From the NCBI RefSeq assembly GCF_009928425.1, contig NZ_JAABNS010000001.1:3782001-3846000 (forward strand): a stretch of 64,000 bases of DNA, read 5' to 3'. The DNA comes from Pseudarthrobacter sp. ATCC 49987 (GTDB lineage: Bacteria > Actinomycetota > Actinomycetes > Actinomycetales > Micrococcaceae). Under the pieces are notes generated by a model. The model saw only the letters and a list, made by a program, of their open reading frames with translations. It ran no database searches and was not told where the DNA came from. Both the position numbers and the translations under genes were made by a program. This document shows, one piece after another, positions 1 through 64,000 of this stretch (position 1 is its first letter; every line of letters starts with the position of its first letter).

Positions 1-9
1 GTTGCTCAC
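1..9 (-). CDS. Start of a gene running off the left edge (possibly thioredoxin reductase)
   Basis: Only three codons (GTG AGC AAC) are inside the window. They are preceded on the minus strand by an SD-like AAGGAAGAGG at 30-21, eleven bases from the start. In related Micrococcaceae the gene after murJ and its pseudokinase partner is usually trxB, so that is the guess. It comes from gene order, not from the protein. The rest of 10-185 shows no gene. Confidence 0.3.
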
Positions 10-185
10 TGAACGGTGAACCTCTTCCTTTGTCGATGCGCCCGCCTGGGTGGCCGGCCACATGGCACAACTACTACTTGGTGCTGAATATTCCGGTCGG
101 ACGGGGCGTCGCGGGAGGACGCCATCACTCAGGGTACCGTCTGGGCACCGGGGACCGCGGGGTCATTGCCTGGGTTACGGACGAG

Positions 186-1772
186 CTACTGGACCTTGAT
201 TTCGGCCAGGCGAAGGCCAAATCCGTAGCGGGTCTTCGGGGCCGCGAGCTTGGGCAGCGTCTTGATCGATACGATGACATACTGCGCGGTGGTGGGCTCA
301 GGCAGGGGCATCGTCAGGTCCGGTGAGGTAAAGCTGTTGCTGCCTACCAGCTTGGCGCCCTCGAGGGACGCACGGTCATTGGTAAAGACGCTGATGCTGC
401 CGCCCGAGGCGCCCAACTGGCTGAGGGTTACCGAGGAGACCTTGGCGGGGCCCTTGAGCTTGACGACGAGGGGGACTTCACTGGCCAGGCCGCCCCAGTT
501 GTCAGTGGCGAATTCCATGTCCGACCAGTAGCTGGCGGCGTTGCCGTCGACGGTCTTGACGAGGTCGCCGTCGTAGGTTCCGGCGAAGTCGAAGTTGCCC
601 AGCCGTGTAACGCCTTCGACGGCGGGCGGACCGGCGGCCGGAGCAGGACTGCCGCTACCCGAGGGCCCTGCCGTGGTCGAACCGGGGGCGCTGGTGGACC
701 CATTGCCGCTCGCTACGGGCTGCGGAGTGCTCTTGAAAAGGCTGCCGAGATTGGTCACGGCAAGAACCAGTCCGACCACGAGGACCGCGGCAAGGAGTCC
801 GCCGACCAGCCAGCGGATGGAACGAGGCCCGCGCTGGGGTTCCTCATCCTTGCCGTAGTACTCGTCATCCGCGGCCGAGCCGTTGCCCCGGGCCGAGCCC
901 GGGAAGAACCCGGGGTCCCGGTCCATAGACGCGCTTCCGGCCGCGGCGGCAGACGCCGGTACGCGATCCTGGTGGGAAGCCTGCCGGTCGTCGGGAGCGG
1001 GGTGATCGTAGTCGTCGTCGGACCACAGCGAAACCTTGGGTGTTTCGGCGGGTGCAGGCGGCGTCGAATTGCGTGCAGCTGAGGCGGGGGCACCTCCCTG
1101 CACCGGCTGGGGAGCCGTTACCTGCGGGGTGGCCTCCTGGGGCGCAGTGTCGGGGGACTTCGCCTGGGCGGACGCCGCTGCGGCGGCAGCACCGCCGGCC
1201 GCGGCACCAGCGAGTCCCGCGGCGCCGGCAGTGGGCGACGACGCCGGATGCGACGGCGCGCGGGCAACGGAGGCAGGGGGCACAACCGGCTTGACGTTCG
1301 ATGCCGGTGCGGCCTGCTGCTGGTTCTGCCCGTAGTTGATATACCCGGCGTCTACTTCTTCTTCGTCGTAGAGGCCGTCGTAGGTTTCGGGTTCGTTGGA
1401 CCGCGGCTGGCCGAAGATTTCGCTGCCCAGCGTGTCGGTAAAGAACGGTTCGACGTACGGCGGGTTGGAAGAGACCACGAGGTCCAGCAGGTCAGCAGCC
1501 GAGGTGTGATTCGTGATGAGGTATGTCGTGTCGTCGCTGACCCCGAGGTCGAGGATCTGCACACTGCCGGGACGCTCGCCGGTGGCCACTTCCCGGGCAC
1601 TTTGTGCCACTTGATCCGCGTTGCCGGGCCCGGCCACAAGGATGCTCACGGAACGGTTGAGCACCTGGTCCACACCGTCCAGCACCAGATCCTGGTCATG
1701 TGAGGTCAGTACAGTGGCAGTGACCTTGTAACGGCCACCTAGTACTGATCCGACATCGATCGGGTGGGACAC
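186..1772 (-). CDS. MurJ-associated membrane pseudokinase with C-terminal discoidin-like domain
   Basis: 528 aa with a GTG start and a clear SD (AGGAGGA, 5 bases away). Residues about 9-100 resemble a Ser/Thr kinase N-lobe (VLGGRYKV, then a VLNRSVSILVA strand). The glycine loop and VAIK lysine are missing, and there is no C-lobe, catalytic loop or DFG, so it cannot be an active kinase. Residues 150-315 are Ala/Pro-rich and probably disordered. One transmembrane helix lies at about 320-343. The outer part, about 385-528, looks like a galactose-binding/discoidin fold. In Mycobacterium the same pseudokinase and extracellular domains are fused to MviN/MurJ and recruit FhaA; here they form a separate gene directly after murJ. 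A role in regulating lipid II flipping is inferred from this. Confidence 0.75.
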   Translation of the reverse strand: MSHPIDVGSVLGGRYKVTATVLTSHDQDLVLDGVDQVLNRSVSILVAGPGNADQVAQSAREVATGERPGSVQILDLGVSDDTTYLITNHTSAADLLDLVVSSNPPYVEPFFTDTLGSEIFGQPRSNEPETYDGLYDEEEVDAGYINYGQNQQQAAPASNVKPVVPPASVARAPSHPASSPTAGAAGLAGAAAGGAAAAAASAQAKSPDTAPQEATPQVTAPQPVQGGAPASAARNSTPPAPAETPKVSLWSDDDYDHPAPDDRQASHQDRVPASAAAAGSASMDRDPGFFPGSARGNGSAADDEYYGKDEEPQRGPRSIRWLVGGLLAAVLVVGLVLAVTNLGSLFKSTPQPVASGNGSTSAPGSTTAGPSGSGSPAPAAGPPAVEGVTRLGNFDFAGTYDGDLVKTVDGNAASYWSDMEFATDNWGGLASEVPLVVKLKGPAKVSSVTLSQLGASGGSISVFTNDRASLEGAKLVGSNSFTSPDLTMPLPEPTTAQYVIVSIKTLPKLAAPKTRYGFGLRLAEIKVQ

Positions 1773-1943
1773 GGGTTCCTCCTAGACTGTCCGGGAACTG
1801 CTGGACTGATCACTTCATCAGTGACTGCAGGTCGCCCGGTAAGCCGGTGGACCCGTGGTCTGCAACTCCCCTTGTTAGTCTTCGATCCTAGCCGATGCAG
1901 TGTCCCGGCCTCGGAAGCACGGCGCTGCGAAGCCTACTGGTTA

Positions 1944-3998
1944 CTATTTTTTCTTCTTTCCACCGAACGGAAAATGCGGGTTGTGACCGGCCGGGCCCTG
2001 ATAGGTCCTGCGTCCGGGCAGGGGGACATCGCCGCCCAGGCCGCCCTCCGCGCTGCTGGGCAGATCCTCGGCGGGCAGGTAGCCGCCTTCCGGTCCGGCG
2101 CGCCCGCCCCGTTCGTCCTGTTCGCCCAGGTCGGGTCCGGCACGGAAGGATGTGGCGTCGAATTCCCCGGAAATCCTCGGAATGAGTCCGGTGTCCACCG
2201 AGACAGTGGCGCGTTCCGGCCGGGTACGCGCCGCAGCGGCATGGTCAGGAACATTCCCGGCAGCGGCCTCCTGCCCCGGGCGGCGGCGCAGGCGGCCCAG
2301 CAGCGGCTGCAGGAGGTCGCTCAGCTCGGTCACCCGGAAGAGTTTCAGCAGGAGCAGGTAGGCCGCCAGCATGACGGGACCGACGACGACGATCGTTACG
2401 AGCGCGGCCATGGGGGTGCTCCAGGCGAAGCCGTCCCGGCTGTAGCTGCCCAGCAGCCACAAAGCCACGGCACCGGCCACTGCGGAACCCAGCGCGGCAT
2501 AGCCCATCCGGATGTAGGAGTTCGCGATCCGCGGGCCGTCCAGGTGCCCGAGAAGCCGCCTCAGGAAGACCGCGCTGACGATCACGGACAGGATATTGCC
2601 GCCTGTATAAAGGATGGCGATGGCGAAGATGATCTGGTCGAACGGCAGGAACTGGATGCTGAAGGCGGCAACCACGTTCACGAGGGCCAGCACCAGCTGG
2701 ATGAAGAAGGGTGTCCGGGCGTCCTCGTTGGCGTAGAACACGCGGGACATCATGAAGTTGGCACTCATGAACGGCGTGCTGAGGGCAAGGATGGTCAGCG
2801 TCTGGGCCAGCATGACGCCGTCCTGGGGCACCCCGCCGGAGAAGAACATGCCCAGCGGTCCGGCCAGGGCGAACAGGGCCAGGGCCCCGAATACGGTCGC
2901 CACGGCCATGGTCCGCAGCCCGTGCGAGAGCGCGTTCCGCAGCGCAGCCCGGTCCCCGTCCTGCGAGGCCCGCGTCATCCGGTTGAACAGCACCGTAGCC
3001 AGGGACAGGGCAATGATGGAGTGCGGGAGCAGGTAGAGCTGGCTCGCCACCTCCAGCACGGCGTTGCCCGGCAAGGAGTGGGCGGCCGGGTCCCCTGCCT
3101 GTTCCAGCCGCAACCGTTCCGCGCCGGGGATCGTGGCGATGCGCATGACATAGAGGAACGCCAACTGCCCGACAGCCGCCGTCGCAAGGGTCCAGACGCT
3201 CAGCCTGGCGGCCTGGCCCAGCCCCACCCCGCGCCAGCCGAAGCGCGGCCGCAGCCCGAGCCGGAGCCTGAACACCGGGACCAGCAGGATGGCGGTCTGG
3301 GCAATCACACCGATGGTGGAGAATCCGGCCACCAGCAAGGTCTGGGTGGAGCTCCACGTGTCCAGCGTGTGGGGGTTGGCTGCGTTGGTGCCCATAATGC
3401 CGATGAACATACCCAGCCCGGTGATCGCGACAATATTGTTCAGGATCGGCGCCCACATCGCGGGCCCGAACGCGCCGTGGGCATTGAGCACCTGGGTCAG
3501 CAGGGCATACAGGCCGTAGAAGAAGATTTGCGGGAGGCACCAGAATGCGAAGGACACCGCGAGGGCCTTTTGCTGCGGCGAATAACCCTGTGTGGTCAGT
3601 TGGATGACCCACGGTGCCAGCAGCGTGACCAGCAGCGTGAGGGCCAGCAGCACGAGGACGGCCAGTGTCAGCAGCCGGCTGATGTAGTCCGCCCCCCTGT
3701 CCGGGGCCTTGCTCGCCTTGATGATCTGGGGCACCAGGACGGCGTTGAACACGCCGCCGGCCACCAACAGGAAGATCAGGTTCGGCAGGTTGTTCGCGTT
3801 GATGAAGGTGTCGTTGACGGTGGACCCCAGGCCGAGGGCCGCCGCCAGCATCCAGGTCTTGGCGAAGCCCAGGAAGCGCGAAACCAGCGTTCCCGCGGCC
3901 ATGATGGCGCTGGAACGGACTTCTCCGGATTGGACAGCTTTGGAATCGGCGGGGCCGGAGGGCACGGGGGTGGGTTTGGCAGATGACATTGTCTTCAT
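1944..3998 (-). CDS. murJ: Lipid II flippase MurJ (MviN)
   Basis: 684 aa MOP-superfamily membrane protein that moves lipid II to the outer face for peptidoglycan synthesis. The segment after residue 30 (SSAIMAAGTLVSRFLGF) is the typical MurJ first helix, followed by NANNLPNLIFLLVAGG and about 14 hydrophobic segments up to residue about 560. The last 120 residues are charged and Gly/Pro-rich, end in a KKKK tail and are probably cytoplasmic. ATG at 3998 is used; ATG at 3989 is also possible and neither has a strong SD. It lies upstream of the pseudokinase gene on the same strand with a 171-bp gap that holds no other gene, so the two are probably co-transcribed. Confidence 0.93.
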   Translation of the reverse strand: MKTMSSAKPTPVPSGPADSKAVQSGEVRSSAIMAAGTLVSRFLGFAKTWMLAAALGLGSTVNDTFINANNLPNLIFLLVAGGVFNAVLVPQIIKASKAPDRGADYISRLLTLAVLVLLALTLLVTLLAPWVIQLTTQGYSPQQKALAVSFAFWCLPQIFFYGLYALLTQVLNAHGAFGPAMWAPILNNIVAITGLGMFIGIMGTNAANPHTLDTWSSTQTLLVAGFSTIGVIAQTAILLVPVFRLRLGLRPRFGWRGVGLGQAARLSVWTLATAAVGQLAFLYVMRIATIPGAERLRLEQAGDPAAHSLPGNAVLEVASQLYLLPHSIIALSLATVLFNRMTRASQDGDRAALRNALSHGLRTMAVATVFGALALFALAGPLGMFFSGGVPQDGVMLAQTLTILALSTPFMSANFMMSRVFYANEDARTPFFIQLVLALVNVVAAFSIQFLPFDQIIFAIAILYTGGNILSVIVSAVFLRRLLGHLDGPRIANSYIRMGYAALGSAVAGAVALWLLGSYSRDGFAWSTPMAALVTIVVVGPVMLAAYLLLLKLFRVTELSDLLQPLLGRLRRRPGQEAAAGNVPDHAAAARTRPERATVSVDTGLIPRISGEFDATSFRAGPDLGEQDERGGRAGPEGGYLPAEDLPSSAEGGLGGDVPLPGRRTYQGPAGHNPHFPFGGKKKK

Positions 3999-4058
3999 CG
4001 TCTCACCCGGGCACAGCTTAAGGCGCTATCCGCGTCCCCTGGAGGGGATTGTGTGGCC

Positions 4059-4607
4059 CTAGCGGTGCTCCGGCAGTACTTCCTTGGCGAGGTCGGCGAT
4101 GCGGCGCTCGTTCGGGAAGGAGAGCTTCCGTGCAAGTTCATGGATGGGAACCCAGGCGACGTCTACGGCTTCCTTGTCCGGATCATTCTCGATCGTCAGT
4201 TCCCCGCCCGTGGCCTGCAGCAGGTAGTGGTGGACGGTCTTGTGGACGCGGTGTCCGCTGACCGTGAACCAGTAATCGATGCTGCCCAGCGGCGCGAGGA
4301 TCTTGCCCTCGATGCCGGTCTCCTCCGCGATCTCACGCACGGCGGCTTCCTCGTTGCTTTCCTTGCCCTCCGGGTGGCCCTTCGGCAGGCACCATTCCAG
4401 CCGTCCGCCGCGATTAAGGCGGGCAATGATCGCCACGCGGAGTTCGCCGTCGGAGGTGTCCACCACAACGCCGCCCGCGGAGATTTCCTCCACCGTGGGA
4501 AGGGAGGCCTGTCCGGAGTGCTGCACCGGCGCGACATTAGCACCAATTGCCGATGGCAACGGTGCGTTTGTCCTCCTGCCGGGAGCGCTCGGTACGGGAT
4601 GGGCCAT
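4059..4607 (-). CDS. NUDIX hydrolase
   Basis: 182 aa from ATG at 4607; a GTG at 4637 would add ten residues but has no SD. The NUDIX box is complete: a glycine, five residues, Glu, seven residues, then REIAEETGI, around PKGHPEGKESNEEAAV. This binds Mg2+ and hydrolyses nucleoside diphosphate-X substrates. The first 45 residues are Ser/Pro-rich and not part of the fold. It is divergent from the CCA-adding enzyme, an arrangement common in actinobacteria. The substrate cannot be told from sequence; house-cleaning (oxidised nucleotides, Ap4A) is an inference. Confidence 0.88.
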   Translation of the reverse strand: MAHPVPSAPGRRTNAPLPSAIGANVAPVQHSGQASLPTVEEISAGGVVVDTSDGELRVAIIARLNRGGRLEWCLPKGHPEGKESNEEAAVREIAEETGIEGKILAPLGSIDYWFTVSGHRVHKTVHHYLLQATGGELTIENDPDKEAVDVAWVPIHELARKLSFPNERRIADLAKEVLPEHR

Positions 4608-4655
4608 GAAGTCCACTCTAACGACTCTTGTACGCACTTGATGACCTAAACATGG

Positions 4656-4683
4656 CAGGAAAGTGGACGGCCAGGAAAGTGGA
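4656..4683. repeat. Tandem 12-bp direct repeat in the NUDIX/CCA divergent promoter region
   Basis: CAGGAAAGTGGA occurs at 4656-4667 and again at 4672-4683, a 16-bp period, between the divergent NUDIX and CCA-transferase genes. It could be a pair of regulator sites or a small duplication. Confidence 0.4.
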
Positions 4684-4777
4684 TCGCCCCTTCCGTCCCC
4701 GCGCTCAGCGCCAACAGCCGGACTCAGGGACGATTCGGTGTGGTGCTGGCCGGGATTTCTGACAAGCTTAAGAAACT

Positions 4778-6244
4778 ATGGCGCACCCACATCACGAGAC
4801 TGACTCGCACACCGTTGATTTCCAGGTGGACCCTGTGGTCCTGGAGCTTGGGCGACGGTTTGTTGATGCCGGCCACGAGCTCTCCCTGGTGGGCGGCCCC
4901 GTTCGCGATCTTTTCCTGGGCCGGGTGTCACCCGACCTGGACTTCACCACCGACGCCACGCCGGACCAGACGGTTGCCCTGATCAAGAGGTGGGCTGACA
5001 ACTACTGGGAGATCGGGCGCGCCTTTGGCACCATCGGGATGCGTAAGGCCGGTTTCCAGATCGAAATCACCACCTACCGCGCGGAAGCGTACGATCCCGA
5101 CTCCCGCAAACCCGTCGTGGCGTTTGGGAAGTCGCTGACGGATGACCTGCTGCGCCGCGACTTCACGATCAACGCCATGGCCCTCCGTCTCCCTGCCCTG
5201 GAACTCGTGGATCCTTTCGGCGGGGTCCGCGACCTCCACTCTTCGATCCTCGCCACCCCGGGCGCCCCCGAATCCTCCTTTTCCGATGATCCGCTGCGCA
5301 TGATGCGCGCCGCCCGCTTCGCCGCCCAGCTGGGCGTGACGGTCCACGAGGACGTCCGTGCCGCGATGTCCCGGATGGCGGAACGGATCACCATGATCTC
5401 CGCCGAACGCGTCCGCGAGGAACTGGTCAAACTCATCTGCGCGGCCCATCCCCGGGCCGGGGTGGACCTGCTCGTCGACACGGGGCTGGCCGACTTTGTG
5501 CTGCCGGAGGTCTCCGCCCTGCGCCTCGAGTCCGATGAACACCACCGGCACAAGGACGTCTACCAGCACTCGCTCCAGGTCCTGGAGCAGGCCGCCGCCC
5601 TCGAAACGGCTGCCGACGGCGCCGTGCCGGGTCCGGACTTCGTGCTGCGGTTCGCGGCTCTGATGCACGACGTCGGGAAGCCGGCCACACGCCGGTTCGA
5701 ACCGGGCGGCGCAGTGAGCTTCCGGCACCACGACATGGTCGGGTCCAAGCTGACATCCAAAAGGATGAAGGCGCTGCGCTTCGACAACGACACCATCAAG
5801 GCGGTGGCCAAACTGGTGGAGCTGCACATGCGGTTCTACGGCTACGGCGATGCCGGCTGGAGCGATTCCGCCGTCCGCCGCTATGTCACCGACGCCGGTC
5901 CGCTCCTGGAACGGCTGCACCGGCTGACCCGCTCGGATGTAACCACCCGCAACCAGCGCAAGGCCGAGCGGCTCGCCTTCGCCTACGACGATCTCGAGGC
6001 CCGGATCGCCGCACTGCGTGAGCAGGAATCCCTTGAGGCCGTCCGCCCGGACCTTGACGGCGGCCGCATCATGGAACTCCTGGGACTCAAACCTGGCCCC
6101 GTTGTCGGTCGCGCCTACAAGTTCCTGCTGGAGGAACGGATGGAGCACGGCCCGCTGGATGCCGACGTGGCCGAGGCCAAACTGCACGAATGGTGGGCAG
6201 CACAACCCGAGTCCGCCGTCGCACTGTCAACTGAGGAGTCCTAA
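4778..6244 (+). CDS. CCA tRNA nucleotidyltransferase
   Basis: 488 aa enzyme that adds or repairs the 3' CCA end of tRNAs from CTP and ATP. The class II nucleotidyltransferase head is at residues about 30-180: LVGGPVRDLFLG, then DLDFTTDA with the metal-binding D-x-D, and RRDFTINAMAL. An RNA-binding neck domain follows, then an HD domain at about 285-400 (LMHDVGKPATRRF). No SD is visible before ATG 4778 (CTTAAGAAACT precedes it), so translation may be leaderless. The next gene starts immediately after its stop codon and is probably co-transcribed. Confidence 0.93.
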   Translation: MAHPHHETDSHTVDFQVDPVVLELGRRFVDAGHELSLVGGPVRDLFLGRVSPDLDFTTDATPDQTVALIKRWADNYWEIGRAFGTIGMRKAGFQIEITTYRAEAYDPDSRKPVVAFGKSLTDDLLRRDFTINAMALRLPALELVDPFGGVRDLHSSILATPGAPESSFSDDPLRMMRAARFAAQLGVTVHEDVRAAMSRMAERITMISAERVREELVKLICAAHPRAGVDLLVDTGLADFVLPEVSALRLESDEHHRHKDVYQHSLQVLEQAAALETAADGAVPGPDFVLRFAALMHDVGKPATRRFEPGGAVSFRHHDMVGSKLTSKRMKALRFDNDTIKAVAKLVELHMRFYGYGDAGWSDSAVRRYVTDAGPLLERLHRLTRSDVTTRNQRKAERLAFAYDDLEARIAALREQESLEAVRPDLDGGRIMELLGLKPGPVVGRAYKFLLEERMEHGPLDADVAEAKLHEWWAAQPESAVALSTEES

Positions 6245-6829
6245 GTGATTGCACCTTCCAACGGCCCCCGCCCGCAGCTGTGGATCCTCCGGCACGGCGA
6301 AACCGAGTGGTCCAAGAGCGGACAGTACACAGGCCTCACCGACCTCCCGCTTACCGTCGAGGGCGAGCAACAGTCCGTGGAGGCACGCAAGGTGCTCGAC
6401 CCCGTCGATTTTGACCTGGTGCTGACGTCCCCGCTGCGCCGGGCGCGGCGGACGGCGGAACTGGCCGGCTTCCCGGACGCGCAGCTGGAGCCGCTCGCGG
6501 TCGAGTGGGACTACGGCGACTACGAGGGCACCAGCTCGGACCTCATCCGCAAGGACAACCCGGAGTACCTGATCTGGACCCATGGTGTGCCGAACGGCGA
6601 GGCCCTTGATGACGTCGCCGCGCGCGCGGACAAGATCGTGGCCAGGGTACTCGAATCGGGCCTGGACAACGTGCTGATCGTGGCCCATGGACATTTCTCC
6701 CGAATCCTCACCGCACGGTGGCTGGGGCTTGATCCCCACGAGGGGCGGCATTTCATCCTGGGGACCGCAAAAGTCTGCACCCTCGGCTGGGATAAGAAGA
6801 CGCCGGCAGTGGTCCGCTGGGGCCTGTAA
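6245..6829 (+). CDS. Histidine phosphatase family protein
   Basis: 194 aa, GTG start directly abutting the CCA-transferase stop, with SD GAGGAG inside that gene. The catalytic RHGETEW motif is at residues about 16-22 and the second catalytic histidine is in VAHGHF near residue 149. SPLRRARRTAEL is the usual arginine-bearing helix. Members are phosphoglycerate mutase-like or broad phosphomonoesterases; the true substrate is unknown. Its position suggests the second gene of a two-gene operon. Confidence 0.88.
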   Translation: MIAPSNGPRPQLWILRHGETEWSKSGQYTGLTDLPLTVEGEQQSVEARKVLDPVDFDLVLTSPLRRARRTAELAGFPDAQLEPLAVEWDYGDYEGTSSDLIRKDNPEYLIWTHGVPNGEALDDVAARADKIVARVLESGLDNVLIVAHGHFSRILTARWLGLDPHEGRHFILGTAKVCTLGWDKKTPAVVRWGL

Positions 6830-6863
6830 ATGCGTTGAGAAAGTAACTTCAAGAAAGTTTATG

Positions 6864-6887
6864 AATGCGGTAGTCACGGACCGCATT
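6864..6887 (+). terminator. Inverted repeat with T-rich tail after the histidine phosphatase gene
   Basis: AATGCGGT at 6864-6871 pairs with ACCGCATT at 6880-6887 (8 bp, 8-base loop). The T-rich run GTATTTTTATTT follows a few bases later. It is a weak terminator candidate, or a structured leader of the mini-ORF region downstream. Confidence 0.35.
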
Positions 6888-6996
6888 TATGGTGTATTTT
6901 TATTTCTGACCCCAGAGCGTCCTGCCGGGGTCGGGGCGTACGTCGCCCGGCCAGTCAGCCGGAGCCACGGCATAACAGAAAAGGAGGTTGGGAGAA

Positions 6997-7092
6997 ATGA
7001 TTACTTTGACTAGCGGACGGATGTACCTCGTCACCGCCACCCCGGCCTCTGACGCTGACAGGCGCCCAAATTTCGGCCCGACTGCCTCCTGA
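6997..7092 (+). CDS. Mini-ORF 1, 31 residues, strong SD
   Basis: ATG at 6997 follows AAAAGGAGGTTGGGAGAA, a near-perfect SD at suitable spacing. The reading frame gives 31 residues beginning MITLTSGRMYLVTA and ending FGPTAS, then TGA. No family is recognised. It lies alone in a region without longer genes, and a leader peptide or small protein is possible. The strength of the SD is the main support. Confidence 0.4.
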   Translation: MITLTSGRMYLVTATPASDADRRPNFGPTAS

Positions 7093-7483
7093 CCCCTCCG
7101 CTCGCGGGCTATTCCCTTAGCCTTAGCACCCCGAGCCAGGGCGAAACTGTCACCTTCCTTCCCGGAAGAGACGTAGCAGCGGACTGACCAAGGCGGACCC
7201 ACGCGGTTGCGCAGCATCCCCAAAGTTCGGAACCCAGCTTCCTGTTGGGGGTGCGGCTTCGCGCGGCCAGGTGCCATTCTTTCGCTCCTGCGAAATCCTT
7301 GAATTATTGCCGGGTATTTACGTGCCCAATTGCGGCCTTTTCTTCCTTAATTCACAGAGGCCTTAATTGTCATGCCCAATTACTCCCCCAATTTCCGGCA
7401 CCACCAAAGAAAGGTCCATCGTGACTATTGCCAGCACCACAGCCCGACCACGCAGCGCGAGCCACCGGAGGGAGGTGACCACC
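7093..7483. other. Gene-free stretch between mini-ORFs
   Basis: About 390 bases with no convincing coding frame on either strand. The second half (about 7285-7400) is clearly more AT-rich than the surroundings, with TTGAATTATT and repeated CCCAATT and CTTAATT words, so a promoter or untranslated leader is likely. I compared it by eye with common riboswitch, SRP, 6S and RNase P cores and found no match. Confidence 0.35.
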
Positions 7484-7624
7484 ATGAAGCAGAAACTCCA
7501 AAGAATCCTGCGCCTGAGCCTCAAGCCGGCCCCAAGGCACACGACGCTGTTCAACGGACAACTCCTCGACCAGAAGCGCGAAGACGTCTATGTCGTGATG
7601 CACCAGATGGGCCTCATCCGCTGA
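7484..7624 (+). CDS. Mini-ORF 2, 46 residues, perfect SD
   Basis: ATG at 7484 is preceded by GGAGGTGA with five bases of spacing, an exact anti-16S complement. The product is basic at its N-terminus (MKQKLQRILRLSLKPAPRH), then more acidic (DQKREDVYVVM), and ends MGLIR. An in-frame GTG at 7421 with its own AGAAAGG could give a 67-residue form. No family is recognised and there is no signal peptide or membrane helix. Followed 30 bases later by another SD. Confidence 0.5.
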   Translation: MKQKLQRILRLSLKPAPRHTTLFNGQLLDQKREDVYVVMHQMGLIR

Positions 7625-7654
7625 GTCCGGTCCAGGCCATCGAAGGAGGAACTG

Positions 7655-7810
7655 ATGACTGACATCGGAATTGATCCGCAAGGAGCCCACGCGGCGACGC
7701 GTGGGCTCCCCCTTTTAAGCACCCGTTTTAAGCACCCGCCTGGCCGCCTGTTGGGCCACTCCTTCTGCCACCGCCCGGCGCAGCACGGGCATCCGCAGCT
7801 GCCCCGGTAA
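7655..7810 (+). CDS. Mini-ORF 3, 51 residues, with a terminator inside the frame
   Basis: ATG at 7655 has SD GAAGGAGGA. The frame (MTDIGIDPQGAHAATRGLPL and onward) stays open to TAA at 7808. A 12-bp terminator hairpin sits at codons about 10-19, so transcripts ending there have no stop codon. The second half is low-quality coding sequence, so the ORF may not be a true protein gene. Non-stop mRNAs of this layout are known for ribosome-rescue factors such as ArfA and BrfA, but no sequence similarity to those is visible. Confidence 0.25.
   Translation: MTDIGIDPQGAHAATRGLPLLSTRFKHPPGRLLGHSFCHRPAQHGHPQLPR
7682..7716 (+). terminator. Strong Rho-independent terminator with GCGA tetraloop
   Basis: A 12-bp perfect stem, GGAGCCCACGCG (7682-7693) with its complement at 7698-7709, closes a GCGA loop and is followed by CCCCTTTT. 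It would end any transcript covering the mini-ORFs and insulate the glycosyltransferase gene downstream. Confidence 0.85.
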
Positions 7811-7819
7811 GCTCGGGAC

Positions 7820-9289
7820 ATGCAGGAGACAAAGCCGCCGGAGCACCGCAGACGTGTCCGACTGGTCATCCCGAGCCGCAGCGACCCCCTGCTGAGGAAC
7901 TTCACGGAGCTGGTCGGCGGACCCATGGGCCGCCGCTCGGCCCCCGGCATCGTCTCCCCCGGATTCTTCACCGTGGAACGCGTCCTCATCCTGCTCACCG
8001 TCCTGGCAGCCGTGGCCGGCATCCTCGTCAAGTCCTACTGCCGCACCAGCGGCTGGGAAACCCCGGGCCAGTTCTATGCAACCTGCTATTCGGATTTCCC
8101 GGAGCTGTTCAAGAACCGCGGCCTCGGCGACGGAGCCTTTCCCTTCATCACCCAGGGGACGTTCTTCGAATACCCCGTCCTGATGGGATTCATCGCCGGC
8201 GCCACGGCCCTGCTGGTGCCCGGCGAGGGCGTCTCTGCGGGCCGGATTCTTGCCTACTTCGACATCAACGCCGCCCTGATCGCCGCCGTCTGGATCGTCA
8301 CGGTACTCGCCACCGCACGCATGGCCCGCCGCCGGGCATGGGACGCAGCCATGGTCGCGGTGGCCCCCGGCATTATCCTGGCCGGCACCATCAACTGGGA
8401 CATGTGGGCCGTCGGCCTCCTCGCCCTCGGCATGTTTTGCTTCTCCCGGAACAAGCTCGTGCTGGCCGGGATTTTCATCGGACTGGGCACTGCCACCAAG
8501 CTTTACCCGGTGCTGATCCTCGGCGCGGTCCTGCTCCTTGCCCTGCGGACCGGCAGGGTCCGTGCCATCCTCATCACCGCCGGCGCCGCCGCCGCCGCGT
8601 GGCTGGCCGTCAATGTCCCCGTCGCCGCCGTCAACCCGGAGGGCTGGCGATACTTCTACCAGTTCACCGAGGACCGGCAGGCCGGCTACAGCTCGCCCTG
8701 GTTTGCCTACAACCTTGTCGCCGGCCGCCTGGGCTGGCTCCCCCTGCAGGCGGAAGCGATCAACACCCTGGCCCTGAACCTGTTCGTGCTGGCCTGTGTG
8801 CTGGTCGGCGTCCTGGCTCTCGCCGCTCCGCGGCGGCCCCGACTGGCGCAGCTCGCCTTCCTGATCGTTGCCGCGTTTATCCTGACCAACAAGGTCTACT
8901 CGCCCCAGTTCGTGATTTGGCTCATCCCGCTGCTTGCCCTGGCCCGGCCGCGCTGGCGGGACTTCCTGATCTGGCAGACCTTCGAAGGGCTGCACTGGGC
9001 GGCAGTCTGGCTGTATCTCGGACAGGTGACCAGCGGCGGCGTCTCCCAGCACAATATTGATATGCCCTACTACGTCCTCGCCGTGGTCTTCCATATGATC
9101 GCCACCGGCTACTTGATGGTGCGGGTGGTCTGGGACATCTGGGACCCCCGCTATGACGTGGTCCGCCGGCACGGGATGGACGATCCGCAGGGCGGGCCGT
9201 TCGAAGGCGTTCCGGACCGCTTGCGGGTGGATCTGCTGCACCCCACTGCGTCCGTGCTGCCCTGGCGCAAGGCGTCCGCGGATGCCTGA
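7820..9289 (+). CDS. GT87-family polyprenol-phosphate-mannose mannosyltransferase, membrane
   Basis: 489 aa with about 10-12 hydrophobic segments, of the DUF2029/GT87 type. Marks are an early acidic extracytoplasmic loop (CYSDFPELFKNRGL), FFEYPVLMGF, and helices such as VERVLILLTVLAAVAGILV. Members transfer mannose from a polyprenol phosphate carrier to lipoglycans or proteins on the outer side of the membrane; Mycobacterium Rv0051 is a similar protein. The exact acceptor is unknown. The following oxidoreductase starts inside its last codons, so the two are translationally coupled. Confidence 0.8.
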   Translation: MQETKPPEHRRRVRLVIPSRSDPLLRNFTELVGGPMGRRSAPGIVSPGFFTVERVLILLTVLAAVAGILVKSYCRTSGWETPGQFYATCYSDFPELFKNRGLGDGAFPFITQGTFFEYPVLMGFIAGATALLVPGEGVSAGRILAYFDINAALIAAVWIVTVLATARMARRRAWDAAMVAVAPGIILAGTINWDMWAVGLLALGMFCFSRNKLVLAGIFIGLGTATKLYPVLILGAVLLLALRTGRVRAILITAGAAAAAWLAVNVPVAAVNPEGWRYFYQFTEDRQAGYSSPWFAYNLVAGRLGWLPLQAEAINTLALNLFVLACVLVGVLALAAPRRPRLAQLAFLIVAAFILTNKVYSPQFVIWLIPLLALARPRWRDFLIWQTFEGLHWAAVWLYLGQVTSGGVSQHNIDMPYYVLAVVFHMIATGYLMVRVVWDIWDPRYDVVRRHGMDDPQGGPFEGVPDRLRVDLLHPTASVLPWRKASADA

Positions 9290-10721
9290 TGTCGCCGTCG
9301 TCGGATCAGGACCGAACGGACTCGCCGCGGCGGTGACGCTGGCACGCGCCGGACTGAAGGTGCACGTCTACGAGGCGGCGCCAACACCCGGCGGCGGGCT
9401 GCGCACAGCGGAACTCATGGAGCCCGGCCACTTTCATGATGTCTGCTCGGCGGTCCACCCGATGGCCCTGGCCTCGCCGTTCTTCCGGCAGTTCGAGCTG
9501 TCCCGGCGGATCCGGCTCGAGGTTCCCGAGGTCTCGTACGGCACACCGCTCGACGGCGGCCGGGCGGCGCTTGCCTACCGCTCCCTTGAGCGAACGGCAG
9601 CCGGTCTGGGGCGCGACGGCGCCGCGTTCACACGGCTCATGGGCCCGCTTGTACACCGCGCGGACGGCATCACGGACCTGACGTTGAACCAGCTCCTGCG
9701 CCTGCCGAGGGACCCTGCGGCGGCCGCCCTGTTCGGCGCCCGGGTCCTGGAGCAGGGCTCACCGCTCTGGGGGCTGAGGTTCCGGGAGGATCTCGCGCCC
9801 GCGCTGCTGACCGGCGTCGCGGCGCACGCGGTCTCGCAGCTGCCGGCCCCCGCCGCGGCCGGAGCGGGCCTCATGCTGGGCACACTGGCCCACACCGTGG
9901 GCTGGCCCGTGCCCCTCGGCGGTTCCGCGGCGATCGCGCGGGCCATGGTCGCGGACCTTGAAGCGCACGGCGGTGCGGTGGAAACAGGCGCCCGGATCGG
10001 GTCCCTGACGGAGCTGCCTCCGGTCCGGGCCACCCTCCTGGACGTGGCACCGACGGGGCTGCTGAGACTGGCGGAGGGCAGGCTCCCGGAGCGGTACCGC
10101 CGCGCCCTTGAGTCGTTCCGGTTCGGAAACGCGGCCTGTAAGGTCGACTTCATCCTTTCCGGACCGGTCCCCTGGACGGCGCCCGGATTGGCCGACGCCG
10201 GCACGGTCCACGTGGGTGGCACCCGCGCGGAGATGGCCGAGGCGGAAAACCTCGTCGCCGCGGGCCGGCATCCGGAACGGCCCTATGTCCTGGTCTCCCA
10301 ACCCTCGCGCTTCGACGCCGGACGGGCGCCCGCGGGGCGGCATATCCTGTGGAGCTATTGCCATGTGCCGGCCGGTTCCACCGTGGACATGGCTGAGGCC
10401 GTGATCACCCAGCTGGAGCGTTTCGCCCCCGGGTTCCGCGACCTCGTCCTCAGCCACCACGTCACGACCGCGGCCGGGCTGGGTGTGTACAACGAGAACT
10501 ACGTCGGCGGCGACTTCAGCGCCGGACTGATGGACCTCCGCGGGATCATCCGGCGGCCCGTCTTGGGCCCCGTTCCCTGGCGGACGCCGCTTCCCGGCGT
10601 GTACCTGTGTTCCTCCTCCACTCCTCCGGGACCCGGTGTGACCGGAATGCCGGGATACCACGCCGCCAAATATGCCCTGAAAGACATATTTGGCCTGGCG
10701 GTCCCGCCCCTCGGGTTCTAG
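9282..10721 (+). CDS. Phytoene-desaturase-like FAD-dependent oxidoreductase
   Basis: 479 aa from ATG 9282, overlapping the preceding stop by 8 bp. The N-terminal dinucleotide-binding motif is VAVVGSGPNGLAAAVTLA, with VYEAAPTPGGGLRTAE after it as in CrtI and amine-oxidase-like flavoproteins. The C-terminal FAD motif is VYLCSSSTPPGPGVTGMPG. There are no carotenoid genes nearby, so the substrate is unknown. Co-translation with the GT87 gene hints at a membrane lipid or polyprenoid job, but that is inference. Confidence 0.8.
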   Translation: MPDVAVVGSGPNGLAAAVTLARAGLKVHVYEAAPTPGGGLRTAELMEPGHFHDVCSAVHPMALASPFFRQFELSRRIRLEVPEVSYGTPLDGGRAALAYRSLERTAAGLGRDGAAFTRLMGPLVHRADGITDLTLNQLLRLPRDPAAAALFGARVLEQGSPLWGLRFREDLAPALLTGVAAHAVSQLPAPAAAGAGLMLGTLAHTVGWPVPLGGSAAIARAMVADLEAHGGAVETGARIGSLTELPPVRATLLDVAPTGLLRLAEGRLPERYRRALESFRFGNAACKVDFILSGPVPWTAPGLADAGTVHVGGTRAEMAEAENLVAAGRHPERPYVLVSQPSRFDAGRAPAGRHILWSYCHVPAGSTVDMAEAVITQLERFAPGFRDLVLSHHVTTAAGLGVYNENYVGGDFSAGLMDLRGIIRRPVLGPVPWRTPLPGVYLCSSSTPPGPGVTGMPGYHAAKYALKDIFGLAVPPLGF

Positions 10722-10747
10722 GGCCCCAACGACTACCGGACCCCGGG

Positions 10748-10763
10748 TCAACCAAAAGGTTGA
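10748..10763. promoter_or_regulatory. Inverted repeat upstream of the first two-component operon
   Basis: TCAACC-AAAA-GGTTGA is a perfect 6-4-6 palindrome about 60 bases before the kinase start. A second one, GGGCCGG-N7-CCGGCCC, lies at 10787-10807. Either could be an operator, or the second a terminator remnant without a T-run. Confidence 0.35.
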
Positions 10764-10824
10764 TAACGCCCGGACGGCAGGGTTTTGGGCCGGAACCGTG
10801 CCGGCCCAGCATTACGCTGGAGGC

Positions 10825-12195
10825 ATGGATGGCAACGATCGCCGGGCGCCGGCAGGCACCGCCACGGCAGGAACGACCGATGCCGCCGTGATTCTGCGCG
10901 TCCTGCGGGTGTGCCTGCACTGCGGCTTCGCCGTCCTGCTGCTCGTCGCCCTGGCGCGGCTGCTGGGCTCGGGCCTCCAGGGCACGAACTGGCTCGCCCT
11001 GTCCCTCGCACTGGTTCTTGCCGCGGTCTACCTCCTGGGAACCGTCCTGGAGAAGCGGCATTCCGTTGATACGTCCCGGTTCGATCCCCGCCCGTACTCG
11101 GCCTGGTGGCTGGGCGCCGTCTGCCTGTTCTGGCTGCTGCTGATCTGGGCCAGCTCCGACTTTGCGTGGCTGGCCTTCCCGCTGTTCTTCCTGCAGCTGC
11201 ACGTGCTGCCGCTGCGGCTGGCTCTGCCGGCGATCGCCCTGAGTACCGTGCTGGTGATTGTGGCGCTGTGGTTCCACAACGCAGGAGCCGACGGCGGTGC
11301 CCTGCAGCTGCCGATGGTGCTGGGTCCGGCGTTCGGGGCAGCCTTTGCCATCGTCACGGGGCTGGCGTACCGGGCGCTCTACCTGGAAGCCGAAAACCAG
11401 CGGCTCGCCGCCGAGGAGCTGCGCCGTACCCGGGCCGAACTTGCCCGCAGCCAGCACGACGCCGGCACGCTTGCCGAGCGGGCCAGGCTGGCCCGCGAAA
11501 TCCACGACACGCTGGCCCAGGGCTTCTCCAGCATCGTGCTGATGGGCCGCTCGGCCGAAAAGTCACTGGACGACGGGGACACCGCCACGGCCCGGGACCG
11601 GCTCCGGACGGTCCAGGAGACCGCCTCGGCCAACCTCGCCGAGGCCCGTAACTTCGTCCGCGCCCTGCAGCCCCCTGCCTTGGCAGAAAACACGGCGGAT
11701 GAAACAGCAGAGGGCCCAGCAGAAAACACAGCGGAGGGCTCGCCGGAGGATCCCCTGGTGAACAGCCTGCGCCGGCTCTGCGAAAAGACCGAAACCGAGG
11801 CAGCCGCCCGGGGCACCCGGCTGCGCTGCCGCTTCGACCTTGAAGGAACCCCGGTGGAACTGCCCAACCCGTACCGCACCACCCTGCTTCGGGCTGCGCA
11901 GGCGAGCCTCGCGAACGTGTGGGTGCACGCCAAGGCGGACACGGCCGTCGTGACCCTGTCGTTCCTGGGCAGCGAAGTGGCGATGGACATTTTCGACGAC
12001 GGCACCGGCTTCGATGCCTCGGCAGCCGCGGACCCCGCCGGTCGTCCCGACGGCTCGGGCTACGGACTCAGGTCGCTGCAGGAGCGGGTCTCGGCGCTGG
12101 CCGGCAGCCTGGACATCGAGTCCGCGGCCGGTGAAGGAACGGTGGTGGCCATCCGGCTGCCCCTCGGGGATGCTGCGGCAAGGAACGAACCGTGA
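10825..12195 (+). CDS. NarL-type sensor histidine kinase
   Basis: 456 aa from ATG 10825; a GTG at 10799 is an alternative because the GGAGG sits only one base from this ATG. Five to six N-terminal membrane helices span residues about 25-185, with no large sensor loop. A short coiled coil precedes the HisKA_3 box (ARLAREIHDTLAQGFSS) with phospho-accepting His near residue 220. The HATPase domain follows (NVWVHAK N-box, DIFDDGTGFD, GYGLRSLQER). A Glu/Ala-rich repeat (AENTADETAEGPAENT) is inserted between HisKA_3 and the ATPase. Stop and regulator start overlap. Confidence 0.88.
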   Translation: MDGNDRRAPAGTATAGTTDAAVILRVLRVCLHCGFAVLLLVALARLLGSGLQGTNWLALSLALVLAAVYLLGTVLEKRHSVDTSRFDPRPYSAWWLGAVCLFWLLLIWASSDFAWLAFPLFFLQLHVLPLRLALPAIALSTVLVIVALWFHNAGADGGALQLPMVLGPAFGAAFAIVTGLAYRALYLEAENQRLAAEELRRTRAELARSQHDAGTLAERARLAREIHDTLAQGFSSIVLMGRSAEKSLDDGDTATARDRLRTVQETASANLAEARNFVRALQPPALAENTADETAEGPAENTAEGSPEDPLVNSLRRLCEKTETEAAARGTRLRCRFDLEGTPVELPNPYRTTLLRAAQASLANVWVHAKADTAVVTLSFLGSEVAMDIFDDGTGFDASAAADPAGRPDGSGYGLRSLQERVSALAGSLDIESAAGEGTVVAIRLPLGDAAARNEP

Positions 12196-12848
12196 ACGAT
12201 ATCCGTGTGCTGCTGGTCGATGACCACCCGGTGGTCCGGGCCGGTCTGCGGGCCATGCTGGGCGATTTCGAGGGCATCGCCGTCGCGGCCGAGGCGGCCG
12301 ATGGCGGCGCTGCCCTGGCCGAGCTCTCCCGGCTCCATGCCCTCGGCGAGCCGGTCGACGTCGTACTCATGGACCTGCAGATGGGTACCGGCATGGACGG
12401 CGTTACCGCGACCGGAAGGATCAAGGCGGGCGAGGCCGGCCAGCCCGCCCCACCCGTGCTCGTCCTCACCACGTACGACACCGACGCTGACATCCTCGCC
12501 GCGGTGGAAGCCGGAGCCAGCGGCTACATGCTCAAAGACGCGCCGCCGGAGCAGATCCGCCAGGCGGTGCTCTCCGCCGCGGCGGGCCAGACTGCGCTGG
12601 CCCCCGAAGTGGCCGCCCGGCTGATGGGCCGGATCCGCAACCCCGAACCCGTCCTGTCCGCCCGCGAGGTCCAGCTGCTGGAGCTGCTCGCCACGGGACT
12701 GGGCAACCGGGCCATCGCCAAAAAGCTGTTCATCTCCGAGGCAACGGTCAAGACCCACCTCGTGCACATCTACGGCAAGCTCGGGGTGGACAACCGCACG
12801 GCGGCGATTGCCGTGGCCACGCAGCGCAGGATCATCCGGCGCTTCTGA
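12192..12848 (+). CDS. NarL/LuxR-type response regulator
   Basis: 218 aa, GTG start overlapping the kinase stop by 4 bp, so it is the cognate partner. The receiver domain (residues 1-125) has the VDDHP acidic pocket, VLMDLQMG with the phospho-Asp, and a TTYD/LKDAPPEQI end. The LuxR helix-turn-helix is at about 150-215 (LSAREVQLLELLATGLGN, FISEATVKTHLVHIY). Targets are not evident; the adjacent penicillin-binding protein is one candidate. Confidence 0.92.
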   Translation: MNDIRVLLVDDHPVVRAGLRAMLGDFEGIAVAAEAADGGAALAELSRLHALGEPVDVVLMDLQMGTGMDGVTATGRIKAGEAGQPAPPVLVLTTYDTDADILAAVEAGASGYMLKDAPPEQIRQAVLSAAAGQTALAPEVAARLMGRIRNPEPVLSAREVQLLELLATGLGNRAIAKKLFISEATVKTHLVHIYGKLGVDNRTAAIAVATQRRIIRRF

Positions 12849-12900
12849 GTCGGCCCGCCGGCGGGGACTATGTGACAAGGGAATTGTCCGGCGTCCGGTG

Positions 12901-12906
12901 CATAAT
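12901..12906 (+). promoter_or_regulatory. Candidate -10 box for a leaderless PBP transcript
   Basis: CATAAT lies six bases before ATG 12913, so the predicted transcript start would coincide with the start codon. There is no SD before this ATG. A convincing -35 at standard spacing is not visible. Confidence 0.35.
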
Positions 12907-12912
12907 GGCGCG

Positions 12913-14904
12913 ATGGGGAACTCATCAAAACTTTCACTTGCCCTGGTTGGGCTCATTCTTGGCTGCTCGTTGGTGGGCTGCTCCGACGGCCGCGCAGGCG
13001 CGCAGGATGCGGCGAAGCAGCTTGCTTCCGCTGTCGCGGCGCTCGACGTCGGCGCGGTGCCGTTTGACGGCAAGGACTCCGGGGCCGCCAATGACCAGCT
13101 CCACGAGGTGTTCAAGGCACTGGACCCGGTCAAGCCCGCGGTCGTGACCGGAGAGCTGACGCTCGACAAGGACACCGCCACGGTCCCGTTGGACTACAGC
13201 TGGAAGATCGGCTCCGGCAACTGGAAATACACGGTATCCGCCCAGCTGAAGAAGTCAGGCGACAAGTGGCTCACCGTCTGGAGCCCGGAACTCCTGGTGC
13301 CGTCTCTGGCAGAAGGGGAAGTCCTTGGCACCTTGTCCCAGTCCCCGCAGCGGGCCGAGATCCTGGGCGCGGGGGACGCCAAGCTGGTGACCTACCGGCC
13401 GGTCGTCAACGTCGGCATCGACAAGCCCCTCCTGGCTTCCGCCGATCCGGCGGCGTCCGCCACCCGGCTCGCCCAGCTGGTGGGAGTGGATCCCGCGGCT
13501 TACGCCCAGCAGGTCCAGGCGGCGGGCCCGGAGGCCTTCGTCACGGCCATCACCCTGCGCGAGGACGGCAGGACGATTACGGACGATCAGATCGCCGAGA
13601 TTCCCGGCGCCCGTGCGATCCGCGACTTCCTCCCCCTGGCACCGACCCGCACCTTCGCCCGCGCCCTGCTGGGCACCGCAGCCGAGGCGAATGCCGAACA
13701 AATCGAGAAATCCGGCGGGGCGCTCAAAGCCGGGGACACCACGGGAACCGGCGGCCTGCAGCAGCAGTACGACGCGCAGCTTCGCGGCAGCGACGGCACG
13801 CAGGTCTTCGCCGAAAAGGCGGGCCTCACAGCCGAGGAACGCCAGACCTTGCTCAACGGCGGCCGCCGGGCCCTGTTCCAGGTTGATATGAAGGTCGGAA
13901 CCCCGCTGAAAACCACTCTCGATCCGGCCCTCCAGCAGGTGGCCGAGGACATCCTGGGGAAGGTGGGCCCGGCGTCGGCCATCGTGGCGCTCCGGCCCTC
14001 CAGCGGCGCTGTCCTTGCCGCGGCCTCGGGACCGGGCAGCAAGGGTTACGACACCGCGCTGCTGGGCCAGTACGCCCCGGGTTCGATCTTCAAGATCGTG
14101 GATTCCCTGGCCATGATCCGCAACGGCATGACCCCGGATGCCATGGTGGAGTGCCCCGCGACGCTCTCCGTCGACGGCCGGACCTTCAAAAACGCCGAAG
14201 GCTACCCCGCCTCCTCGCTGGGCTCGGTGACCTTGCGTGATGCTTTCGCGCACTCCTGCAACACGGCGTTCATCAACGCCCGCGACGAGGTCAGCCAGGC
14301 CCAGCTCGAGGCCGCCGCCACGTCCCTCGGCGTCGCAGTGGAAGCCCCGGCACTGGGTGCAGCAGCGTTCCTGGGCTCGGTTCCGGGTGAGGCTTCGGAG
14401 ACGGAGCACGCCGCGTCGATGATCGGCCAGGGGAAGGTGCTGATGTCCCCGCTGGCCGCCGCCATCATGGCGGGCTCGGTCGCCAAGGGCGCGCCTGTCG
14501 CGCCGCAGCTGGTGCTCAATCCCGGAGCTGACGAGGCAGGCACCGGCGCCGTTGCGGCCCCGGCATCCGGAGCGACGGCGTCACCTTCCGCCACGCCGTC
14601 CGGGGCGGCCCCGGCGAAGGCCTCCGGCACCCCGGTCACTGCAGCGGAGGCCGCCGCCCTGGCGGACATGATGCGTGCCGTGGTCACGTCCGGCCACACC
14701 GGGTTCCTGGCCGCCGTCCCGGGTGCCCCCGTGGGGGCGAAGACCGGAACCGCCGAGTTCGGTTCAGACAACCCGCCCAAGACCCATGCATGGATCGTGG
14801 CCGTGCACGGGGATCTCGCCGTCGCCGTGTTCGTCGAGGAGGGCGGGCTCGGCGCCACCGTCTCCGGTCCGCTGCTGAAGGACTTCCTCACCGCCGCGGG
14901 CTGA
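12913..14904 (+). CDS. Penicillin-binding lipoprotein, transpeptidase (PBP2/MecA-like)
   Basis: 663 aa. The lipobox LVGC at residues about 18-21 (GCSLVGCSD) predicts a membrane-anchored lipoprotein. Residues about 25-150 form an NTF2-like MecA_N domain, then a dimerisation domain, then the transpeptidase domain. The three active-site motifs are intact: SIFK (after YAPG), SCN (FAHSCNTAF) and KTG (GAKTGTAEF). An Ala/Pro/Ser-rich insert (GATASPSATPSGAAPAKASG) lies before the KTG motif. It cross-links peptidoglycan outside the membrane. The MecA_N arrangement is common in Gram-positives and does not itself prove beta-lactam resistance. Confidence 0.9.
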   Translation: MGNSSKLSLALVGLILGCSLVGCSDGRAGAQDAAKQLASAVAALDVGAVPFDGKDSGAANDQLHEVFKALDPVKPAVVTGELTLDKDTATVPLDYSWKIGSGNWKYTVSAQLKKSGDKWLTVWSPELLVPSLAEGEVLGTLSQSPQRAEILGAGDAKLVTYRPVVNVGIDKPLLASADPAASATRLAQLVGVDPAAYAQQVQAAGPEAFVTAITLREDGRTITDDQIAEIPGARAIRDFLPLAPTRTFARALLGTAAEANAEQIEKSGGALKAGDTTGTGGLQQQYDAQLRGSDGTQVFAEKAGLTAEERQTLLNGGRRALFQVDMKVGTPLKTTLDPALQQVAEDILGKVGPASAIVALRPSSGAVLAAASGPGSKGYDTALLGQYAPGSIFKIVDSLAMIRNGMTPDAMVECPATLSVDGRTFKNAEGYPASSLGSVTLRDAFAHSCNTAFINARDEVSQAQLEAAATSLGVAVEAPALGAAAFLGSVPGEASETEHAASMIGQGKVLMSPLAAAIMAGSVAKGAPVAPQLVLNPGADEAGTGAVAAPASGATASPSATPSGAAPAKASGTPVTAAEAAALADMMRAVVTSGHTGFLAAVPGAPVGAKTGTAEFGSDNPPKTHAWIVAVHGDLAVAVFVEEGGLGATVSGPLLKDFLTAAG

Positions 14905-14951
14905 ACCCGGCGGCGACGGGGCCGCGAGGACGGCCGTGGGAGGATGGAAGT

Positions 14952-16634
14952 GTGGCTCATATTGACGTTTCCAACATCGATTACTTCCTCTCCGACGGCA
15001 CCCAGCTGCTCAACGGCGTGACCTTCAAGGTCCCGGACGGGACCAAAACGGCGCTGATCGGACCCAACGGAACCGGCAAGACAACGCTGTTCCGGATCAT
15101 CTCCGGTGACCTCGTCGCGGACGAAGGCGTCATCGGGCGATCCGGGAACATGGGCATCATGCGCCAGTTCGTCGGCCAGGTCCGGGACGAATCCACCGTC
15201 CGCGACCTCCTGGTGTCCGCTGCTCCCCCCGCGCTGGCGGCCGCCGCCCGCACGGTGGACGAAGCCGAGCTGGCGATGATGGAACACGACGACGAGCCCA
15301 CCCAGATGAAGTACGCGCAGGCGATCGTGGACTGGGGAGACGCCGGGGGCTACGACGTCGAAACGGTCTGGGATGAGGTCTGTATGGCTGCGCTTGGACT
15401 TCCCTTCGACCGCGCGCAGCACCGCCCGGCGTCGAGCCTCTCCGGCGGCGAGCAGAAGCGGCTGGTGCTCGAGGCGCTGTTCGCCGGCCCCGACGAGCTG
15501 CTGCTCCTCGACGAGCCGGACAACTACCTCGACGTCCCGGGCAAGCGCTGGCTCGAGGCCAAGCTGAACGAGTCGAAGAAGACCGTGTTCTTCATCAGCC
15601 ACGACCGCGAGCTGTTGAACAATGCCGCGGGCCGCATCGTGACTCTCGAACCGGGCATCAACGGCGCCGGGGCCTGGATCCACGGCGGCGGCTTCGGCTC
15701 CTACGTGGAGGCCCGAGCGGACCGGAATGCGCGTTTCGAGGAACTCCGGAAGCGCTGGGACGAGGAGCACGTGAAGCTCAAGGAACTCGTCAACATGTAC
15801 AAGAACAAGGCCGCGTTCCGCTCCGACATGGCGAACCGCTATCACGCTGCCCAGACGCGGCTGGCGAAGTTCCTGGAGGCCGGGCCGCCCGAGGCACTGC
15901 CGATCGAGCAGAACGTGCAGATGCGGCTCAAGGGCGGGCGCACGGCCAAGCGCGCCGTCGTCGCCGAGAAGCTGGAGCTCACCGGGCTGATGAAGCCCTT
16001 CTCCACGGAGGTCTGGTTCGGCGACCGCGTCGGCGTGTTGGGTTCCAACGGCTCCGGCAAGAGCCACTTCCTGCGCCTTCTCGCCACCGGGGGCACCGAC
16101 CCGGAACGGGAGCACCTGCCGGTGTCCGACGTCGACATCGCCGAAGTCCCGCACGAGGGCACTGTGAAACTCGGCGCCCGGATCCGGCCCGGCTTCTTTG
16201 CCCAGACCCACGTCCGGCCCGACCTCCTGGGCAAGACCCTGCTCGAAATCCTGCACCGCGGCGATGAACACCGCTCGGGACTGGGGCGCGAGGCAGCGGC
16301 CGGCGCGCTGGACGGGTACGGGCTGGCCTCACAGTCGGAGCAGAAGTACGAATCCCTTTCCGGCGGGCAGCAGGCCCGGTTCCAGATCCTGCTCCTGCAG
16401 CTCTCGGGTGCCACCCTGCTGCTGCTCGACGAGCCCACGGACAACCTGGACCTGCACTCGGCCGAGGCGCTGGAACGGGCCATCGACCACTTTGAGGGGA
16501 CGGTCCTCGCCGTCACCCACGACCGCTGGTTCGCCCGGACCTTTGACCGCTTCCTGGTCTTTGGCTCCGACGGCAAGGTCTATGAGTCGGCCGAGCCCGT
16601 CTGGGACGAAAAACGCGTCGAGCGCGCCCGCTGA
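14952..16634 (+). CDS. ABC-F family ATPase
   Basis: 560 aa, GTG start. It has two nucleotide-binding domains and no membrane helices: Walker A GPNGTGKTT and GSNGSGKSH, signatures LSGGEQKRL and LSGGQQARF, and Walker B LLLLDEPDN and LLLLDEPTDN. A charged helical linker at about 255-320 separates them. ABC-F proteins act on the ribosome exit site (EttA/Uup type, or antibiotic protection). No drug-specific feature is visible, so the housekeeping translation factor role is the safer reading. It ends 13 bases from the convergent GntR gene. Confidence 0.9.
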   Translation: MAHIDVSNIDYFLSDGTQLLNGVTFKVPDGTKTALIGPNGTGKTTLFRIISGDLVADEGVIGRSGNMGIMRQFVGQVRDESTVRDLLVSAAPPALAAAARTVDEAELAMMEHDDEPTQMKYAQAIVDWGDAGGYDVETVWDEVCMAALGLPFDRAQHRPASSLSGGEQKRLVLEALFAGPDELLLLDEPDNYLDVPGKRWLEAKLNESKKTVFFISHDRELLNNAAGRIVTLEPGINGAGAWIHGGGFGSYVEARADRNARFEELRKRWDEEHVKLKELVNMYKNKAAFRSDMANRYHAAQTRLAKFLEAGPPEALPIEQNVQMRLKGGRTAKRAVVAEKLELTGLMKPFSTEVWFGDRVGVLGSNGSGKSHFLRLLATGGTDPEREHLPVSDVDIAEVPHEGTVKLGARIRPGFFAQTHVRPDLLGKTLLEILHRGDEHRSGLGREAAAGALDGYGLASQSEQKYESLSGGQQARFQILLLQLSGATLLLLDEPTDNLDLHSAEALERAIDHFEGTVLAVTHDRWFARTFDRFLVFGSDGKVYESAEPVWDEKRVERAR

Positions 16635-16647
16635 CAAGCAACGCGGG

Positions 16648-17352
16648 CTACTCCGGCGGCAGTCCGGACGGCTGTTCGGCCTCCGGGCCGGCGGTTCCTC
16701 CCATAGCAGCGACCAGCCGTTCACGGGCGCGCCCCAGGTGTTCGTCGAGCAGCACGGCGGCAGCCTCGCCCTGGCCGGCCCCGATCAGTTCGAGGATCCT
16801 CTGGTGTTCGGCCTGGATCAGCGCGGTGTCCAGGAGGTGCAGGGACTGGATCCGGACCATGCACAGCCGCACCTCGCCCACGAGTGAGCGGTACATCCGG
16901 CTGATGCGTTCGTTGCCCACGGCGTCGATCAGGCTGGTGTGGAACCGCATGTCCGGTTCGACGACGTCGAGCGGGGCGCCGGTCTGAACCGCCGCGATGT
17001 CGCGGTTGGCCTGCACCGCCGCTTCCGGCACTTCCCGCGCGGTTGCGAGCCGGCGCAGCACTTCGCTTTCCAGATACGCGCGGGCGAGATAGATGTCCCG
17101 CACGGAGTCCGGGCCGAGTTCGACCACCCGGGCGGTTTTATGGGCTCCCCGGTCCAGCAGCCCTTCGCCGACCAGCTTCTCGATCGAGGCCTTCGCCGTC
17201 GGCCGCGCCACGTCGTAGGAGGAGGCGACCTCCGACTCCGTCAAGGCGTCGCCGGATCCAAGCTCGCCGGCGAAGATCCGGTTCCGCAGATCCGAGGCGA
17301 CCGCGTCCACGATCGAGACTGCTGCAATTCGGCCGGCCACCGGAGCTCCCAT
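16648..17352 (-). CDS. GntR-family (FCD) regulator, probably of lactate utilisation
   Basis: 234 aa from ATG 17352, chosen because the helix-turn-helix domain begins soon after. The winged HTH is at residues about 12-80 (SDLRNRIFAGELGSGDALTE, VARPTAKASIEKLV). The all-alpha FCD effector domain runs 90-220 with metal-binding His and Asp residues (DMRFHTSLIDA, LIQAEHQRIL). It is divergent from lactate permease and dehydrogenase, and palindromes of the type bound by this family fill the gap. By analogy with LldR and PdhR it likely represses those genes until lactate or glycolate binds. Confidence 0.87.
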   Translation of the reverse strand: MGAPVAGRIAAVSIVDAVASDLRNRIFAGELGSGDALTESEVASSYDVARPTAKASIEKLVGEGLLDRGAHKTARVVELGPDSVRDIYLARAYLESEVLRRLATAREVPEAAVQANRDIAAVQTGAPLDVVEPDMRFHTSLIDAVGNERISRMYRSLVGEVRLCMVRIQSLHLLDTALIQAEHQRILELIGAGQGEAAAVLLDEHLGRARERLVAAMGGTAGPEAEQPSGLPPE

Positions 17353-17383
17353 TCCGCCAAGAGTTACTTGATTCAATCCCCAT

Positions 17384-17438
17384 CTTGCCAGACAAGACAA
17401 CTGGTCAGGCTTGACCAGCATGTGCACTTGTAAGACAA
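17384..17438. promoter_or_regulatory. GntR/FCD-type operator palindromes upstream of the lactate operon
   Basis: Three elements lie in the divergent region. CTTG-N5-CAAG is at 17384-17396. CTGGTCA-GGCT-TGACCAG, perfect 7-4-7, is at 17401-17418. TTGTAAGACAA at 17428-17438 fits the family consensus TNGTnnnACNA. They lie 48-102 bases before the permease ATG, so they could overlap its promoter. Confidence 0.6.
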
Positions 17439-17485
17439 TCGTAGGGCGCCACGGAGTTGTGACGCCTAACACAATCTGGAGACAC

Positions 17486-19207
17486 ATGTATCAGCAGATC
17501 CTCGACCCCATTGCCGGGTCCCTGGTGATTTCAGCCCTTTGCGCGGCACTTCCGCTCGTCCTGCTCTTCGTTCTACTGGGCGTCTTCAAGGTGAAAGCCC
17601 CCATGGCGGCCCTGGCCAGCCTGGCCCTGTCCCTCCTGCTGGCCATCGTCGGCTGGCAGATGCCGGTGAACCAGGCCCTGAGCGCCACCGCGGCTGGCAT
17701 CTTCTACGGCCTGTTCCCGATTCTGTGGATCCTGGTCAACGCACTCTGGATTTACCGGCTCACCGTGGCCACCCCGTGGTTCGAAGTGCTGGGACGCGCC
17801 ATCCGTTCCATCTCGAACGACCTGAGGATCCTGTCAATCCTCATCGCCTTCTGCTTCGGCGCCCTGCTGGAATCCCTGGCCGGATTCGGCGCGCCCGTGG
17901 CGATCTCCGCCGCCATGCTGATGGCAGCCGGCATGAAACCGCTGAAATCCGCAGTGGTCTCGCTGCTGGCCAACACCGCTCCCGTGGCCTTCGGCGCGAT
18001 GGCCGCACCTATCATCGCCCTGAACGGTGTCACGGGCCTGCCGCTGCATGATCTGTCCTCCATGGCCGGCCGCCAGACGCCGTTCATCGCGCTGATCGTG
18101 CCGCTGCTGCTGGTGTTCATCGTCGACGGGCGCCGCGGCGTCAAGCAGACCTGGCCCGTGGCCCTCGTGGCAGGCGCCGTCTTCGGCGTGGCCCAGTTTG
18201 TCACGTCCAACTTCTTCGCCGTGGAACTGACTGACGTTGTCGCCGCCGTCCTGACCGTGGCCGCCGTGCTGCTGATGCTGAAGTTCTGGCAGCCGACGGA
18301 AACCGTCGGGATGGACGGGTCCTCCGCCAAGGCTGCCGCCCCGGAGGCTGTGCCTGCCGCCGTCGCCGCTGCGACCGGATGCACCTCCCGGGGAGGCGCT
18401 TCCGGGAACGGCAGGTCCGCGGCCAAGGCCGCCGCCCCCGTTCCGGCCGATAACTCCCGGCCCGAACCCCGGCAGATCTGGATGGCGATCGCTCCCTACC
18501 TGATCATCATCGCGGTGTTCTCCGTGGCCCAGCTTCCGTTCGTCAAGACCTGGCTGGGCCAGGTCGGCAGCGTGACCTTCGCCTGGCCCGGCCTGGACAT
18601 CACCGATTCAGCCGGCAAACCGGTTGCGGCGACCAAGTTCAAGCTCGACCACCTCAAGGCGACCGGCACCCTGCTGCTGTTCTCCGGGCTGATCACCATG
18701 GTGCTGTACAAAATCACCGCCTCCCAGGGGCTGCGCATCTACCGGGACACTTTGGTCCAGTTGCGCTGGACGATCGTCACCGTCACCGCCGTCCTGGGCC
18801 TGTCTTTCGTGATGAACCTGTCCGGCCAGACCACCACCCTGGGCTTCGCGCTGGCCTCCGCGGGCGGCTTCTTCGCCATCCTCTCGCCGCTGATCGGATG
18901 GATCGGCGTCGCCCTGACCGGCTCCGACACGTCCTCCAACTCCCTGTTCGGCCAGATGCAGGCGGCCGCAGCGGTGCAGACCGGCCTGTCACCGGTGCTG
19001 ATGGCCGCCGCCAACTCCTCCGCCGGCGTGATGGGCAAGATCCTGTCGCTGCAGAACCTGGCCGTTGCCGCCGCGGCTGTGGGCCTTGACGGCGCCGAGG
19101 GGACCCTCTTCCGCAAACTGATCGGCTGGAGCCTGGGCCTCCTGGCACTCATCACCGTGCTGATCTTCCTGCAGTCCACCCCCGTGCTCGGCTGGATGGT
19201 CCCCTGA
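17486..19207 (+). CDS. L-lactate permease (LctP family)
   Basis: 573 aa from ATG 17486 with GGAG five bases upstream. It has about 13 membrane helices. Family hallmarks are LESLAGFGAPVAISAAMLMA, NTAPVAFGAMAAP and SGSDTSSN-like GSDTSSNSLFGQMQ near the C-terminus. It carries lactate or glycolate with protons across the membrane. An Ala/Ser-rich, low-complexity loop of about 50 residues (near 275-330, including AAAPEAVPAAVAAATG) is inserted between helices and looks unusual for the family. The dehydrogenase start overlaps its stop by one base. Confidence 0.92.
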   Translation: MYQQILDPIAGSLVISALCAALPLVLLFVLLGVFKVKAPMAALASLALSLLLAIVGWQMPVNQALSATAAGIFYGLFPILWILVNALWIYRLTVATPWFEVLGRAIRSISNDLRILSILIAFCFGALLESLAGFGAPVAISAAMLMAAGMKPLKSAVVSLLANTAPVAFGAMAAPIIALNGVTGLPLHDLSSMAGRQTPFIALIVPLLLVFIVDGRRGVKQTWPVALVAGAVFGVAQFVTSNFFAVELTDVVAAVLTVAAVLLMLKFWQPTETVGMDGSSAKAAAPEAVPAAVAAATGCTSRGGASGNGRSAAKAAAPVPADNSRPEPRQIWMAIAPYLIIIAVFSVAQLPFVKTWLGQVGSVTFAWPGLDITDSAGKPVAATKFKLDHLKATGTLLLFSGLITMVLYKITASQGLRIYRDTLVQLRWTIVTVTAVLGLSFVMNLSGQTTTLGFALASAGGFFAILSPLIGWIGVALTGSDTSSNSLFGQMQAAAAVQTGLSPVLMAAANSSAGVMGKILSLQNLAVAAAAVGLDGAEGTLFRKLIGWSLGLLALITVLIFLQSTPVLGWMVP

Positions 19208-22032
19208 TGGCTCCCTTGGACCTGGCCGGCCTCCGCTCGGCAGTGCAGGACCCCGCCCAGGTGAAGACCCGGGCCATCGACCTGCACGCGAATGCCCACG
19301 ACGCCTCGCACTTCCTGCTGATCCCGCAGGCCGTCGTCACGGCCGGGAGCGCCGCCGACGTCGGCGGGCTGCTGCGCGCCAGCGCGGCCCAAGGCGTGCC
19401 GCTGACCTTCCGCTCCGGCGGCACCAGCCTGAGCGGGCAGGCAGTCACCGACGGCGTGCTCGTGGACGTCCGACGCAACTTCAGGGACATCGAAGTGCTC
19501 GACGGCGGCGCCCGGGTCCGTGTCCAGCCCGGCGTCACCGTGCGTGCGCTCAATGCGAGACTGGCCCGCTACGGCCGGAAATTCGGGCCCGATCCGGCCA
19601 GCGAGGCGGCGTGCACCATCGGCGGGGTGGTCGCCAACAACTCCTCCGGCATGAACTGCGGCACCGTGGACAACACCTACCGCACCCTGGAGTCACTGAC
19701 CGTGGTGCTGCCCTCCGGCACCGTGATCGACACCGGGGCGGCCGACGCCGACCAGAAACTCCGTGCCCTCGAGCCGGAACTCCATGACGGCCTCGCCCGG
19801 CTGGCCGCGCGGGTCAGGAACAATCCGGACTCCGTGCAGAGGATCCGGCAGCAGTTCGCCATGAAGAACACCATGGGCTACGGCCTGAACTCCCTGCTGG
19901 ACTTCCAGACCCCGGTCGACATCATGGCCCACCTGATCGTCGGGAGCGAAGGCACCCTGGGGTTCGTGGCCGAGGCGGTTTTCCGCACCATCCCGCGTCT
20001 CCCGCATGCCGCCGCAGGCCTGCTGGTGTTCCCGGACCTCGAGGCGGCCAACTCTGCGCTGCCCGCCCTCGTCGGCACAGGGGCCGCCACCGTCGAGCTG
20101 ATGGATGCGTTGTCACTCAAGGTGGGCCAGACGCTCAAGGGAACACCCGCCGTCGTGCAGGACCTGGCGGTCCGGGACCATGCCGCCCTGCTCGTGGAGT
20201 ACTCCGCCGGCAGCGCCGGGCAGCTGGCCGAACTCCAGGGCCGGGGCGAGGGCATCCTCCACGGGCTCGGGCTCTCCGCCCCGGCCCGGTTCAGCGGCGA
20301 TGCGCGGGAACGCGCCCAGCTCTGGCAGCTCCGCAAGGGCCTCTACGCCTCGGTCGCCGGAGCGCGGCCCCAGGGCACCACCGCGCTGCTGGAGGACATT
20401 GTGGTCCCGGTCCCCGTGCTGGGGCGCACCTGCCGGGAACTGATCCGGCTCTTCGATAAGTACAGCTACAGCAACAGCGTGATCTTCGGACATGCCAAGG
20501 ACGGGAACGTCCACTTCATGCTCACAGACGGCTTCGCCACCGCGGCCGAACTGGACCGCTACAGCGCCTTTACCGAGGACATGGTGGAGCTGGTCCTGGC
20601 CGAGGGCGGATCGCTGAAGGCCGAGCACGGGACGGGGCGCGTCATGGCCCCGTTCGTCCGCCGGCAGTACGGCGATGAGCTCTACGACGTCATGCGCACC
20701 ATCAAGCGGCTCTTCGACCCCGCCGCCATGCTCAACCCGGGTGTGCTGATGGATGAGGACCCGCGGGCGCACCTGCGGCACATCAAGACCACGCCGCCTG
20801 TGGCGGAGGAAGTGGACCGCTGCGTCTCCTGCGGCTACTGCGAGCCGGTGTGCCCCAGCAAGGACATCACCCTCACGCCGCGGCAGCGGATCGTCACGCT
20901 GCGCGCCATCGAATCCGCGCGGCTGGCCGGGGACACGGCGCTGGTCAAGGAGCTGGAAAAGGACTACGAATACGAGTCCGTGGACACCTGCGTCGTCGAC
21001 GGGATGTGCCAGACCGCCTGCCCGGTGGACATCAACACCGGGTCGCTCGTGAAACGCCTCCGGACGGCGGACGCCGGACCGCTCGCCAATGGCGCCTGGA
21101 ACGCTGCCGCCAAGCACTGGGAAGGCGTCACCCGCGGCGCCTCCCTGGCGCTGACGGTGGTCGACAAGCTCCCGGCCGCCGCCATCGCCCCGCCCAACAA
21201 GGCCGCGCGGGCACTGCTCGGGACAGACACCGTCCCGCTGTATTCCGCCGAACTGCCCGGCGGCGGTTCGGTGCGGAAGCGTCCGACGCCGTCGGGCCCG
21301 GTTGACGCTGTCTACTTCCCGGCCTGCGTGGGCACCATGTTCGGACCCGCAGGAGCGGGCCCGGACGCGGAAGGGCGCGGCGTCCAGCACAGCTTTGAGC
21401 AGCTCTGTGCCCGGGCCGGGCTCATGCTCCTCGTGCCCGTCGGCATCGATGGCCTGTGCTGCGGCACCCCCTGGTCCTCCAAGGGCATGGCCGCCGGCCA
21501 GGAAACGATGCGGGAGAAGACCCTGGCCGCTCTCCGGGAGGCAACCCGGGACGGCGAGCTTCCCATCGTCTGCGACGCCTCCTCCTGCACCGAGGGACTG
21601 CGCCAGGCGGTGGAATCGGACACACCCGCCGCCGGGCAGCGTCCCCTGCGCATGGTGGACGCCGTGGACTTCGCCGCGGACAACATCCTGCCCCGGCTGC
21701 CCGAACACGGGAAACTGGAGTCCCTCGCCCTCCACCCCACCTGCTCCTCCACCCGGATGGGCCTCAACGACGCCCTCGGGGCAGTCGCCGGCGCCGTGGC
21801 CGAGCGGGTCGAGATCCCCGAAAACTGGGGATGCTGCGCGTTCGCCGGCGACCGGGGCATGCTGCACCCCGAACTGACGGCCTCGGCAACCGCGAAACAG
21901 GCCGCCGAGGTGGCCGGCATGGGCGCCGCCGCCCACGCCTCGTGCAACCGGACCTGCGAACTGGGCATGACCCGGGCCACAGGCGCCCAGTACCGCCACG
22001 TGCTCGAGCTGCTGGAGGAAGTCACGCGGTAG
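19207..22032 (+). CDS. FAD- and Fe-S-containing D-lactate dehydrogenase (GlcD-GlcF fusion type)
   Basis: 941 aa, ATG overlapping the permease stop. Residues about 35-270 form the PCMH FAD-binding fold (LTFRSGGTSLSGQAV, GGVVANNSSGMNCGT), 280-530 the FAD oxidase C domain (HAKDGNVHFML, EHGTGRVMAPF). Two 4Fe-4S clusters follow, CVSCGYCEPVCP and CVVDGMCQTACP. Two CCG-type cysteine domains are at the end (LCCGTPW, WGCCAFAGDRG). The family oxidises D-lactate or 2-hydroxyglutarate-like acids and passes electrons to the quinone pool at the membrane. Co-transcription with lactate permease supports lactate, though D- versus L- specificity is not proven. Confidence 0.9.
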   Translation: MAPLDLAGLRSAVQDPAQVKTRAIDLHANAHDASHFLLIPQAVVTAGSAADVGGLLRASAAQGVPLTFRSGGTSLSGQAVTDGVLVDVRRNFRDIEVLDGGARVRVQPGVTVRALNARLARYGRKFGPDPASEAACTIGGVVANNSSGMNCGTVDNTYRTLESLTVVLPSGTVIDTGAADADQKLRALEPELHDGLARLAARVRNNPDSVQRIRQQFAMKNTMGYGLNSLLDFQTPVDIMAHLIVGSEGTLGFVAEAVFRTIPRLPHAAAGLLVFPDLEAANSALPALVGTGAATVELMDALSLKVGQTLKGTPAVVQDLAVRDHAALLVEYSAGSAGQLAELQGRGEGILHGLGLSAPARFSGDARERAQLWQLRKGLYASVAGARPQGTTALLEDIVVPVPVLGRTCRELIRLFDKYSYSNSVIFGHAKDGNVHFMLTDGFATAAELDRYSAFTEDMVELVLAEGGSLKAEHGTGRVMAPFVRRQYGDELYDVMRTIKRLFDPAAMLNPGVLMDEDPRAHLRHIKTTPPVAEEVDRCVSCGYCEPVCPSKDITLTPRQRIVTLRAIESARLAGDTALVKELEKDYEYESVDTCVVDGMCQTACPVDINTGSLVKRLRTADAGPLANGAWNAAAKHWEGVTRGASLALTVVDKLPAAAIAPPNKAARALLGTDTVPLYSAELPGGGSVRKRPTPSGPVDAVYFPACVGTMFGPAGAGPDAEGRGVQHSFEQLCARAGLMLLVPVGIDGLCCGTPWSSKGMAAGQETMREKTLAALREATRDGELPIVCDASSCTEGLRQAVESDTPAAGQRPLRMVDAVDFAADNILPRLPEHGKLESLALHPTCSSTRMGLNDALGAVAGAVAERVEIPENWGCCAFAGDRGMLHPELTASATAKQAAEVAGMGAAAHASCNRTCELGMTRATGAQYRHVLELLEEVTR

Positions 22033-22037
22033 ACAGA

Positions 22038-22129
22038 ACGCTCCCTCACGTCCGGCACGTTTTGCACCAACCCTCTCTCACTCGATGAGAGAGGGTTGGT
22101 GTTTTTCGAGCGAAACGTGGGGGAGCGTT
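22038..22129. terminator. Nested terminator: perfect 15-bp hairpin inside a second inverted repeat
   Basis: The inner stem CACCAACCCTCTCTC (22065-22079) pairs perfectly with 22087-22101 around a 7-base loop and is followed by TTTTT. Outer arms AACGCTCCCTCACGT (22038-22052) and ACGTGGGGGAGCGTT (22115-22129) also pair with one mismatch. It ends the lactate operon and the convergent YwqK-like gene. The double structure suggests a repeated genomic element. Confidence 0.85.
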
Positions 22130-22132
22130 GGG

Positions 22133-22477
22133 CTAGTTGAAGGTCTTGCGCCGCGTCTCGGTGCCGTCCGGGGCGTAGGTGATCCATTCGCCGGTCTTCC
22201 GTCCGACGTCGAACGCCCCCTCGTCCAGCAGCTCGCCGGTGCCGTGCCACCGCTGCCAGAAGCCGTCCTGCCGTCCGTCCCGGAAGGCGCCCTTCTGCAG
22301 CATCCCTCCGCCCTCGCGATACCAGACGCAGTCGCCGTCAAGCTGTCCGTGACGGTACCCGGCCTCGGCCTTCACCTGGCCACTCCGGAAGTAGAAGACC
22401 CAGCGGCCGTGGCGGTCGCCGTCCAGATACTCCCCCGCGCCGGAGACCTTGCCATCCTTGAAGAGTTCTTCAGTCAT
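22133..22477 (-). CDS. YwqK-like protein with MORN-type repeats
   Basis: 114 aa from ATG 22477; ATG 22492 is an alternative and neither has a clear SD. It holds about four repeats of the MORN/YwqK type, each with a G-x-W/Y-x-x-Y pattern (DGDRHGRWVFYFRSGQVKA, HGQLDGDCVWYREGG, DGRQDGFWQRWHGTGEL, VGRKTGEWITYAPDGT). YwqK is annotated as an antitoxin-like protein in some Bacillus loci, but no toxin gene is adjacent here, so I do not call a toxin-antitoxin pair. Function unknown. Confidence 0.75.
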   Translation of the reverse strand: MTEELFKDGKVSGAGEYLDGDRHGRWVFYFRSGQVKAEAGYRHGQLDGDCVWYREGGGMLQKGAFRDGRQDGFWQRWHGTGELLDEGAFDVGRKTGEWITYAPDGTETRRKTFN

Positions 22478-22538
22478 GTCGCCAGACGACATTTACGCAA
22501 AAAATGATTAAATGATCATGCTCAGTTAGCATTTGAAC

Positions 22539-23312
22539 ATGACAACTGAGGAGCGCCACCGCCGCATCGGTGAACTGCTGCGCCATCGGGAGCATGTGAG
22601 CGTCGATGAGCTTATGACCGCCTGCGGCGCCTCCGGCGCGACGATCCGCCGCGACCTGGACGTCCTGGCCCTCCACGGGGTTCTCCGCCGGGTCCATGGC
22701 GGTGCCCGGAGCCTCGTGCTGGGCGGCGAAAACCCCGAATACGGCCAACGCGAAATCGAGGACCACGCCGTCAAGGTGCGGATTGCGGCCGGCGTCGCCG
22801 CCCTGCTGCCCGACCGCGGGCACGTCTGGCTGGACAGCGGCACCACGGCCACCGAGGTGGCCCGGCAGTTGCGGCAGCGCCAAATGACCCTGATGCCGAT
22901 GTCGTTGCGGGCCGTCAACGCGCTGACCCAGGGCGGCCCGGCCGCCGGCCGGCATCCCGAACTGCTGCTGCCCGGCGGGCGCCTGACAGCTGGTGAACAG
23001 TCCTTCCGCGGCCCCATGACGGAAGCCAACATCCGTTCCTTGCGCTTTGACTCGGCCGTGGTCACGCCCTGCGCGCTGAACCTCCGGGACGGACTGTTGG
23101 CCCACGACCTCGACGACGCGGCCGTGAAGCGCGCCGGACTGGAATCCGCCGGCCGGGTGATCGCCGCCTGCTCCGGAGCCAAGTGGAATGCCAGCGCCGT
23201 GGCGCTCGTCGCGTCCCTGGACGACGTGGATGTCCTCGTCACGGACCGCCAGTTCAGCCCCGAAGAACTTGACCAGCTCACCCAACACTCGGTGGAAGTA
23301 GTGATCGTATGA
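22539..23312 (+). CDS. DeoR-family transcriptional regulator
   Basis: 257 aa from ATG 22539; TTG 22533 is in frame too. The N-terminal HTH is typical (EERHRRIGELLRHREHVSVD, SGATIRRDLDVLALHGVLRR, HGGA). The sugar-phosphate-sensing DeoRC domain follows (LDSGTTATEVARQL, then ACSGAKWN). The short AT-rich gap to the divergent YwqK-like gene has AAATGATCAT and TAGCATTT half sites that could be its operator. It overlaps the MFS gene by 4 bp, so it probably controls that exporter. Confidence 0.88.
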   Translation: MTTEERHRRIGELLRHREHVSVDELMTACGASGATIRRDLDVLALHGVLRRVHGGARSLVLGGENPEYGQREIEDHAVKVRIAAGVAALLPDRGHVWLDSGTTATEVARQLRQRQMTLMPMSLRAVNALTQGGPAAGRHPELLLPGGRLTAGEQSFRGPMTEANIRSLRFDSAVVTPCALNLRDGLLAHDLDDAAVKRAGLESAGRVIAACSGAKWNASAVALVASLDDVDVLVTDRQFSPEELDQLTQHSVEVVIV

Positions 23313-24496
23313 CCGGAACGGCAACCCGCCCGCAGCTCAAGGCCGCCGCCGCGGCAACCTTCCTGATCTTCGGAATCAACGGGCTGGTGTTCGCCAGCTG
23401 GGCCGCCCGCATCCCCGCGGTGACGGACATCCTGAACATCTCCTCCGGACAGATGGGAACCCTGCTGCTCTGCGTGGCGGCGGGCTCCCTGATCGCCCTG
23501 CCCACCGCCGGCCACGTTGTGGGCCGGATCGGGACAGCCAATGCCGTGCGCGGCGCCGGCCTTGTCGCCGCCGTGGCGGGCGTCGGGGTAGCGCTGGCGC
23601 TGCTGGCCGGGTCCGTTCCCGGGACCGCCATCGCATTGTTCTTCTTCGGCATGGGCATCGGGCTTTGGGACGTGTCCCAGAACATTGAAGGCGCCGACGT
23701 CGAACACCAGCTCGGGCGCACCATCATGCCGCAGTTCCATGCCGCCTTCAGCGGCGGCGCCTTCCTGGGCGCACTGATCGGGGCAGGCCTGTCGGGTCTG
23801 GGCGTCGGGCTTCCCGCGCACCTGCTGGTCATCGCCGTCATCGTCGCCGCACTGACCATGCTCGCACCGCGCTACTTCCTGCCGCATACGCCGGCCCCCG
23901 CGCCGGCGGCCGGGGAAACCCGGGACGCCAAGGGGCGCTCGGCCTGGCGCGACGGACGGACGCTGCTGATCGGCGTCGTGGTGCTGGGCGCGACACTCAC
24001 CGAGGGTGCCGGAAATGACTGGATCGCGAAAGCCGCCGTGGACGGCCTGGACGCCACGGAGTCCACCGGGGCGCTGCTGTTTGCTGCCTTCGTCCTGGCC
24101 ATGACCGCGGTGCGCTTTTTCGGCGGCCGGGCGACTGATGCCTACGGCCGGGTGCCCGTGCTCCGTGCCAGTATGGCCGCCGCCGCCGCGGGGCTGGGGC
24201 TCTTCGTCCTGGCCGGCGACTTCTGGCTGGCCACTGCAGGTGCCGTGCTCTGGGGCGCGGGGGCCGCCCTCGCGTTCCCGATGGGAATGTCGGCAGCGGC
24301 CGACGATCCCAGGCACGCCGCCGCCCGTGTGTCGGTGGTTTCGACGATCGGGTACGTCGCGTTCCTGGCTGGCCCGCCGCTGCTGGGCTACCTTGGGGAC
24401 CTGGTCGGCATCCGGCTGGCGTTGCTGGCCATCATGATTCCGATTCTGGGTGCGCTGTTGCTCGCCGGCGCCGCGAAGCCCTTGCGCGCCAGCTAA
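23309..24496 (+). CDS. MFS transporter
   Basis: 395 aa with 12 predicted helices, ATG overlapping the regulator stop. Opening motif FLIFGINGLVFASWAARIP and mid-loop motif RFFGGRATDAYGRVPVL (the MFS motif A equivalent) are clear. It resembles the YbjJ/FucP-like branch seen beside DeoR or ROK regulators, suggesting a sugar or sugar-derivative substrate. The last 65 bases overlap the 3' end of the convergent PAP2 gene. Confidence 0.85.
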   Translation: MTGTATRPQLKAAAAATFLIFGINGLVFASWAARIPAVTDILNISSGQMGTLLLCVAAGSLIALPTAGHVVGRIGTANAVRGAGLVAAVAGVGVALALLAGSVPGTAIALFFFGMGIGLWDVSQNIEGADVEHQLGRTIMPQFHAAFSGGAFLGALIGAGLSGLGVGLPAHLLVIAVIVAALTMLAPRYFLPHTPAPAPAAGETRDAKGRSAWRDGRTLLIGVVVLGATLTEGAGNDWIAKAAVDGLDATESTGALLFAAFVLAMTAVRFFGGRATDAYGRVPVLRASMAAAAAGLGLFVLAGDFWLATAGAVLWGAGAALAFPMGMSAAADDPRHAAARVSVVSTIGYVAFLAGPPLLGYLGDLVGIRLALLAIMIPILGALLLAGAAKPLRAS

Positions 24497-25145
24497 GCAG
24501 CCGGCGGGCGTCTCCATTCTCCTGGATGCATATGTTCTGGAACGACAGCCAGAGCAGGAGCACCGCCGGGACCGCCAGGCACACGCTGCCGACGGTGTCC
24601 GCGAGCCAATGGGCGGACAGGTAGGTGCGGCTGACCATCATGGCCAGTACCCCAACTCCCGCGAGCACCGCGCCCCAGGCGCGGCCGACAAGGAGGGCTG
24701 CCACCACCAGGAACGCCGCCGTACTCGCCACATGGCCCGAGGGGAACGAGCCCGTGTCAGTCAGGACGATTGTGTTGTCGGGCCGGTCCCGGAGGATGCC
24801 CGCCTTGAGGACCTGGGTAAGAACCAGGACGGCGGCGCCGGCAGCAGCAGCGAAGAGGGCCGCCTGCGGGCGCCTCCGCAGCAGCAGGGCCACGACGAGC
24901 AGCCCATGCAGCACCAGGACGCCCCGGTAGCCGGCCAGGTTGAGGAAGCCATTGATGCCGTCCCAGAACGGACTGCGCAGGGACGTGATCCAGCCGGCCC
25001 AACCTTCGTCCAGGCCCTGGAACGGGGGACTACCTACGTCCGTCACCAGCAGTCCCCCGAGCACCGCGCCCAGCGTGAGCAAGGCGGTACTTGCCGCTAG
25101 CACGCGGCCTGCTGACAATCGCTGAGGGTCCAGCACTCGGGTCAT
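24432..25145 (-). CDS. PAP2-family membrane phosphatase
   Basis: 237 aa with six membrane helices. The three phosphatase motifs are intact: KAGILRDRP, PSGH (GSFPSGHVAST) and SRTYLSAHWLAD. Such enzymes dephosphorylate lipid phosphates such as undecaprenyl pyrophosphate or phosphatidic acid on the outer membrane face. The C-terminal 35 residues are Arg-rich and overlap the convergent MFS gene, so they may be a recent extension. Confidence 0.87.
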   Translation of the reverse strand: MTRVLDPQRLSAGRVLAASTALLTLGAVLGGLLVTDVGSPPFQGLDEGWAGWITSLRSPFWDGINGFLNLAGYRGVLVLHGLLVVALLLRRRPQAALFAAAAGAAVLVLTQVLKAGILRDRPDNTIVLTDTGSFPSGHVASTAAFLVVAALLVGRAWGAVLAGVGVLAMMVSRTYLSAHWLADTVGSVCLAVPAVLLLWLSFQNICIQENGDARRLLSWRARASRRRRATAHPESES

Positions 25146-25216
25146 CGCCTCATCCTAGCCAACCCATCCGCCGGCGTGCTGGCACACTGCCGCCGGACCG
25201 GCAGTAAAGTGGTCGG

Positions 25217-26713
25217 ATGCGAAGCATGCTGAGGAAGGCGCCACGACGGCTTAAGGCACTCGACCGGAAAATCGTCCGCGCCGTGTCCAATCTCCCCGGG
25301 GGCAACCACGACGAGTTCTTCCGGCGGCTTTCCGCGGCGGCGAACAAGGGCAAACTCTGGATCGGCATCGCCGCCGTCATGGCCCTGTTCCCCGGGCGCA
25401 CGCGGCGTGCTGCCCTCCACGGGGTGCTGGCGCAGGCCGTGGCCTCCGCCGTCACGAATCTCGGATTCAAGACCGTGCTGCCGCGGGCCCGTCCGCTGCC
25501 GGAGCACCTTCCGGCCTTCAGGTTTGTCCACCCCCAACCCACCAGCTCCTCCATGCCCTCGGGCCACTCGGCCTCGGCCGTGGCGTTCGCCCTCGGTGTC
25601 GGACTGGTGCGGCCGACCCTCGGCGCGGCGCTGGGACCCCTTGCCGCCGGCGTCGCCTACTCGCGTGTCCACACCGGAGCCCACTGGCCCTCGGATGTGT
25701 TCTTCGGATCGGCGATCGGTGCAGGGGCTGCCGTGGTCACGCGGAAATGGTGGCCCGTCCGGCCGCCCTTCCCCGAGGTCCGGCGGACCCCCGTGAAAGC
25801 CGCCGAGCTCGCGGAGGGGGCAGGGCTGGGCATCGCGGTCAACACGCTGGGCGGCTCCTACGCGGAGGAGACCGCAGCGGCACTCCAGAAGGTATTCCCC
25901 AAGGCGCATATAAAGGAGATTACCCAGGACGAGGACCTCGCGGAGGAGCTCGCCCGGGTCGCCAGCCGGCCCGGGGTCGCCGCCTTGGGCGTCTGGGGCG
26001 GGGACGGCACCGTCGGGACGGCGGCTGCGGTCGCCGTCGAGCGTTCCCTCCCGCTCCTGGTCCTGCCGGGCGGAACCCTGAACCACTTCGCCCGGGATGC
26101 CGGAACGCCGACACTCACGGCCGCCGTCGAGGCCGCGACCAAGGGGGAGGCGGCGCGGGCGGACCTTGGCCTGGTGGCCGTCGAACGCGGACTCCCCGGC
26201 CGCCCCGAACTGGTGCACCTGACCATGCTCAACACCGCGAGCATCGGCCTCTACCCGAACCTGGTCCGCCGCAGGGAGCTGCTCCAGCCGGCGCTTGGCA
26301 AACCCTTGGCCGGTGTGGTCGCGATGTTCCGGACCTTCGCCGCCGGGACACCCACCACCCTGATCGTGGATGGGGTGCGGCACAAACTCTGGATCCTGTA
26401 CATCGGCCGCGGACGGTATTACCCCCGCGACCATGCCCCGCTGGTCCGCCCGGTCCTGGACGATGGCGTCTTCGACCTCAGGATGATCACCGCAGACGAA
26501 TCCTTTGCCCGGCTCCGGCTGCTGTGGTCCGTGCTGACCGGAACTGTCGCGACATCCCGGATCACCCACCTCAGCGAATCCAGCAGCATCCGGGTGGAAC
26601 CCGGGGACACCACGATGGTCCTCGCGGTGGACGGGGAGGTCGTGCCGGGGGTGCGCGGCGTCGAATTTTCGGTGCTGCCCGGCGCCCTGACGTACTACTC
26701 GCCGGCCCCCTGA
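25217..26713 (+). CDS. Fusion of PAP2 phosphatase and diacylglycerol kinase-like domains
   Basis: 498 aa. Residues about 30-175 form a PAP2 domain (VLPRARPLPE, PSGHSASAVAF, SRVHTGAHWPSD). Residues 195-495 are a DAGK/sphingosine-kinase-like catalytic domain (LGVWGGDGTVGTAAAVAVE, LPGGTLNHFARD). The pair could act in polyprenol or phosphatidic acid turnover. This fusion is well represented in actinobacteria. It is divergent from the single PAP2 gene, with a 71-bp gap, so the two may have arisen around a shared lipid-recycling role. Confidence 0.88.
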   Translation: MRSMLRKAPRRLKALDRKIVRAVSNLPGGNHDEFFRRLSAAANKGKLWIGIAAVMALFPGRTRRAALHGVLAQAVASAVTNLGFKTVLPRARPLPEHLPAFRFVHPQPTSSSMPSGHSASAVAFALGVGLVRPTLGAALGPLAAGVAYSRVHTGAHWPSDVFFGSAIGAGAAVVTRKWWPVRPPFPEVRRTPVKAAELAEGAGLGIAVNTLGGSYAEETAAALQKVFPKAHIKEITQDEDLAEELARVASRPGVAALGVWGGDGTVGTAAAVAVERSLPLLVLPGGTLNHFARDAGTPTLTAAVEAATKGEAARADLGLVAVERGLPGRPELVHLTMLNTASIGLYPNLVRRRELLQPALGKPLAGVVAMFRTFAAGTPTTLIVDGVRHKLWILYIGRGRYYPRDHAPLVRPVLDDGVFDLRMITADESFARLRLLWSVLTGTVATSRITHLSESSSIRVEPGDTTMVLAVDGEVVPGVRGVEFSVLPGALTYYSPAP

Positions 26714-26740
26714 GGTCTTCCATGTCATCCTCCCGGACTA

Positions 26741-26768
26741 CCCTGATTCGACCCTGAATCATCCCTGA
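26741..26768 (+). promoter_or_regulatory. Three CCCTGA direct repeats at 11-bp period upstream of the ABC/two-component operon
   Basis: CCCTGA begins at 26741, 26752 and 26763, exactly one helical turn apart, about 80 bases before the ABC ATPase start. Same-face direct repeats suggest cooperative binding, possibly by the operon's own response regulator. Confidence 0.45.
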
Positions 26769-26845
26769 GACCGGCGAATTCGGCTCTTCGCCTCGGTAGC
26801 GTGATGGGTACACCAACCCCCACTGCTACGCAAAGGAACGCTTCC

Positions 26846-27790
26846 ATGATCGAAGCACGAGGCCTGACCAAGGTTTATGGCGATAAAACCGCTGTCGCCG
26901 GAGTCAACTTCACCGTCGAAGCCGGCCGGGTCACCGGCTTCCTGGGCCCGAACGGAGCCGGCAAGTCCACCACCATGCGCATGATCATGGGGCTGGACCG
27001 GCCGACGTCGGGCACCGTCACCGTCAACGGCACCCCGTTCGCCCGGCATGCCGCGCCGCTGCGCGACGTCGGCGCCCTGCTCGACGCCAAGGCCGTCCAC
27101 ACCAGCCGCTCCGCCTACAACCACCTGCTCGCGATGGCCGCCACGCACAGCATCCCGAAGAAGCGCGTGCACGACGTCATCGAGATGACAGGGCTCGCCG
27201 ACGTGGCCAGGAAGAAGGTGGGCGGCTTCTCGCTCGGCATGGGGCAGCGGCTCGGGATCGCCGCTGCGCTGCTCGGCGACCCGCAGACCGTCATCCTGGA
27301 CGAGCCCGTCAACGGCCTGGACCCGGAGGGCGTCGTCTGGGTCCGCAACCTGGTCAAGTATCTTGCCTCCGAGGGACGCACGGTGTTCCTCTCCAGCCAC
27401 CTGATGAGCGAAATGGCCGTCACCGCGGACCACCTGATCGTGATCGGCCGCGGCCGGATCATTGCCGACGCGCCGATCCAGGACATCATCACCGGAAAGG
27501 GCCAGATCCGCACCCGCGTCCGCACAGACCAGCCGGACCAGCTGATGCGCCTGCTCGCCGGCACCGGCGTGTCCGTGGAGTTGCAGGACAACGAGCTGCT
27601 CGAGGTCACGGGCCTTGATCCGCGCGGGATCGCCCGCGCAGCCCTCGACAGCCACGTCATGATTTACGAACTCACCCCGCTTCAGGCCAGCCTCGAGGAG
27701 GCATACATGGAACTGACCAAGGATGAGGTCGAATACCACTCGCTGATCACCACGGGCGCAGCCGCCCCCGTCCAGTCCGGAGGCAACTAA
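26846..27790 (+). CDS. ABC transporter ATP-binding protein (DrrA-like)
   Basis: 314 aa from ATG 26846 with AAGGA eight bases upstream. Walker A is GPNGAGKSTT, signature FSLGMGQRLGIA, Walker B VILDEPVNGLDP and the H-loop SSHLMSE. The last 100 residues are the DUF4162-like tail of DrrA/CcmA exporters. It starts an operon of ATPase, permease, sensor kinase and response regulator, a layout typical of stress or antimicrobial export with self-control. Confidence 0.92.
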   Translation: MIEARGLTKVYGDKTAVAGVNFTVEAGRVTGFLGPNGAGKSTTMRMIMGLDRPTSGTVTVNGTPFARHAAPLRDVGALLDAKAVHTSRSAYNHLLAMAATHSIPKKRVHDVIEMTGLADVARKKVGGFSLGMGQRLGIAAALLGDPQTVILDEPVNGLDPEGVVWVRNLVKYLASEGRTVFLSSHLMSEMAVTADHLIVIGRGRIIADAPIQDIITGKGQIRTRVRTDQPDQLMRLLAGTGVSVELQDNELLEVTGLDPRGIARAALDSHVMIYELTPLQASLEEAYMELTKDEVEYHSLITTGAAAPVQSGGN

Positions 27791-27793
27791 GCC

Positions 27794-28684
27794 ATGAGCT
27801 CCACCACCCTTGACCCCTCCCGCCGCGGCGCGCACGCCGGCGCAGCCCCTGCCGGCGGAATGTCCGGCACCAGCACCGGGCCTGGCCCCAGTTTCCTCCG
27901 GGTGCTGAACTCCGAATTCATCAAGTTCCGCACCCTCCTGTCCACCGTGATCCTGCTTGGCTGCACCGTCCTGGTGGTGGTCGGCTTCGGGGCCCTCTCC
28001 GCGTGGGGAACGGGACAGTTCTCTGAGGCCGCGGCCACGGACCCGCAAGCGGCAGCCGCCTTCGCCGCCCAGGGCGGGGACCTCGCCGTCGGCGTCCCGA
28101 CGTCCGGCATCGCGTTCGCCCAGTTGATCCTCGGTTCGCTCGGCGTGCTGCTGATGAGTTCCGAGTTCACCACGGGCATGGCGCGTTCCACTTTCGCGGC
28201 CGTTCCCAAACGGATCCCGGCGTACGCCGCGAAGCTGCTTGTGGTGATGGTGACGGCATTCGTCCTCACCGCGGCCTCCGTGTACCTGGCCGGCCTCGTG
28301 TCGCTGCCGATCCTGGACAACTACAATCTCAAGCTGGACCTCGCCAGCTCGCAATCAGTGAAGATGCTGCTCGTCAACAGCCTCTACGTCGCCGCCGTCG
28401 CCGCCATCGGCATGGCCCTGGGCTCGCTGATCCGCAACTCCGCAGGCGGCATCATGAGCCTGGTCGGGCTGTTCTTCGTGGCACCGATCGCCTTCCAGCT
28501 GATCCCGGGCGACTTCTTTGTCGAGGCCCGCAAGTACCTGCCCGGCAACACGGTCGAACCAATGACCGCCGTGCAGCATGTCCCGGACACCCTGGAAGCC
28601 TGGCAGGCCGCCCTGGTGCTGGGCGCCTGGGTCGTCGTCCCGGTGGTCCTGGCCGCCGTGCTGCTGAAGCGGCGGGACGTCTAG
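27794..28684 (+). CDS. ABC transporter permease
   Basis: 296 aa with six membrane helices of the ABC-2 type (FIKFRTLLSTVILLGCTVLVV, GSLGVLLMSSEFTTGMARST). The N-terminal 35 residues are Ala/Gly-rich and cytoplasmic. Starts four bases after the ATPase stop and pairs with it. Confidence 0.88.
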   Translation: MSSTTLDPSRRGAHAGAAPAGGMSGTSTGPGPSFLRVLNSEFIKFRTLLSTVILLGCTVLVVVGFGALSAWGTGQFSEAAATDPQAAAAFAAQGGDLAVGVPTSGIAFAQLILGSLGVLLMSSEFTTGMARSTFAAVPKRIPAYAAKLLVVMVTAFVLTAASVYLAGLVSLPILDNYNLKLDLASSQSVKMLLVNSLYVAAVAAIGMALGSLIRNSAGGIMSLVGLFFVAPIAFQLIPGDFFVEARKYLPGNTVEPMTAVQHVPDTLEAWQAALVLGAWVVVPVVLAAVLLKRRDV

Positions 28685-28706
28685 GCCCCTCGTCTAGGCT
28701 CAGAGC

Positions 28707-30023
28707 ATGATCGATGCAGGTTCAGTGAAGGACGCGCCCGCCGGCCAGGCTGACGCGTCCTTCGCTGAAATCACCGCCCGGCGCCGGGGCCGGATCCGCC
28801 GCTACCTGTTCCAGCATCCGCGGGCCATGGATGCCGTTGTTGTGGCCTGCTACCTGCTGCTGGTGGTCCTGACAGCCGTGGAATCGGTGCGCGACGGCGT
28901 CTGGCCGGTCGCCGCGCTCCTCGCGGCCGCCGCGGCGGCGCTGTTGTTCCGGCGGAGCCATCCGGTACCGGTGGTGGCCGTGGTGGCGGTGCTCGAAGTG
29001 GGGGTGACCCTGCTGCATCCGTGGGGTTCCAACGTCTCCGTCGGGCTGTGGTTTGCGCTCTACTCCGTGGCAGTGGCGCGCAGCCGCCGGTTCGCGCTGG
29101 TATGCCTGACGGCGGCCACCGCGCCGCTGGTCTTCCTGTACCTCCTGCTGGCCGTTGGTCCGCTGGATGGCAGGCTTCCGGACATGGGGGTGAACACTCC
29201 GGAGAACTTCCAGCTGATCAGCAGCATCGCCGCCGGCATCAGCATCGCCCTCTCCAACGTCATTGCCACCGGGCTCGGCGTCTCGATCCGGCAGCGGCGC
29301 GAGCACGAGAACGAGATTGCCGCCTGGGCCGCGAGGGCCACGCGGCTCGGGTCGGTCACCGAACGCAACCGCATCGCCCGCGAAATGCACGACGTCGTGG
29401 CGCATTCCCTCACGGTGATGATCAGCCTTTCGGACGGCGCCGCCGTCGTGGTCAAGAAGGACCCGGCGCGGGCGGCCGAGGTACTCGGGGAACTCTCCCG
29501 CACTGGCCGCACCGCCCTGGCGGACATGCGGCGCGTCCTCGGCGTGCTGCGCGACGACTCGGCCGACGGGCACGCTCCGCGCGAACCGCTCGTGGCGGGG
29601 GACAATCTGGGCAAACTGCTGGAGGGCTTCCGCACCGCAGGGCTGCCGCTGCACTACACGCACACCGGCCCCTCGCTGCCGGACGACGCCGCGTTCCAGC
29701 TGACGGTCTACCGGATCGTGCAGGAGTCGCTGACGAACGTGCTGCGCTACGGCCGTTCGCTGGGCCGGGTGGATGTGGCGATTGTCCGGGACGGCTCCAC
29801 GGTCACCATCGACGTCGTCGATGACGGCAAGGGCACCGTCGACGCCGGCGGCACGGCGTCGGGATCCCGGGGACCCCTCGGGTCCGTGGGTACGGGCCAG
29901 GGCCTCGCTGGAATGCTGGAGCGGGCCTGGATCTACGCGGGCACCATAGAGGCCGGACGGAGCGGCGATCACGGCTGGCGCGTGCACGCCGTCCTGTACT
30001 GGAACGGCGAGAACGGAAAGTAA
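28707..30023 (+). CDS. NarL-type sensor histidine kinase of the ABC operon
   Basis: 438 aa. Membrane helices lie at about residues 45-150 and 165-195. The phospho-acceptor box is ERNRIAREMHDVVAHSLTVM with the His near residue 229. The HATPase part has YRIVQESLTNVLRYG, DVVDDGKG and GQGLAGMLERA. Resembles DesK-type kinases that sense membrane state or drug damage. The extracytoplasmic loops are very short, so sensing is likely within the membrane or via the ABC permease. Confidence 0.88.
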   Translation: MIDAGSVKDAPAGQADASFAEITARRRGRIRRYLFQHPRAMDAVVVACYLLLVVLTAVESVRDGVWPVAALLAAAAAALLFRRSHPVPVVAVVAVLEVGVTLLHPWGSNVSVGLWFALYSVAVARSRRFALVCLTAATAPLVFLYLLLAVGPLDGRLPDMGVNTPENFQLISSIAAGISIALSNVIATGLGVSIRQRREHENEIAAWAARATRLGSVTERNRIAREMHDVVAHSLTVMISLSDGAAVVVKKDPARAAEVLGELSRTGRTALADMRRVLGVLRDDSADGHAPREPLVAGDNLGKLLEGFRTAGLPLHYTHTGPSLPDDAAFQLTVYRIVQESLTNVLRYGRSLGRVDVAIVRDGSTVTIDVVDDGKGTVDAGGTASGSRGPLGSVGTGQGLAGMLERAWIYAGTIEAGRSGDHGWRVHAVLYWNGENGK

Positions 30024-30047
30024 CGTCACATGAGTCAAGGGGAACCG

Positions 30048-30794
30048 ATGAGCGAGACCGGACCGATCCGTATCCTGCTGGTGGATGACCAGCCGCTCCT
30101 GAGGATGGGCTTCCGCCTGATCCTGGAGGGCGAGGACGATCTGAGGATTGTGGGTGAGGCGTCCGACGGCGCCGAAGCCATCCGTCAGGTCCGCGACCTC
30201 GGGCCCGACGTCGTCCTGATGGACGTGCGGATGCCGGTGCTGGACGGGATCGAGGCCACGCGGGCCATCACGGCGTCCGGGGCCCACACCAGGATCATCA
30301 TCCTCACCACTTTCGACCTTGACGAATACGCGTTCGCCGGGCTCCAGGCCGGCGCCTCGGCCTTCCTCCTCAAAGACGTGGCGCCCGCCGAACTGATTAG
30401 TGCCGTCCGGGTCGTGGCGAGCGGTGACGCGGTGGTGGCACCACGCATCACCCGGCGGCTGCTGGAAACGTATGTCCGGGGCAGCGGTGCCGGCGGCATG
30501 GCGGGCGGGCAGTCTGACCCCGGCGGCGCCCCTGGCCCGGGATCCGCCACCACGGCCCGGCCCGTCAAGGATCCGCTGCTGGAGGACCTCACCCCGCGCG
30601 AAAGCGAGATGCTCGGGGCGATGGCCGAGGGGCTCTCCAACGCCGAGATTGCGCACCGGTACTTCCTTTCCGAAGCCACCGTCAAGACACATGTGCGCCG
30701 GATCCTCACCAAGCTGCACCTGCGCGACCGGGTCCAGGCCGTGGTGTATGCCTACGAGACCGGTCTGGTGGTGCCCAGCAACCCGGACTACTGA
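30048..30794 (+). CDS. NarL-type response regulator of the ABC operon
   Basis: 248 aa from ATG 30048, chosen over ATG 30030 because AAGGGGA precedes it at good spacing. Receiver residues VDDQ, VLMDVRMP (phospho-Asp) and TTFD/LKDVAPAEL are intact. The LuxR HTH is at the C-terminus (LTPRESEMLGAMAEGLSN, FLSEATVKTHVRRIL). A Gly/Ala-rich linker of about 30 residues joins them. Candidate sites are the CCCTGA repeats before the operon. Confidence 0.9.
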   Translation: MSETGPIRILLVDDQPLLRMGFRLILEGEDDLRIVGEASDGAEAIRQVRDLGPDVVLMDVRMPVLDGIEATRAITASGAHTRIIILTTFDLDEYAFAGLQAGASAFLLKDVAPAELISAVRVVASGDAVVAPRITRRLLETYVRGSGAGGMAGGQSDPGGAPGPGSATTARPVKDPLLEDLTPRESEMLGAMAEGLSNAEIAHRYFLSEATVKTHVRRILTKLHLRDRVQAVVYAYETGLVVPSNPDY

Positions 30795-30941
30795 GGCATC
30801 GGTCCGCGGATTGCCTGCAGCAGTGGTTTCTGGCACATTGCCGAATTGTCCTATAGGCAACTTTCCTTGCTTAACGGGCCGTGTTGTTGGAAGGGTGCCC
30901 CGACTTCACGGCCGTCATTTGTGGGATTGCACAGAACAGGC

Positions 30942-31136
30942 ATGGTGGTCCTGGATTCCACCCGCGAATCGCTGCTGCTCCCGCTGGCCCTTGCCGCCGT
31001 CGTGGTGGGTATCGAACTGTGGCGCTACCGCAAGAACGGCGGGAAGTCCCCGGCTGCCGGTGACGCCGGGGCTGGCGTGCCCGCGGCAGAGGCACCAGCC
31101 GAAGCCGTCACCGTGGGCGCCAGCCCGGCGTCGTAG
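30942..31136 (+). CDS. Small single-pass membrane protein, 64 residues
   Basis: From ATG 30942 the product has one helix (LLLPLALAAVVVGIELWRY) followed by a Lys/Arg stop-transfer and an Ala/Pro/Glu-rich tail. The upstream SD is weak (AACAGGC). A family is not recognised. Coding usage and the clean helix support it moderately. Confidence 0.45.
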   Translation: MVVLDSTRESLLLPLALAAVVVGIELWRYRKNGGKSPAAGDAGAGVPAAEAPAEAVTVGASPAS

Positions 31137-31184
31137 CGCACAAGGGCCTCCAGACGGCGTGGCCCTTGGGGTCCCCCGCACCAC

Positions 31185-31315
31185 GGGACATGCCCAGTCC
31201 TGGCGCGCAGCGATGGACATGTTGCCACTATGTCCATTCGCCGCCACCAGGGGAGCGCATGTCCAGTGGCCGGGCGGGACATGCCCAGTCCCGGGGGCCC
31301 GCGGGGGCATGTCCC
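31185..31315. repeat. Cluster of GGACATG/CATGTCC repeats
   Basis: GGGACATGCCCAGTCC occurs identically at 31185-31200 and 31276-31291. GGACATG also begins at 31215; its reverse occurs at 31258 and 31308, with a near match at 31229. GGGACATGCCC (31276-31286) and GGGCATGTCCC (31305-31315) make an 11-bp inverted pair, and TGGACAT-N9-ATGTCCA lies at 31214-31236. The rest of the 350-bp gap from 31137 to 31488 holds no convincing gene. Confidence 0.7.
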
Positions 31316-31488
31316 GCGCCCAGCCAGCGTCCGGCCCGCACCGGTCCAGGCGACAGCTCCTTCACAGGAGGGGCCTAGTCGGGGCATAGTGCCCCGGGGT
31401 TCCATGGACGCATGACTTCTTCCCGCAGCCACCGCACGAGCCGCACCCCAACCACGACCGCGGCCTGGAATTCGACCTCTCCACCCTT

Positions 31489-32313
31489 ATGAGCCGCCGC
31501 TCGCTGGGCATGTTCCTCGGTGCCGGCACGGCCGCCGCCCTGGCAGCCTGCACCCCGGGCGGCTCCACGGCTGCGTCCTCCACGGCGGCAACGGCGGCAG
31601 GTTCGGCACCGGCATCCGGAACCGCCGCCACCGGCACGCCGTCAGCGTCCGCCTCGCCCACGCTGACCCGTGCGATCGCCGAGTGCGGCGTCGAAATCCC
31701 GGCGGAAACGGCCGGACCGTATCCCGGCAATGGCTCCAACGGCCCGAATGTACTGGCGGTTTCGGGTGTGGTCCGGCAGGACATCACGTCGAGCTTCGGC
31801 ACCTCCAGTACCAAGGTCGACGGCGTACCGCTCACCGTCACGCTGACCCTGCTCGACAACGCCAACGGGTGCGTTCCCCTGGCCGGGGCCGCGGTCTATG
31901 CCTGGCACTGTGACCAGGACGGCAAGTACTCGATGTACGACGCCGGACTCAAGAACGAGAACTACCTCCGCGGCGTCCAGGAGGCGGACGCCAACGGCCA
32001 GATGACCTTCCAGACCATCTTCCCCGGCGCGTACAGCGGCCGGTGGCCGCACATCCACTTCGAAGTCTTCGAGTCCATGGACAACGCGACGGCCGCCGGG
32101 CAGGTCCTCGCCGTGTCGCAGATCGCCCTGACAGACGCCGCGTGCAAGGAGGTCTACGCCTCCGCCGGCTACGAATCCAGCGCCCGGAACTTCCCCCGGA
32201 CCACGCTGAAATCGGACAATGTCTTCGGCGACGACGGCGGCATCTACCAGCTGGCCACCATGGCCGGGTCAGTGTCCGGCGGCTACTCGGCCGGCCTCAA
32301 CGTGACCGTGTAG
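31489..32313 (+). CDS. Intradiol ring-cleavage dioxygenase-like exported protein
   Basis: 274 aa from ATG 31489. SRRSLGMFLGAGTAAALAACT is an RR-containing signal sequence with a lipobox-like cysteine (LAAC). The catalytic part has TAGPYPGN, a Tyr in NYLRGVQ, then PGAYSGRWPHIHFEVF with the second Tyr and two His, the non-haem Fe(III) ligands of protocatechuate-type dioxygenases. Aromatic cleavage is expected from the family, but exported members have no settled substrate. The start has no SD, and the same frame runs upstream without stop for 99 bases, coding a His-rich HDRGLEFDLSTL stretch typical of homologues, so the true start may be lost to a frameshift. Confidence 0.75.
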   Translation: MSRRSLGMFLGAGTAAALAACTPGGSTAASSTAATAAGSAPASGTAATGTPSASASPTLTRAIAECGVEIPAETAGPYPGNGSNGPNVLAVSGVVRQDITSSFGTSSTKVDGVPLTVTLTLLDNANGCVPLAGAAVYAWHCDQDGKYSMYDAGLKNENYLRGVQEADANGQMTFQTIFPGAYSGRWPHIHFEVFESMDNATAAGQVLAVSQIALTDAACKEVYASAGYESSARNFPRTTLKSDNVFGDDGGIYQLATMAGSVSGGYSAGLNVTV

Positions 32314-32352
32314 AGCCGTCCGGCCAGGGGCCACGGCGCTAGACTCGGAGCC

Positions 32353-33663
32353 ATGCCTTCACAGCCCAACGCCGCAGCCCATATCCAGGATCTCGGCGCG
32401 TACGTCACCGCGTCGCCGTCGAGCTTCCACGCCGTCCACGAAGCAGCCCGCCGGCTGAACGGGGCGGGGTTCGCGGCCCTCGACGAGCTGCAGCCCTGGG
32501 ACGAAGCCGCCGGGGCCGGGAAGTGCTACGTGATCCGCGACGGCGCGATCATCGCCTGGGTGACCCCGGAGACAGCCGGCCCCACCACCGGGTTCAACAT
32601 CCTGGGCGCCCACACCGATTCGCCGTCGTTCAAGCTCAAGCCCAAACCCACCACGGGCAGGTTCGGCTGGCTGCAGGCCGGCGTCGAGGTCTATGGCGGA
32701 CCGTTGCTCAACTCCTGGCTGGACCGCGAACTGCAGCTCGCCGGGCGCCTGGTGCTGCGGGACGGCACCCAGCACCTCACCGCCACCGGGCCGCTGCTGC
32801 GCTTCCCCCAGCTGGCCATCCACCTGGACCGGGCCGTGAACGAGGGGCTGGCCTTGGACAAGCAGCAGCACATGAACCCGGTCTACGGCCTGGGGGATCC
32901 GGCGGGCGAGGACCTCCTGGGCCTGCTGGCGGACCGGGTTGCCGGGGCGGACGTGGACGCTGCGCAGATCGGCGGCTACGACGTCGTCATCGCGGACACC
33001 CAGGCACCGGCCGTCTTCGGTGCGAAGGGCGAGTTCTTCGCCTCCGGGCGGCTGGACAACCTGTCGGCAACCCATGCCGGGCTCACCGCGCTGATCGCCC
33101 ACGCGGCCGGGCCGCTGCCGGCCGGTTCACCGATTGCCGTGCTGGCCGCGTTCGATCATGAGGAAATCGGATCCGCCTCCAGATCCGGCGCGAGCGGGCC
33201 CATCCTCGAGGACGTGCTGGTGCGCATTTCCGACGGTCTGGGCGCCTCGGCGAGCCAGCGGCGGCAGGCCTTCGCGGCGTCGTTCTGTGTGTCCGCCGAC
33301 GCCGGGCACGCCGTCCACCCGAACTACGCCGAACGGCACGATCCGGCCAACCGCCCGGCCCTAAATGGCGGCCCGCTGCTGAAGATCAACGCCAACCAGC
33401 GCTACGCCACGGATGCCACAGGCGCGGCCATGTGGGCGCGGCTGTGCGCGGACGCCGGCATCCCGTACCAGGAGTTCGTCTCCAACAACGTAATGCCCTG
33501 CGGCTCCACCATCGGTCCGCTGACCGCCACCCGGCTCGGCATCCGGACGGTCGACGTCGGCGTGCCCCTGCTTTCGATGCACTCGGCCCGTGAACTCTGC
33601 GGCGTCGAGGATCCTTACCGGCTCGCGAGGGTGACCGAACGGTTCTTCCGGACTGCGGCGTAG
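32353..33663 (+). CDS. M18 family aminopeptidase
   Basis: 436 aa zinc aminopeptidase, probably cytoplasmic. Metal-binding and catalytic motifs are LGAHTDSPSFKLKP, FDHEEIGSAS and SMHSARELCG near the C-terminus. Length is the usual one for M18 (aspartyl/broad aminopeptidase, PepD/ApeB type). Probably monocistronic; upstream sequence CTCGGAG serves as a modest SD. Confidence 0.93.
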   Translation: MPSQPNAAAHIQDLGAYVTASPSSFHAVHEAARRLNGAGFAALDELQPWDEAAGAGKCYVIRDGAIIAWVTPETAGPTTGFNILGAHTDSPSFKLKPKPTTGRFGWLQAGVEVYGGPLLNSWLDRELQLAGRLVLRDGTQHLTATGPLLRFPQLAIHLDRAVNEGLALDKQQHMNPVYGLGDPAGEDLLGLLADRVAGADVDAAQIGGYDVVIADTQAPAVFGAKGEFFASGRLDNLSATHAGLTALIAHAAGPLPAGSPIAVLAAFDHEEIGSASRSGASGPILEDVLVRISDGLGASASQRRQAFAASFCVSADAGHAVHPNYAERHDPANRPALNGGPLLKINANQRYATDATGAAMWARLCADAGIPYQEFVSNNVMPCGSTIGPLTATRLGIRTVDVGVPLLSMHSARELCGVEDPYRLARVTERFFRTAA

Positions 33664-33691
33664 GCAGATGCGCAGGTGGCAGCGCGCACGG

Positions 33692-34612
33692 CTAAGCGTC
33701 CCGTTGCGGCGCCGTGCGGAGTGCCCACTGCGCCTTGAGCCGGTCGAGACCCTCCTTGCCGACCACAGTCATGGCAGCGTGCTTCAGCAGGGAGCGTCCG
33801 GAATCCAGCGCGATTCGGCGTGGCCGCCCCAGCGCCGCGTCCCTCATGAGGTCAAGGCGGCCGACGTCATCGACGCCGTCCAGCAGGCGTCCGAACGTGC
33901 CGAGATAAGGCGCGGCAGAAACACGTTTCCCGCGGGTCCGGTTGCTGACATTTGAACCGTGAATGACCTGAAGCCAGGCCGGGGCGCCGGCGAGCTCCCT
34001 GACGTTCATCGACTGTCCAAGCAAATTGTGCCAATCGGACCAGCAGGTCCGGGCGGCGTCCCAGTCTTCCCGGACGGAGCAGAAAGCATTTGACCGATCC
34101 CGGCGGAGGTAAAGGGCGCTGCCATTGCGGATAAGACCGTGGGCCAGGTAAATCGCCGTGCGGGTTCCGTCGCTTCCGGCGGCCTGAAGGCGCTCAACGA
34201 AGTCCGAAGCGAGGCCGTCGTCGTTGTCCAGATTGGTGGTCATGAGCTCCCGGCGTCGGGCTCCTGACACTGCCCGCAAATCCTCGAGAAGTTCGCCGCG
34301 GCCGACTTCGGCCCTGTAGATGGGCGTGAATGTGCCGTGGATATTGAGGTCGTCCAGCGACCTGACAAGCCATTCGGGGCTTTGGGGATCGAGGTAGATG
34401 ATCCAGTTGAAGTTCTGGTCTGACTGCTGCAGCACTGATGGAAAGCAATACCGGCGGAACAGCTCCAGCCGCGTACGCAGCCAGCCATCCTTCGCCCGCA
34501 CAACGCTCTCCGCCCCAACCGATGGGAGGTTGAATCTGGTCAGCAGCACGTGATCTACATCGGCGCTGCTCTTAATTCCTTCCGGCGGCCGGAAGGGCCG
34601 GGCTGGGCTCAT
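33692..34612 (-). CDS. Putative rhamnosyltransferase-like glycosyltransferase
   Basis: 306 aa of the Rhamno_transf (DUF3118-like) type: VLLTRFNLPS at the start, WLRTRLELFRRYCFPSV, and the acidic TTNLDNDDGL nucleotide-sugar motif. No membrane helices. It is the last gene of a four-gene operon, overlapping its neighbour by 4 bp. It likely adds a sugar to a surface glycan, with activity and sugar unknown. Confidence 0.7.
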   Translation of the reverse strand: MSPARPFRPPEGIKSSADVDHVLLTRFNLPSVGAESVVRAKDGWLRTRLELFRRYCFPSVLQQSDQNFNWIIYLDPQSPEWLVRSLDDLNIHGTFTPIYRAEVGRGELLEDLRAVSGARRRELMTTNLDNDDGLASDFVERLQAAGSDGTRTAIYLAHGLIRNGSALYLRRDRSNAFCSVREDWDAARTCWSDWHNLLGQSMNVRELAGAPAWLQVIHGSNVSNRTRGKRVSAAPYLGTFGRLLDGVDDVGRLDLMRDAALGRPRRIALDSGRSLLKHAAMTVVGKEGLDRLKAQWALRTAPQRDA

Positions 34613-35757
34613 GGCGTGACTCCTTGAATTATCCCGAGAAACTGGGCCGCCCTGACGTGCCAGGTATGCAGGGAGGCGACGTCGCGTCGCAGATGTCCCA
34701 GGCCGGCCTCCTCGGGGCTGTCCAGGATCCTCCGGACCTGGTTGGCGAATTCAACAGGACCGGATCCGATGACGACAAGTTCGGTGTTGAGCCAGCGGAC
34801 TGCCGGCAGGTCGCTCGCCACGACGGGCATTCCGGAGGCGAGATATTCCAAGGTCTTGAGCGGAAAGCTGGAGCGGTTGAAGGCCGTGTCCGCATAGGGG
34901 GTCAACCCCACACCGATCTCAGCCAGGTGCGGCGCCAGTTCCTGCGCGGGGAGTTCGCCGAGCCACGTAACGTTGGGCGCGGCAAGGAAGGCATCGAGCC
35001 GTCGTCCCGTTTCCGCGTCGCGCTCGGTGCGGGGGCCGATCACGAGCATTGGGATTCCAGCGTCCTGAACGGCTTCGAGCAGCTGCATGTCCAATCGCTC
35101 ATTCAGCTGTCCGATGAGACCGGCATTCCGGCGGCGCGGCGTGCCATGGTCCTGCCGATCCGGAAGATCGCATCCATTCGGGATCACCACGACCGGAGCC
35201 GCCGCGCCGGGTGTCCCCTCCAAGACCGAAGCAAGGTGCGGAGAGACCGTCGCGCACACGTCGGCTGTTCGCAGGTTGTCCCGCAGCTTGTCTTGCACAA
35301 AACGACGGGACAAGTTCATGAGTCCGGCTCCCGCCACCCAATCGTCGGTGACATACAGGACCTTCGGTCCCTCGACCCCCGCGGGAAAACTGCTGATCGG
35401 CGAGGAAAGAATAGTCGCGAAGGGGCGCAACTGACACCGCCGGAGTGCTGTCCTGATGGCGCGACCGAGAAGTACCCTTGCAACGGAGGATGACCCCCAA
35501 CGGGCAAATCCGGGGACCGACAGGGAACGCACCCGAGTGACACCCGGTGCGACGTCCGTGATTTCGACAGTCCGTCGCCCCAGACCCGCCCCCCGCCGAT
35601 TGGCCAGATGAATGGGAAGTGGCGGATCGATCCACAGGACCGGGACGTGGACTGCCAACGCCATGGCGAGCCGGTAGTCGGTTCCGCGCACGTCATCCCA
35701 GCGGCTCCCCGGGACGTAGAGGAGCGTTTCCTGCGCCGCTGTCCGCCGCTGCTTCAT
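34609..35757 (-). CDS. Glycosyltransferase family 4-like protein
   Basis: 382 aa with a two-lobed GT-B layout: N-lobe TLLYVPGSRWDDVRGTDYR, VLYVTDDWVAGAG, then VVVIPNGCDLPD at the domain boundary. The donor-binding end is FPLKTLEYLASGMPVVASDL (the E-x7-E-like motif of GT4). It resembles TuaH/exopolysaccharide transferases. Overlaps both neighbours by 4 bp. Confidence 0.8.
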   Translation of the reverse strand: MKQRRTAAQETLLYVPGSRWDDVRGTDYRLAMALAVHVPVLWIDPPLPIHLANRRGAGLGRRTVEITDVAPGVTRVRSLSVPGFARWGSSSVARVLLGRAIRTALRRCQLRPFATILSSPISSFPAGVEGPKVLYVTDDWVAGAGLMNLSRRFVQDKLRDNLRTADVCATVSPHLASVLEGTPGAAAPVVVIPNGCDLPDRQDHGTPRRRNAGLIGQLNERLDMQLLEAVQDAGIPMLVIGPRTERDAETGRRLDAFLAAPNVTWLGELPAQELAPHLAEIGVGLTPYADTAFNRSSFPLKTLEYLASGMPVVASDLPAVRWLNTELVVIGSGPVEFANQVRRILDSPEEAGLGHLRRDVASLHTWHVRAAQFLGIIQGVTP

Positions 35758-37034
35758 GGTGTTGCCCGCCCTGCAGTGCGGGCCTCAACTGCAGGACCCG
35801 CCTGTCTGCGCCCCGCCACCGGGCGGGAATTGAAATCGTCAGCTGGAGGTGACCCCAGGACCCCGCGCAGCCTTCTGGCCAGTTCGTATTCGACAAACCT
35901 GGCGAGAGCTCCCACCTCCTGCACGATGCTGACTTCCCCGGCTGCTTCGATGGCCTGCTCGTAGAAGTTTTCCAGTACGAGGGCGCCGCGCGTCAACGAG
36001 AACCGTTCCTGAACCGTTGATAGACCGAAGCCGCCCAGCGTCCTGCGGCAGGACTCGTCCGGAAGCAGGCCGCGCAGCAGGTGTGCCAGCCGCTCGGCCC
36101 CGTCCTCCGTGCCGGGGCCGACTCCGTACCAGCCCTGCTCAAGGAAGAGCGGAAGGCTGTCCGGAGTCAGGAGTTCCCAGAAGCCTTTCTCGCCCTGAAC
36201 GATCAGTGGTTTTGCAAAGGCCATTGCCCGCAGCGCCGACCCTCCCATCCCGAGGGCTACATCAGCCACGGCATAGGCCGCCCGGGGATCCCCGAGCTCT
36301 CCGGTGAGCACGATGACCGGCCGACCCCTTGCGGCGTTGACCGCCTGGGCGTGGTTTTCGACGAGCCGCCGTGCCGGACCATCGCCGGCGATGACAAGTT
36401 GAATGGGGAGTTCTTGTGAGAGCATTCCCACGCAGTCGATCGCAGCCAGGATGCCCTCGAGTTTGAGCTCTTTTGCCAGACGCGTCACGAGAACCACCGT
36501 GTAGGCGGCCGGATCCAGGTCCCACTTACCGCGGAACTCCTGTTCGGCGACGTCCAGCGACGGATTGTTGGCATCAAGGTCCACCGGCGGTTCCAGAAGC
36601 GCGGCAAAGGTCCGACCGAACTCCTGCTCCGCCGTCACGATCTCCTGGGTGCCCACCAGAATCGGCATCGACTTGGGAATGAACGGTGCCACGGCCATTG
36701 ACATCACCGTTGCCACGGCCGCAGTGCCTGGCGACCGCCGGGAGGCAATGAGGCCTTCCAGCGCAGGCGGCCATTCGTAGCCGTGGATGACGTCGATCTT
36801 TCGTTCCCGGGCAAGGCGAACCAGTGCCTTCACCACCGAGGGGGTCGGCCTGTGATGGGGTTCCGGAGATGGAACAAACTCCAGCCCCGACTCCTCGATG
36901 CGCCGGTTCAGCGGCCCCGGACGTCCGAAGACGATGACCTCGTGACCCAGCCGCTGCACCGCAGCCGCGAGTTCGATGGCGTTCAATTGGCTGCCGCCGA
37001 TCCCCAGATCGTGCGGGTATACGAGAATTTTCAT
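35754..37034 (-). CDS. Glycosyltransferase (GT4-type)
   Basis: 426 aa. N-terminal GT-B start KILVYPHDLGIGGSQLNAIE is classic for GT4. C-lobe shows VVLVTRLAKELKLEG and DVALGMGGSALRAMAFAKPL. ATG overlaps the flippase stop (ATGA) and has SD GGAGG seven bases away. Sugar unknown. Confidence 0.82.
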   Translation of the reverse strand: MKILVYPHDLGIGGSQLNAIELAAAVQRLGHEVIVFGRPGPLNRRIEESGLEFVPSPEPHHRPTPSVVKALVRLARERKIDVIHGYEWPPALEGLIASRRSPGTAAVATVMSMAVAPFIPKSMPILVGTQEIVTAEQEFGRTFAALLEPPVDLDANNPSLDVAEQEFRGKWDLDPAAYTVVLVTRLAKELKLEGILAAIDCVGMLSQELPIQLVIAGDGPARRLVENHAQAVNAARGRPVIVLTGELGDPRAAYAVADVALGMGGSALRAMAFAKPLIVQGEKGFWELLTPDSLPLFLEQGWYGVGPGTEDGAERLAHLLRGLLPDESCRRTLGGFGLSTVQERFSLTRGALVLENFYEQAIEAAGEVSIVQEVGALARFVEYELARRLRGVLGSPPADDFNSRPVAGRRQAGPAVEARTAGRATP

Positions 37035-38491
37035 ACTGTCGCCTCCACTGTGGCGGCCTTTCCGATGGATCGGAGCTCTTTAATGCGGTCCCGTTGCAGG
37101 TACAACAACCCGGCTGTCACCAGTGCCGCGATTGTCCCGGCGGTGACAAGCGCTGCGAGGTGATCGGTGACCGTCATCGCCAGGATGCGCGCTGCTGCGC
37201 CCGTAACCAGACCTGCTGCGAAGGGTAAACGGATCTTCGCCAAAATTCCCCTGAGGGCCAGCCCGTTCACCCGTAACTTCCACAGGTACAGGGGTAGAAC
37301 CACGCATCCTGTCACGGCCGCCTGTGCAGCAGCGAGTCCACCCAGCCCTCCCCAGGAGGCCCCGGCCACGAGGGCGGGAACCAACACCAGCAGGCTTCCG
37401 GCCTGCACGGTGAAGACCGTCCCGGACTTGCCCAGGACCACGAGGTAGTCGTAGACGAGATCGCAGAATACTTTGCAGGACGCGGCGACGACGAGCCAGG
37501 AAATTGCGGTCGCTGCCGCCACCCACGCCGCGCCGTAGACGAATTCCACTAATGGCACCGCGATTCCGGCCACGAAGAGAATCACCGGGAGCGTGGCGGC
37601 TGCCAACACCACCACAATGGCCTCCAAGGCTGAATCCATGCGTGGCCGGTTGTGCTGCAATGCGGAGAAGGCCGAGGGCGCCACTCTGCGGAGCGGTTGC
37701 GCGAAGATACTCACCGGCCAGTTGGAGAGGTTGAAAGCCAACACGTAGAACGCCAGGACCGTCGACCCCAGAACTGCCCCGGCCGTGAGTTGGTCCGCAT
37801 AGCCGATAGCGAAGAAGATGACGCTTGTCCCGGCCAGCGGCAGCCCGAAGCGCAAGAGGGGCCCAAGCAGCGAGCGGTCCAGTCCGAACCGGTAGGGCAA
37901 TGGTGAAGCCGCCAGAAACATCACCCCGGAGACCAGACTGCCCGCGAGCCTGCCTGCCGCCAGCGCCATGGCTCCCATCCCCGTGAGGGCAAGCACCACG
38001 GAGAGGACAGCGCCGATCCAGACATTGGCTTGGTCGATCCACAGCCGTTCCTTCTCCCTGAAGTCGCGCTGCAGCAGGGCCGACGGCGAGGCAACAATCC
38101 CGTTGACGAAGACACTCAGAATCAGGATCCGCACGACATCGGTGGCGCCTGGATCTCCCATTGCCGTGGTGAAGACCGGAGCGGCGGCCATCGCGGCAGT
38201 GCAGAACAAAGTGCTGCCGGCGACGGAAATTGTGTTGACCGTGGGCACGATCCTGGCTGGATCCTCGGGCCAACGAACAATTGCGAGGGAGACACCAAGT
38301 TCGTTGAAACTCAGTACGGCCATGAGGGCGACCATGGCGACGGCAAAAGTGCCAAAGGATTCGGGGCCCAGCACGCGAGCCAGGACTATTCCTATGCCGA
38401 GCGTGCCGAGCCGTGAGACAACAGTATTGAGCAGACCCCAGCCAAAAGCATTCGAGGCGCCGGTCATCCGGGTACCGATGGCCGCCTTCAT
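37031..38491 (-). CDS. Polysaccharide flippase (Wzx-like, MOP superfamily)
   Basis: 486 aa from ATG 38491; ATG 38551 in the same frame is an alternative and both have poor SDs. About 13-14 membrane helices, beginning GWGLLNTVVSRLGTLGIGIV with VLARVLGPESFGTFAVA, the usual first loop of Wzx/O-antigen flippases. It would move lipid-linked saccharides across the membrane for the three glycosyltransferases encoded after it. No polymerase or ligase is in the operon, so polymer assembly must use genes elsewhere. Confidence 0.82.
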   Translation of the reverse strand: MKAAIGTRMTGASNAFGWGLLNTVVSRLGTLGIGIVLARVLGPESFGTFAVAMVALMAVLSFNELGVSLAIVRWPEDPARIVPTVNTISVAGSTLFCTAAMAAAPVFTTAMGDPGATDVVRILILSVFVNGIVASPSALLQRDFREKERLWIDQANVWIGAVLSVVLALTGMGAMALAAGRLAGSLVSGVMFLAASPLPYRFGLDRSLLGPLLRFGLPLAGTSVIFFAIGYADQLTAGAVLGSTVLAFYVLAFNLSNWPVSIFAQPLRRVAPSAFSALQHNRPRMDSALEAIVVVLAAATLPVILFVAGIAVPLVEFVYGAAWVAAATAISWLVVAASCKVFCDLVYDYLVVLGKSGTVFTVQAGSLLVLVPALVAGASWGGLGGLAAAQAAVTGCVVLPLYLWKLRVNGLALRGILAKIRLPFAAGLVTGAAARILAMTVTDHLAALVTAGTIAALVTAGLLYLQRDRIKELRSIGKAATVEATV

Positions 38492-38868
38492 GACCGTCCC
38501 AGTGCAGCCGCTAAACGTCGATCGAACCAAACCACGGGCGCCCCTATTCATCCCCAAGAGACCATTCAGCCGGGATTCCTGCTGCTTCGTGATGAGAGAA
38601 CCGGATCCCGAACTGACGTATTCACCTCCGCACGCCAACGCCAACTGCAAAACGAAGGCCCGGGTCACGCTCGGGGTTGGAGCGAAAGCCCTGACCAAAT
38701 GGCTGTGCTTTTGCAAATATAGGCCGGGCGTCCGTCGGGGGACTAGGCCGCACGGATAGTCGAGTAGGGCATCGACTGAAGTCGAGTAGTTTTCGTGTTC
38801 ACTACTCGTATTCGTTCCGGAAAGCCTCCAGCAGCGGTGGCCGGGGAGCGCTGTCGGCCGTCGTCCCC
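38492..38868. other. Non-coding stretch upstream of the glycan operon, with TCGAGTAG repeats
   Basis: No gene is supported here, although the flippase frame stays open through it. TCGAGTAG lies at 38760-38767 and 38782-38789, and CGAGTAGT-N10-ACTACTCG forms an inverted pair at 38783-38808. AT content is higher than in the flanks (TTTTGCAAATATAGG near 38710). This probably holds the operon's promoter on the minus strand. Confidence 0.45.
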
Positions 38869-39552
38869 TTAGAAGGCCAGGCCGATCACAAGGCTGATGG
38901 TCGTGGCCAGGATGACGGTGCCAAACAGGTAGGACAGCAGGCTGTGTTTGAGCGCTTCGGCCCGGATGCCATGGTTCTGCAGGGCAGTGTCCGAAACCTG
39001 GTAGGTCATGCCGAGGCTCGTGGCGAGGTAGGCGAAGTCGGTGTACTGCGGGCGGCGTTCCTGGTTGAAGTCGATGCCACCCACTCCCGCCCCGGCCTTC
39101 CCGCCCGTGCTGTAGTAGAGCTCGGCGTAGCGCAGCGTGAAGAGCGTCTGCACCAGCAGCCAGGACAGGGCCACCGACGCCAGGGCCAGCAGCCCGCCGC
39201 CGAAACGGGACCCGCCGTCGCTGGCATGGGAATCGACGACGACGGCGGCCACCGCGCCGAGGCTGGCGACGTTGGCCGCCAGAATCAGCAGGTCGGTGAT
39301 ACTCCGGGACGGGTCCTCCGCGGTGGCATGCGCCCGGGTTTCGGCGGGGTCGAAACGACCGATCGCCGTCCAGACCCACACAACATAGGTCAACGAGGCC
39401 GTGCCCCAGCCGACAGCCGGAGCCTCCACCCAGTGCCCGGCCAGGCCGGACGCCGTGGCCGCGAGCAGCCCGGCGAGGAGCATTGCCGCCAGGCGCAGCC
39501 GGCTGCGCCGGATCGGCCGGGCGTTGCGGCGGAAAGAGGAACCCGTGTTCAT
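38869..39552 (-). CDS. DUF1345 membrane protein
   Basis: 227 aa from ATG 39552; ATG 39582 is also possible. Five to six helices and the family words DPAETRAHATAEDPSRS, FTLRYAELYYS and DFAYLATSLGMTYQVSDT. Members are conserved membrane proteins of unknown function. It is alone between the glycan operon and rpsF. Confidence 0.8.
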   Translation of the reverse strand: MNTGSSFRRNARPIRRSRLRLAAMLLAGLLAATASGLAGHWVEAPAVGWGTASLTYVVWVWTAIGRFDPAETRAHATAEDPSRSITDLLILAANVASLGAVAAVVVDSHASDGGSRFGGGLLALASVALSWLLVQTLFTLRYAELYYSTGGKAGAGVGGIDFNQERRPQYTDFAYLATSLGMTYQVSDTALQNHGIRAEALKHSLLSYLFGTVILATTISLVIGLAF

Positions 39553-39744
39553 TCCCCGATCATGGCACAGGGTTTTCCACATGGAGGCCAGCGTGGCTTC
39601 CGGCACCAGCCGGCCGCGCCTACGCTGGGCAGGCATGGAATCGCCGGATCCGGTCCCGATGCACTAAGCTATTGAAGTCTGTGCTGCGCCCTGCCCCCGT
39701 TCCTGGGGGTGCTGCGGGCACATGGCACCGCAAATGAACCTCCT

Positions 39745-39763
39745 GTTACGGAAATGCCGTAAC
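39745..39763 (+). promoter_or_regulatory. Perfect hairpin in the rpsF leader
   Basis: GTTACGG-AAATG-CCGTAAC is followed by CG just before the rpsF SD. A second possible stem, CCCCC-N6-GGGGG, lies near 39695-39715. Many rpsF leaders carry an S6:S18 recognition hairpin with a CCG element for autoregulation; this could be the local form, but the fold is unproven. Confidence 0.4.
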
Positions 39764-39792
39764 CGCTTAGCCCAAAGGAGGTGGGTTCACAT

Positions 39793-40098
39793 ATGCGTCC
39801 TTACGAATTGATGGTAATCATCGACCCCGAGGTCGAAGAGCGTACCGTTGAGCCAACGCTTCAGAAGTTCCTGAACGTCATCACGACCGATGGTGGAACC
39901 ATCGAAAAGGTTGACATCTGGGGCCGCCGTCGCCTGGCCTACGAAATCCAGAAGAAGTCTGAAGGTATCTACGCCGTGGTGAATTTCACCGCTGAGCCGG
40001 CTACCGCCAAGGAACTTGATCGCCAGTTGAGCCTCAATGAGACCATCATGCGCACCAAGATCACCCGCCCCGAAGTACAGAAGGTTGTTGCTGAGTAA
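39793..40098 (+). CDS. rpsF: 30S ribosomal protein S6
   Basis: 101 aa. [20 protein letters not shown] is the standard start, and [20 protein letters not shown] the conserved core. Start ATG 39793 follows AAAGGAGGTG at nine bases. First gene of rpsF-ssb-rpsR-rplI; partners S18 on the small subunit. Confidence 0.98.
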
Positions 40099-40153
40099 TT
40101 TCAGCTCCCGATTTTCACTCTTCACCCCGCAGGAACGAACAAGGAGGCAGTAG

Positions 40154-40747
40154 ATGGCAGGCGAAACCACTATTACGGTCATCGGTAATCTCACCAATGA
40201 CCCCGAACTGAGGTTCACACCGTCAGGTTCGGCAGTAGCGAATTTCACCATCGCGTCTACTCCCCGCACCTTCGACCGCCAGTCCAATGAGTGGAAGGAC
40301 GGGGAAACCCTGTTCCTCCGCGCGTCGGTATGGCGTGAAGCAGCCGAGAACGTCGCCGAATCCCTGACCAAGGGCATGCGCGTGATCGTTTCCGGCCGGC
40401 TGAAGAGCCGTTCCTACGAAACGAAGGAAGGCGAGAAGCGCACCGTTATCGAGCTTGAGGTCGATGAAATCGGCCCCAGCCTGCGCTACGCCAACGCCAA
40501 GGTCAACCGCACCCAGCGCTCCGGCGGTGGGGGTGCCGGCAACGGTGCCCAGGGTGGCTTCGGCGGCGGCAACAGTGGTGGCGGCTTCGGTGGCGGCTCT
40601 GGTGGAAACCAGGGCGGCGGCAACTCGGGTGGAACCTGGGGCGGCAACCAGCCCGCACAGCAGCAGGATGACCCCTGGGCCACGCCCGGTGTCAGCAATG
40701 CAGGCGGCGGCTGGGGCAACGGCCCGGATTCCGAACCTCCCTTCTAA
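40154..40747 (+). CDS. ssb: Single-stranded DNA-binding protein
   Basis: 197 aa. OB fold at residues 1-110 ([39 protein letters not shown]). A Gly/Asn-rich spacer occupies 120-170. The acidic C-terminal tip DSEPPF binds replication and repair partners. SD AAGGAGG lies upstream. Housekeeping replication protein between S6 and S18 genes, as in most actinobacteria. Confidence 0.97.
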
Positions 40748-40827
40748 ACAACATCTAAGGTTCGACGACGGAACCCGCCGGACGCCGCAAGGCGGACGTG
40801 CGCTGACCGGCGTCGGATCACCACCAT

Positions 40828-40849
40828 CCCGTGGATCAATATCCACGGG
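40828..40849 (+). promoter_or_regulatory. Perfect 9-bp hairpin upstream of rpsR
   Basis: CCCGTGGAT-CAAT-ATCCACGGG lies 23 bases before the rpsR start, outside its SD (AGGAGCTCC). No T-run follows. It may be an attenuation, processing or mRNA-stability element within the ribosomal operon. Confidence 0.5.
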
Positions 40850-40872
40850 CTCCATCGAATAGGAGCTCCACG

Positions 40873-41112
40873 ATGGCTAAGGCTGAACTCCGTAAGCCCA
40901 AACCAAAGTCCAACCCCTTGAAGGCCGCTGACATCACTGTCATCGACTACAAGGACGTAGCATTGCTGCGCAAGTTCATCTCCGACCGCGGAAAGATCCG
41001 CGCCCGTCGCGTCACCGGCGTCACGGTGCAGGAACAGCGCAAGATCGCACAGGCAATCAAGAACGCCCGCGAAGTTGCTCTGCTGCCTTACTCCGGCGCT
41101 GGCCGCGGCTAA
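40873..41112 (+). CDS. rpsR: 30S ribosomal protein S18
   Basis: 79 aa. [20 protein letters not shown] and [20 protein letters not shown] are diagnostic. No cysteine ligands are present, so this is the zinc-free form. Start ATG 40873 follows AGGAGC. Confidence 0.97.
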
Positions 41113-41129
41113 GGAAGGGATTAACTAAC

Positions 41130-41582
41130 ATGGCAAAGCTCATTCTGACCCACGAAGTAACCGGTCTCGGTGCTGCAGGCGATGTTGTCGAGGTCAAGGA
41201 CGGTTACGCACGTAACTACCTGCTGCCCCGCAACTTCGCCCTGACTTGGTCCAAGGGTGGCGAGAAGCAGGTTGAGTCCATCAAGACTGCCCGCGCCGCC
41301 CGCGAGCACGCTTCCCTGGAAGATGCTCAGAAGCAGGCCGCTGCACTCTCCGCCAAGCCGGTCAAGCTCGTTGTCAAGGCTGGCGAGACCGGACGCCTGT
41401 TCGGCACCGTCAAGCAGGGCGACGTGGCCGACGCTGTTGAGGCCGCAGGCCTTGGCCGCATCGACAAGCGCAAGGTTGAACTGCCGACGCACATCAAGTC
41501 GGTTGGTTCCTACCAGGCACACGTCCGCCTCCACGCCGACGTTGCCGCTGTGATCGAACTCGACGTAGTCGCAGGCAAGTAG
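41130..41582 (+). CDS. rplI: 50S ribosomal protein L9
   Basis: 150 aa. Begins [20 protein letters not shown], then [14 protein letters not shown], the rRNA-binding N-domain; central helix rich in Ala/Lys and a C-terminal domain ([20 protein letters not shown]). Last gene of the operon. Confidence 0.97.
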
Positions 41583-41613
41583 CCCTCACCGGCTCCGCAG
41601 TCCTGAACTGCTG

Positions 41614-41663
41614 GAAGGCCCCCGCCTTTGGATTCCTCTTGGGAACCGGATGCGGGGGCCTTC
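41614..41663 (+). terminator. Terminator-like hairpin after rplI
   Basis: GAAGGCCCCCGC (41614-41625) pairs perfectly with GCGGGGGCCTTC (41652-41663) across a 26-base loop. The T-run is poor. It separates the ribosomal operon from the convergent DUF1801 gene. Confidence 0.65.
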
Positions 41664-41674
41664 TGCGTTAACTC

Positions 41675-42109
41675 TCATTCGTGGTGCAATTCCGTCGTCA
41701 CGTACCGGTAGCCGTTCCGGATCAGTTCGGTGAGCACTGCCTCGTCAACGTCGTCGAGCTTGTTGATGTAGAGACACCCGGCGCCGGTCTTGTGTTTTCC
41801 CAGCCGTGCCAGCAGCCCGGCGGACTCCGGCCCATAGCTCAGCCCGTAGAGCGACAGGCTGGCTTTCCGCGGTGAGAAGCCGACGGCGGGCGCGTCGCCT
41901 TCGCGCCCGGTTGCGTATTTGTAGTGGTACCGGCCGTAGCCCACAATCGTGGGGCCCCACATCTCGGCAGGCTGCCCCGTGATCCCGGACATCAGTTCGA
42001 GCAGCCGGTACCCGTCCCGGCGTCGGACGGGATGCTCGACGGCGGACAGCAACTCCTCAACGGACGCGCCCGTTGCTCTGGTCTTGTTGTGGGTCTTGTT
42101 CACGGCCAT
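41675..42109 (-). CDS. DUF1801 domain protein
   Basis: 144 aa. Family marks are MWGPTIVGYGRYHYKY, AVGFSPRKASLSLYG and CLYINKLDDVDEAVL. Soluble, single domain, function unknown. Divergent from the broken phzF gene with a 65-bp gap. Confidence 0.8.
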   Translation of the reverse strand: MAVNKTHNKTRATGASVEELLSAVEHPVRRRDGYRLLELMSGITGQPAEMWGPTIVGYGRYHYKYATGREGDAPAVGFSPRKASLSLYGLSYGPESAGLLARLGKHKTGAGCLYINKLDDVDEAVLTELIRNGYRYVTTELHHE

Positions 42110-42174
42110 GCGGGCAGTCTTGCAGACGGCGGCAGCCTTGTCAGCCGGAACGGTGCCGGTGATAGCCTGCGGCA

Positions 42175-42490
42175 GTGACTTCGATTACGGCACCGGTGCC
42201 CCGCCTTCGCCCTTTCGCCCAGGTGGACGTCTTTACTGACGTGCCCTACCGGGGCAACCCGCTGGCCGTCGTCGTCGACGCAGCGGGCCTCTCCACCGGT
42301 GTGATGCAACAGTTCGCCAACTGGACGAACCTCTCCGAGACCACGTTCCTGCTGCCGCCCACCGACCCCGGCGCCGACTACCGGGTCAGGATCTTCACGG
42401 GCAGCGAGGAGTTCCCTTTTGCAGGCCACCCGAAGCTCGGCTCGGCGCATGCCTGGCTTGAAGCCGGCGGCATCCCCCGGCAGGAACGGG
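42175..42490 (+). pseudogene. 5' half of an interrupted PhzF-family gene
   Basis: GTG start. About 105 residues match the N-terminal half of PhzF epimerases: AQVDVFTDVPYRGNPLAVVV, NWTNLSETTFLLPP with the catalytic-region Glu, and GSEEFPFAGHPKLGSAHAWL. Similarity stops at GGIPRQER, just where a minus-strand gene's stop codon begins, and the missing half resumes at about 48490. The remaining reading frame into the insert is not PhzF-like. Confidence 0.8.
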
Positions 42491-43330
42491 CTAGTTGGAT
42501 GGACCCGTGGCGGTCGCTGCCACGACCTGGACGGATTCGGCCGTGTAGCCGGAGCCGTCCTTCGCGGCCACGATCCGCACGGTTCCGCCGGCCGCGATGT
42601 CCGACACGGTCAGGTCCGCGCCCGATGCGCCCGCCTGCGGACGGCGCTGGAGCATGCTGCTTACCTGTACATCACTGCCGAGGGTGTAGCTGCGGGTGAA
42701 TCCGTCGGCGCTCTTGACGGTAACGGAAGTTGAACTGACGTCACTCACTGTGCCCAGCTGCTCAGCCTTGGTGGTGTAGTCGCTGCCGTCCAGCACCACG
42801 TATTCAGCGTGCACAGCTGCAGACAGCCCGCCGGGCATGCCGCCTGCTGCAAAGCCGTTAGGACCGCCCTGCCCGGGCATTCCGCCTCCCGCCGGTCCGC
42901 CTTGCTGGGAGCCGGGCGTTCCCGGAGCGAAGCCCTGGGTGCCACCGCCTGGTCCGCCGGCACCGGCGGACGCAGTCGCGCTGCTTGCCTGACTTGACGT
43001 GAGCGCGTAGGCGCCCGCACCCGCGGCGGCCCCCAGGGCGACTGTGGCGCCAGCGACGGCGAGCCCCCGTTTCATCGTCCACGGTTTCCCTGCCGACGGT
43101 TTCGGAGCTTCGGCGGCCGGCGCGCCCCATCCCGGGGCCCGTTGTTCCGCTTCCGGTGCTCCGGGCACAGCCTGGTGCCAGTCTGTTGACTGCGCGGCGG
43201 GAGAGCCGCCCGCGGCAGCGTAAGGTGCGGTCATCGGGGTTGGGTCGGCTGCGCCGGGGGTGCCGAAACCGTGGTCCGGGCCGTGTCCGGGGACCGGCCG
43301 CGAACTGCCTCCGGGGTGCTGGTTGCTCAA
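42491..43330 (-). CDS. Gly/Pro-rich protein with single membrane anchor
   Basis: 279 aa from TTG 43330, which has CAGGAGA six bases away. Residues 1-85 are Gly/Pro-rich, and a helix at about 88-112 (GLAVAGATVALGAAAGAGAYAL) anchors it. A Gly/Gln-rich spacer follows. The outer domain (about 170-275) is beta-rich (YVVLDGSDYTTKAEQLGTVS, VTVKSADGFTRSYTLG, IAAGGTVRIVAAKDG), resembling DUF5666-type domains. It is divergent from the kinase operon across repeats suggesting shared control. Function unknown. Confidence 0.7.
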   Translation of the reverse strand: MSNQHPGGSSRPVPGHGPDHGFGTPGAADPTPMTAPYAAAGGSPAAQSTDWHQAVPGAPEAEQRAPGWGAPAAEAPKPSAGKPWTMKRGLAVAGATVALGAAAGAGAYALTSSQASSATASAGAGGPGGGTQGFAPGTPGSQQGGPAGGGMPGQGGPNGFAAGGMPGGLSAAVHAEYVVLDGSDYTTKAEQLGTVSDVSSTSVTVKSADGFTRSYTLGSDVQVSSMLQRRPQAGASGADLTVSDIAAGGTVRIVAAKDGSGYTAESVQVVAATATGPSN

Positions 43331-43379
43331 GGTGTTTCTCCTGTCAGGGGCTGGTTCATGTCCACCCCAGAATGTCGAA

Positions 43380-43412
43380 CGATCCTGTGCCGATCCTGTG
43401 CCGATGCTGTGT
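43380..43412. promoter_or_regulatory. Three 11-bp direct repeats near the anchored-protein gene
   Basis: CGATCCTGTGC at 43380-43390 and 43391-43401, then CGATGCTGTGT at 43402-43412, in perfect tandem. Eleven-base direct repeats are the usual binding mode of OmpR/PhoB-family regulators. They lie 50-82 bases upstream of the TTG of the minus-strand gene. Confidence 0.6.
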
Positions 43413-43506
43413 GGGCCGGCGGCCGGGCCCGTGTGATTGTCCGCCCGCTCCCAACGGCCCCAGCCAATTGCGCGCAGATACCTGCTTCTTGTTGCCTTGG
43501 GGAGTT

Positions 43507-43539
43507 TCACAGCAGCGGCACAGGGTCCGCACAGCCGCG
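43507..43539. promoter_or_regulatory. Second set of 11-bp repeats, opposite orientation, near the kinase gene
   Basis: TCACAGCAGCG, GCACAGGGTCC and GCACAGCCGCG lie end to end at 11-bp period, sharing CACAG, the reverse of the CTGTG in the left set. The two sets face the two divergent genes. The remainder of 43331-43636 holds no gene. Confidence 0.5.
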
Positions 43540-43636
43540 GCTCAACGGCAGGCCGGAGTCTGGTCCCATGGACCCTTCGCACATCTACGCAACTCCCGTT
43601 CCCGCCGACAACGCCTGGCTGCCGGGGAACTGATCC

Positions 43637-44968
43637 TTGGCTGCACTTTCCGGGGCGACTCTCCAGCCCGGGCATTCCTGGCGTACCCCGTCCAGCTGGC
43701 ACCTGCGGACGCGCCTGGTGATTGTTGCCATGGTGTTGCTGGTGACCATTTGCGGTGCTGTGGGCGTGTTTAGCTATGTCTCCATGGACGGTGTCCTCAC
43801 CCGGCAGCTCGATCAGCAACTGGGCGGCGCGTCCCATCGCTCGAGCATTTTCGGCCAGCCGGTCCCCGGCACCATGGTCGGCCCCGATCCGCTGGAAGCA
43901 CGGGGCCAGAGTGTCGGCACGCTCAACGCCCGGATGCTCAACGGCGCAGTGGTCAGCGCCGGCTTTCTCGCCGGCGATGCCACCCGCAGAGGCCTTTCCA
44001 CCGAGGACGACGCCGTCCTCCTGGCTCTCACTCCGGACGCGGCGCCCGTGGGCCGCACCCTTTCGGCTGGTGCCTACCGGCTCACTTCCGTGCGAACGCC
44101 CTTTGGTGACGTCATTGTCACCGGGCTTCCCCTGGCGGAAAAGCAAAATATCTTGGCCTCGCTGGTGTGGACGTTGGTGCTGGTCTCCGCAGCAGGACTG
44201 GTGCTGATCGGACTCGCCGGCACGGCTGCCATCCGGCGGACCTTGAAGCCGCTGGAACAACTTTCCGAAGTTGCCACCAAGGTTTCCCGACTCCCGCTGG
44301 ACGCCGGCGAGGTCACGCTCGGGGTGCGCGTCCCGGCGTCGGCCGCTCATCCGGGAACCGAGGTGGGCAGCGTGGGATACGCGCTGAACCAGATGCTGGA
44401 CAACGTCTCCAACGCCCTCGAGGCACGGCAGGAGAGCGAACTCCCGGATGAGCCCGTGGTGGTGCGCGGTGATGCGGCCCAGCTTCACCAGGTCATTGCC
44501 AACCTTCTGTCCAATGCCCGCAAGCACACCGCCCCCGGAACGAGGGTCGTCACCGGCGTTATGCGTTCGGCTGACGGCAGCGCCATGGTGACCGTCACGG
44601 ATAACGGGGGCGGGATTCCTCCCGAATTCCTCAGCCGGGTCTTCGCCCGCTTCGCCCGCTTCGCACGGGCCGACACCGCACGCACCCCAGTAGCGAACAG
44701 CGCGGCGGTCCACCAGCCGGACGGGACGGCAGGCGGCACGGGTTGCATGGCCGGCACCGGGTCCGCCGAGGGCACCAGCGGCCTGGGCTTGTCCATTGTG
44801 CAGTCGATCCTGGAGGCCCACGGCGGCACCGTTGAAGTCTCCTCCCGGCCCGGCCGGACGGAGTTCGCCATTCGGCTGCCCGCGGCGCCGCCCGCGCGGA
44901 CTTTCACAGGCCGCGCACAGCTTGTCCCTAAGGACCTCATATCGGCCTCCCGGACGGTTGACGCATGA
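43637..44968 (+). CDS. Sensor histidine kinase lacking its HisKA domain
   Basis: 443 aa, TTG start. TM1 at about 24-48, an extracytoplasmic region to 172, TM2 at 173-198, HAMP to about 262. At residue 267-268 (EARQESE then LPDEPVVVRGD) the sequence jumps straight into the end of the spacer before the ATPase: the H-box region with the phospho-His, about 100-140 residues in relatives, is absent in frame. The HATPase domain is intact (QVIANLLSNARKHT, DNGGGIPPEF, GTSGLGLSIVQSILEAHGG), with a low-complexity insert in the lid. It can bind ATP but not autophosphorylate in the usual way. No response regulator gene is adjacent. Confidence 0.82.
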   Translation: MAALSGATLQPGHSWRTPSSWHLRTRLVIVAMVLLVTICGAVGVFSYVSMDGVLTRQLDQQLGGASHRSSIFGQPVPGTMVGPDPLEARGQSVGTLNARMLNGAVVSAGFLAGDATRRGLSTEDDAVLLALTPDAAPVGRTLSAGAYRLTSVRTPFGDVIVTGLPLAEKQNILASLVWTLVLVSAAGLVLIGLAGTAAIRRTLKPLEQLSEVATKVSRLPLDAGEVTLGVRVPASAAHPGTEVGSVGYALNQMLDNVSNALEARQESELPDEPVVVRGDAAQLHQVIANLLSNARKHTAPGTRVVTGVMRSADGSAMVTVTDNGGGIPPEFLSRVFARFARFARADTARTPVANSAAVHQPDGTAGGTGCMAGTGSAEGTSGLGLSIVQSILEAHGGTVEVSSRPGRTEFAIRLPAAPPARTFTGRAQLVPKDLISASRTVDA

Positions 44969-46317
44969 CGTTCACAGAGCAGGCTTCCGAAGCCCAGCCC
45001 CCTGCCGAAGGGGCGACGGTCCGCCCGGGCGGCGGCCGCCCCGCCGTTGACCCGCGTGTCACGGCTGCGCTGCTGGATGTCACGATCCCGGTCTTCAATG
45101 AGGAACGGGACCTGGAGGCGTGCCTGCGTAGGCTGCACGCCTACCTCCTCGGTTCTTTTCCGCATTCGTTTCGCATCACAGTGGCGGACAACGCCAGTAC
45201 CGACGGAACGCTCCAGCTGGCTGAACGCGTCGCCCGCGAGCTCCCCGAAGTGACCGTGGTCCACTTGGCGGAGAAGGGCCGGGGAAACGCGTTGCGCAAG
45301 GTGTGGCTGGCCTCGCCGTCGCCGGTTCTGGCCTATATGGACGTGGACCTGTCCACGGACCTGGCCGCGTTGGGGCCGCTCCTGGCACCGCTCATCTCGG
45401 GACATTCCGATCTGGCCATCGGGACCCGCCTGACGCGCAACTCGCGCGTGGTCCGGGGGCCGAAACGGGAATTCATCTCCCGCAGCTATAACTTCCTGCT
45501 GCACTCCTGGATGGGCGTCCACTTCAGCGACGCCCAGTGCGGTTTCAAGGCCATCCGCGCCGACGTCGCCCGTCAGCTGCTCCCGCATACCCTGGACAAC
45601 GCCTGGTTCTTCGACACCGAGCTGCTGGTCCTTGCTGAGAGGTGCGGCCTGCGCGTCCACGAGGTCCCGGTGGACTGGACCGACGACCCTGATTCCAGCG
45701 TGGACATCGTCCAGACAGCGCTGGAGGATCTGCGCGGCATGGCCCGACTGAGCCGGGACCTGGTCTCGGGCCGGATACCCGTTCCCGAGCTCCGGGCGGC
45801 CTTAGCCCGGGGCCCATTGCCTGCCGCCGCCAGAGCCCAGGAACAAAGCCCGGGCGGCAGCCTCTTCGGACAGCTGGTCCGCTTCGGCAGCATCGGGGTG
45901 GCCTCCACCCTGGCCTACTTGCTCATTTTTCTGCTCTGCCGGGGCTTCATGGACCCGCAACTGGCCAACTTCCTCGCGCTGCTGAGCACCGCCGTGGCCA
46001 ACACCGCCGCGAACCGGCGCTTCACGTTCGGCATCCAGGGCAGTAGCGAGGCGGGACGCCACCACTTCGAAGGGCTGCTGGTCTTCGGCATCGGGCTCGC
46101 CTTGACCTCGGGCGCACTGGCCCTGGTTCACGGCACGTCCGGCGGAACCCCGGACCGCTGGCTGGAACTGGTCACGGTCACCGCCGCCAACCTCCTCGCC
46201 ACCGTCGTCAAGTTCCTGCTCTTCCGGCTTGTGGTGTTCCGCCGCCGGTCCACCGGCATTCCCCCGGCGCCAGCCGCCGACACGTCCCTCCCCGCACAGA
46301 AACGGCCAAGTAAATGA
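44965..46317 (+). CDS. GT2 dolichol-phosphate-sugar synthase fused to GtrA-like flippase
   Basis: 450 aa, ATG overlapping the kinase stop. Residues about 30-270 are a GT2 domain of DPM1/CsbB type (DVTIPVFNEERDLEACLRRL, VADNASTDGT, YMDVDLSTDL, DAQCGFKAIRAD). Residues about 305-430 are a four-helix GtrA domain (LVRFGSIGVASTLAYLLIF, ANTAANRRFTFG). It would load a sugar on undecaprenyl phosphate and flip it. With the next gene it matches the CsbB/GtcA/YfhO three-part glycosylation logic. Confidence 0.88.
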   Translation: MTFTEQASEAQPPAEGATVRPGGGRPAVDPRVTAALLDVTIPVFNEERDLEACLRRLHAYLLGSFPHSFRITVADNASTDGTLQLAERVARELPEVTVVHLAEKGRGNALRKVWLASPSPVLAYMDVDLSTDLAALGPLLAPLISGHSDLAIGTRLTRNSRVVRGPKREFISRSYNFLLHSWMGVHFSDAQCGFKAIRADVARQLLPHTLDNAWFFDTELLVLAERCGLRVHEVPVDWTDDPDSSVDIVQTALEDLRGMARLSRDLVSGRIPVPELRAALARGPLPAAARAQEQSPGGSLFGQLVRFGSIGVASTLAYLLIFLLCRGFMDPQLANFLALLSTAVANTAANRRFTFGIQGSSEAGRHHFEGLLVFGIGLALTSGALALVHGTSGGTPDRWLELVTVTAANLLATVVKFLLFRLVVFRRRSTGIPPAPAADTSLPAQKRPSK

Positions 46318-48377
46318 CCGCCACCACCGCTCACACCGCCGGGACCCCGGCCGCTCCGGCCCCTGAGCAGACACCCCCGACGACGACGGCAGGGCTTCTG
46401 CCGCCCACAGCGCACGGGAGCCGCCACCGGCTGCTGTTCGGACCGCAACCACGGTGGGTTCGGCCCTCCGCAGCCCTGCTGCTGGTCCTCGCCGCCGTGC
46501 TGTACCTCTGGAACCTGGAAGCCACCGGCTACGGAAACTCCTTCTACGCCGCCGCGGTCCAGGCGGGCACCAAGGACTGGACGGCGTTGCTGTTCGGCTC
46601 GCTCGACGCCGGCAACGCCATCACGGTGGACAAACCGCCGGCCGCCCTCTGGATCCCGGCCCTCGCCGGACGGATCTTCGGCTTCTCGGCCCTGAGCATG
46701 CTCATCCCCCAGGCGCTCATGGGCGTGGCCGCCGTCGGGCTTCTCTACCTGACGGTGAAACGCGTATCAGGACCGGCTGCGGGACTGCTGGCCGGCGGCG
46801 CCCTGGCACTGACACCGGTGGCTGCCCTGATGTTCCGGTTCAACAACCCGGACGCCATGCTCATCCTGTGCCTGGTGCTGGCCGCCTACCTCACCACCCG
46901 CGCCATCGAGAAAGCCGGCTGGAAATGGCTCGCCGCAGCCGGCGCCGTGATCGGACTGGCCTTCCTGACCAAGATGCTGCAGGGCTTCCTGATCATTCCC
47001 GCACTGGGCCTGGCCTACCTCTGGGCGGCGCCCACCACCTTGGTCCGCCGGCTCCTGCACCTGTTGGGCGCCGCAGCAGGAATTGCGGTGGTAGCCGGAA
47101 GCTACATTGCACTGTTCCAGCTGACCCCCGCCTCAGCCCGGCCGTACATGGCCGGCTCCAAAACCAACAGCTTCCTGGAACTTACCTTCGGGTACAACGG
47201 CCTGGGACGGATCACCGGCTCCGGCGGAGCCATGCCGGACTTCGGCGCCATGCCGGGCGGCGGAGCCATGCCGGACTTCGGCGCCATGCCCGGCGGAGGC
47301 CCCGGCGGCGGTGGAAACGCGGGCTTTGGCGGCACGGCCGGCATCACCCGCATGTTCGGAACCAGCTTCGGCGGGGAAGTGTCCTGGTTGCTCCCGGCAG
47401 CCCTGATCCTGCTGGTCGCCGGGCTCTGGTTCACCCACCGCGAGGCACGGACATCCGCCACCCGCGCCGCACTTCTGCTCTGGGGCGGCTGGCTGATCGG
47501 CACGGCAGGCATCTTCAGCTTCATGGGCGGCATCGTCCACCCGTACTACGCCGTGGCGCTGGCCCCCGCGGTCGCGGCCCTTGTGGGCATCGGTTCGGTG
47601 GAACTGTGGCGGGGACGGTCCTTCTGGCCCGCGCGGATCGTTTTGGCCGTGACGGTGCTGACCACCTCCACATGGTCCGCTATTCTGCTGGTCCGCGACC
47701 CGGACTGGATGCCGGGGCTTCGGGTGATCATCGTGGTCCTTGGCGTCCTGGCTGCGGCAGCGCTCCTGCTCAGCATGGACCGCATGGCGGCGCTCCCGGC
47801 CAAGCTCCGCAAGGCCGCCACGGCCGGGGTCCTGGTCACCTCGCTGCTGGCCGGCGGCCTCGGGACCACGGCCTGGACACTGGCGACGGCGGCCCAGCCG
47901 CATTCCGGTGCGATCCCCACCTCCGGACCTAGCGCGTCCGCGATGGGCGACGGCAAGGGCGGGCCGGGCATGGTCCCGGGCGACGACGGCAATGCCGGCG
48001 GCGCGGCCGCGGACACCAGAGCCGGGCGCAGAGCCCCCGGCGGACCCGGCGTCGACACGGCGTCGGCGGAACTGATCGCACTGTTGAAGTCCTCCGGCAC
48101 CAAGTGGTCCGCGATTGTCTCCGGTGCCACCTCCGCAGCGGACTTGGAACTCGCCACCGACACTTCCGTGATCGCTCTGGGCGGCTTCTCTGGCGGTGAC
48201 CCGTACCCAACCCTCGCGCAGTTCCAGCAGATGGTGGACCGTGGCGAGATCGGATACTTCATCGCCGGCAGTATGGGCGGGGGGCCCGGGGGCAACTCCG
48301 AGGTCGCCACCTGGGTGGCAGCCAACTACGCGGCTGAAACCGTCGGTAACAGCACCGTCTACAAACTGGCGTCGTAA
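46314..48377 (+). CDS. GT39/ArnT-like membrane glycosyltransferase
   Basis: 687 aa GT-C enzyme, ATG overlapping the previous stop. About 12 helices; the first outer loop has NSFYAAAVQAGTKDWTALLF and ITVDKPPAALW, the typical YkcB/PMT-like Asp-Lys-Pro motif. A low-complexity loop near residues 300-345 repeats GAMPDFGAMPGG twice. The C-terminal 120 residues form a soluble outer domain (SAELIALLKSSGTKWSAIV). Probable last step that transfers the lipid-linked sugar to a surface acceptor. Confidence 0.85.
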   Translation: MTATTAHTAGTPAAPAPEQTPPTTTAGLLPPTAHGSRHRLLFGPQPRWVRPSAALLLVLAAVLYLWNLEATGYGNSFYAAAVQAGTKDWTALLFGSLDAGNAITVDKPPAALWIPALAGRIFGFSALSMLIPQALMGVAAVGLLYLTVKRVSGPAAGLLAGGALALTPVAALMFRFNNPDAMLILCLVLAAYLTTRAIEKAGWKWLAAAGAVIGLAFLTKMLQGFLIIPALGLAYLWAAPTTLVRRLLHLLGAAAGIAVVAGSYIALFQLTPASARPYMAGSKTNSFLELTFGYNGLGRITGSGGAMPDFGAMPGGGAMPDFGAMPGGGPGGGGNAGFGGTAGITRMFGTSFGGEVSWLLPAALILLVAGLWFTHREARTSATRAALLLWGGWLIGTAGIFSFMGGIVHPYYAVALAPAVAALVGIGSVELWRGRSFWPARIVLAVTVLTTSTWSAILLVRDPDWMPGLRVIIVVLGVLAAAALLLSMDRMAALPAKLRKAATAGVLVTSLLAGGLGTTAWTLATAAQPHSGAIPTSGPSASAMGDGKGGPGMVPGDDGNAGGAAADTRAGRRAPGGPGVDTASAELIALLKSSGTKWSAIVSGATSAADLELATDTSVIALGGFSGGDPYPTLAQFQQMVDRGEIGYFIAGSMGGGPGGNSEVATWVAANYAAETVGNSTVYKLAS

Positions 48378-48489
48378 CCGGCCATGGCTGACACTCTGAG
48401 CCCCGGGGTCCGGCGGCCGTACCCGGCGCGCCGGGCCATCCTCTACCGACGGACCGCCGTTCCGCGTAGGGGAGTGGGAGCACCGCCTG

Positions 48490-49146
48490 TCAACCATCCG
48501 CACTTGCAAAGTGCAGAGAAGGCTGGCTTTCGCGGCGCCGCCGCTGACCCGCTCGGGGCCGGTGGCCGAGGGGGACCTCACCCGCGTCGCCGCCGGCCTG
48601 GGGATGCCGCGGGAGGCGTCCTGGCTGGTCAACGGCCCGGACTGGATCGGTGTGCTGCTCGAGTCAGCGGAGCTGGTGCTGGCTGTCAGGCCTGATTACG
48701 CGGCCATGGCGGGACTCAAGGTCGGTGTGGTCGGTCCCCATCCGGCCGGATCCGAGGTCGGCTTCGAGGTGCGCACCTTTATCCCGGGCGACGCCGCGGC
48801 GGAAGACCCCGTCACCGGCAGCTTTAATGCCGGCGCGGCCCAGTGGCTGATCGGCAGTGGCCGTGCCCCCGAGTCCTACCTGGCGGCGCAGGGTACGGTG
48901 CTGGGCCGCGCCGGACGGGTCCACATCGATGCTGTGGGGGAGGACATCTGGGTCGGAGGGAGCTCGGTGAGCTGCATTGAGGGCTTCGTCCTGCTCAGAA
49001 CGGTTGAACGGGTCGTCGGCCGGACCGCGCGTTGCGCCCCCGTTGCGCTGCCAGTTGTGGTCGCCATTGCGCGGGCTGGAGGACCGGGAGTGACAGGGCA
49101 ACGAAGGACGGGAATAAAAGCTCCGGGACCCGGCTTCTACAGGTAG
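48490..49146 (+). pseudogene. 3' half of the interrupted PhzF-family gene
   Basis: The frame LSTIRTCKVQRRLAFAAPP, then NGPDWIGVLLESAEL, FEVRTFIPGDAAAEDPVTGS and NAGAAQWLIGSG is the C-terminal PhzF half. The only start candidates (GTG 48511) lie inside the domain and have no SD. Normal family members end near SVSCIEGFVLL; here the frame continues 49 further residues, so the original stop has also been lost. About 10-15 central residues of PhzF are missing between the two halves. Confidence 0.8.
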
Positions 49147-49201
49147 ATGCAAACGCATGTACCAGCGTTTGTGGCCGTGCAACAACTTGAGGAGCATCCC
49201 C

Positions 49202-49828
49202 GTGGAATCCCGCCGCATCACCGTTCTCTCCGCCGGACTCGGCGTCCCGTCATCCAGCCGGCTGCTCGCGGACCAGCTGGCCGCCTCCGCCGAGCGCCAG
49301 CTCGCCGCAGCAGGCTACGCCGTGGATATCGCGGTGGTGGAACTGCGGGACCTCGCCGTGGACATCGCGAACAATTTTGTGACCGGCTATGCGGCTCCAA
49401 AGCTCGCCGAGGTGATCGCCCGGGTCGAGGCCTCGGACGGGATCGTTGCCGTCAGCCCGGTCTTCAGCGCCTCCTACAGCGGTCTCTTCAAGTCCTTCAT
49501 CGACGTCCTCGACCCCAAGTCGCTCGAGGGCAAGGCCGTCCTGCTCGGCGCCACGGCCGGAACGGACCGGCACCAGATGGTCCTGGATTTCGCCATGCGG
49601 CCCCTGTTCGCCTACCTCCGCACCCGTATCGCCAGCACTGCTGTCTTCGCCGGCCCCCAGGACTGGGGCAACAACGACGACGGCGGCTCGCCCCTCTCCA
49701 CGCGGATCGACCGGGCGGCCGGCGAGTTCATCGGCCTGCTGCAGGGCGCGCAGCCGGGGCAGAAGCAGCCCGTCCTGGAATCGCTTCCGTTCGAGCAGTT
49801 GCTCGCCGGCATCTCCGGCCGGCACTGA
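49202..49828 (+). CDS. NADPH-dependent FMN reductase family (CE1759-like)
   Basis: 208 aa, GTG start with GAGGAG eight bases upstream. Flavodoxin-like fold: ITVLSAGLGVPSSSRLLADQ phosphate loop, GIVAVSPVFSASYSGLFKSF, and GKAVLLGATAGTDRHQ. The CE1759/SsuE-like group supplies reduced FMN. Cytoplasmic. Partners are not evident nearby. Confidence 0.85.
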   Translation: MESRRITVLSAGLGVPSSSRLLADQLAASAERQLAAAGYAVDIAVVELRDLAVDIANNFVTGYAAPKLAEVIARVEASDGIVAVSPVFSASYSGLFKSFIDVLDPKSLEGKAVLLGATAGTDRHQMVLDFAMRPLFAYLRTRIASTAVFAGPQDWGNNDDGGSPLSTRIDRAAGEFIGLLQGAQPGQKQPVLESLPFEQLLAGISGRH

Positions 49829-49880
49829 CCCCGCGGGGGCTCCAGCGAACGATTCACGGCCCCGGGGCGTTGTGCGGGAC

Positions 49881-50246
49881 ATGAAGTGTCCTGTGGATTC
49901 AATTGACCTGATCATGAGCGAACGTAGCGGCGTCGAGATAGATTATTGCCCCAAGTGCCGCGGCGTGTGGCTGGACCGGGGGGAACTGGACAAGATCCTT
50001 GACCGCGCCGCGGAGTCCATGGGAACTGGCGCATCAGCACCCGCGGCGGCACCGCTGCCGCCGGCGACGCCCGGCCACATTCCGCCACCGCTCTATGATT
50101 TTGACCCGCGCCGCGATGACAGCCGGTCAGATGAGCGCCGCAATGACGACCGCAGGGACCGGCCCCGCTATGAACAGCCGCGCTATGACGACCGCCGCCG
50201 CCCGAAGAAGAAGGAAGGCTGGCTTGGCGAGCTGTTCGACTTCTAG
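49881..50246 (+). CDS. TFIIB-type zinc-ribbon protein
   Basis: 121 aa. The zf-TFIIB motif is MKCPVDS-...-DYCPKCRGVWLDRGELDKI, though the first ligand pair is C-P-V rather than C-P-x-C. The second half is low-complexity Arg/Asp-rich (RRDDSRSDERRNDDRRDR) and ends KKKEGWLGELFDF. Members are small conserved proteins of unknown role. Coding order suggests its own transcript, though it is only 52 bases from the FMN reductase. Confidence 0.8.
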   Translation: MKCPVDSIDLIMSERSGVEIDYCPKCRGVWLDRGELDKILDRAAESMGTGASAPAAAPLPPATPGHIPPPLYDFDPRRDDSRSDERRNDDRRDRPRYEQPRYDDRRRPKKKEGWLGELFDF

Positions 50247-50271
50247 AGATATGAACTGAGGGGTGCGGCGG

Positions 50272-50844
50272 TCAGTCCTCCAGGAGGGCGATGAACTCGC
50301 GGGCCTGTTTGATGGAGATGTCCGAGTGGCGGGTGAGGGCCTCCGCCGCGGCTTCGGTGTCGCCGCTTCTGGCCAGGGTGCGGATCCGGCCATAGATCTC
50401 ATCGTTGAGCATGTTGCTGCTGACTTCGCGGGTGACATCGCCCTTGCTGGCGATGGCGCGGTAGCGGTAGGCGAAGCGCTGCGGCGCGTTGTCGTCGTCC
50501 TCGCTGGGCGCCTGTTCGGGCGTCTCGGGCCGGAAGGGCTGCGGGTGGGCGGCAAGCGCCCCCACGGCGTCCCGGGAGGCCCTCAGGCCCTCTCCGGTGG
50601 ACTCGAGGTACAACTTGATGGCGCCCATGGCCTGGCCCTGGGCAATCAGCGCGTAGAGGCGGCGGTGCTGCTCCTGGCTGAGTTTGGCCGCCGAGGCGCG
50701 TGCCAGTTCAATCGGGTCGCGGCCGGGCTGGGGTGCAGCCTCCGGCCGGGACCGGCCGCCGCGGCGGGCCAAGGCGCGTGCGCCCAGCAGAACGCCGGTG
50801 CCAACGAGCGCCAGAATCAGCAGGGGGATGAGCAGGGATTCCAT
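50272..50844 (-). CDS. Membrane-anchored protein with L7/L12-CTD-like motifs
   Basis: 190 aa. One N-terminal helix (LLIPLLILALVGTGVLLGA). Residues about 60-95 read YALIAQGQAMGAIKLYLEST, then GEGLRASRDAV, close to the L7/L12 C-domain helix-turn-helix. A second diverged copy sits at the end (RIRTLARSGDTEAAAEALTR, then SIKQAREFIALL). Adjacent to a paralogue only 4 bases upstream. Ribosome or GTPase-factor contact at the membrane is conceivable but unproven. Confidence 0.65.
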   Translation of the reverse strand: MESLLIPLLILALVGTGVLLGARALARRGGRSRPEAAPQPGRDPIELARASAAKLSQEQHRRLYALIAQGQAMGAIKLYLESTGEGLRASRDAVGALAAHPQPFRPETPEQAPSEDDDNAPQRFAYRYRAIASKGDVTREVSSNMLNDEIYGRIRTLARSGDTEAAAEALTRHSDISIKQAREFIALLED

Positions 50845-50848
50845 GAAA

Positions 50849-51316
50849 CTACAGCCGATCTACGTAATTCTTGGCGGTCAAGAGATCTGAATGGGTTGCC
50901 TGGCGCAGCAGCTTGATGGCCTGGAGCTTCTTGCCGTTCCGGGCCAGGGATTGCAGCTGCAGGGCAAACTGGGGGTTCAGTTGGCCGCCGGGCAGGACGG
51001 GCCCCTGGTAGCCGGGCTGCCCGACGGCAGGTGCCGAGCCCGCCTGGGCGCGCAACGCCATGCGGGCGTGATCTGCCTGCTGTGACTGCTGCTGTTCGTT
51101 CTGGCTGGGACGGGTGACCGCGTCTACCCGGGCACGGGCGGCGGTGGCGGCCTGAACCTGGGCCGCATAGTGGGCCTGCGAACGGACCGCCAGTTCGTGC
51201 TGGTAGCGCTCCGCGTCGGACATGCCGAAATCGCGTGGCCTAAGGGCCGTGGCAAACGCCCAGAGGACTGCTGCCAGGATGAGGGCAGGCAGTATGACCA
51301 GCAATACATCGCCCAT
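50849..51316 (-). CDS. Paralogous membrane-anchored L7/L12-CTD-like protein
   Basis: 155 aa. N-terminal helix (VLLVILPALILAAVLWAFAT), Gln/Ala-rich middle (QVQAATAARARVD, QNEQQQSQQ), and a C-terminal LARNGKKLQAIKLLRQATHS, then LTAKNYVDRL that matches the KxxAIKxLRxxTGxxLxxAKxxV pattern of L7/L12 C-domains. First gene of the two-gene unit; its upstream region is the DnaA-box-rich gap. Confidence 0.65.
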   Translation of the reverse strand: MGDVLLVILPALILAAVLWAFATALRPRDFGMSDAERYQHELAVRSQAHYAAQVQAATAARARVDAVTRPSQNEQQQSQQADHARMALRAQAGSAPAVGQPGYQGPVLPGGQLNPQFALQLQSLARNGKKLQAIKLLRQATHSDLLTAKNYVDRL

Positions 51317-51945
51317 GTAATGAGCTTATGCCAGATCGCAGTTATCCACAGCACATTCGGGAATTGGCATACCCTGCGTCGCCGGAGGCGCCAGTCCCGG
51401 GCTTTCCGTGAGGACCATCACTAAATGTGCATATTTCCGTGGGTGTGTGGCCTCATATGCCAGCCGCTATCCCCAGCCGCGGTCCGCGTTCTGTGGATGA
51501 ACATCGGCCGAAATTCTTTTGTGTCCACATGGCGAAGTCAGTGTTTCCGCAGGTCAGACGCTGATTGCCGGCCCAACAAATTTTCTATCCACAGCTGTTC
51601 CCACAGGCTGTGCACAAGCAGGAGGCAGTAGTGCACAGCTTATCCACAGGGGTTGGGGACGTCCGGGTTGGTGCCTGCCCGGACGGGGGATAACGTTGCT
51701 GGATATCGAGCCTTGGATACCGAAATCCGATGCTGCCTTCCTTTCGATCTCCGGCGCCGCGGTGCCGGGCCCGGGCTGTGGAAAACCGGCGGCGCCGGGA
51801 GGCGGCCAAAGTGTCGGAGCCGGCTGATAGGACTTAACCCGTCGCGCATACGCCGGGGTCGGCGCCACCGAGCACCGAGGACCAATGGCATACGCGTCGC
51901 CGGCGAACGGACGTCCGCCGCGGCACACAATGGAGGACGGCAGTT
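51317..51945. other. 629-bp non-coding region upstream of dnaB
   Basis: No supported gene on either strand. It has DnaA-box-like sites in its first half and patches richer in A/T (CATATTTCC, AAATTCTTTTGTG, CAACAAATTTTCTATCC) than the surroundings. The right part (51690-51945) shows nothing I can name apart from the dnaB SD (GGAGGAC) near 51932. Confidence 0.6.
51342..51648. promoter_or_regulatory. Cluster of DnaA-box-like sites
   Basis: TTATCCACA is perfect at 51342-51350 and 51640-51648. CTATCCACA at 51585-51593 and TCATCCACA (minus strand, 51492-51500) fit the relaxed actinobacterial consensus YYVTCCACA. Weaker sites are GTGTCCACA (51521-51529) and TTGTGCACA (minus, 51609-51617). Four good boxes within 307 bp of intergenic DNA upstream of the replicative helicase gene are well above chance. 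Confidence 0.6.
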
Positions 51946-53328
51946 TTGTCAGTTACGCATCTGGACTCAGTCGAGGGGACCCGGGGAGCCGAAGGCAGCC
52001 GCAAGCCGCCGCAGGACATTCCCGCCGAGCAGTCAGTATTGGGCGGCATGATGCTGTCCAAGGACGCCATCGCCGACGTCGTCGAAATCCTCCGGGGCGT
52101 GGACTTCTACCGTCCTGCGCACGAGACGATCTACGAAGCCATCATCGACCTCTACGGCCGTGGCGAGCCTGCCGATGCCGTCACTGTTTCGGATGAACTG
52201 ACAAAGCGGGGTGAGATCAACCGGATCGGCGGCCCTGCCTACCTCCACGAACTCATCCAGACGGTGCCCACCGCTGCCAACGCCGGCTACTACGCCGAAA
52301 TCGTGGGTGAGCGCGCGGTCTTGCGGCGCCTGGTCAATGCCGGAACCAAGATTGTCCAGCTCGGCTACGGCCAGGACGGCGAGGTCGAGGACCTGGTGAA
52401 CCAGGCCCAGGCCGAGATCTACGCCGTGGCGGAGCGCCGTACGGCAGAGGACTATGTGGTCCTCAAGGACGTGATGGAGTCCACCGTGGACGAGATCGAA
52501 GCGTCCGGCCACCGCGAGGAGGGAATGACCGGCGTTCCCACCGGCTTCTACGAGCTTGATGAGCTCACCCACGGACTGCACCCCGGCCAGATGATCGTCA
52601 TCGCGGCCCGCCCCGCCGTCGGTAAGTCCACTTTCGCGTTGGACTTCGCCCGTTCCGCGGCCATCAAGAACAACCTCGCTACCGTGATGTTCTCCCTGGA
52701 AATGGGCCGGAACGAGATCGCCATGCGTTTGCTGTCCGCGGAGGCCACGATCGGCCTTCAGGACCTGCGCAAGGGCACCATCAAGGACGAGCAGTGGTCC
52801 AAGATCGCCACCACCATGGGCCGGATGAATGATGCCCCGCTGTTCATCGACGACAGCCCCAACATGTCGCTGATGGAAATCAGGGCCAAGTGCCGCCGCC
52901 TGAAGCAGCAGCACGATCTCAAGCTTGTTATCCTCGACTACCTCCAGCTGATGAGCTCCGGCAAGAAAGTGGAGTCCCGCCAGCAGGAAGTCTCCGAGTT
53001 CTCCCGTGCGCTGAAGCTGCTGGCCAAGGAACTGCAGGTTCCGGTCATTGCCCTCTCGCAGCTGAACCGTGGTTCCGAGCAGCGCCAGGACAAGCGGCCG
53101 ATGGTCTCGGACCTGCGTGAATCCGGTTCCATTGAGCAGGATGCTGACATGGTCATCCTGCTGCACCGCGAAGACGTCTACGACAAGGAATCGCCGCGTG
53201 CCGGCGAGGCGGATATTCTTATCGCCAAGCACCGTAACGGCCCGACCAAGGACATTGTGGTCGCCTTCCAGGGCCACTACTCCCGGTTCGCCAACATGGC
53301 GGCCGACGCCGGGGGCGGCGGCTTCTAG
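51946..53328 (+). CDS. dnaB: Replicative DNA helicase
   Basis: 460 aa hexameric 5'-3' helicase, no intein. N-domain PPQDIPAEQSVLGGMMLSKD; RecA-like C-domain with Walker A AARPAVGKSTFALDFARS, Walker B LVILDYLQLM and RHGPTKD-like KHRNGPTKDIVVAF. TTG start at 51946 is the one with SD GGAGG at eight bases; no closer ATG fits the family N-terminus. Confidence 0.95.
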   Translation: MSVTHLDSVEGTRGAEGSRKPPQDIPAEQSVLGGMMLSKDAIADVVEILRGVDFYRPAHETIYEAIIDLYGRGEPADAVTVSDELTKRGEINRIGGPAYLHELIQTVPTAANAGYYAEIVGERAVLRRLVNAGTKIVQLGYGQDGEVEDLVNQAQAEIYAVAERRTAEDYVVLKDVMESTVDEIEASGHREEGMTGVPTGFYELDELTHGLHPGQMIVIAARPAVGKSTFALDFARSAAIKNNLATVMFSLEMGRNEIAMRLLSAEATIGLQDLRKGTIKDEQWSKIATTMGRMNDAPLFIDDSPNMSLMEIRAKCRRLKQQHDLKLVILDYLQLMSSGKKVESRQQEVSEFSRALKLLAKELQVPVIALSQLNRGSEQRQDKRPMVSDLRESGSIEQDADMVILLHREDVYDKESPRAGEADILIAKHRNGPTKDIVVAFQGHYSRFANMAADAGGGGF

Positions 53329-53331
53329 CGG

Positions 53332-54306
53332 CTACCGGCCCTCGGCAGGGAGCAGGTGGTTGGGCAGCCGGTTCCCGGGTGCCCGGCCCCGGATCTCCAG
53401 CAGTTCGCGGGCATGGGCGTGCAGCCGCTTGTCCTCCTCAGACACCGGAACCCACTGCGGGACCGGGACGGACGTGCCGTGCTCGTCGCGGGCCACCATC
53501 ACGGTCAGGCAGTAGGTCGTCAGCTCCAGCTTGCGTCCCTTGGGATCTCCGGACCGGACATGGACCGCGATGTGCATGCCCTTGGTTCCGGTGTAGACCA
53601 GCCGGGCCTCCACCTCCACCACATGGCCGATGAGCAGCGGACGGTAAAACCGCACTCCGCCGGAGAAAACGGCTACCGTGTCCATCCCGCAGTAGCGTGA
53701 GGCGCAGACGTAGGCCGCCTCGTCGATCCATTTCATGACGATGCCCCCGTGCACCTTGCCGCCCCAATTCACGTCCGTGGGGGCGGCCATAAAGCGCAGG
53801 ACGACCTTCTCGGCGGTTCCGGCGTCGGTATATTCCTGTGCGCTCATTGCCTGGACGATGTCCTCGCGGACCTTGATCCTCGCCAGCGCATGGTCGCGTT
53901 GTTCGATTTCTTCCGGTGTCGTCGGCTCAAACTGCGGCACGGGGATGGGCTTGCCGTCGTCGCCCACTGCCACGAAAATCACGATGCACTGGCTGCGCAT
54001 CGTGGCCGCGCCGCCCTTCGGATCGCCCGAGGACACGACCGTGCGGATGTGCATGGAGGACCGGCCTGTGTAGACAATCGTGGCCGTGACCTCGACCATG
54101 TCGCCGCTGTTGACCGGGTCCGCGAAGTGGATGTTGCCAACGTATGCCGTCACGCAATAGGACTTGGCCCAGCCGACCGCGGCGGCGTACGCCGCCTTGT
54201 CCACCCACTCGAGCACGGTGCCGGCGTCGACCGAACCGCTGTGGCCAACGTCGGTGGGCGCCGCAAGGAAGCGCAGGGTCACGGCATTGGCGGCAGTCTC
54301 ACTCAT
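53332..54306 (-). CDS. Acyl-CoA thioesterase with two hotdog domains
   Basis: 324 aa with two repeats of the ACOT hotdog fold: SGSVDAGTVLEWVDKAAYAA and GGKVHGGIVMKWIDEAAYVC, each with a MHIRTVV/MHIAVHV strand afterwards (VYTGRSSMHI, VYTGTKGMHI). Hydrolyses acyl-CoA to acid plus CoA in the cytoplasm. Its 3' end is only 4 bases from the dnaB stop, so transcription converges there. Confidence 0.9.
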   Translation of the reverse strand: MSETAANAVTLRFLAAPTDVGHSGSVDAGTVLEWVDKAAYAAAVGWAKSYCVTAYVGNIHFADPVNSGDMVEVTATIVYTGRSSMHIRTVVSSGDPKGGAATMRSQCIVIFVAVGDDGKPIPVPQFEPTTPEEIEQRDHALARIKVREDIVQAMSAQEYTDAGTAEKVVLRFMAAPTDVNWGGKVHGGIVMKWIDEAAYVCASRYCGMDTVAVFSGGVRFYRPLLIGHVVEVEARLVYTGTKGMHIAVHVRSGDPKGRKLELTTYCLTVMVARDEHGTSVPVPQWVPVSEEDKRLHAHARELLEIRGRAPGNRLPNHLLPAEGR

Positions 54307-54384
54307 GAAGAGAGTTTACTAACGGGCGGCGGAAGCGCCGCAGGCCCCCGACACAAATACCGCCCGGGACGCCACGCGGCACGC

Positions 54385-55302
54385 CTATTGGAGAACCCGC
54401 CCCGCCGGAGGCTCAGGAGTGGGAAAGATATCCTCCATTATGCCGATGACCGCCCCGGCGGCCCGGCTCAGATTGTGCCTGGCTGACACGATGACCGTCG
54501 CCAGGTACGTGGGGGTGCCGGACAGTTCGCGATATACAAGCCCCGGCCGGTCGATGTGGCTTACTGACGACAACGTCAGGGTCACCCCCGCCCCGGCGGC
54601 GACCATGCTGAGGATGGCATACGAATCGGGGGCTTCCTGCACCACTTGCGGGACAAAGCCTGACTCCAGCGCGAGCCGGAACGAGGCGTCCCGCACTGTG
54701 GATCCCTGGGTGGCGGGAAAGGTGACAAACGGTTCGTCGGCGAGGTCGCGGACGTCAAGTTCCCCCTGCGAGGCCAGCGGATGATCCGAGGGCAGGACCG
54801 CGAGCAAACGCTCGTAGGCGAATACCCGGACGTTCACGTGTTCATTGCGGACCGGCAGCCTCGAAAAGGCTATATCCAGGACTCCTGCGGCCACTTGGGT
54901 CGGAGCTGATCCGCCGTATACCAGCGACGTCAGCTTCAGTTCAATGCCGGGCTCCGCCAAGCGGACGGCCCGGGCAAGCGGTGGAAGGACTTCCCTGCTG
55001 CTGGCGCCGGCGTATCCGATATTCACTTGACCGACGATCCGTGAAGATCCAAGAGCCGCGGCGCGCCTGATGAGGCGTGCACCCGCCAGAGTCTGCAGGA
55101 TCGGTTCACGAACCGCGTACCCGGACTCGGTCAGCCGCACGGACCGGGAGCTCCGATCAAAGAGGCTCACGCCCAAATCCTCTTCCAGCCGCCGGATCCA
55201 CACCGACAGTTGCGGCTGGGCGACCCGCAGGCGTTCTGAGGCGCGACCAAAATGGAGTTCCTCTGCGAGGACCGCGAAAGCTTGCAGGTACTTCAGATGC
55301 AT
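54385..55302 (-). CDS. LysR-family transcriptional regulator
   Basis: 305 aa. HTH at residues 1-60 (MHLKYLQAFAVLAEELHFG, RASERLRVAQPQLSVWIRRL) and a periplasmic-binding-like effector domain (about 90-295; NIGYAGASSREVLPPLARAV). Its N-terminus resembles CatM/BenM/CbnR types that sense muconate-like ligands. Divergent from the SCFA-family transporter, so it likely controls that gene and the following CatC-like gene. Confidence 0.88.
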   Translation of the reverse strand: MHLKYLQAFAVLAEELHFGRASERLRVAQPQLSVWIRRLEEDLGVSLFDRSSRSVRLTESGYAVREPILQTLAGARLIRRAAALGSSRIVGQVNIGYAGASSREVLPPLARAVRLAEPGIELKLTSLVYGGSAPTQVAAGVLDIAFSRLPVRNEHVNVRVFAYERLLAVLPSDHPLASQGELDVRDLADEPFVTFPATQGSTVRDASFRLALESGFVPQVVQEAPDSYAILSMVAAGAGVTLTLSSVSHIDRPGLVYRELSGTPTYLATVIVSARHNLSRAAGAVIGIMEDIFPTPEPPAGRVLQ

Positions 55303-55331
55303 GTCCCCACCTATACCGGTTTCCTTATTGA

Positions 55332-55344
55332 AACTCTATGAGTT
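55332..55344. promoter_or_regulatory. Palindrome in the LysR/transporter divergent region
   Basis: AACTC-TAT-GAGTT is a perfect 5-3-5 inverted repeat 30 bases before the LysR ATG and 185 bases before the transporter start. A LysR recognition site would be expected here, though the classical T-N11-A spacing is not shown. Confidence 0.4.
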
Positions 55345-55528
55345 CTTTATTGGACTCCAATCGCGGGTCCCTGTCATCTTTGGGGGTGGCGAGCCGCACA
55401 GCCGCACCGTTCTGCCCGGCCGACGCCTGACGGACGCGCAGTGGTCCAGCGCCGAGATGCGAGCGTCCCAGGGTGCCGATGGCAGCCTCTCTCCATCCGT
55501 AACAGGCACTTCAACGAGGAAGACAACT

Positions 55529-56917
55529 ATGAATAATGCAGTCACCGAGGCCGAACGTACTGCGGTCAAACGCAACGGCGGCATGCAGAAAGTAGCCGGT
55601 TTCTTTACCGAGCTCATGCGCCGTTACCTGCCGGACCCCTTCGTTTTTGCGATTGTCCTCACGTTCCTCACTGTAATTCTGGCAATGGTGGTTGAGCAGC
55701 AGAGCTTCACGGATGTGACCGCTGCCTGGGGCAAGGGCTTCTGGTCGCTGCTCGCGTTCACGACGCAGATGGCAGTCATCCTGGCGATGGGCTACGTACT
55801 GGCCAACGCTCCCGTGGTGGACCGGCTCATGGACGCGATCGTCAGCCACGTCGAGATCCCGCGGACCGCCGTCATCGTGGCGACCTTGGTCGGAGCGGTT
55901 GGATCTTACCTGAACTGGGGGTTCGGCCTGGTGATCGGCGGAATCATCGCCAAAAAGCTGGCCCTGCACGTCAAAAATGTGCACTACCCCCTGATCATTG
56001 CCGCGGCCTACAGCGGATTCACTATGTATGGGCTGGGATTGTCGGCGACGATTCCCATGGTCATCTCCACGCCCGGTCATCCCATGGAGAAGCAGATGGG
56101 CCTCATTACCCTCGCCGAGACCATCTTTGCCGCACCGATGTTGATCACGGCCGCGGTTGTTCTGGTTACCCTGCCGCTACTCAATGGCATGCTGCACCCC
56201 AAACCGGGGCAGCCGGTTACCGAAATAGATCGCTCCGTTCACGCAGTCGCACCCGTCAGGAGCGAAACAATCGACCCCGATGCCAACACATTCGCGGCCA
56301 AGCTGAACAACAGCCGGGTTCTCGCCGTGGCAATCGGCGCGCTGGGTATGGCCTACGTCGTCGTTCATTTCATTCGTGGCGGCGGAGTGGACCTTAACCT
56401 GATCAACTTCTTCATCCTCTTCCTGGGCATCCTGCTCCTGGGTACCCCCAATGCCTACTTGCGCCAGCTGAACGAGGGCGTCAGGACCATCTCCGGCATC
56501 ATCCTCCAGTTCCCCTTTTACGCAGGCATCATGGCGATCATGGGCGCATCCGGACTCGTTGTAACGATCTCGGGAATCTTCACCAACATCTCGACGCCGG
56601 AGACGCTGCCCTTCTGGGGCCTGATCAGCTCATTCCTGATCAACTTCTTTGCACCCTCCGGCGGTGGGCACTGGGTGATCCAAGGCCCCTTCATGATCGA
56701 TGCAGCCAGCGCAATCGGAGCCTCGACAGCTCAGACTTCCATGTCAGTAATGCTCGGCAATGCCTGGAATGACCTGGTCCAGCCGTTCTGGATCCTCCCG
56801 GCCCTGGCGCTTTCAAAGCTCAAGCTCAAAGACATCATGGGCTACACCGTGATCATGATGTTCTGGGTTGGCATCATCTACATTTCCGCCATCCTGCTCT
56901 GGGGCTTCCTGGGCTAG
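55529..56917 (+). CDS. Short-chain fatty acid transporter family protein (AtoE-like)
   Basis: 462 aa from ATG 55529 with GAGGAAG upstream. About 10-12 helices and family words RYLPDPFVFAIVLTFLTVIL, NWGFGLVIGGIIAKKLA, PFYAGIMAIMGASGLV and FAPSGGGHWVIQGPF. AtoE relatives carry short-chain acids. With a LysR regulator and a muconolactone-isomerase-like gene in the same unit, an aromatic acid or muconolactone-type substrate is possible. Confidence 0.85.
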   Translation: MNNAVTEAERTAVKRNGGMQKVAGFFTELMRRYLPDPFVFAIVLTFLTVILAMVVEQQSFTDVTAAWGKGFWSLLAFTTQMAVILAMGYVLANAPVVDRLMDAIVSHVEIPRTAVIVATLVGAVGSYLNWGFGLVIGGIIAKKLALHVKNVHYPLIIAAAYSGFTMYGLGLSATIPMVISTPGHPMEKQMGLITLAETIFAAPMLITAAVVLVTLPLLNGMLHPKPGQPVTEIDRSVHAVAPVRSETIDPDANTFAAKLNNSRVLAVAIGALGMAYVVVHFIRGGGVDLNLINFFILFLGILLLGTPNAYLRQLNEGVRTISGIILQFPFYAGIMAIMGASGLVVTISGIFTNISTPETLPFWGLISSFLINFFAPSGGGHWVIQGPFMIDAASAIGASTAQTSMSVMLGNAWNDLVQPFWILPALALSKLKLKDIMGYTVIMMFWVGIIYISAILLWGFLG

Positions 56918-56963
56918 TTCCACGCTCATCAATTACCAGGCGAAAACGAAAAGAGAGAATCCG

Positions 56964-57242
56964 ATGCTGTTCCTGGTCCGTATGGACGTCAACCTTCCCG
57001 TGGATATGCCGCAAGAAAAGGCGACCCAGATCAAAGCCGTGGAGAAGGCGTACTCCCAAGATCTTCAGCGGCAAGGAAAGTGGCGCCACATTTGGAGAGT
57101 CGTGGGGGAGTACTCCAACTATTCAGTTTTTGACGCGGAGAGCAATGACGAGGTGCACGACATGCTCTCCGGACTGCCGCTATTCCCCTACATGGATATC
57201 CAGGTGACGCCCTTGGCCAAGCACCCCTCGGATATCCGCTGA
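56964..57242 (+). CDS. Muconolactone delta-isomerase-like protein
   Basis: 92 aa, the usual CatC length. MLFLVRMDVNLPVDMPQEKA, QGKWRHIWRVVGEYSNYSVF and LSGLPLFPYMDIQVTPLAKH are family marks; CatC converts muconolactone to 3-oxoadipate enol-lactone. catA and catB are not in the window, so it may belong to a variant pathway. ATG 56964 is 46 bases after the transporter stop. Confidence 0.85.
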   Translation: MLFLVRMDVNLPVDMPQEKATQIKAVEKAYSQDLQRQGKWRHIWRVVGEYSNYSVFDAESNDEVHDMLSGLPLFPYMDIQVTPLAKHPSDIR

Positions 57243-57264
57243 CTGGCACCCGGTTAATTAAATG

Positions 57265-57299
57265 GAGGGGGAGGTCACCCGATATGTGACCTCCCCCTC
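57265..57299. terminator. Bidirectional terminator between CatC-like and DoxX genes
   Basis: GAGGGGGAGGTCAC (57265-57278) pairs perfectly with 57286-57299 around loop CCGATAT. Minus-strand reading continues into TTTAATTAA, giving T-rich sequence for the doxX side. Confidence 0.75.
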
Positions 57300-57324
57300 T
57301 CACGCTGTGTCGCGAGCCTGCGGC

Positions 57325-57759
57325 TCAGGCCAGGACGCTGAGCTTGGAGCCGGAGCGGCCGAAGAGCGCCTTGTCCACGGAGACCTTGCCGGCGCCGACC
57401 AGGGCAACGGCCAGCGCCGCGGCCGCCAGGATCAGCACCAGTTCGTAGCCGCCCGTTGCTGCGAAGATTCCCGCCGGGGCATGGACCAGGAACAGGGCGC
57501 CCAGCATGTCCACCGTGAGCAGGGCGGCGAACACGCGGGTGAGCACGCCCAGGATCAGTGCGGCGCCGCCGACAAGTTCCAGCGTGGCGACGACCGGGGC
57601 AACGAGGTTGGCGGCCGGAACACCCATCTGTGTAAAGGCGGCCTGGGTGCCTGCAATCGTGAATTCGTTGAATTTCTGCCAGCCGTGCGCGGCGAAGAGG
57701 AATCCTGTGACGATGCGCAGGATCGTCCGGGCCGATGTGGTGAGTGTGGGCTGGTTCAT
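57325..57759 (-). CDS. DoxX family membrane protein
   Basis: 144 aa from ATG 57759. Four helices; ILRIVTGFLFAAHGWQKFNE, LVAPVVATLELVGGAALILG and MLGALFLVHAPAGIF are DoxX marks. Linked with redox stress and membrane thiol systems in other actinobacteria; exact reaction unknown. Confidence 0.85.
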   Translation of the reverse strand: MNQPTLTTSARTILRIVTGFLFAAHGWQKFNEFTIAGTQAAFTQMGVPAANLVAPVVATLELVGGAALILGVLTRVFAALLTVDMLGALFLVHAPAGIFAATGGYELVLILAAAALAVALVGAGKVSVDKALFGRSGSKLSVLA

Positions 57760-57812
57760 GGGGATGCCGTCCTGACGTAGGGCCGCGGCGGATGCAGACC
57801 GCCTGGGATTTG

Positions 57813-57826
57813 GTTGAAGATTCAAC
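57813..57826. promoter_or_regulatory. Perfect palindrome upstream of doxX
   Basis: GTTGAA-GA-TTCAAC at 57813-57826, with a related TTGA-AAAG-TCAA at 57848-57859. This resembles MarR/DUF24-type redox operators. No regulator gene is adjacent. Confidence 0.5.
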
Positions 57827-57904
57827 TTATACTCTTCCGGGACTTAGTTGAAAAGTCAAGTAATGCGAAGCTGCGCGACGCCGCAGTGCCGCTAGGGTGG
57901 TTCC

Positions 57905-59260
57905 GTGCCAGCCTCCGCCCCGACTCCCGCAACACGACCGTCCCCGGCGGGGCGCCGGCGGGAGATCCTGCGCCTCGCGGTCCCGGCCTTTGGTGCGCTG
58001 ATCGCCGAACCGCTGTTCCTCCTCGCGGACGCGGCAATCGTCGGCCACCTCGGCGTAGCCCAGCTCGCCGGAGTCGGACTCGCATCCGCGGTGCTGCACA
58101 CAGTGGTGGGCCTCATGGTGTTCCTCGCCTACTCCACCACTCCGGCCGTGGCGCGGGCGCTCGGCAACGGGCAGCTGCCCAGGGCCCTCGCTGCCGGCCG
58201 GGATGGCGTCTGGCTGGCGCTCCTGCTTGGAGCCGCCCTGGCCGTCGCCGGCTTCCTGGCCGCCGAGCCTCTCCTGGACCTGATGGGCGCCCGCGGTGCG
58301 GTGCGGATCTTTGCCGTGGACTACCTGCGCTGGTCGATGCCCGGACTCGTCGCGATGCTGGTCATCTTCGCCGGCACCGGCGTGCTGCGGGGCCTGCAGG
58401 ACACCCGCACCCCGCTGTTTGTCGCGGCCGCCGGCTTCACCCTGAACATCGCGCTCAACCTCTTCCTGGTGTACGGGCTGCAGCTCTCCGTCACCGGCTC
58501 GGCGATCGGCACCAGCATCGCCCAATGGGCCATGGCACTGGTCTACGTGGTGATGGTCCAGCGGAACGCCCGCAACCACGGTGTTTCCCTGCTCCCCGAT
58601 TGGCATGGCATCCGGGCCCTGACCAGGGTGGGCTCCTGGCTGATGTTGCGGACGCTCAGCCTGCGCATCGCGATCCTTGCCACGGTTGTGGTGGCCACGG
58701 CCCAGGGGCCGGCCAACCTGGCAGCCCACCAGCTCGCGATGACGGTCTTCACGCTCCTCGCGTTCGCCCTGGACGCCCTGGCTATTGCCGCGCAGGCGCT
58801 GATCGGCAAGGAACTCGGCGCCTCCCGCCCGGCGGCGGCGAGGGAGCTCACCGGAACCATGGTCCGCTGGGGTCTCGGCTTTGGCGTGCTGGCCGGGCTC
58901 CTGCTGGCCGTCGCGGCGCCGTGGGCGGGACTGCTCTTCACGCCCGACGCCGAGGTCCAGGCAGCGCTCACGCTGGCGCTGTGGGTACTCGCCGCCGGAC
59001 AGCCGATCGCCGGCCTTGTTTTCGTCCTCGACGGCGTTCTGATCGGTGCGGGGGATGCGAAGTACCTGGCGATTGCCGGCGTCGTGAATCTCGCTGTGTA
59101 TCTCCCGCTGCTTCTGGCGGTCCGGCAATCCGGGGCCGGCGGCGGTACGGGGCTGCTCTGGCTGTGGGCGGCGTTCTCGCTGGGCTATATGGCGGCCCGG
59201 GCCGTGACCCTTGGCCTCCGCGCGCGGACGGACCGGTGGATGGTACTCGGCTCGCCCTGA
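57905..59260 (+). CDS. MATE family efflux transporter (DinF-like)
   Basis: 451 aa, GTG start. Twelve helices; LRLAVPAFGALIAEPLFLLA, DAAIVGHLGVAQLAGVGLAS and GVLRGLQDTRTPLFVAAAGF are DinF/MATE marks. Cation-coupled export of drugs or metabolites. Confidence 0.9.
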   Translation: MPASAPTPATRPSPAGRRREILRLAVPAFGALIAEPLFLLADAAIVGHLGVAQLAGVGLASAVLHTVVGLMVFLAYSTTPAVARALGNGQLPRALAAGRDGVWLALLLGAALAVAGFLAAEPLLDLMGARGAVRIFAVDYLRWSMPGLVAMLVIFAGTGVLRGLQDTRTPLFVAAAGFTLNIALNLFLVYGLQLSVTGSAIGTSIAQWAMALVYVVMVQRNARNHGVSLLPDWHGIRALTRVGSWLMLRTLSLRIAILATVVVATAQGPANLAAHQLAMTVFTLLAFALDALAIAAQALIGKELGASRPAAARELTGTMVRWGLGFGVLAGLLLAVAAPWAGLLFTPDAEVQAALTLALWVLAAGQPIAGLVFVLDGVLIGAGDAKYLAIAGVVNLAVYLPLLLAVRQSGAGGGTGLLWLWAAFSLGYMAARAVTLGLRARTDRWMVLGSP

Positions 59261-59352
59261 TCCGGAGCCCTGCCCGGGGCCGCCCCGCCGGTGTTGCCGG
59301 TTCCGCAGGGGGCCTGGCGCGCTCGGCCGCGGCTTCGCACTAAACTAATCTG

Positions 59353-59946
59353 GTGACTCTCCCCGCAGCCCCAGACGCCTCCACCGCCCTGCCCGCTGCG
59401 GCGGATCTCTGGAAGCCCGTGCTGGTCCGGGCGGCCGTCGCGCTGGGATTTGGCGCCGTGACCGTATTCTGGGCTTCGCCGTCCCCTACGGGCATGGGCT
59501 GGGCCGGCGGCCTGTACCTGCTGGCCACGGGGGTGGTGCTGCTCTGGGGCGTGAACAAGGCCGGACTCCGGCCCGGGTCCGCGTCCAGCAAGATCCTCTC
59601 CGCCGCCGGCGCCGTGCTGACCGGAACCGGCGCCGCCGTCGGGCTCATCTCCGGCAGCCTGGTCTTTGGTGTACTCGCAGCGGTGGGCCTGGGCCTCGCC
59701 GGCGCCGCGGAACTCTACCTTGGCATCACCAACCGTGGACGGTCCCTTCTTGCCCGCGACTGGGTCGCCTCCGGAGTTGTCGGACTGGGCACGGCCGCTT
59801 TGCTGCCGTTCTTCATTGACCTCGGTCCGCACGCGCTGCTGGGCGTCGCCGGCGGCGGTGCGATCATCAGCGGAGTGTTGTGGGTGCTGGCCGGACTGAC
59901 CCTACGGCACGATGCACGGGCCGATTCGGTAAAGGCCGTAAACTAG
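59353..59946 (+). CDS. Conserved membrane protein, unknown function
   Basis: 197 aa, GTG start. About five to six helices (LVRAAVALGFGAVTVFWA, YLLATGVVLLWG, LVFGVLAAVGLGLAGAAELYLG, LLGVAGGGAIISGVLWVLAG). Resembles small actinobacterial membrane proteins of unassigned function. 83 bases before the next gene, same strand. Confidence 0.75.
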   Translation: MTLPAAPDASTALPAAADLWKPVLVRAAVALGFGAVTVFWASPSPTGMGWAGGLYLLATGVVLLWGVNKAGLRPGSASSKILSAAGAVLTGTGAAVGLISGSLVFGVLAAVGLGLAGAAELYLGITNRGRSLLARDWVASGVVGLGTAALLPFFIDLGPHALLGVAGGGAIISGVLWVLAGLTLRHDARADSVKAVN

Positions 59947-60029
59947 TAGGGACAGGTTCTACCTTGCGTAGAACGATTGCGGCATCACAACTGCCACGCC
60001 TGGCGGCGTTGGCTGCAGGAGGAAATACC

Positions 60030-60374
60030 TTGGCACAGCAGAAATCTGGAGAACCGCGCACGCTGCGCACCTCGGTCAAGGGACCGCTCATGTTCTCCGC
60101 GTTCTGGGCTGTGCTGGCCTTCATTGCCACCCTCATTTTTGCCTCCGGTGGGAGCGCGAAGACGCCCCGCTTTGACCTGGCCTTCACAGCCGCAGGCATC
60201 GCCTTCATTGTGATTCTGGTGGTGCTCGCCATGCTGTCCATGGGCCACAAGCCCAACGCCGAATACCTGGGCAAGGGATCCGGCGTGAACCTGAGCTCCA
60301 GCAAGTCCGGCCACGGCGGTCAGCCGGAGCAGCCCCGGCCGGAAGCCGAAGCTCCGGGCGACGACGTGCGCTAA
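60030..60374 (+). CDS. Small membrane protein, unknown function
   Basis: 114 aa from TTG 60030, chosen for AGGAGG nine bases before it. Two helices (MFSAFWAVLAFIATLIFASG, FTAAGIAFIVILVVLAMLSM) and a Ser/Gly/Pro-rich tail. Probably co-transcribed with the preceding membrane protein. Confidence 0.72.
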   Translation: MAQQKSGEPRTLRTSVKGPLMFSAFWAVLAFIATLIFASGGSAKTPRFDLAFTAAGIAFIVILVVLAMLSMGHKPNAEYLGKGSGVNLSSSKSGHGGQPEQPRPEAEAPGDDVR

Positions 60375-60432
60375 GTCCGCGAACGCCGTCCTTCCCGCCC
60401 GGCGCCCGATTCCGGCGCCACGGCGGATGCTC

Positions 60433-61037
60433 CTACTTGGTCCAGGAAATCGGACTCTTCAGGTAGGGATTGTCGCCGTACTTGGCGTACGTGTACCTGG
60501 AATCGGTGTACTCGACGGTCTTGATTTCATTGCCCGCTGGCGCCAGAAGCACCTTGCAGGACACCATAGTGCTGCCTACCACCAGGGTCAGGGCATCGCC
60601 GGTGCCGGTGGTGTTGAAGCGCGTGCTCTCGCATTGGTCGAAGGCACCGAAGACGATGAGTGGCTGCGCTTCGGAGCCGTCCTTGAGCTGGGCGGTTACC
60701 TTGGGCTCGCTGATGCCGAGGGATGCCTTGCTGAGGCTGTCCATCCGGTGGCTGACCGAGACGAAATAGGGCGTCTGCCCCGCGAACTTCGCGGTGAAGA
60801 CGGCTTCCGTGTACTGGGGGTCCGCCTTGTCCTTGCCTGTGTTGCTGTGGGTGACGGCGGTTTCGCCGGCTTTGAGCTTGGTTCCCGGCGCGGTGAGCGA
60901 GCCTGCCGCTGCTGCCGCGGGTGCGGCTGATGCTGCTGCGCCGGGCGTCGAGTTGCTGGCTGGGCGAATTAATCCATTCTCTGGGGAAATCAGACCGTGG
61001 CGGCGGCTTTGGCCCGGCCGGTCCCGGCAATGTTCAT
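60433..61037 (-). pseudogene. Probable exported/lipoprotein gene with disrupted signal-peptide region
   Basis: One frame is open from the stop near 61048 to 60433 and codes an Ala-rich linker (ASNSTPGAAASAAPAAAAG) plus a beta-rich domain of the DUF4352-like type (GEYTDS-style sections, KVTAQLKDGSEAQPLIVFG, YGDNPYLKSPISWTK). No usable ATG/GTG/TTG occurs before Met at 60744, which lies inside the domain. In another frame, ATG 61037 starts MNIAGTGRAKAAATV and then meets TGA. The signal peptide and lipobox seem to have been deleted or frameshifted, so the gene is likely inactive. A sequencing error would give the same picture. Confidence 0.55.
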
Positions 61038-61047
61038 TGTGACGCGC

Positions 61048-61590
61048 TCAGGAGGCCGCTTTTCGTGCGCGATAGGCCGCCACGTGCGCCCGGTTCGCGC
61101 AGTTGCCTGTGTCGCAGTAGCGCTTGGAGCGGTTCCGGCTAAGGTCCAGCACCACGGCGTCGCAGTCCTCGGCGGCGCACACCAGCATCCGGTCCATTTC
61201 CTTGCTGCGGATGACATCAACCAACGCCATCGCGGCCTCTGTGCTCATCCGGTCCGCCAGCGGCGCCTCCGGGGTGGCGGCGTGCAGATGCCAGTCCCAG
61301 TGGTCGTGCTTGACGAGCTGGGGGAGTGCCCGCGCCTCCCGCAGCAGCCTGTTCACGGTGTCCACCGCGGCGGATTCGTCTGCGAGCCAGAGGGTGGCGA
61401 GTTCGCTGCGGAGGCGGCGCACGCTGGCCAGTTCGGCCGCGTCCCTGGCCCGCGAGCCGCTGAACCCCTCCGTCTTCAAAAAGTGATCCAGGTCCTGGAC
61501 AGTGGCGAGTTGTTCCTCGCCGTTGGCCGCGGTGTTGATCAGGTTGACCACCGACCGCAGGGCCACCTCTGTGTCAGGGGCAAAAAGCAT
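61048..61590 (-). CDS. CGNR zinc-finger (ABATE domain) regulator
   Basis: 180 aa. Residues about 10-125 form the ABATE stress-type domain (LINTAANGEEQLATVQDLD). The C-terminal zinc finger has Cys ligands CAAEDC and RYCDTGNCANRAHVAAYRAR, where CGNR appears as CANR. Likely DNA-binding. Divergent from the EamA transporter with a 72-bp gap, so it probably regulates it. Confidence 0.85.
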   Translation of the reverse strand: MLFAPDTEVALRSVVNLINTAANGEEQLATVQDLDHFLKTEGFSGSRARDAAELASVRRLRSELATLWLADESAAVDTVNRLLREARALPQLVKHDHWDWHLHAATPEAPLADRMSTEAAMALVDVIRSKEMDRMLVCAAEDCDAVVLDLSRNRSKRYCDTGNCANRAHVAAYRARKAAS

Positions 61591-61662
61591 CTTGACTCCT
61601 TACGTCGGCGTGGCGTACTGTCATGAGCATAACCCTACTTTACTCCTGACAGGAGGCAGCCC

Positions 61663-62733
61663 GTGTCTGCCGCACGCCGCTCAGCCGTTGCACCGGCCAC
61701 GAACGATTCCGGAATGCGAGCCCCCGGAAAGGGCGGTGCCGGCGCACCCCGCACGGCCTCCGGGTTCATGGCCTCGGGCCTGGGAGTTGCGTTGTTTTCC
61801 TCGGCCGTGTTCGGACTCTCCGGCTCCTTTGCCAAAGCCCTGCTGGAGACCGGCTGGAGCCCAGGCGCGGCCGTCACCGCACGCCTCACCGGAGCCGCGC
61901 TGATCCTGGCGGTTTTCGCGGCCCCCGCGCTGCGCGGACGCTGGCACCAGCTCAAGGACAACTGGCTCACGGTGCTGCTTTTCGGCCTCATCGGGGTCGC
62001 GGCCTGCCAACTGTTCTATTTCAACGCGGTGGCAAGGCTCTCGGTCGGGGTTGCCCTGCTGCTGGAATACCTGGCGCCCGTCATCATCGTGCTGTGGCTT
62101 TGGGCCGCCAGCCGCAAACGCCCGCGCCCGCTGACGATCGCCGGAACCCTGCTCTCCCTGGGCGGCCTGGTCCTGGTGCTGGACCTCACCGGAGCCGTGA
62201 GGATCGACGTCGTGGGTGTCCTCTGGGGCATCGCGGCAGCCGTCTGCCTCGCAATCTACTTCTTCATCACGGCCAAGGAAAACGACACCCTCCCGCCGAT
62301 CGTCCTGGCCTCCGGCGGACTCATGGTCGGCGCCGTCACCATGTGGCTTGCCGCGGCAACCGGCCTGCTTCCCATGGCGTTCAGCACAGCCGACACCCGC
62401 CTCGGCCCCTGGGTCACCCCCTGGTGGGTGGCCCTGGGCGGCCTCGTCGTGCTGGCCACCGTGCTCGCCTACGTCTCCGGCATTGTGGCGGCTCGCGCAC
62501 TCGGCTCCAAGGTCGCCTCCTTTGTCTCGCTCACCGAAGTGCTGTTCGCCGTCATCTGGGCCTGGCTGTTGCTCGGTGAACTGCCTGGCCCCATCCAGCT
62601 CATGGGCGGGCTGCTGATTGTCGGCGGCGTCGTGCTGGTCCGGCTGGACGAGCTCAGGACACCGCCGGGCGCCGGTGGGGCCGCGTTGCCGGCCGCCCTC
62701 GACCACGCGAACGACGTCGAGCCCGTGCCGTAG
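61663..62733 (+). CDS. EamA-family (DMT) exporter
   Basis: 356 aa, GTG start with CAGGAGG seven bases away. Ten helices in two EamA repeats (ALFSSAVFGLSGSFAKALLE, LLEYLAPVIIVLWLW; LTEVLFAVIWAWLLLGELPG). Amino acid or metabolite export is usual. N-terminal 30 residues are Ala/Gly-rich and cytosolic. Linked to the CGNR regulator. Confidence 0.88.
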   Translation: MSAARRSAVAPATNDSGMRAPGKGGAGAPRTASGFMASGLGVALFSSAVFGLSGSFAKALLETGWSPGAAVTARLTGAALILAVFAAPALRGRWHQLKDNWLTVLLFGLIGVAACQLFYFNAVARLSVGVALLLEYLAPVIIVLWLWAASRKRPRPLTIAGTLLSLGGLVLVLDLTGAVRIDVVGVLWGIAAAVCLAIYFFITAKENDTLPPIVLASGGLMVGAVTMWLAAATGLLPMAFSTADTRLGPWVTPWWVALGGLVVLATVLAYVSGIVAARALGSKVASFVSLTEVLFAVIWAWLLLGELPGPIQLMGGLLIVGGVVLVRLDELRTPPGAGGAALPAALDHANDVEPVP

Positions 62734-62742
62734 GCAATGACA

Positions 62743-62777
62743 AGGCCGGCCCGGACGCTGTGCGTCCGGGCCGGCCT
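62743..62777. terminator. Perfect 16-bp hairpin between EamA and WXG100 genes
   Basis: AGGCCGGCCCGGACGC (62743-62758) pairs perfectly with 62762-62777 around a TGT loop. No T-run on either side, but position between two convergent genes fits a bidirectional, I-shaped terminator. Confidence 0.75.
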
Positions 62778-62796
62778 GATGTCTCAGCGCGTCCGC

Positions 62797-63060
62797 CTAG
62801 CGGGAAGCGCTCTCCTGCTCGGTGGCGTTGCGGCTGGCCTGCTTGCCGGCCTCCTGCAGCGCCTGGGAGACCTTCGCCAGCTGGGCCGCGTGCGTGCCGT
62901 TCCATTCGCTGCGGAATTTGTCGGCGTCCGGGCCCTTCCAGTCGGTGCTTTCGAGCGCCTTGGTCAGCGCCGCCTTCTGCTTATCGATCTCCGACGATCC
63001 CTGCTGCAGCTTCGTCCCAAGAGTCTTGAGCTGAGCAATGTCTGCACCCCAAATAGCCAT
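62797..63060 (-). CDS. WXG100 family protein
   Basis: 87 aa, no signal peptide. Two helices joined at the W-x-G turn (STDWKGPDADKFRSEW), with typical spacing of ESAT-6-like proteins. Exported by type VII secretion, whose core genes are not in this window, so it is an orphan substrate here. Confidence 0.9.
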   Translation of the reverse strand: MAIWGADIAQLKTLGTKLQQGSSEIDKQKAALTKALESTDWKGPDADKFRSEWNGTHAAQLAKVSQALQEAGKQASRNATEQESASR

Positions 63061-63234
63061 TCGAAAATCTCCTCAAGTCATAAAACGGGTCGGAGCCAGG
63101 TCGGCGTCCCCCAAGGCCCCCGGCTGTTCCGGAAGATCCAATGCCCCCAAACTATCCTGCCCGCCGAAAAAGTGTCGATGGGCAGCCCTCCCCATGCCCT
63201 CGATCCCGGGCGCAATGGCACCTAGCATGGAGGT

Positions 63235-63507
63235 ATGTGCCGAAACATCCGCACCCTCCACAACTTTGAACCCCACGCCACCACCGCCGAGGTGGAAGCT
63301 GCCGCGCTGCAATACGTGCGCAAGATCAGCGGCAGCACCAAGCCCTCGAAGGCCAATGAAGAGGCCTTCAACCGGGCTGTCCACGAGATTGCACATGCCA
63401 CGCAACACCTCCTCGACTCCCTGGTGACCCAGGCTCCGGCAAAGGACCGCGGGGAGGAAGCCGCCAAGGCGAAGGCCAGGGCTGCCGTCCGCTTCGGCGC
63501 CGCCTGA
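63235..63507 (+). CDS. DUF2277 family protein
   Basis: 90 aa. MCRNIRTLHNFEPHATTAEV is the diagnostic start, followed by AALQYVRKISGSTKPSKANE. Function unknown; highly conserved in actinobacteria. 174 bp of divergent promoter space separates it from the WXG100 gene. Confidence 0.92.
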   Translation: MCRNIRTLHNFEPHATTAEVEAAALQYVRKISGSTKPSKANEEAFNRAVHEIAHATQHLLDSLVTQAPAKDRGEEAAKAKARAAVRFGAA

Positions 63508-63541
63508 AAATGCGGCTCCGGCCAGAACGCAGCCGGGCGGC

Positions 63542-64000
63542 TTACTTCCCGAAGCTGCGCAGCCGCAGCGAATTGGTCACGACCAGTACGGAGCTGGCTG
63601 CCATGGCGGCGCCGGCGATCATCGGGTTGAGCAGGCCCAGGGCAGCCACCGGGATCCCGACGGCGTTATAGAAAAAGGCCCAGAAGAGGTTTGTCTTGAT
63701 GGTCGCCAGGGTCCGGCGGGACAGTTCGATGGCCTGGGCCACCTGCCCCAAATCATTGCCCATGACCGTCAGGTCCGCGGCCTCGATGGCGACGTCGGTG
63801 CCGGATCCCATGGCGATGCCGAGGTCCGCCTGGGCCAGCGCCGCGGCGTCATTGACGCCGTCGCCGGCCATGGCCACGGTGGCGCCTGCCGCCTGCAGTT
63901 TCCGCACGGCCTCGACCTTGCCCGCCGGCAGCACCCCGGCGAAGACGTCCTCGGGCGCGATGCCGACGTCGGCGGCCACCTGCGCCGCGACAGCCGCATT
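63542..64000 (-). CDS. 3' end of a heavy-metal P-type ATPase (copper-type)
   Basis: Only the last 152 residues are in the window; the frame is open to the edge. [20 protein letters not shown] is the conserved HAD hinge motif, and the C-terminus [20 protein letters not shown], then [20 protein letters not shown] is typical of CopA/CtpV-like P1B ATPases with metal-site N and S residues in the last helices. It exports Cu+ or a similar metal; ligand residues upstream are outside the window. Confidence 0.9.

Follow-up and report, generated by a model that had tools for sequence, protein, structure and literature searches.

A glycosylation operon fragment inside phzF of Pseudarthrobacter sp. ATCC 49987 has lost its own regulators and keeps its predicted operators

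How a host brings foreign genes under control is an open question on which the locus described here bears. In the soil bacterium Pseudarthrobacter sp. ATCC 49987 (genome G000) the phzF gene is cut by a foreign block of ~6.0 kb, located in the 64-kb stretch of DNA that was analysed (the window). The sequence-only reading had taken the two ends for the N- and C-terminal halves of one PhzF protein, a view borne out by matches to positions 1-85 and 146-281 of the PhzC-PhzF profile. No uninterrupted reading frame for a PhzF isomerase remains, and the C-terminal remnant lacks its stop codon; therefore the frame continues to 49146. Examination of relatives, which had been proposed as a check, revealed the two parts contiguous in all 80 named loci, mostly with a gap of 42 nt between the aligned parts (60/80), and in 50 of the 80 both rplI lies upstream and the FMN reductase gene downstream. 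The left junction was spanned by none of the matches listed from 205 other congeneric genomes. An arrangement seen in one genome only is what an assembly chimera would produce; this is hardly credible for a locus inside a 4.17-Mb contig of a genome 99.99% complete, and the in-frame changes and correct operator spacing within the block are unlike the outcome of a misjoin.

Table 1. Features of the interrupted phzF locus (positions within the window)
Feature	Position	Strand	Basis
phzF N-terminal remnant, codons 1-105	42175..42489	+	Pfam PF02567, E 4e-29, profile 1-85
Left junction: phzF text CAGGA, one extra A, CGGG, then stop codon of minus-strand gene	42480..42493		6 intact phzF and 7 module loci compared
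Gly-rich exported or membrane-anchored protein, 280 aa	42491..43333	-	Orthologous gene at each of the 25 module loci
Operator 1: three CTGTG boxes, 11-bp spacing, upstream of minus-strand gene	43385..43411	+	Motif scan
Operator 2: three boxes, first pair 60 bp upstream of response-regulator remnant start	43508..43534	-	Motif scan
Response-regulator (RR) gene remnant: ATG and ~4 codons joined in frame to last ~16 codons	43568..43633	+	Alignment with 6 module loci
Histidine kinase (HK) remnant: sensor, HAMP and HATPase parts retained	43637..44968	+	Profile search, alignment
Operator 3: two boxes, 60 bp upstream of GT start	44905..44920	-	Motif scan
GT2 glycosyltransferase fused to GtrA-type membrane domain (GT), 450 aa	44965..46317	+	PF00535 E 3e-21, PF04138 E 3e-13
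GT-C (PMT_2/YkcB-type) membrane glycosyltransferase (PMT), 687 aa	46314..48377	+	PF13231 E 1e-32, PF24878 E 3e-26
Second GT-C gene, cut off after first ~10 codons	48384..48414	+	Match to module locus L116 ends at 48414; MADTLSPG vs MTDTLSPx in relatives
22 bp found unchanged in an ABC exporter gene of G062 and at 21/22 in numerous genomes	48480..48501	+	Sequence match; G062 gene by Pfam
21-bp recurrent sequence CACTTGCAAAGTGCAGAGAAG, exact copy, sole copy in G000	48501..48521	+	Genus-wide scan
phzF C-terminal remnant, 159 codons, RLAFAAPP to VLL	48520..48996	+	Profile match, alignment

The block had been placed at 42491-48489. The left edge stands, with the stop codon (CTA) of the minus-strand gene at 42491 as had been noted, and the right edge is moved to near 48517-48521. 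At the left junction, 2-3 G also stand on the source side in three of the seven module loci compared. The GC content per 1-kb window was 0.67-0.71 in the insert, slightly above that of the left (0.59-0.66) and right (0.61-0.68) flanks, a comparison that had also been suggested. A domain search of the insert's genes found no transposase or integrase, as the sequence-only reading had held, and no target duplication was seen and no pair of terminal repeats found at the insert ends. The block thus has no mobility gene, no target duplication and no repeats at both ends that would define a transposon or integrative element, the recurrent 21-mer standing at the right end only. A 7-bp inverted match, already suspected of being fortuitous, is expected ~0.18 times between two 60-bp zones, and its right half lies away from the junction. 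The insertion is not the clean one that had been supposed: target sequence has been lost, the source operon breaks off within a gene, foreign text occupies the right end, and the block has three internal deletions.

The four genes recognized earlier are indeed unrelated to phzF, although the list was incomplete, the block also holding the RR remnant and the start of a second transferase gene. The Gly-rich protein matched no Pfam or NCBIfam family. The RR is reduced to 21 codons by an in-frame loss. From the kinase the phospho-acceptor domain (HisKA) was removed by an in-frame deletion of 303 nt near 44438-44440, and the 3' end of the remnant reads through the former gap between HK and GT. HisKA gave no match in the insert and is present in L116, and the motif SHELRTPL is seen in the resident HK; the remnant therefore lacks the domain that a working kinase needs. 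The GT and PMT are 83-88% and 82-85% identical, respectively, to those of the five module loci compared. By their domains the transferases comprise a GT-A enzyme (GT2), a GtrA-type flippase and a GT-C transferase, the components of multi-component transmembrane glycosylation.

The block reproduces in shortened form a module found elsewhere: in every one of the 25 module loci fetched, the module lies next to the two-component genes RR-HK, at the ancestral TR-RR-HK site. Thirteen fetched loci have RR-HK without the module, and the six that the RR+TR tree places closest to G000 are among them; the ancestral site of G000 itself has RR-HK with neither the Gly-rich gene nor the transferases. The HK remnant falls in a clade of module-bearing genomes (tree support 98/97); its placement as sister of the resident HK is rejected (AU p 8e-5), and placement inside the resident clade is opposed less strongly (p 0.025). 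The remnant forms a long branch in the tree. Two genomes without the module, G018 and G024, also belong to its clade. Since the nearest relatives and the genome's own site have module-free RR-HK and the kinase remnant groups with module-bearing genomes, the block was most likely acquired from outside the lineage. These comparative and tree results support the earlier proposal that a glycosylation module was inserted horizontally into an expendable gene. No close donor was present among the sampled genomes, the identity of the GT reaching about 90% at most. Alternatively, a native module could have been copied from the ancestral site into phzF, with the two sites then losing complementary parts. 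The ancestral RR-HK of G000, devoid of the Gly-rich gene and transferases, is just the complement of what the insert retained; such a relocation is nevertheless very unlikely, the two HK copies being non-sisters only 71-78% identical in DNA and the near relatives likewise having no module at the ancestral site.

The block retains all three operators of the module, with the pattern CTGTG-N6-CTGTG. An operator precedes the RR at the matching place in all 41 RR loci (in one at -61). Five of the six two-box matches in the window lie in the insert, with 0.19 expected per window. A stricter pattern gave six matches in the 4.4-Mb genome, five in the block and one before the resident RR (reversed control, 1). 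In other genomes it gave 0-7 matches elsewhere in each (reversed controls, 0-4), and it fails to match the RR operator of G046 and G053. In a plasmid-borne module candidate of G171, the two exact matches to the operator 17-mer sat in unrelated DNA, and the candidate was discarded. Direct repeats with the 11-bp period of a PhoP-type unit are thus present in the block, and the cognate RR and a full HK are absent from it. An intact orthologous two-component system is located ~0.6 Mb from the block; its RR is 95-96% identical to that of seven module loci and has PhoP as its closest PDB relative (E 1e-69). We infer that this resident system probably controls the captured glycosylation genes in trans.

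The losses can also be read as the first stage of deletion of the module, with no regulation involved. The three internal deletions and the truncated second GT-C are what decay would leave, and dN/dS is raised in the HK remnant (0.17-0.27 vs 0.12-0.16 in three control pairs); that of PMT (0.20-0.23) is slightly above controls (0.15-0.16), so slight relaxation is possible. We regard simple decay as unlikely, since GT and PMT are full length, the dN/dS of GT is 0.12-0.17 against 0.15-0.16 in controls, none of the three operators has been lost, two of them have gained an extra box, and the 60-bp spacings to the RR remnant and GT are preserved. The description of the insert as a functional module accordingly holds for the transferase genes, full length and of low dN/dS, and fails for the two-component genes. 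The kinase without its histidine may be kept as a putative decoy or non-phosphorylating sensor.

At the right junction 48415-48479, between the cut second GT-C gene and the 22-bp match to the ABC exporter gene, is unassigned, and that match could be chance. With at most two mismatches allowed, the adjoining 21-mer occurs 27 times across 23 of 206 genomes, and the reversed control gave no match; in the 22 genomes besides G000 it lies mostly at junctions. At 14 places the right flank is one parB-like part joined to ~12 different left flanks, and at seven the left flank is one gene end (annotated on plasmids as a DUF302 gene) joined to ~5 different right flanks. IMG/VR gave no match to a 22-mer that includes the recurrent sequence, and phage records gave none to a stretch combining that sequence with the parB-like part. 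Two other origins of the junction text were rejected: ARAGORN predicted no tRNA either in the window or in L249-L253, where the flanks are other coding text, and the last 24 bp are not a random parB scrap, plasmid parB matches mostly starting or stopping at their edge and the junction sequence recurring genus-wide. The 21-bp sequence may mark an undescribed Arthrobacter recombination site. That it served here as a recombination site or as the end of an element whose own genes are gone would agree with the exact copy and with the shared flanks on one side facing differing flanks on the other; this reading is doubtful in view of a left edge with no copy of the 21-mer, a block with no transposase or integrase domain, and the lack of a visible target duplication. 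Since the right edge holds the recurrent sequence, purely random joining is disfavoured and the joining process was maybe not random.

Taken as a whole, the account we consider likely is that of a transferred operon fragment joined into phzF without homology and then controlled in trans by the resident system. A piece of a surface-glycosylation operon, derived from an Arthrobacter that bears the module, would have entered the lineage and, on joining, destroyed phzF; it would have reached from the Gly-rich gene, across RR, HK, GT2-GtrA and one GT-C, to a point within the second GT-C. The route may have been end joining, Ku being present, or recombination at the right-hand 21-bp sequence. Before or after transfer, the RR, the HisKA part of the HK and the HK-GT gap would have been lost and the three PhoP-box-like operators and the transferases kept. 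The recipient would already have had an orthologous RR-HK at the ancestral site, with an operator there only before its own RR, and most likely it is this system that switches the captured genes, acting in trans. The GT2 would load a sugar onto polyprenyl phosphate, the GtrA domain flip it, and the GT-C transfer it outside. Tentatively, and with rather less confidence than doubt, the captured operon can be supposed to have shed its regulators because the recipient had the orthologous pair, and to have become, through its retained and even enlarged operators, the resident system's only target besides its own gene, with a decoy kinase and a recombination site as possible parts.

If true, a plug-in regulon was reunited across species, an orthologous resident two-component system adopting a captured operon. 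In related genomes one can see the states with and without the module, the empty site, the loss of the regulators and the retention of the operators. New here is a block that, judged from its DNA, has lost its RR and the HisKA of its kinase, both in frame, yet has kept all three predicted operators. Among the papers listed by literature searches, titles and abstract openings gave nothing on this locus.

Illegitimate recombination with filler DNA leaves short microhomology, loss of target sequence and foreign text at one edge. The block resembles such events in all three respects and differs in being a 6-kb multigene fragment with a recurrent 21-bp right edge. In gene set, order and operators it corresponds to the ancestral RR-HK-GT-PMT locus of Arthrobacter (L114-L133, L241-L245), which, unlike the block, lies at the TR-upp site with the RR and a complete HK and has, in most loci (not L118), the second GT-C. 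Multi-component transmembrane glycosylation, as outlined in PMC8035078, combines a GT-A, a GtrA flippase and a GT-C, for example CsbB-GtcA-YfhO and YkcC-YkcB of B. subtilis. Like the systems described there, the block has a GT2, a GtrA-type domain and a YkcB-family GT-C, adjacent and overlapping; unlike them, its GtrA domain is fused to the GT2 and it has two-component operators (PMC8035078). PhoP of Mycobacterium tuberculosis, the closest solved relative of the resident RR, is described in PMC4832192 as binding 7-bp direct repeats with a 4-bp spacer, the PhoP box being TCACAGC-N4-TCACAGC, to which operator 2 compares as TCACAGC-N4-GCACAGG-N4-GCACAGC. Unlike those of M. tuberculosis PhoP, the predicted sites in this case are confined to the RR gene itself and the block.

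A profile search identified one PhzF in two pieces around the block, the left one aligning to profile positions 1-85 and the right one to 146-281. The halves were contiguous in 80 of 80 named relatives, with rplI upstream in 67, FMN reductase downstream in 50 and both in 50. Neither the glycosyltransferase gene (GT) nor the GT-C gene (PMT) of the block was found above 300 bits in the stretches fetched for these 80 phzF loci. A query across the left junction was matched in 172 of 206 genus genomes (G000, that of Pseudarthrobacter sp. ATCC 49987, and 205 others), and among the matches listed none outside G000 spanned the junction, the others covering either phzF or block sequence; any spanning match would rank near the top by score. 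The stop codon of phzF is lost. Since the dN/dS of the remnants is close to that of intact genes (medians 0.15 versus 0.13 for the N-terminal and 0.11 versus 0.15 for the C-terminal remnant), the splitting appears to be recent. The G000 genome of 4.40 Mb is 99.99% complete and encodes a second, whole PhzF; the window spans positions 3782001-3846000 of its contig C1. In Arthrobacter sp. Hiyo8 the C-terminal part of phzF lies over two frames, an apparent frameshift, and L063, L068, L074 and L081 carry a second, divergent phzF close to the first and in the opposite orientation.

Twenty-five loci containing the module (L114-L133, L241-L245) were fetched on the basis of GT or histidine kinase (HK) matches. 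The same transcription regulator (TR) and response regulator-kinase pair (RR-HK) adjoined the module genes in all 25, in the order TR, Gly-rich gene (opposite strand), RR, HK, GT2-GtrA and GT-C, with a second GT-C in most and upp next where the stretch was long enough. Full-length GT orthologues of at least 76% identity were present in 50 of 149 other sampled genomes. Over 20 genomes (e.g. G148, G115 and G100) matched only the N-terminal ~260-330 residues of GT. A gene resembling the C-terminus of aggregation-promoting factor adjoins RR-HK in L116 and L185; some loci have it in the HK-GT gap, others near upp. In the block, only 21 codons of RR survive, in frame, the second GT-C is truncated to its opening codons, and HisKA is gone from HK by an in-frame deletion of 303 nt (arithmetic from six loci); the resulting join was absent among the matches listed in 205 other genomes. 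The HK stop and HK-GT gap are lost compared with L118, so that the reading frame of HK runs into the start of GT.

In the text of PMC8035078, YkcB and YkcC of B. subtilis are given as members, of unknown role, of the multi-component transmembrane glycosylation systems, and in a passage of PMC11081497 YkcB is presumed to move a polyprenyl-linked sugar onto surface polymers. The dN/dS against five loci, with three control pairs, was 0.12-0.17 for GT and 0.20-0.23 for PMT (controls 0.15-0.16), and both genes are still under constraint, PMT slightly less. The HK remnant (0.17-0.27; controls 0.12-0.16) drifts with its reading frame open.

The ancestral site of G000 contains TR, RR, a full HK (552 aa), the aggregation-promoting-factor-like gene and upp, and the module is absent. 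Thirteen further module-free sites (L229-L240, L246) were fetched, mostly picked for a weak GT search result. Among these thirteen are the sites of the six genomes nearest to G000 in a FastTree RR+TR tree, nearness being read without support values (G053, G046, G088, G132, G124, G171). The GT search sampled five of them (all except G171); four gave only weak matches (E 7e-20 to 1e-18), and the G132 match was 57% identical, comparable to G000's own match elsewhere (58%). Two additional loci were equivocal, one having a shorter GT match with no PMT within view (L247) and the other a GT cut by the stretch end (L248). The HK remnant fell in a 15-row clade (support 98/97) with 12 module loci and the module-free G018 and G024, and the block GT in a 13-row clade (97/97) with no inner resolution. 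In constraint tests with 33 rows, nine having been left out beforehand, a tree in which the remnant and the resident HK were made sisters was 95 log units worse (p 8e-5), and one with the remnant placed inside the resident clade gave p 0.025. From the tree tests and the module-free sites in near relatives we take the block as horizontally acquired. Both the gene split and the foreign block proposed by the sequence-only reading are upheld.

The same reading described a clean insertion, which the right junction contradicts: phzF has lost ~40-55 nt, the second GT-C is truncated, and 65 unassigned bases separate it from a 22-bp match to an ABC exporter gene (22/22 in G062; 21/22 in many genomes), which is followed by a recurrent 21-mer. 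Two or three G at the left junction are common to three of seven module loci, a weak microhomology. With up to two mismatches allowed, 23 of the 206 genus genomes contained the 21-mer, at 27 places altogether, and none contained its reversed control; G000 has no further copy. Among the 26 other places, 14 share a parB-like right flank with ~12 different left flanks, seven share a left flank (the end of a DUF302 gene) with ~5 different right flanks, and five have neither flank by BLAST, the right flank in G120 being parB-like by eye. Because one flank is shared and the other varied, the 21-mer lies mostly at junctions elsewhere too. The flanks are unrelated in most of the copies (window 48501-48521; L283-L309). 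The 21-mer may be an undescribed recombination site or element end, and that the block came in by it is conceivable though improbable; it may alternatively be a piece captured during end joining. Ku is present in G000, and the finding of the 21-mer lowers confidence in plain end joining; it also makes the overall and the fuller account given below slightly less probable, and a site or element more so than before.

Features of the split locus and of related loci
Feature	Position	Description
Left junction		phzF CAGGA, one extra A, CGGG, then stop codon
Operator 1	43385	before Gly-rich gene
Operator 2	43508	60 bp from RR remnant ATG
Operator 3	44905	60 bp from GT ATG
21-mer	48501-48521	CACTTGCAAAGTGCAGAGAAG; overlaps resuming phzF by ~2 bases
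Two-box match	51634-51649	CTGTGGATAAGCTGTG
Second, whole PhzF	C1:1485782-1486600	G000
phzF C part over two frames	L028 10343-10830	Arthrobacter sp. Hiyo8
Aggregation-promoting-factor C-terminal-like gene	L116 8208-9038
Aggregation-promoting-factor C-terminal-like gene	L185 8990-9727

The Gly-rich gene, RR remnant and GT are each preceded by CTGTG boxes, two or three in number and spaced 11 bp apart. The three-box pattern was found twice versus 0 in 100 shuffles; the two-box pattern was found six times in the window, five within the block, with 0.19 expected. The sixth match contains TGTGGATAA, which we take to be DnaA-box-like, and many phzF loci have a match at a similar distance. All three operators were present in 25 of 25 module loci, and only the RR operator at the 13 module-free sites and G000's own (two overlapping pairs in L237); the equivocal L247 and L248 had two and three. 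Across 41 ancestral-site loci, that of G000 included, the distance from the RR operator to RR is 61 bp in a single locus and 60 bp in the other 40. The GT operator is at exactly -60 in 11 of 27, measured from alignment starts with L118 re-measured by eye. A stricter pattern, SCTGTGYNNNNSCTGTG, had six matches in the whole G000 genome (control 1); five of these lie in the block and the remaining one at the resident RR. Each of 26 other genomes gave between 0 and 7 matches in total, against 0-4 for the controls, and thus the pattern is not perfectly specific; in G046 and G053 it missed the RR operator, which differs by one base.

The block is without its own regulators, the predicted binding sites are kept and the host has an orthologous regulator, a combination worth attention. 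The DNA-binding part of the resident RR is 94-96% identical to that of seven module loci. Control of the block in trans by the resident RR is the best-supported reading. Overall, the block was probably captured and joined into phzF with the resident system controlling it in trans. The fuller account, in which the captured operon shed its own regulators, the resident orthologous pair adopted it and the 21-mer may be an undescribed recombination site, is offered tentatively, at somewhat less than even likelihood. The closest PDB relative of the resident RR is PhoP of M. tuberculosis, the recognition-helix stretch resembles that of PhoP by eye, and PhoP is described in a passage of PMC4832192 as binding TCACAGC repeats with a 4-bp spacer.
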